Of a stretch of 10,165 nt of DNA, positions 1 to 10,165 are shown one piece after another. Under the pieces are notes generated by a model. That model was not told the origin of the DNA. It ran no database searches and worked only from the letters and a program-made list of their open reading frames with translations. The stretch spans positions 1 through 10,165 of the forward strand of contig DLVS01000712.1 of NCBI GenBank assembly GCA_003445095.1, written 5' to 3'. Origin of the DNA: Verrucomicrobiales bacterium. GTDB taxonomy: Bacteria; Verrucomicrobiota; Verrucomicrobiia; Limisphaerales; UBA9464. Within the stretch, counting starts at the first letter, position 1; the number at the start of each line of letters is the position of its first letter. Position numbers and translations under genes: made by a program.

Positions 1-509
1 GTCACAATGAAATCCCAGTCCGTCGCATTGAACTGCACGAGATCTTCTTGAGTTACCGTGGTGGTCTGGACGGCCGCTCGAAGCCCCGCGGCCTGAATCA
101 ATGACTTCATCACGGTGGAATCTGACTGGCGAGGGTGGCACGCACTGTGCCTTCCCTCGGTGAGAGACACGGATTTGTCGGAGCAATCGAGGATCAGTTC
201 GGTGTTACTGCTGCTCTTGGCTCGGGTTCGCAGGCGCGTGATGATCCCTTTAAAGATCGTCTTATCCTGGGAGTCATAGCCGGCGAGGATCTCGATGTCC
301 TTGCCCGGCTGAAGCAACGGTTGACCGCTGAGCGGGAAATCTTGTTCCGCGGCGTTGCCGTCTAGCAGGACGATCCGAGCTGAAGGAATCCGATTAACTT
401 CGCGGGCGACAGTAATGCTGACCACCTCGCAGGGAGGCATTGGCGTCCCACCGGCGCGAATGCGGCAGGTGACTATCGACGTGTTGAAATTGGACGACGG
501 CATGGTCAT
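1..509 (-). CDS. VgrG/Pvc8-like spike protein of a contractile injection system (N-terminal part, runs off left edge)
   Basis: Reading the minus strand from ATG at 509 gives 169 residues open to the window edge, starting MTMPSSNFNTSIVTCRIRAG. The N-terminal pattern (beta-rich, 'VSITVAREVNRIPSARIVLLDG', then 'PLSGQRLLQPGKDIEILAGYD', 'KTIFKGIITRLR', ending 'DLVQFNATDWDFIV') fits the gpD/VgrG fold of T6SS and eCIS spike hubs, where this segment forms the trimeric base under the needle. The start codon overlaps the stop of the preceding LysM gene by four bases (ATGA), so the two are probably translationally coupled. Position right after the Pvc7-like gene is the Afp8/Pvc8 position. The C-terminal needle and any PAAR or effector part are outside the window. 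Family call is from pattern recognition; the exact orthologue is inferred from gene order. Confidence 0.85.
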   Translation of the reverse strand, partial: MTMPSSNFNTSIVTCRIRAGGTPMPPCEVVSITVAREVNRIPSARIVLLDGNAAEQDFPLSGQPLLQPGKDIEILAGYDSQDKTIFKGIITRLRTRAKSSSNTELILDCSDKSVSLTEGRHSACHPRQSDSTVMKSLIQAAGLRAAVQTTTVTQEDLVQFNATDWDFIV

Positions 510-1195
510 CGCTTGATCGGAGGAAAAATCAACTGCACTCCGGGTTGGAGTCGCCGAAAACTGCTGAGTCGGTTCACTCGCGCCAGCTCGAGGTAGTGTG
601 CCGGGTCGCCGTAAATCTCCTGCGACAAAGCCGGCAAGGTGTCGCCCTGTTTGACGACTCGCACATGGGTCAGATCGGGCGAGGAGGTCCGCTCCTGCAG
701 CGCGCGCATCAGCGGCGAGATCGACCCTTTGAATTGAGCCGCCGCCCGCGCGCGCAACGGCAGTCCGGAAGGCGCGAACAACGTGTAGCTGATGTCGAGT
801 GAGGAAAGCCGCCCTTTGAAAACGAGCGTGCCCCAAACGATGCGCACGTAACGGGGCGCATGGGTGTCGCCCTTGAAGTTGAGAGCGACCCGCTTGAACG
901 CCTCGATTTGCAGGGTCACCGGCAACACCTTGGCCGCCGCGCTGCCGGCCGACGTCATCGGAACAACCCCGGTGCCGTCGAATAAAAAGGTGAAGCCGAT
1001 GACTCGGGGTTTCGTGCCTTTGTATTTCAAGTCCGCGCCGCTCGCGCCCCACGGCTGCGCGTCGGAGTAATCAATTTCGAATTGCTCGTTATAGCTATCG
1101 GGATTGATCAGCGTTTCATACACCTCCCCGGTGGGCCGGAGATAGCCGGAGTCCTTGAACGCGGCGATGACAAGCTTGATGAGCTTAGCGTTCAT
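506..1195 (-). CDS. LysM-domain CIS tube/baseplate adaptor protein (Afp7/Pvc7-like)
   Basis: This 229-residue protein has two parts. Residues about 1-165 resemble the contractile injection system tube-protein N-terminal domain ('LINPDSYNEQFEIDYSD' followed by 'GTKPRVIGFTFLFDGTGVVP'). Residues 179-229 are a LysM module ('VVKQGDTLPALSQEIYGDPAHY', 'NRLSSFRRLQPGVQLIFPP'). In Afp/PVC particles the equivalent protein sits in the baseplate between inner tube and spike hub and is related to T4 gp53-like LysM proteins. The ATG at 1195 is preceded by a GGGAG Shine-Dalgarno-like motif. The gene overlaps the DUF5908 gene by 11 bases upstream and the VgrG gene by 4 bases downstream. No signal peptide or membrane segment is visible, as expected for a particle assembled in the cytoplasm. 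Confidence 0.88.
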   Translation of the reverse strand: MNAKLIKLVIAAFKDSGYLRPTGEVYETLINPDSYNEQFEIDYSDAQPWGASGADLKYKGTKPRVIGFTFLFDGTGVVPMTSAGSAAAKVLPVTLQIEAFKRVALNFKGDTHAPRYVRIVWGTLVFKGRLSSLDISYTLFAPSGLPLRARAAAQFKGSISPLMRALQERTSSPDLTHVRVVKQGDTLPALSQEIYGDPAHYLELARVNRLSSFRRLQPGVQLIFPPIKR

Positions 1196-1367
1196 TGTGC
1201 TCCCAGAGCCGTTCCATGACCCGATTCACGCATTCTTCTACCAGCCTGTTATCCTCCGCCTTCGAGCGCGTTCCGCCGGCCTGGTCTCTAGTTTGGGTAG
1301 CTTCACCGCCGGGCTCGTGGTCGGCGACGATCGTACGAATGACGAGTTCTCGAATGACGATGGGCAT
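1185..1367 (-). CDS. DUF5908-like small CIS protein (Afp6/Pvc6 position)
   Basis: This 60-residue protein starts MPIVIRELVIRTIVADHE, the typical opening of the DUF5908 family ('MPIEIRELVIR'-like), and has a charged, probably helical C-terminus (EDNRLVEECVNRVMERLWEHNER). Family members are tiny proteins encoded between the second tube protein and the LysM protein in eCIS operons. Their molecular role is not settled; a chaperone or minor tube-baseplate role has been considered. The gene begins 6 bases after the Pvc5-like stop and overlaps the next gene by 11 bases, which supports it being a real operon member despite its size. Confidence 0.8.
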   Translation of the reverse strand: MPIVIRELVIRTIVADHEPGGEATQTRDQAGGTRSKAEDNRLVEECVNRVMERLWEHNER

Positions 1368-1373
1368 AGTGTC

Positions 1374-1820
1374 TCAGGTGTTGAGCCGACGGAAGTACTG
1401 GTATTGAAGTTGGAGCGTCTCGATCGCGACCGCGCTCTGTTGGGCGTCGAACTCCGACACCGACCAACGAACCGGAAACGCGTTCACGACTCGCCAGGAG
1501 GCGATGGGTTGGTGCGTCTCACCGAGCAAGCTGATCTGGACATTGATCGGCTTGAACACGAAGTGCTCGATCGCGTCGCGGCACCAACGTTCCAAGGCCG
1601 AGTCGAGAACCAAGCCTCGTCTGAGTTCCAGCAGGTCGCACGTCGTTCCGGTGGGAAGTTTGTGTTTGAAGCGGTTCTCGCCGCCTTCGCGAACTTCTTC
1701 GGTCTCTACGGTGGCGGACAGACCGGACACCGATTGGAACCTCGTGTCGCGCGAAGCGCCGTCGAGGTCCTGGAACGCCACCGCAAAGTGGAACCCCACC
1801 GGAGGATAATCGACTGGCAT
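1374..1820 (-). CDS. Phage tail tube protein, second paralogue (Afp5/Pvc5-like)
   Basis: This 148-residue protein belongs to the T4 gp19-like tail tube family. It opens with 'PPVGFHFAVAFQDLDGASRDTRFQSVSGLSATVETEEVREGGENRF', then 'LRRGLVLDSALERWC' and 'INVQISLLGETHQPIASWRVVNAFPVRW', ending in 'AIETLQLQYQYF', all characteristic blocks of CIS tube proteins. In Afp/PVC particles the Pvc5-type paralogue forms the first tube ring contacting the baseplate, and the Pvc1-type protein builds the rest of the tube. An AGGGG motif lies 2-7 bases before the ATG. Spacing is 11 bases to the upstream tube gene and 6 to the DUF5908 gene. Assignment to the Pvc5 class rests on its position before DUF5908 and LysM. 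Confidence 0.9.
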   Translation of the reverse strand: MPVDYPPVGFHFAVAFQDLDGASRDTRFQSVSGLSATVETEEVREGGENRFKHKLPTGTTCDLLELRRGLVLDSALERWCRDAIEHFVFKPINVQISLLGETHQPIASWRVVNAFPVRWSVSEFDAQQSAVAIETLQLQYQYFRRLNT

Positions 1821-1831
1821 GGCCCCTCCGC

Positions 1832-2266
1832 TTAGGCGTTTTGGATGGTGATGCCCTCGTTGACAATGGTCAGGCTCTCAATGGCGACTTCGCTGCCGGA
1901 GGCATTAAGACTCGGCCCTTCCAGACTGGACGGCCAGGCGTTCTTCACCTTCCACACCACGACGGGTTCGTGCTTCTCGTCCAGCAGACTGATGACGATG
2001 TCCCGCCGTTCCACTTTGTTGAGAGCCACGGTATTCCACCATTGATAAAACTCGTTGTCGCCCTTGAAGACGCCGCGTTTAAGCGTGATGTCACTGAACT
2101 TGCGCTGTCCCGGCATTTTGATTTTGGAGAACTCCGGGCTGAGTCCATCGCGGTATTCCACGACCTCGGTTTCGACCTTGAGTCCGGACGCTTCAGTGAA
2201 CGCCAGCTTGGCGCCACCCCAGGAAACCTGGAAGTGGAAACTGGGAACGGGATAATCAGCAGCCAT
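1832..2266 (-). CDS. Phage tail tube protein, main inner tube (Afp1/Pvc1-like)
   Basis: This 144-residue tail tube protein opens with 'YPVPSFHFQVSWGGAKLAFTEASGLKVETEVVEYRDG', continues 'KIKMPGQRKFSDITLKRGVFKGDNEFYQWWN' and 'RDIVISLLDEKHEPVVVWKVKNAWPSS', and ends 'SEVAIESLTIVNEGITIQ'. This is the conserved gp19-like layout used by eCIS hexameric inner tubes, which carry cargo inside the sheath. Compared with the second tube paralogue downstream it matches the family consensus more closely ('LKRGVF..D..F..W.NT'), so it is the likely major tube subunit. No clear Shine-Dalgarno precedes its ATG. It sits 54 bases after the sheath gene. Confidence 0.92.
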   Translation of the reverse strand: MAADYPVPSFHFQVSWGGAKLAFTEASGLKVETEVVEYRDGLSPEFSKIKMPGQRKFSDITLKRGVFKGDNEFYQWWNTVALNKVERRDIVISLLDEKHEPVVVWKVKNAWPSSLEGPSLNASGSEVAIESLTIVNEGITIQNA

Positions 2267-2320
2267 ATAAGATAGATGTTATGAGTTGAAGTTGTTCTTG
2301 GCGTGGGTCGGCGTCCTTCT

Positions 2321-3499
2321 CTAAGCGGTTTGCAGTTTGTGGGAGAAGCGAATAACCACGAATTCGGACGGGCGTACTGCGGCCATGCCGACATTGACGA
2401 TCATGCGGCCTTCGAGAACGTCCTGGGGCGTCATCGTCGTGCCCAGACCCACATTCACAAAGAAGGCTTGCTCCGGCTTCGCTCCCGCCAGTGCTCCCTG
2501 ACGCCACAAGCCGGTGAGGAAATTCTCAATCATGGCCTTAACCTTGATCCAAGTGTTGGCGTCGTTGGGTTCGAACACCACGAAAGCGGTGGAGCGACGA
2601 ATCGATTCTTCCGCCAGAATGAAGAGGCGGCGCACCGACACATAGCGCCACTCATTGTCATTCCCCTTGAGGGTGCGTGCCCCCCAAACGAGCACGCCTT
2701 TGCCGGGAAAGGCCCGGATGGCATTGATGGATTTGCCGTCAGTATCGACGTTCAGTGACTCCTGATCGTGATCGTTGATCGCCTCAGTCAACCCGACGAC
2801 TCCATTGAGGCTTACATTGGCGGGGGCCTTCCACACGCCGCGCTGCGCATCCACGCTGGCATAAACGCCCGCCACTGCGCCGCTCGCGGGGACTTCGGTC
2901 GGTTCATTGGACCCGGCCGGTGCCGCGACCTGTAACCACGGGCCATAGGCCGCGCCGTAATCCAGATTGCTCGTGCCGACTCCGGTGCGGAATGCCGCAA
3001 TCAGCTTCGACTCGCCTTTGCTCCCCAGCAGAGAATCGCGCGTGGGAGCATCCAGGATGCAAAAGCGACCGCGCAGGTCATAGCAGTGTTTGAGCGCAGT
3101 CTTTTGCACTTCTTCGAGGCCGGTCGATAGGTTCACCGCATCCGGGAACAGAATGAGCGTCGGCTCCGGAACTTTTTCCAACGCTGCTAGCGCGTCGGTG
3201 AACAACTTCGAGTTTAACGCCGTTGAGGCGCCTCCCACGGAATAGACGTAAGCATCGCCGCCTCCGTTGGCATAAAACAGTTTGATCGAACTATAAAGAT
3301 ACGCCTTGGCCCCGGCGCCCTGTCCGAAGGCGTTTTCATATTCCAGCAGCGAGCCGATTTTGGAGAAACCAGTAAGCTTTTCCGGTTTCTTGGCGGTCAC
3401 GCCGATGAACGCCGGAATCGCAGTGGGAACCTGAACGACCGACGCAGGCAGCGTGGCTGTTTCCTCGACGTAAACGCCGGGTGTTTTGTAGTCTATCAT
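2321..3499 (-). CDS. Contractile tail sheath protein (Afp2-4/Pvc2-4-like)
   Basis: This 392-residue protein starts MIDYKTPGVYVEE, the hallmark N-terminus of CIS and phage sheath proteins. This N-terminal arm, together with the C-terminus, links neighbouring subunits. The C-terminal sheath domain is at residues about 289-392 ('VRRLFILAEESIRRSTAFVVFEPND', 'WIKVKAMIENFLTGLWRQGALAGAKPEQAFFV', 'EGRMIVNVGMAAVRPSEFVVIRF'). Sheath polymers contract around the inner tube to drive it through a target membrane. Afp and PVC encode three sheath paralogues; only one is seen here, so the particle probably has a homopolymeric sheath, unless paralogues lie elsewhere. Its length is close to that of compact eCIS sheaths. 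Gaps of 55 bases upstream and 54 downstream. Confidence 0.95.
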   Translation of the reverse strand: MIDYKTPGVYVEETATLPASVVQVPTAIPAFIGVTAKKPEKLTGFSKIGSLLEYENAFGQGAGAKAYLYSSIKLFYANGGGDAYVYSVGGASTALNSKLFTDALAALEKVPEPTLILFPDAVNLSTGLEEVQKTALKHCYDLRGRFCILDAPTRDSLLGSKGESKLIAAFRTGVGTSNLDYGAAYGPWLQVAAPAGSNEPTEVPASGAVAGVYASVDAQRGVWKAPANVSLNGVVGLTEAINDHDQESLNVDTDGKSINAIRAFPGKGVLVWGARTLKGNDNEWRYVSVRRLFILAEESIRRSTAFVVFEPNDANTWIKVKAMIENFLTGLWRQGALAGAKPEQAFFVNVGLGTTMTPQDVLEGRMIVNVGMAAVRPSEFVVIRFSHKLQTA

Positions 3500-3554
3500 A
3501 GAGTGCGTGAGTTTCTGTGGAGGTTTTCGCGACGATAAATCAGGCGGTTTCGGG

Positions 3555-4166
3555 CTAGCGGGACCTAAAATTCAAACGGAAATCGTGCAGCGGCGCCGCA
3601 ATTCTCGACCGATAATCCGCCGGCAAGGAAAGCATCGAGATCTTGTAAAGAACGGAAGGCGCATACTTAGCGCCGAGATAGGCCCAGAGATTTTGCTGCT
3701 CCTGAATCGAGAGGTTGACCTGACGCACGATCAGTTTCTCGATGCCTTTGGGCAGATCCGGCGAGTCCTCGGGAGAGAACGACGGCCGCGAATGGAAGAA
3801 ATGCACCGCCCGCGTAAGACTTTGCAGCGTTCGTCCATAGTTCTTGGAAACGCCCTCAGGATCGGTCGGGCCGTTGGAGGGCCGGAATTCGGCCGACACC
3901 AATACGGAGAGGTTCAGATTCAACGCCGCCGGACCGATTTCGAACCCCGTTTCCGTCTCGCGCTGGGCGTAAGGCTTACGCGCGGCGATCTCTTCTTCCA
4001 CGTTCACCAAGGTTAAGCTGACTCCTTGCTCGCCACCGGGGGTGACCTCGCCTCTTTGATCCACCAGAGCACGCATCACCACGGGCAAATCCGTCGGCAA
4101 TTCCCGAAAAGTCCCGAAATGGGCGTTCAACTGCTCGCGCAGAAACGAAATTGCTTCAGCAATCAT
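3555..4166 (-). CDS. DUF4255-like tail terminator/cap protein (Afp16/Pvc16-like)
   Basis: This 203-residue protein opens MIAEAISFLREQLNAHF and continues 'VSLTLVNVEEEIAARKPYAQRE' and 'LNLNLSVLVSAEF', then 'NYGRTLQSLTRAVHFFHSRPSF' and 'LSIQEQQNLWAYLGAKYAPSVLYKISML'. This is the pattern of the Pvc16 N-terminal/DUF4255 family. The family forms the hexameric cap that terminates tube and sheath at the distal end and sets particle length together with the tape measure. It is the first gene of the operon here, whereas afp16/pvc16 is last in the classical Afp/PVC order. The ATG at 4166 has no strong Shine-Dalgarno. A 14-base palindrome lies about 110 bases upstream. Confidence 0.88.
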   Translation of the reverse strand: MIAEAISFLREQLNAHFGTFRELPTDLPVVMRALVDQRGEVTPGGEQGVSLTLVNVEEEIAARKPYAQRETETGFEIGPAALNLNLSVLVSAEFRPSNGPTDPEGVSKNYGRTLQSLTRAVHFFHSRPSFSPEDSPDLPKGIEKLIVRQVNLSIQEQQNLWAYLGAKYAPSVLYKISMLSLPADYRSRIAAPLHDFRLNFRSR

Positions 4167-4277
4167 CGGAATGGCTCATGGTTCCTCATGGCTTTGGAAC
4201 ATGATCGAGGGACGCGTTCAGTGTTTTGCGAGGTGTGGTCCAACCAGCGTGAAGTACTCTCGTAATCTCCGGGTTCC

Positions 4278-4291
4278 GATTTCACGAAATC
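4278..4291. promoter_or_regulatory. Perfect-arm palindrome upstream of the injection-system operon (candidate operator)
   Basis: The sequence GATTTCACGAAATC has perfect 6-base inverted arms around a 2-base centre. It sits about 112 bases upstream of the first eCIS start codon, in the AT-richest part of the divergent region, next to the stop of the orphan zinc-ribbon ORF. Its size and symmetry fit a dimeric repressor or activator site. I could not find convincing -35/-10 boxes around it, so the regulatory role is inference. Confidence 0.3.
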
Positions 4292-4511
4292 ACAAATTAT
4301 TTTTGGGAATGGATCGTGACCCAGCCGACTTGCTGCCGCAGGGCCTCTTGCGGGAACTGGTTTGTCGCTTCCCGCGCTTCGACTGACCGGCTCCGGGCTT
4401 CACGGGCGCCGGTCTCAACGTTACCGCGATGATGCAGGCCGGACACTGGCCGCCTAGCGCACTCGTCGAGCGCCAGCTTCCACAAACCGGACATCGGCTC
4501 CGCGCATTCAT
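4290..4511 (-). CDS. Orphan zinc-ribbon ORF, resembling the N-terminus of the neighbouring kinase; possibly a gene relic
   Basis: This 73-residue ORF carries CPVCGSWRSTSALGGQCPAC at residues 7-26. The kinase on the opposite strand at 5623 has CPHCGGRRPTTALGGLCRRC at exactly the same residues, with the same C-x2-C-x12-C-x2-C spacing and the shared ALGG block. After the ribbon the ORF becomes low-complexity and basic (GQSKRGKRQTSSRKRPCG) with no recognisable domain, and ends about 120 bases before the eCIS operon on the same strand. It could be a decayed kinase or regulator that lost its catalytic part, or a small zinc-ribbon protein. The ribbon similarity is seen directly; expression is unproven. 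Confidence 0.4.
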   Translation of the reverse strand: MNARSRCPVCGSWRSTSALGGQCPACIIAVTLRPAPVKPGAGQSKRGKRQTSSRKRPCGSKSAGSRSIPKNNL

Positions 4512-4768
4512 GGGCGCGGCTCCACCAAATGCCGGCTAGACCATTCGCAGGTGGCGGGGAATCGTCCCATCGCCTCGTACTCTCGAAATTTGTGCTGGGC
4601 GATTGCGAAGATTCGTCACAAGTGAATGAAGAGCGACATAGGAGCAATCCGACCCCGATCCTCCGCGAAATCGGTAACAAGTAGGTGGTCACCGTTTGGG
4701 CGTGAACGCAACCCGCCGTGGACGTTTGCGAAATGTTCCCGACTCACCATCGGTCAGGAGACATTCAT

Positions 4769-4802
4769 GACTCGCTCGTTTTTTTGCGAAGGCGGGCGAG
4801 TC
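4769..4802. promoter_or_regulatory. Inverted repeat with T-tract loop upstream of sigma gene
   Basis: GACTCGCTCG (4769-4778) pairs with CGGGCGAGTC (4793-4802) with one G-T wobble, around a 14-base loop that starts with seven T. It lies 54 bases before the sigma start codon. It could be an operator or a leader hairpin. The T-run is inside the loop rather than after the stem, so it is not a canonical terminator. Confidence 0.3.
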
Positions 4803-4813
4803 TTGTTGTAAGG

Positions 4814-4831
4814 CTGACGCTCGGCCGTCAG
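4814..4831. promoter_or_regulatory. Short hairpin 24 bases before the sigma start codon
   Basis: CTGACG (4814-4819) and CGTCAG (4826-4831) form perfect 6-base arms around the loop CTCGGC. In an mRNA starting upstream it would sit in the 5' leader just ahead of an ATG without a Shine-Dalgarno, so an effect on translation is possible. A DNA operator reading is equally possible. Confidence 0.28.
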
Positions 4832-4855
4832 GATGCAGCCGGCCGCCCACTCAAC

Positions 4856-5599
4856 ATGAGCCACCTTGCACCTGATGACGTCGCCTCATCCCATAACGAG
4901 GAGGATTTTACGGAGACACGGTGGACCCAAGTGGCGTTGGCCGGAAGCGAAGACGGTTCCGCCGCGGCGCGCGACGCTTTGGAGCAGCTCTGCGCGCGCT
5001 ATTGGCCCTCCATCTACAGTTACTTGCGCCGAAGGGGGAAAGCGCCGGTGGAAGCCGAAGATCTCACGCAAGCGTTCCTCGCTGATTTGATCGCCAAGCA
5101 GGCCTTCTCCCGCGCTGATCCGTCGAAGGGCCGTTTTCGCAATTTCCTGCTCGGTGCCCTGCGGCGTTTCCTGGTCGATGGACAGCGCCGCACCGACGCC
5201 GAAAAGCGAGGTCGGAATAAAGTGGTGCTGGTCGGTGACTTTGTGGAAGTGGAGCGGGAATACTCGGAGGAGGCGGAACCGGCGCTGGGACCGGACGAAG
5301 TTTTCGACCGACGCTGGGCCGCGACGATTTTGCAAGCCGCCTATTCCGAGTTGCAGGCTGAGTTCAGCCGCGCGGGAAAGGAGGCGCGTTTTCGGGAGTT
5401 GAGTCGGTTTTTGTCCGATCCGGGAAACGGAGCCGATTACGAAGTGCTCGCCGGCAAGCTGGGGATGAGTTCCCGAGCGGTGCCGGCCGCCGTTTGCCGA
5501 TTCCGAGATCGTTATCGCGAATTGGTTCGGCAGACGGTGCTGGCCACGGTGGCAGGCGCAGAGCAGGTGAATCGCGAGTTTGAAGACCTGTTCCGCTAA
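4856..5599 (+). CDS. ECF-like RNA polymerase sigma factor
   Basis: From ATG 4856 this encodes 247 residues. Sigma region 2 is visible at about residues 47-120: 'DALEQLCARYWPSIYSYLRRRG', then 'EAEDLTQAFLADLI' (core-binding and -10 recognition) and 'FRNFLLGALRRFLVDGQRR'. A C-terminal helix-turn-helix-like region 4 follows ('YEVLAGKLGMSSRAVPAAVCRFRDRYRELVRQTV'). This layout, with the DLTQ motif and long linker, is typical of ECF-like sigma factors of Planctomycetes and Verrucomicrobia that are encoded beside Ser/Thr kinases. I preferred 4856 over the in-frame ATG at 4718 because the extra 46 residues look non-conserved. No Shine-Dalgarno is evident. The kinase starts 23 bases after the stop, implying cotranscription and probably kinase control of sigma activity. 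Its targets are unknown; the divergent eCIS operon is a candidate by proximity only. Confidence 0.88.
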   Translation: MSHLAPDDVASSHNEEDFTETRWTQVALAGSEDGSAAARDALEQLCARYWPSIYSYLRRRGKAPVEAEDLTQAFLADLIAKQAFSRADPSKGRFRNFLLGALRRFLVDGQRRTDAEKRGRNKVVLVGDFVEVEREYSEEAEPALGPDEVFDRRWAATILQAAYSELQAEFSRAGKEARFRELSRFLSDPGNGADYEVLAGKLGMSSRAVPAAVCRFRDRYRELVRQTVLATVAGAEQVNREFEDLFR

Positions 5600-5622
5600 T
5601 CAGGCGCGAGGGATGAAGGCTC

Positions 5623-7002
5623 ATGCAGGCGGCGCTCCTTTGCCCTCACTGCGGCGGTCGCCGGCCCACGACCGCGCTGGGCGGCCTTTGCCGACGTTGC
5701 GTAGGGCGCGGCTTGCTGCTCGCCGAAGATTACCTCACTAACCCAACGGACAAAGTCCTCGGCCAGACCATTGGCTGCTACCGGCTGCTGGAAAAGGTCG
5801 GTGAAGGTGGTTGCGGGGTCGTCTATCTCGCCGAACAGGACGAACCGTTCCGTCGCCGGGTCGCGGTGAAAATCATCAAGCCAGGGAAGGGGACCGAGCG
5901 GTTGGAAGCTCAGTTCGCGGCAGAGCGACGGGCGCTGGCGATGATGGATCATCCCCATATTGCCAAGATGTTCGACGCCGATTCCGACCCCCTTGGGCCA
6001 GGAACCTATCTCGCCATCGAGCTGGTGATCGGCCGCCGCATTACCGATTACTGCGACCGTGGTCAGCTCGGCGTCGCGGAACGAGTTGAGCTGTTCATCA
6101 AAGTTGGTCATGCGATTCAGCACGCGCACGACCAGGGCATCATTCATTGCGACCTCAAGCCTTCCAATATTCTAGTCACCCAACATGACGGTATCGCGAC
6201 GCCCAAAGTCATCGATTTCGGCATCGCCCAAGCCATGAGGGGCCGTTTAGAGGGAGCCGGTATTCCGCCACCGGTCCACGAATTCCAGGGCACTCCGGCT
6301 TACATGAGCCCCGAGCAAGCGGAAATGACCGGCCTGGACCTGGACGCGCGCAGCGACATCTACAGTCTGGGCGTTGTGCTCTACGAATTGCTGACGGGCG
6401 TCACCCCGTTTGAAGGCAAAGAACTCCTGGCCTCGGGCCTCGACGCAATGCGCAAGACGATTCGGGAGAAAAAGCCAGTCCGCCCAAGCACGCGGTTGAC
6501 CCAACTTCGAGCGGATGCGCGCGATTCCAAAATCGTCACTCGTCACTTATCACTGGCCGCTGGTCTAGACGGGGTCGTGATGAAATGTTTGGAAAAGGAT
6601 CGGACCAATCGCTACGACACCGTGGAACAACTTATGCACGCTCTCCAACGGTACCGTTGGCGGCCTCCAGAGCCACGGGGGTTGTGGCCGGACGGATCAC
6701 TCCGCCAACCAGTCAACCAGAAGTGCCTCATGAACTCGTCACCCACAGAACAAAGGCTCAAATACGTCGGCCTGGATGTCCACGCCGAAACGATCGCCGT
6801 CGCTATTGCCGATTCCAATGGCTCCGTCCGAGCCTACGGGACGGTGCCCGCCCACACCCAGGCGGTCGACCGACTCGTCAAGAAGTTGGCGGAAGACGGG
6901 AGCGAAACCCGCGACGTCTATGAAGCCGGTCCGACCGGGTTCTGGCTCTACCGACCCCTGCGTCAGAAGGGCGGGCGTGCGAAATCATCGCCCCGTCCTT
7001 GA
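5623..7002 (+). CDS. Zinc-ribbon Ser/Thr protein kinase, truncated and fused in frame to an IS110 transposase fragment
   Basis: The 459-residue ORF begins with a zinc ribbon (C7, C10, C23, C26) and a Hanks-type kinase domain at about residues 53-345. Visible motifs are the glycine loop VGEGGCGVVY (59-68), Lys83 in AVKIIK, Glu101 in the C-helix, the catalytic loop HCDLKPSN (175-182), DFG (198-200), the GTPAYMSPEQ activation-segment end (223-232) and DIYSLGVVLYELLTG. Asp177, Lys179 and Asn182 are present, so catalysis is plausible, but the usual Arg before the catalytic Asp is Cys176 (non-RD type). Relatives usually continue into a membrane helix plus TPR or WD40 repeats; here the sequence changes after about residue 348 and from Met370 is IS110 transposase. 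An AAGG motif lies shortly before the ATG. It forms an operon with the sigma gene. Whether the fused protein folds and signals is unknown. Confidence 0.85.
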   Translation: MQAALLCPHCGGRRPTTALGGLCRRCVGRGLLLAEDYLTNPTDKVLGQTIGCYRLLEKVGEGGCGVVYLAEQDEPFRRRVAVKIIKPGKGTERLEAQFAAERRALAMMDHPHIAKMFDADSDPLGPGTYLAIELVIGRRITDYCDRGQLGVAERVELFIKVGHAIQHAHDQGIIHCDLKPSNILVTQHDGIATPKVIDFGIAQAMRGRLEGAGIPPPVHEFQGTPAYMSPEQAEMTGLDLDARSDIYSLGVVLYELLTGVTPFEGKELLASGLDAMRKTIREKKPVRPSTRLTQLRADARDSKIVTRHLSLAAGLDGVVMKCLEKDRTNRYDTVEQLMHALQRYRWRPPEPRGLWPDGSLRQPVNQKCLMNSSPTEQRLKYVGLDVHAETIAVAIADSNGSVRAYGTVPAHTQAVDRLVKKLAEDGSETRDVYEAGPTGFWLYRPLRQKGGRAKSSPRP

Positions 7003-7012
7003 TTCCGCAGAA
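6730..7012 (+). mobile_element. IS110-family transposase 5' fragment, frameshifted and truncated
   Basis: From ATG 6730 the reading frame MNSSPTEQRLKYVGLDVHAETIAVAIAD is the DEDD N-terminus of IS110-family transposases. The first catalytic Asp is in GLDVH and the Glu is in YEAGPTGFWLYR. Near 6970-6978 the frame breaks: the current frame gives GGRAKSSPRP and stops at 7002, while another frame restores CEIIAPSLIPQKG, the normal IS110 continuation. One base has therefore been lost (or two gained). Similarity ends at about 7012, where the sequence passes into a direct repeat. Only about 95 of the usual 300-400 residues remain, so the element cannot move itself. Its insertion probably removed the 3' part of the kinase gene. 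Confidence 0.82.
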
Positions 7013-7062
7013 GGGGACTCGTTCATCTCCTGGGGGGACTCGTTGGGGACAGGACACATGTC
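7008..7062 (+). repeat. Direct repeat copy A, left flank of the cassette-like array
   Basis: CAGAAGGGGACTCGTT (7008-7023) and a 29-base block starting GGGGACTCGTTGGGGACAGG (7034-7062) are both found as one contiguous run in copy B at 8516-8549. Copy A carries an extra internal segment, so GGGGACTCGTT occurs twice within it (7013-7023 and 7034-7044). The repeat begins where IS110 similarity ends and stops 6 bases before the stop codon of the first cassette-like gene. It may be the end of a REP/RAYT-like or other mobile element; I cannot name the element. Confidence 0.85.
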
Positions 7063-7068
7063 ACCTTC

Positions 7069-7440
7069 TCATCGCAAATAAAACTCCATGAGCGCTATGT
7101 TCTTACCACCAACGGCCGCGAGTAAAATTGCAAAAGCCAGACCCGACGCGAACGCTGTGGAACGACCGAGCCGGAGCCAACGTGACGCGGGATCGTCACT
7201 GCCAAATAGAAACTCGAGTGCGTAAGCAAACGTGTAGCAAATGTTCGCACCGAGTGCCGAGAATAGGAATAGCAAGAGCACGTAGTAGGGATGCCAGCCA
7301 TAGTCGTCACCGGCACGCGAAAACCCTGCGGTGAGCATGTAGATGAGAGCTGACGGCGGTAGGAGCGCAACATTGTAGATGATGCGTCGTCGCTCCCAAT
7401 AACGGATAGCTGCGTGTCTGAACGCATGATAATCATGCAT
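7069..7440 (-). CDS. Small three-TM membrane protein of unknown function, cassette-borne
   Basis: This 123-residue protein starts MHDYHAFRHAAIRYWERRRIIYN, an amphipathic, Arg-rich N-terminus followed by three hydrophobic segments at about residues 20-39, 51-72 and 94-112. Short polar loops include GDDYGWHPYY and GSDDPASRW. By the positive-inside rule the N-terminus is probably cytoplasmic. I recognise the general type (small 'YHxFRxxAxRYWERRR' membrane proteins common in environmental gene cassettes) but no function. The ATG at 7440 lies 12 bases after the attC-like site at 7452-7556. The gene has no attC-like site after its stop; direct repeat A begins 6 bases downstream instead, so the array seems to have been cut here. 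Confidence 0.8.
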   Translation of the reverse strand: MHDYHAFRHAAIRYWERRRIIYNVALLPPSALIYMLTAGFSRAGDDYGWHPYYVLLLFLFSALGANICYTFAYALEFLFGSDDPASRWLRLGRSTAFASGLAFAILLAAVGGKNIALMEFYLR

Positions 7441-7451
7441 AAGATAGTGCC

Positions 7452-7556
7452 GCCGAACGATTCAGCTCTCCGCTACCGCGCCTCTCCTCGGGCTTGTTCA
7501 ACCACCGGTGTAGTTGCTGGCTCCGCTCCGCAGCAATACACCCTTTATTGTTCGGC
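7452..7556 (-). other. attC-like recombination site 3
   Basis: On the minus strand the 105-base site begins GCCGAACAATAAAGGG and ends CTGAATCGTTCGGC, with the 7-base ends exactly complementary (GCCGAAC/GTTCGGC). It lies between the stop of the Cys-rich gene and the start of the membrane-protein gene. Its interior differs from the other two sites and is less palindromic, as attC interiors usually vary. The AAC/GTT core positions match attC R-boxes; the fourth base of each box does not. Confidence 0.6.
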
Positions 7557-7574
7557 GTTGTTTTCATCTGCGGG

Positions 7575-7880
7575 CTAAGAGTGGCATGCGCTATCTGTGA
7601 GATAGTCGCAGTCGCACGACATAACTTGCTGAAAGCAGCGAGGGCACTGCTCACGCTCACACAATGGTTCGTGGAGCTGCGATCTCGCTGCATCACAACA
7701 CGGACAAAGGCCGCTGCCGTGAGTCACCATAGGATAGGTCTCGTCCCCAAATCTAATCCGCGATCGCAAGTCGTCTCCGCTCCGGTAGTGCGTGAGAGTC
7801 TGCGCTTCCGCGAGGGACTCGGCATAGTCGCGTCGCATCTCAACGCCGTTATAGATCACGATATCCTCGGGGCTCATCAT
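7575..7880 (-). CDS. Cys-rich, probably zinc-binding small protein, cassette-borne
   Basis: I place the start at 7880 (MMSPEDIVIYNGVEMRRDYAE; 7877 is an alternative Met), giving 101 residues. The longer open frame back to 8006 would translate the attC-like site itself. The C-terminal half has a dense Cys cluster: C59, C61, C62, then 'HEPLCEREQCPRCFQQVMSCDCD' with C74, C79, C82, C89 and C91, and H70. This resembles a recurrent motif of small bacterial proteins (H-x3-C-x-x-E-x-C-P-x-C-x6-C-x-C after 'RIRFGDETYP') and should bind one or two metal ions. Function is unknown. Position between attC-like sites 2 and 3, with its start 5 bases from site 2, marks it as a cassette gene. Confidence 0.75.
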   Translation of the reverse strand: MMSPEDIVIYNGVEMRRDYAESLAEAQTLTHYRSGDDLRSRIRFGDETYPMVTHGSGLCPCCDAARSQLHEPLCEREQCPRCFQQVMSCDCDYLTDSACHS

Positions 7881-7884
7881 TTTT

Positions 7885-7977
7885 GCCGAACGGGCCGGAT
7901 CACCGACCCGGCGTCCAAGGTGTGCTGCATGGAACCGAGGCGCTACCGCCGGGTTCTGTGTAGCCGGTTTGTTCGGC
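7885..7977 (-). other. attC-like recombination site 2
   Basis: On the minus strand this 93-base site begins GCCGAACAAACCGGCTAC and ends GATCCGGCCCGTTCGGC. The two ends fold back well beyond the 7-base boxes: after GCCGAAC both arms share CCGG and, further in, CCCGGCG, with small offsets giving extrahelical bases as in attC hairpins. It is clearly related to site 1 through shared internal blocks (GGCTACA, CTCGGTTCCA, GCACA, TTGG). It lies 7 bases after the stop of the 97-residue gene and 4 bases before the Cys-rich gene. Confidence 0.68.
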
Positions 7978-7984
7978 TCGTCCT

Positions 7985-8278
7985 TCAATGCAGCGCAACT
8001 TCCCACTCTTCAAACGGTGGCTCAACCTTAAAACCGGGATCGCAATAAGAACGCAAATAGTCGGCGGCACGCTTCTCTGCGTGGTTCAGATTGGTCACAT
8101 TCCCGGCCTCGTCAATTTCGAGAACGTTGGCAAAAATGGCATAAGTCTGCTCAATGGCGCTGGGCTCCTTTCCGAAAAGGTCCAGATACGACACGCCTTC
8201 GAGCATGTAGTGAGTTCCGCTCGCGAGAAAATATGAAAACGTCCTCAGCGCTCCGCTAACTTGGTGCGAAAGTCTCAT
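7985..8278 (-). CDS. Small conserved-looking protein of unknown function, cassette-borne
   Basis: This 97-residue protein begins MRLSHQVSGALRTFSYFLASG, continues 'LEGVSYLDLFGKEPSAIEQTYAIFANVLEIDEAGNVTNLNHAEKRAADYLRSYCDP' and ends 'PPFEEWEVALH'. It is soluble, with no signal peptide or membrane segment. The composition and the ordered blocks (SGALRTF, NVTNL, PPFEEWE) look like a genuine conserved family; I believe similar DUF-type proteins exist but will not name one. The start at 8278 is 6 bases from the GTTCGGC end of attC-like site 1 and there is no Shine-Dalgarno, typical of cassettes read from an outside promoter. The stop is followed by attC-like site 2. Confidence 0.75.
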   Translation of the reverse strand: MRLSHQVSGALRTFSYFLASGTHYMLEGVSYLDLFGKEPSAIEQTYAIFANVLEIDEAGNVTNLNHAEKRAADYLRSYCDPGFKVEPPFEEWEVALH

Positions 8279-8284
8279 TCATTG

Positions 8285-8378
8285 GCCGAACGCCGCTGCT
8301 CAGTGACGCGCCGCCAACTGTGCCCGACCTGGAACCGAGCCGCAACCGGCGCGTTCGCTGTAGCCTTTTTAAGCCGTT
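8285..8378 (-). other. attC-like recombination site 1 (one end degenerate)
   Basis: On the minus strand the site ends GCAGCGGCGTTCGGC and begins with AACGGCTTAAAAAGGCTACA, where the expected GCCGAAC box is degraded to GGCTTAA. Internally it aligns with site 2 (GGCTACA, GAAC, CTCGGTTCCA, GCACA, TTGG in the same order and spacing). ACGCGCCG-type arms occur on both sides. The left box may have decayed, or may have come from a different recombination partner. Confidence 0.6.
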
Positions 8379-8479
8379 GGTTCATGTATTGTGCAACTCC
8401 AATCTTCCGCAATCGCGGACTTGGCTGCGATGCTACGAAACGCTTTGCGAAAGATAAGCCGACTCTGAAGATCTCTCAT
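8369..8479 (-). pseudogene. 3' remnant of a cassette gene
   Basis: A 36-residue frame (MRDLQSRLIFRKAFRSIAAKSAIAEDWSCTIHEPTA) ends inside the outer box of attC-like site 1, exactly where a cassette gene should stop. It is cut upstream by the hairpin and direct repeat B. Nothing recognisable remains. It is most simply the tail of a longer gene whose 5' part was lost when the repeat arrived, but it may also be noncoding. Confidence 0.3.
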
Positions 8480-8484
8480 GAACG

Positions 8485-8505
8485 CACCGCCGGGAGCGGG
8501 CGGTG
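8485..8505. repeat. GC-rich hairpin next to direct repeat B
   Basis: CACCGCC (8485-8491) and GGCGGTG (8499-8505) are perfect 7-base inverted arms around GGGAGCG. The hairpin ends 10 bases before direct repeat B. A terminal hairpin beside a short conserved repeat is what REP-type (RAYT-mobilised) elements or IS ends look like, but I see no equivalent hairpin at copy A. There is no T-tract, so it is not an obvious terminator. Confidence 0.4.
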
Positions 8506-8515
8506 GCAGCGAATC

Positions 8516-8549
8516 CAGAAGGGGACTCGTTGGGGACAGGACACATGTC
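8516..8549 (+). repeat. Direct repeat copy B, right flank of the cassette-like array
   Basis: A contiguous 34-base run starting CAGAAGGGGACTCGTTGGGG, same orientation as copy A about 1.5 kb to the left. It includes the complete 29-base block found at 7034-7062. Both copies contain the near-palindrome GACACATGTC. The two copies bracket the whole cassette-like array, so recombination between them could excise it, or they mark the ends of the segment that brought it in. Confidence 0.85.
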
Positions 8550-8601
8550 GCTTTGCAACCTGCTTCGCACGGCGAATTCGATAACCCGATCACCTTCCGC
8601 G

Positions 8602-9376
8602 ATGTCGACTTCCGCCGACGCGCGCGAACTCGAATCGTTGCTGTCCGCCGAGCCTCAAGCGGTCGCCGCCCACACGCAGTTACTCGCTCTGGAAGGCGCG
8701 CCTGCGTGCGGAACTCGCGACGTCGGTGGAACGGCGCGTGATGCACCAAATCGAAGCCGAGCCTCCACCAGCTTGGGCGACTCTCAGGCCCAACGTAGGT
8801 TGCCGGAAGTATCCCCCCCGGCCATTCGTCTCCTTCCCGCGGCTACGCGCTATTTGGAACCTGCCCAGGAACCGCCCTAGTCGCGGAGGGAACGACGCGC
8901 ACTCTTCTTTACGCGACGACGCGCCAGAATCCACCGACGCCTCCATACCCGCTGCGTTGGTCAGCGCCTCCTTCCGTCGACGGCTACGAGGGTTCATGGT
9001 CCCAACTCGCATCCAATTTTGGAGGTTTTCCCTCCCTACGATGCTCGCGTTCGCCGCCTCCTTGACGATTTTCCTCGGCCTTTGGCTATTCGGCCCGACC
9101 ATGGGCCAGCCGACGCTGGTCGAGGCGAAGGGTCCGGACGTCTCCGTCGGGCGCGGGAAGGAGTCGATGCCTGCCGTGCCGGGATTCGCCATAAGACCTG
9201 GTGACGTCGTGCGACTGGGCACCAACGCCTCGGGAACGATTGGCTTCGGTCCGGAGCGAACGCGGTTGGAATTGAGCGCTGGCACCCAGTTGCAACTCAC
9301 GTCTCTCGCGCAGGGTAAACGATTCGTTCTAACGGCGGGCAAGATCGAGGCCTCGGTGGAGGGACCAATGACCTGA
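8602..9376 (+). pseudogene. FecR-domain membrane protein (anti-sigma-like), frameshifted and 3'-truncated
   Basis: ATG 8602 opens MSTSADARELESLLSAEPQAVAAHTQLLALE. At 8695 one extra G breaks the frame; skipping it gives LLALEARLRAELATSVERRVMHQIEAEP, the usual continuation of Verrucomicrobial/Planctomycetal FecR-type proteins. The second frame then runs open to 9376. It has a membrane helix at about 9026-9094 (FSLPTMLAFAASLTIFLGLW) and an external FecR domain ('PGFAIRPGDVVRLGTNASGTIGFG', 'LELSAGTQLQLTS', 'KRFVLTAGKIEASV'). It ends abruptly after GPMT, where family members continue for about 100 residues ('TTP..A.V.GTRF'). FecR-type proteins usually relay envelope signals to an ECF sigma factor encoded just upstream; none is there now, so the 5' neighbour was probably lost as well. 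A product from a later start (ATG 8996) is conceivable but would still lack most of the domain. Confidence 0.65.
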
Positions 9377-9408
9377 CCCTCGGTTCATTCCCTGCCCGCC
9401 GACATGCC

Positions 9409-9442
9409 TTGCCCGCATTTGCCGGTCGGGTAGCCTTCCGGC
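9409..9442 (+). promoter_or_regulatory. Possible promoter and operator of the toxin-antitoxin pair
   Basis: TTGCCC (9409-9414) and TAGCCT (9431-9436) are separated by 16 bases, and the -10-like box lies only 6 bases before the antitoxin ATG, implying a very short or absent leader. The inverted pair GCCGG (9421-9425) and CCGGC (9438-9442) straddles the -10-like box, a typical place for autorepression by an antitoxin or TA complex. Both boxes are imperfect, so confidence is low. Confidence 0.3.
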
Positions 9443-9628
9443 ATGAGCACAGTTGCCGAATTGGAAGAGGCTGTTCCCAAGCTGAGCCGGGGCGAGCTGG
9501 AAGCCTTCCAGCGGTGGTTTGAGGAGTATCTGGAGGATCAACGGGAGTTGCGGGACGAGGTGGTCGCGGCCCTCGATCAATCCAGGGAAGAGATTGCTGC
9601 CGGACATTACCGGACCCGCCAGCCCTGA
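9443..9628 (+). CDS. Type II antitoxin (RelB/ParD-like)
   Basis: This 61-residue acidic protein (MSTVAELEEAVPKLSRGELEAFQRWFEEYLEDQ... ending AALDQSREEIAAGHYRTRQP) matches the short 'LSxxELxxFxxWFxEY' antitoxin type found before RelE/ParE toxins. The N-terminal half is helical and the C-terminal tail would wrap the toxin. Its stop is followed after two bases by the toxin ATG, the usual TA coupling. A classical DNA-binding ribbon-helix-helix is not obvious, so how it autoregulates is uncertain. Confidence 0.82.
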   Translation: MSTVAELEEAVPKLSRGELEAFQRWFEEYLEDQRELRDEVVAALDQSREEIAAGHYRTRQP

Positions 9629-9630
9629 AC

Positions 9631-9888
9631 ATGGCTGCGGCCCTGCAAATCTGGTCGCCCACCTGCTGCCGCGCCTTTGATGGGCCGCCTCAAGCCGTCC
9701 AGGCCGAAATTACGCGTCGGGTGGACGCGATGGGAACCGTGCTGGATCGTTTTCCTCATCAGCGGCTGAAGGGTCGCCCGGAATGCAAGTTGCGGGTTGG
9801 GGATTACCGCGTGTTGTACGAGTTTGACATCCCGTCCGGTCGCATCTGGCTGCATTTGGTCGGGCATCGCCGGGACATCTACAAATAG
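9631..9888 (+). CDS. Type II toxin of the RelE/ParE superfamily
   Basis: This 85-residue protein has the RelE/ParE C-terminal core: 'FPHQRLKGRPECKLRVGDYRVLYEFD' followed by 'IWLHLVGHRRDIYK'. The block 'L.G....RL.VGDYRVLYE.D......V..VGHR.D.Y' is a hallmark of RelE-type mRNA interferases. The basic residues (Arg, Lys) and the terminal HRRDIYK contribute to RNA binding and cleavage in characterised members. ParE-type gyrase poisons share the fold, but the closing HRRDIYK pattern favours RelE. Length is normal and the gene looks intact, unlike its neighbours on both sides. Confidence 0.87.
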   Translation: MAAALQIWSPTCCRAFDGPPQAVQAEITRRVDAMGTVLDRFPHQRLKGRPECKLRVGDYRVLYEFDIPSGRIWLHLVGHRRDIYK

Positions 9889-9914
9889 CCCGGCCGCTGG
9901 CTTGGTTTGGAATT

Positions 9915-10165
9915 GACGTGACCGTCTATTACCTGCCCGGAACCACCGGCTGGGACATCATTCTCCGTTTGTCCGACTGCGCTCTGGTCGCTGCCGTACC
10001 CGGTGATCCTCAGGAGCGGTCCCGACTTTGGAGTAACGGCCAATGGCTTCGGCTTCCTCATCTCCTGGGCCACCAACGCTGCCGTCGTGGTCGAAGCCAG
10101 CCCGAGCCTGGCCGCTCCCGTTTGGACGCCCGTGAGCACCAACACCCTCACCGCCGGTACGTCCC
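9915..10165 (+). pseudogene. C-terminal fragment of a leucine-rich-repeat (BspA/LRR_5-type) surface protein, frameshifted, runs off right edge
   Basis: From 9915 one frame reads DVTVYYLPGTTGWDI, the closing signature of Verrucomicrobial LRR_5/BspA-like surface proteins. About position 9961 the frame shifts by one base. The next frame reads PTALWSLPYPVILRSGPDFG, then VTANGFGFLISWATNAAVVV and EASPSLAAPVWTPVSTNTLT, the normal continuation into the C-terminal Ig-like/fibronectin-like domain. No LRR repeats precede the fragment; the toxin gene ends only 26 bases upstream. It is therefore a 3' relic with an extra base (or two lost), probably cut by the arrival of the TA module or another rearrangement. 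Confidence 0.65.

What the first reader, a model, noticed from the sequence alone, without database searches (positions are those of the whole stretch)
7063..8479. Integrase-less gene-cassette array with GCCGAAC/GTTCGGC attC-like sites in a Verrucomicrobiota-like genome
Three sites of 93-105 bases share ends (GCCGAAC...GTTCGGC, one end degenerate) and separate short, same-strand genes of unknown function, each starting 6-12 bases after a site. Sites 1 and 2 are homologous along their length; site 2 folds into a long imperfect hairpin with extrahelical offsets. This is the architecture of integron cassettes, but the boxes break the RYYYAAC/GTTRRRY rule at the fourth base. It may be a lineage-specific attC class, or a different recombination system using the same logic.
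Basis: partly seen in the sequence, partly recalled or inferred. Interest (0 to 1): 0.85.

Follow-up and report, generated by a model that had tools for sequence, protein, structure and literature searches.

The report
Integron cassette array without visible integrase
This is a short row of swappable genes from an integron, a known bacterial gene-collecting system, in a bacterium that is probably a Verrucomicrobiota; its recombination sites follow the pattern ordinary for that group, so it is a real but not unusual feature.

Summary
On the minus strand the window holds four integron-type cassettes (8482 down to 7069) with three sites between them. Site 2 (7885-7977) is an attC: a covariance model built from 61 attC of other genomes gives it 18.0 bits (E 0.0026) with exact ends on the gene strand; 170,626 control bases scored the same way reach at most 13.2 bits. 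With the search's default speed filters the model reports nothing in the window. Sites 2 and 3 share one hairpin with three compensatory double changes. Site 3's end is not degenerate: its box CATGAAC matches GTTCATG at 8477-8483, the start of a further small cassette. The supposed rule break is ordinary: 36 of 99 attC in Verrucomicrobiota arrays have G at position 4. Relatives of genes 2 and 3 sit beside attC elsewhere, one of them 9 kb from an IntI gene. Site 1 does not fold as one site. No IntI was found in the window; the rest of the contig is not held. Verdict: a CALIN-type array, new member of a known kind.

The parts
8477..8483 (-). Core box GTTCATG at the start of cassette 4; exact complement of the box CATGAAC at 8380-8386
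8369..8479 (-). Cassette 4 small ORF (36 codons), starts inside the core box and ends inside site 3
   Evidence: read from the sequence and the ORF list; not shown to be a gene
8285..8386 (-). Site 3, attC-type: R'' CATGAAC 8380-8386, R' GTTCGGC 8285-8291; hairpin shared with site 2
   Evidence: model score only 4.1 bits
7985..8278 (-). Gene 3, 97 aa, PF24725 (DUF7677); relatives lie in cassette arrays of two other Verrucomicrobiota genomes
7885..7977 (-). Site 2, attC: R'' GCCGAAC, R' GTTCGGC
   Evidence: not reported with default filters
7575..7880 (-). Gene 2, 101 aa, cysteine-rich (CPCC, CPxC, CDCD), 93 relatives, no named family found; two of three distant relatives in phylum genomes lie beside attC model hits
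7452..7556 (-). Site 1: R'' GCCGAAC 7550-7556, R' GTTCGGC 7452-7458, inner box GTTGAAC 7496-7502; perhaps a composite or decayed attC
7069..7440 (-). Gene 1, 123 aa, 228 relatives, no named family; its own attC is missing on the far side
7034..7067 (+). Left copy of a 34-base direct repeat, next to the end of gene 1
8521..8554 (+). Right copy of the direct repeat (94% identical), 37 bases outside the first core box

Best explanation
A short integron cassette array of the CALIN kind (a cluster of attC sites lacking an integron integrase, as far as the window shows). Four cassettes were laid down on the minus strand by IntI-type recombination at the G|TT of each core box, so each cassette begins and ends with complementary boxes. 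The folded single strand of each attC is the substrate. Shown here: box anatomy, exact pairing of cassette ends (3 of 3 cassettes with both ends visible, two of them with the same box), a covarying hairpin in sites 2 and 3, a match of site 2 to an attC model built without it, and relatives of genes 2 and 3 beside attC elsewhere. Inferred: that an IntI made it, which IntI, and whether any site still recombines.
For: Model R1, built without the window, gives 7885-7977(-) 18.0 bits, E 0.0026; with the same full scoring, 10 control loci (170,626 bases) reach at most 13.2 bits; with default filters 56 control loci (932,245 bases) give one hit, 16.3 bits. Site 2's box-and-stem score is reached in 1 of 300 dinucleotide shuffles of the window. 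Sites 2 and 3: 16 pairs, 3 changed on both sides and kept, p 0.0004 under random change. Cassette ends: GTTCATG/CATGAAC once and GTTCGGC/GCCGAAC twice; the same rule holds in 64 of 80 cassettes elsewhere against 12.6 when boxes are shuffled. A gene 3 relative (55%) lies in array L139 with model hits on both sides and IntI on the same contig; another (71%) in an array of G068. Gene 2 relatives in G017 and G124 lie beside model hits on the gene's strand (28.2 and 22.5 bits).
Against: With default filters the model reports no site in the window; with full scoring only site 2 stands out. The site 1 piece has 11.5 bits (E 0.14), a score that 6 places in the 170,626 control bases also reach; site 3 has 4.1 bits. 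One search's own column shuffle, weak with two sequences, is reached by 59 of 500. Neither site 1 nor site 3 folds better than shuffles. Cassette 1 lacks its attC. No IntI was found in the window, attI was not sought, and IntegronFinder was not run. None of the six gene 1 relatives in phylum genomes lies near a model hit.
Confidence: 0.88

Rival explanations
1. A lineage-specific attC class, or another recombination system using the same logic, with its own box rule GCCGAAC/GTTCGGC.
For: Sites 2 and 3 are only moderately like the pooled model: 18.0 and 4.1 bits, against 17 to 61 bits for the sites listed in other arrays, many of which trained it.
Against: GCCGAAC and other boxes with G at the fourth base are common in arrays beside ordinary IntI genes (36 of 99 sites), mixed with C and T boxes in the same arrays; this array itself also uses CATGAAC.
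Confidence: 0.05
2. An inert remnant: a piece of an integron array carried here by rearrangement, truncated, whose sites no longer recombine.
For: The array is cut off on the left next to a direct repeat, cassette 1 lacks its attC, a truncated IS110 gene lies beside it, site 1 is irregular.
Against: Site 2 looks intact and three cassettes keep exact end pairing; genes 1-3 have the length of their relatives. This rival concerns activity, not identity.
Confidence: 0.45
3. Dispersed hairpin repeats that happen to lie between genes, with no recombination.
For: Sites 2 and 3 are alike along their length.
Against: Complementary boxes define gene-sized units, including the separate pair GTTCATG/CATGAAC; model hits are associated with IntI genes.
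Confidence: 0.04

Closest known systems
CALIN elements (clusters of attC lacking an integron integrase)
   Same: attC-bounded short same-strand genes of unknown function, no integrase seen; passages of PMC8618304 define CALIN and list three ways they may form
   Different: IntI could be sought in the window only; one of three sites stands out by model score
Chromosomal integrons of Verrucomicrobiota
   Same: Box sequences, cassette-end pairing, place of the unpaired bases, and a relative of gene 3 as a cassette; PMC8618304 (passages) lists Verrucomicrobiota among phyla with integrons
   Different: No IntI in the window; sites 2 and 3 (93 and 102 bases) are longer than the 57-92 bases of the sites used for the model
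attC sites as described in PMC3053210 (passages)
   Same: Palindrome between core boxes, 57-141 bp, two unpaired bases on one side of the folded strand
   Different: In sites 2 and 3 the unpaired bases are five apart by my pairing, against six in the T-N6-G sites of that paper; fourth box base G

Membership tests
attC site | Inverse core box ending AAC and core box beginning GTT at the two ends | tested here: met
   All three sites
attC site | Full RYYYAAC/GTTRRRY consensus | tested here: not met
   Fourth base G; but so have 36 of 99 sites of other Verrucomicrobiota arrays, so it acts as a loose consensus there, not a requirement
attC site | Imperfect hairpin with unpaired bases on one side, kept by covariation | tested here: met
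   Sites 2 and 3, with the caveat of the weak column shuffle; not for site 1
attC site | Match to an attC covariance model | tested here: inconclusive
   Site 2 yes with full scoring (E 0.0026), no with default filters; sites 1 and 3 within control range; the model is my own, not IntegronFinder's
Integron gene cassette | One short gene per site, and complementary boxes at the two cassette ends | tested here: met
   3 of 3 cassettes with both ends visible; the fourth is cut off
Complete integron | IntI gene beside the array | tested here: not met
   No IntI found in the six frames of the window; the rest of the contig and genome are not held
Complete integron | attI site and cassette promoter | not tested
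   attI was not sought; a plain promoter scan of 6700-8800 found one site, about as many as shuffles
CALIN | At least two attC close together and no integrase nearby | tested here: inconclusive
   Two attC by anatomy and covariation, one by model score; integrase not found in the window, unknown beyond it
Integron system | IntI-catalysed recombination of the folded strand | not testable with these tools
   needs a bench assay

The most novel reading that the evidence does not exclude
The integrase-less array is itself a unit that moves as a block: it lies between two 34-base direct repeats, which may be the trace of recombination or of transposon ends, so cassette arrays could spread to new places without their own integrase.
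Probability: 0.08. Interest if true: 0.45.

Novelty: new member of a known kind. Interest (0 to 1): 0.2.

Why it matters
It is one more sample of the uncharted cassette pool, with two protein families (genes 1 and 2) that match no named family in the libraries tried and one domain of unknown function. The useful by-product is a correction: in the arrays sampled here the fourth base of the attC box is G in about a third of sites, so searches that insist on RYYYAAC would miss them.

Tried and rejected
Exact self-complementary box pairs as an attC finder in IntI loci: found little, because a site's two boxes belong to different cassettes. Rfam on the window: no match. Gene 3 and gene 1 in viral contigs: nothing for gene 3, one weak fragment for gene 1. 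Gene 3 in plasmids: four distant Streptomyces records. The array region against plasmids: none. The flanking repeat: none in viral contigs (21 bases, exact), in 96 phylum genomes (18 bases, exact) or in phages. Gene 1 in 387 phylum genomes: six distant relatives, no model hit near them; gene 2 in 337: three distant relatives, two beside model hits. Anti-phage and phage family libraries for genes 1-3 and solved structures for gene 3: nothing. Considered and rejected: AACCAAC as the first box of site 3, since CATGAAC matches the cassette start. Rejected as evidence on its own: the control, because it used default filters, under which site 2 itself is not reported; searches are the like-for-like control.

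Full report
What is there. On the minus strand, reading from 8483 down to 7069, the window has: core box GTTCATG (8483-8477), a 36-codon ORF, site 3 (8386-8285), gene 3 (8278-7985), site 2 (7977-7885), gene 2 (7880-7575), site 1 (7556-7452), gene 1 (7440-7069). Copies of a 34-base direct repeat lie at 7034-7067 and 8521-8554, next to gene 1 on the left and 37 bases outside the first box on the right. GC content is 0.54-0.58 over the array and 0.57-0.65 around it.

Chance. Two GCCGAAC...GTTCGGC pairs 50-145 bases apart occur in the window; 500 block shuffles gave a mean of 0.006 and never more than 1. With a simple box-and-stem score, site 2 scored 21.8, reached in 1 of 300 dinucleotide-preserving shuffles of the window. 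Site 1's inner piece scored 16.2, which shuffles reach about twice per window, so that score says nothing for site 1.

Comparison set. The best sheath-protein relatives of the window are Verrucomicrobiota MAGs (56% and 54%), so I took the phylum of the first one. IntI (TIGR02249) is over its cut-off in 107 of 387 genomes (113 at E 1e-50). I fetched 20 IntI regions; 7 showed clear attC clusters under my scan, 13 did not, several of them cut short by the contig end. With two further loci brought in by gene 3 relatives (L138, L139), and bounds chosen by eye, the scan gave 99 sites in 9 loci of 8 genomes. The scan is mine, requires AAC and GTT, slightly favours RYYY boxes, and will include some false sites. 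L138 (G068, 4 of the 99 sites) has no IntI over the cut-off; the other eight loci hold one.

The box rule. Fourth base of the first box in the 99 sites: C 52, G 36, T 10, A 1; GCCGAAC occurs 7 times, tied second. In 64 of 80 cassettes the two ends are exact complements; shuffling boxes within arrays gives 12.6 on average, at most 24 in 5000 shuffles. By contrast the two boxes of one site are complements in 13 of 99. This is what crossing over at G|TT predicts (established integron knowledge), and it explains site 3: its first box CATGAAC pairs not with its own GTTCGGC but with GTTCATG at 8477-8483. Three GTT heptamers lie in the 134 bases upstream and two AAC heptamers near the site, so a chance match is about 2% (my estimate, 6/256).

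Independent model. From the 99 sites 72 of suitable length were listed (one array thinned) and 61 aligned (the 11 others were left out by hand, among them both L139 sites). The alignment shows a covarying stem: all 9 pairs predicted by RNAalifold have changes on both sides. Model R1 uses a 17-pair structure that I wrote from it. With full scoring it gives site 2 18.0 bits on the minus strand, the strand of the genes, with exact ends, and 3.4 bits on the plus strand. Next is 7452-7502(-), 11.5 bits. Site 3 gets 4.1 bits over 8285-8386, the same CATGAAC end. With default filters nothing in the window is reported, so the earlier control with default filters (56 loci, 932,245 bases, one hit at 16.3 bits) is not like for like. 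Full scoring of 10 control loci, 170,626 bases, gives at most 13.2 bits, and 6 places at 11.5 bits or more, all in the loci. So site 2 stands out and site 1 does not.

attC and IntI. In 387 genomes R1 hits 116 at E 0.001; 73 of these carry IntI (E 1e-50), against 40 of the 271 without hits (p about 1e-20); among 32 genomes with five or more hits 26 carry IntI and six do not. At most 12 candidates per genome were scored, so hit counts are lower bounds, and seven of the genomes supplied the model. Six L139 sites, none used for the model, are found; both L138 hits were in the model.

Hairpin. Sites 2 and 3 align without gaps over 81 columns, 57 identical; their inner parts score 7.5 standard deviations over shuffles, against 1.2 for sites 1 and 2. 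A hairpin of 16 pairs with unpaired A at columns 5 and 11 holds in 15 of 16 pairs in each; three pairs change on both sides and stay paired (sliding the partner by 1-3 columns gives none). Random changes of the same number give this in 0.04% of trials, though the tool's column shuffle, which has little power with two sequences, reaches it in 59 of 500. The unpaired bases lie at 17 and 23 of site 2; in a typical array site I read them at 16 and 23.

Site 1. The 105-base stretch does not fold as one site. Its inner 61 bases (7496-7556) form a clean 12-pair hairpin with one unpaired base (14 and 20 of 200 shuffles fold as well), with the extra base on the side expected for the opposite orientation; the model gives that 5.3 bits and gives 11.5 bits to the other part. 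I read it as two attC pieces sharing the box at 7496-7502, perhaps after loss of a cassette; this is inference.

Genes. Gene 3 is DUF7677 (E 5.6e-42) with 272 relatives. In 387 phylum genomes it has two: G068 (71%) and G191 (55%), both in rows of short genes with attC-like sites. In G191 the gene is at C53:56272-56538 and an IntI at C53:65571-66509 (319.6 bits), with model hits on both sides of the gene. Gene 2 (93 relatives) has three distant ones in 337 phylum genomes: in G017 (31%, one stop inside) a model hit of 28.2 bits ends 10 bases before it, and in G124 (39%) hits of 22.5 and 13.3 bits lie on either side, on the gene's strand; the third has no hit beside it. Gene 1 (228 relatives) has six distant ones in 387, none near a model hit. 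Genes 1 and 2 match no family in the libraries tried. Gene 2 is conserved around CPCC, CPxC and CDCD, so a metal-binding protein is likely (inference).

Integrase. A profile from 27 IntI frames of the fetched loci finds none in the six frames of the window (best E 0.34), while it finds the L139 IntI at about 1e-110. Pfam on 20 of the 61 listed frames shows no recombinase but the truncated IS110 start. The genome is not held; the genes are listed on a contig of 36,510 bases, so an IntI outside the window is possible.

Literature. Passages of PMC8618304 list Verrucomicrobiota among phyla with integrons and define CALIN; passages of PMC3053210 give attC size, boxes and the role of extrahelical bases; passages of PMC8352920 name 11 taxon-specific attC models, Verrucomicrobiota not among them; passages of PMC7370490 give the general motifs. 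In the listings of searches I saw no paper on the box statistics of this phylum.

Verdict. A real integron cassette array of CALIN type as far as can be seen, with ordinary boxes for its phylum. Known kind, low surprise.

Noticed in passing
window 7034-7067 and 8521-8554: Two 34-base direct repeats lie on either side of the array; the motif was not found in 96 phylum genomes, viral contigs or phages. What it is remains unexplained.
   Followed up: partly
window 5623-7002: A protein kinase frame runs into the first 70 or so residues of an IS110 transposase: the IS is cut off shortly before the left repeat.
   Followed up: no
window 506-4166, minus strand: Contractile injection system genes: tube protein with LysM, tail tube (gp19), sheath, Pvc16.
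   Followed up: no
window 9443-9888: Possible toxin-antitoxin pair: a small gene followed by a ParE-like gene just over Pfam's cut-off.
   Followed up: no
genomes G037, G061, G147, G194, G276, G369: Six phylum genomes have five or more attC model hits but no IntI at E 1e-50: CALIN-rich genomes or incomplete assemblies.
   Followed up: no
L124:4371-16502: Array with many nearly identical attC, some with only about 150 bases between them.
   Followed up: no
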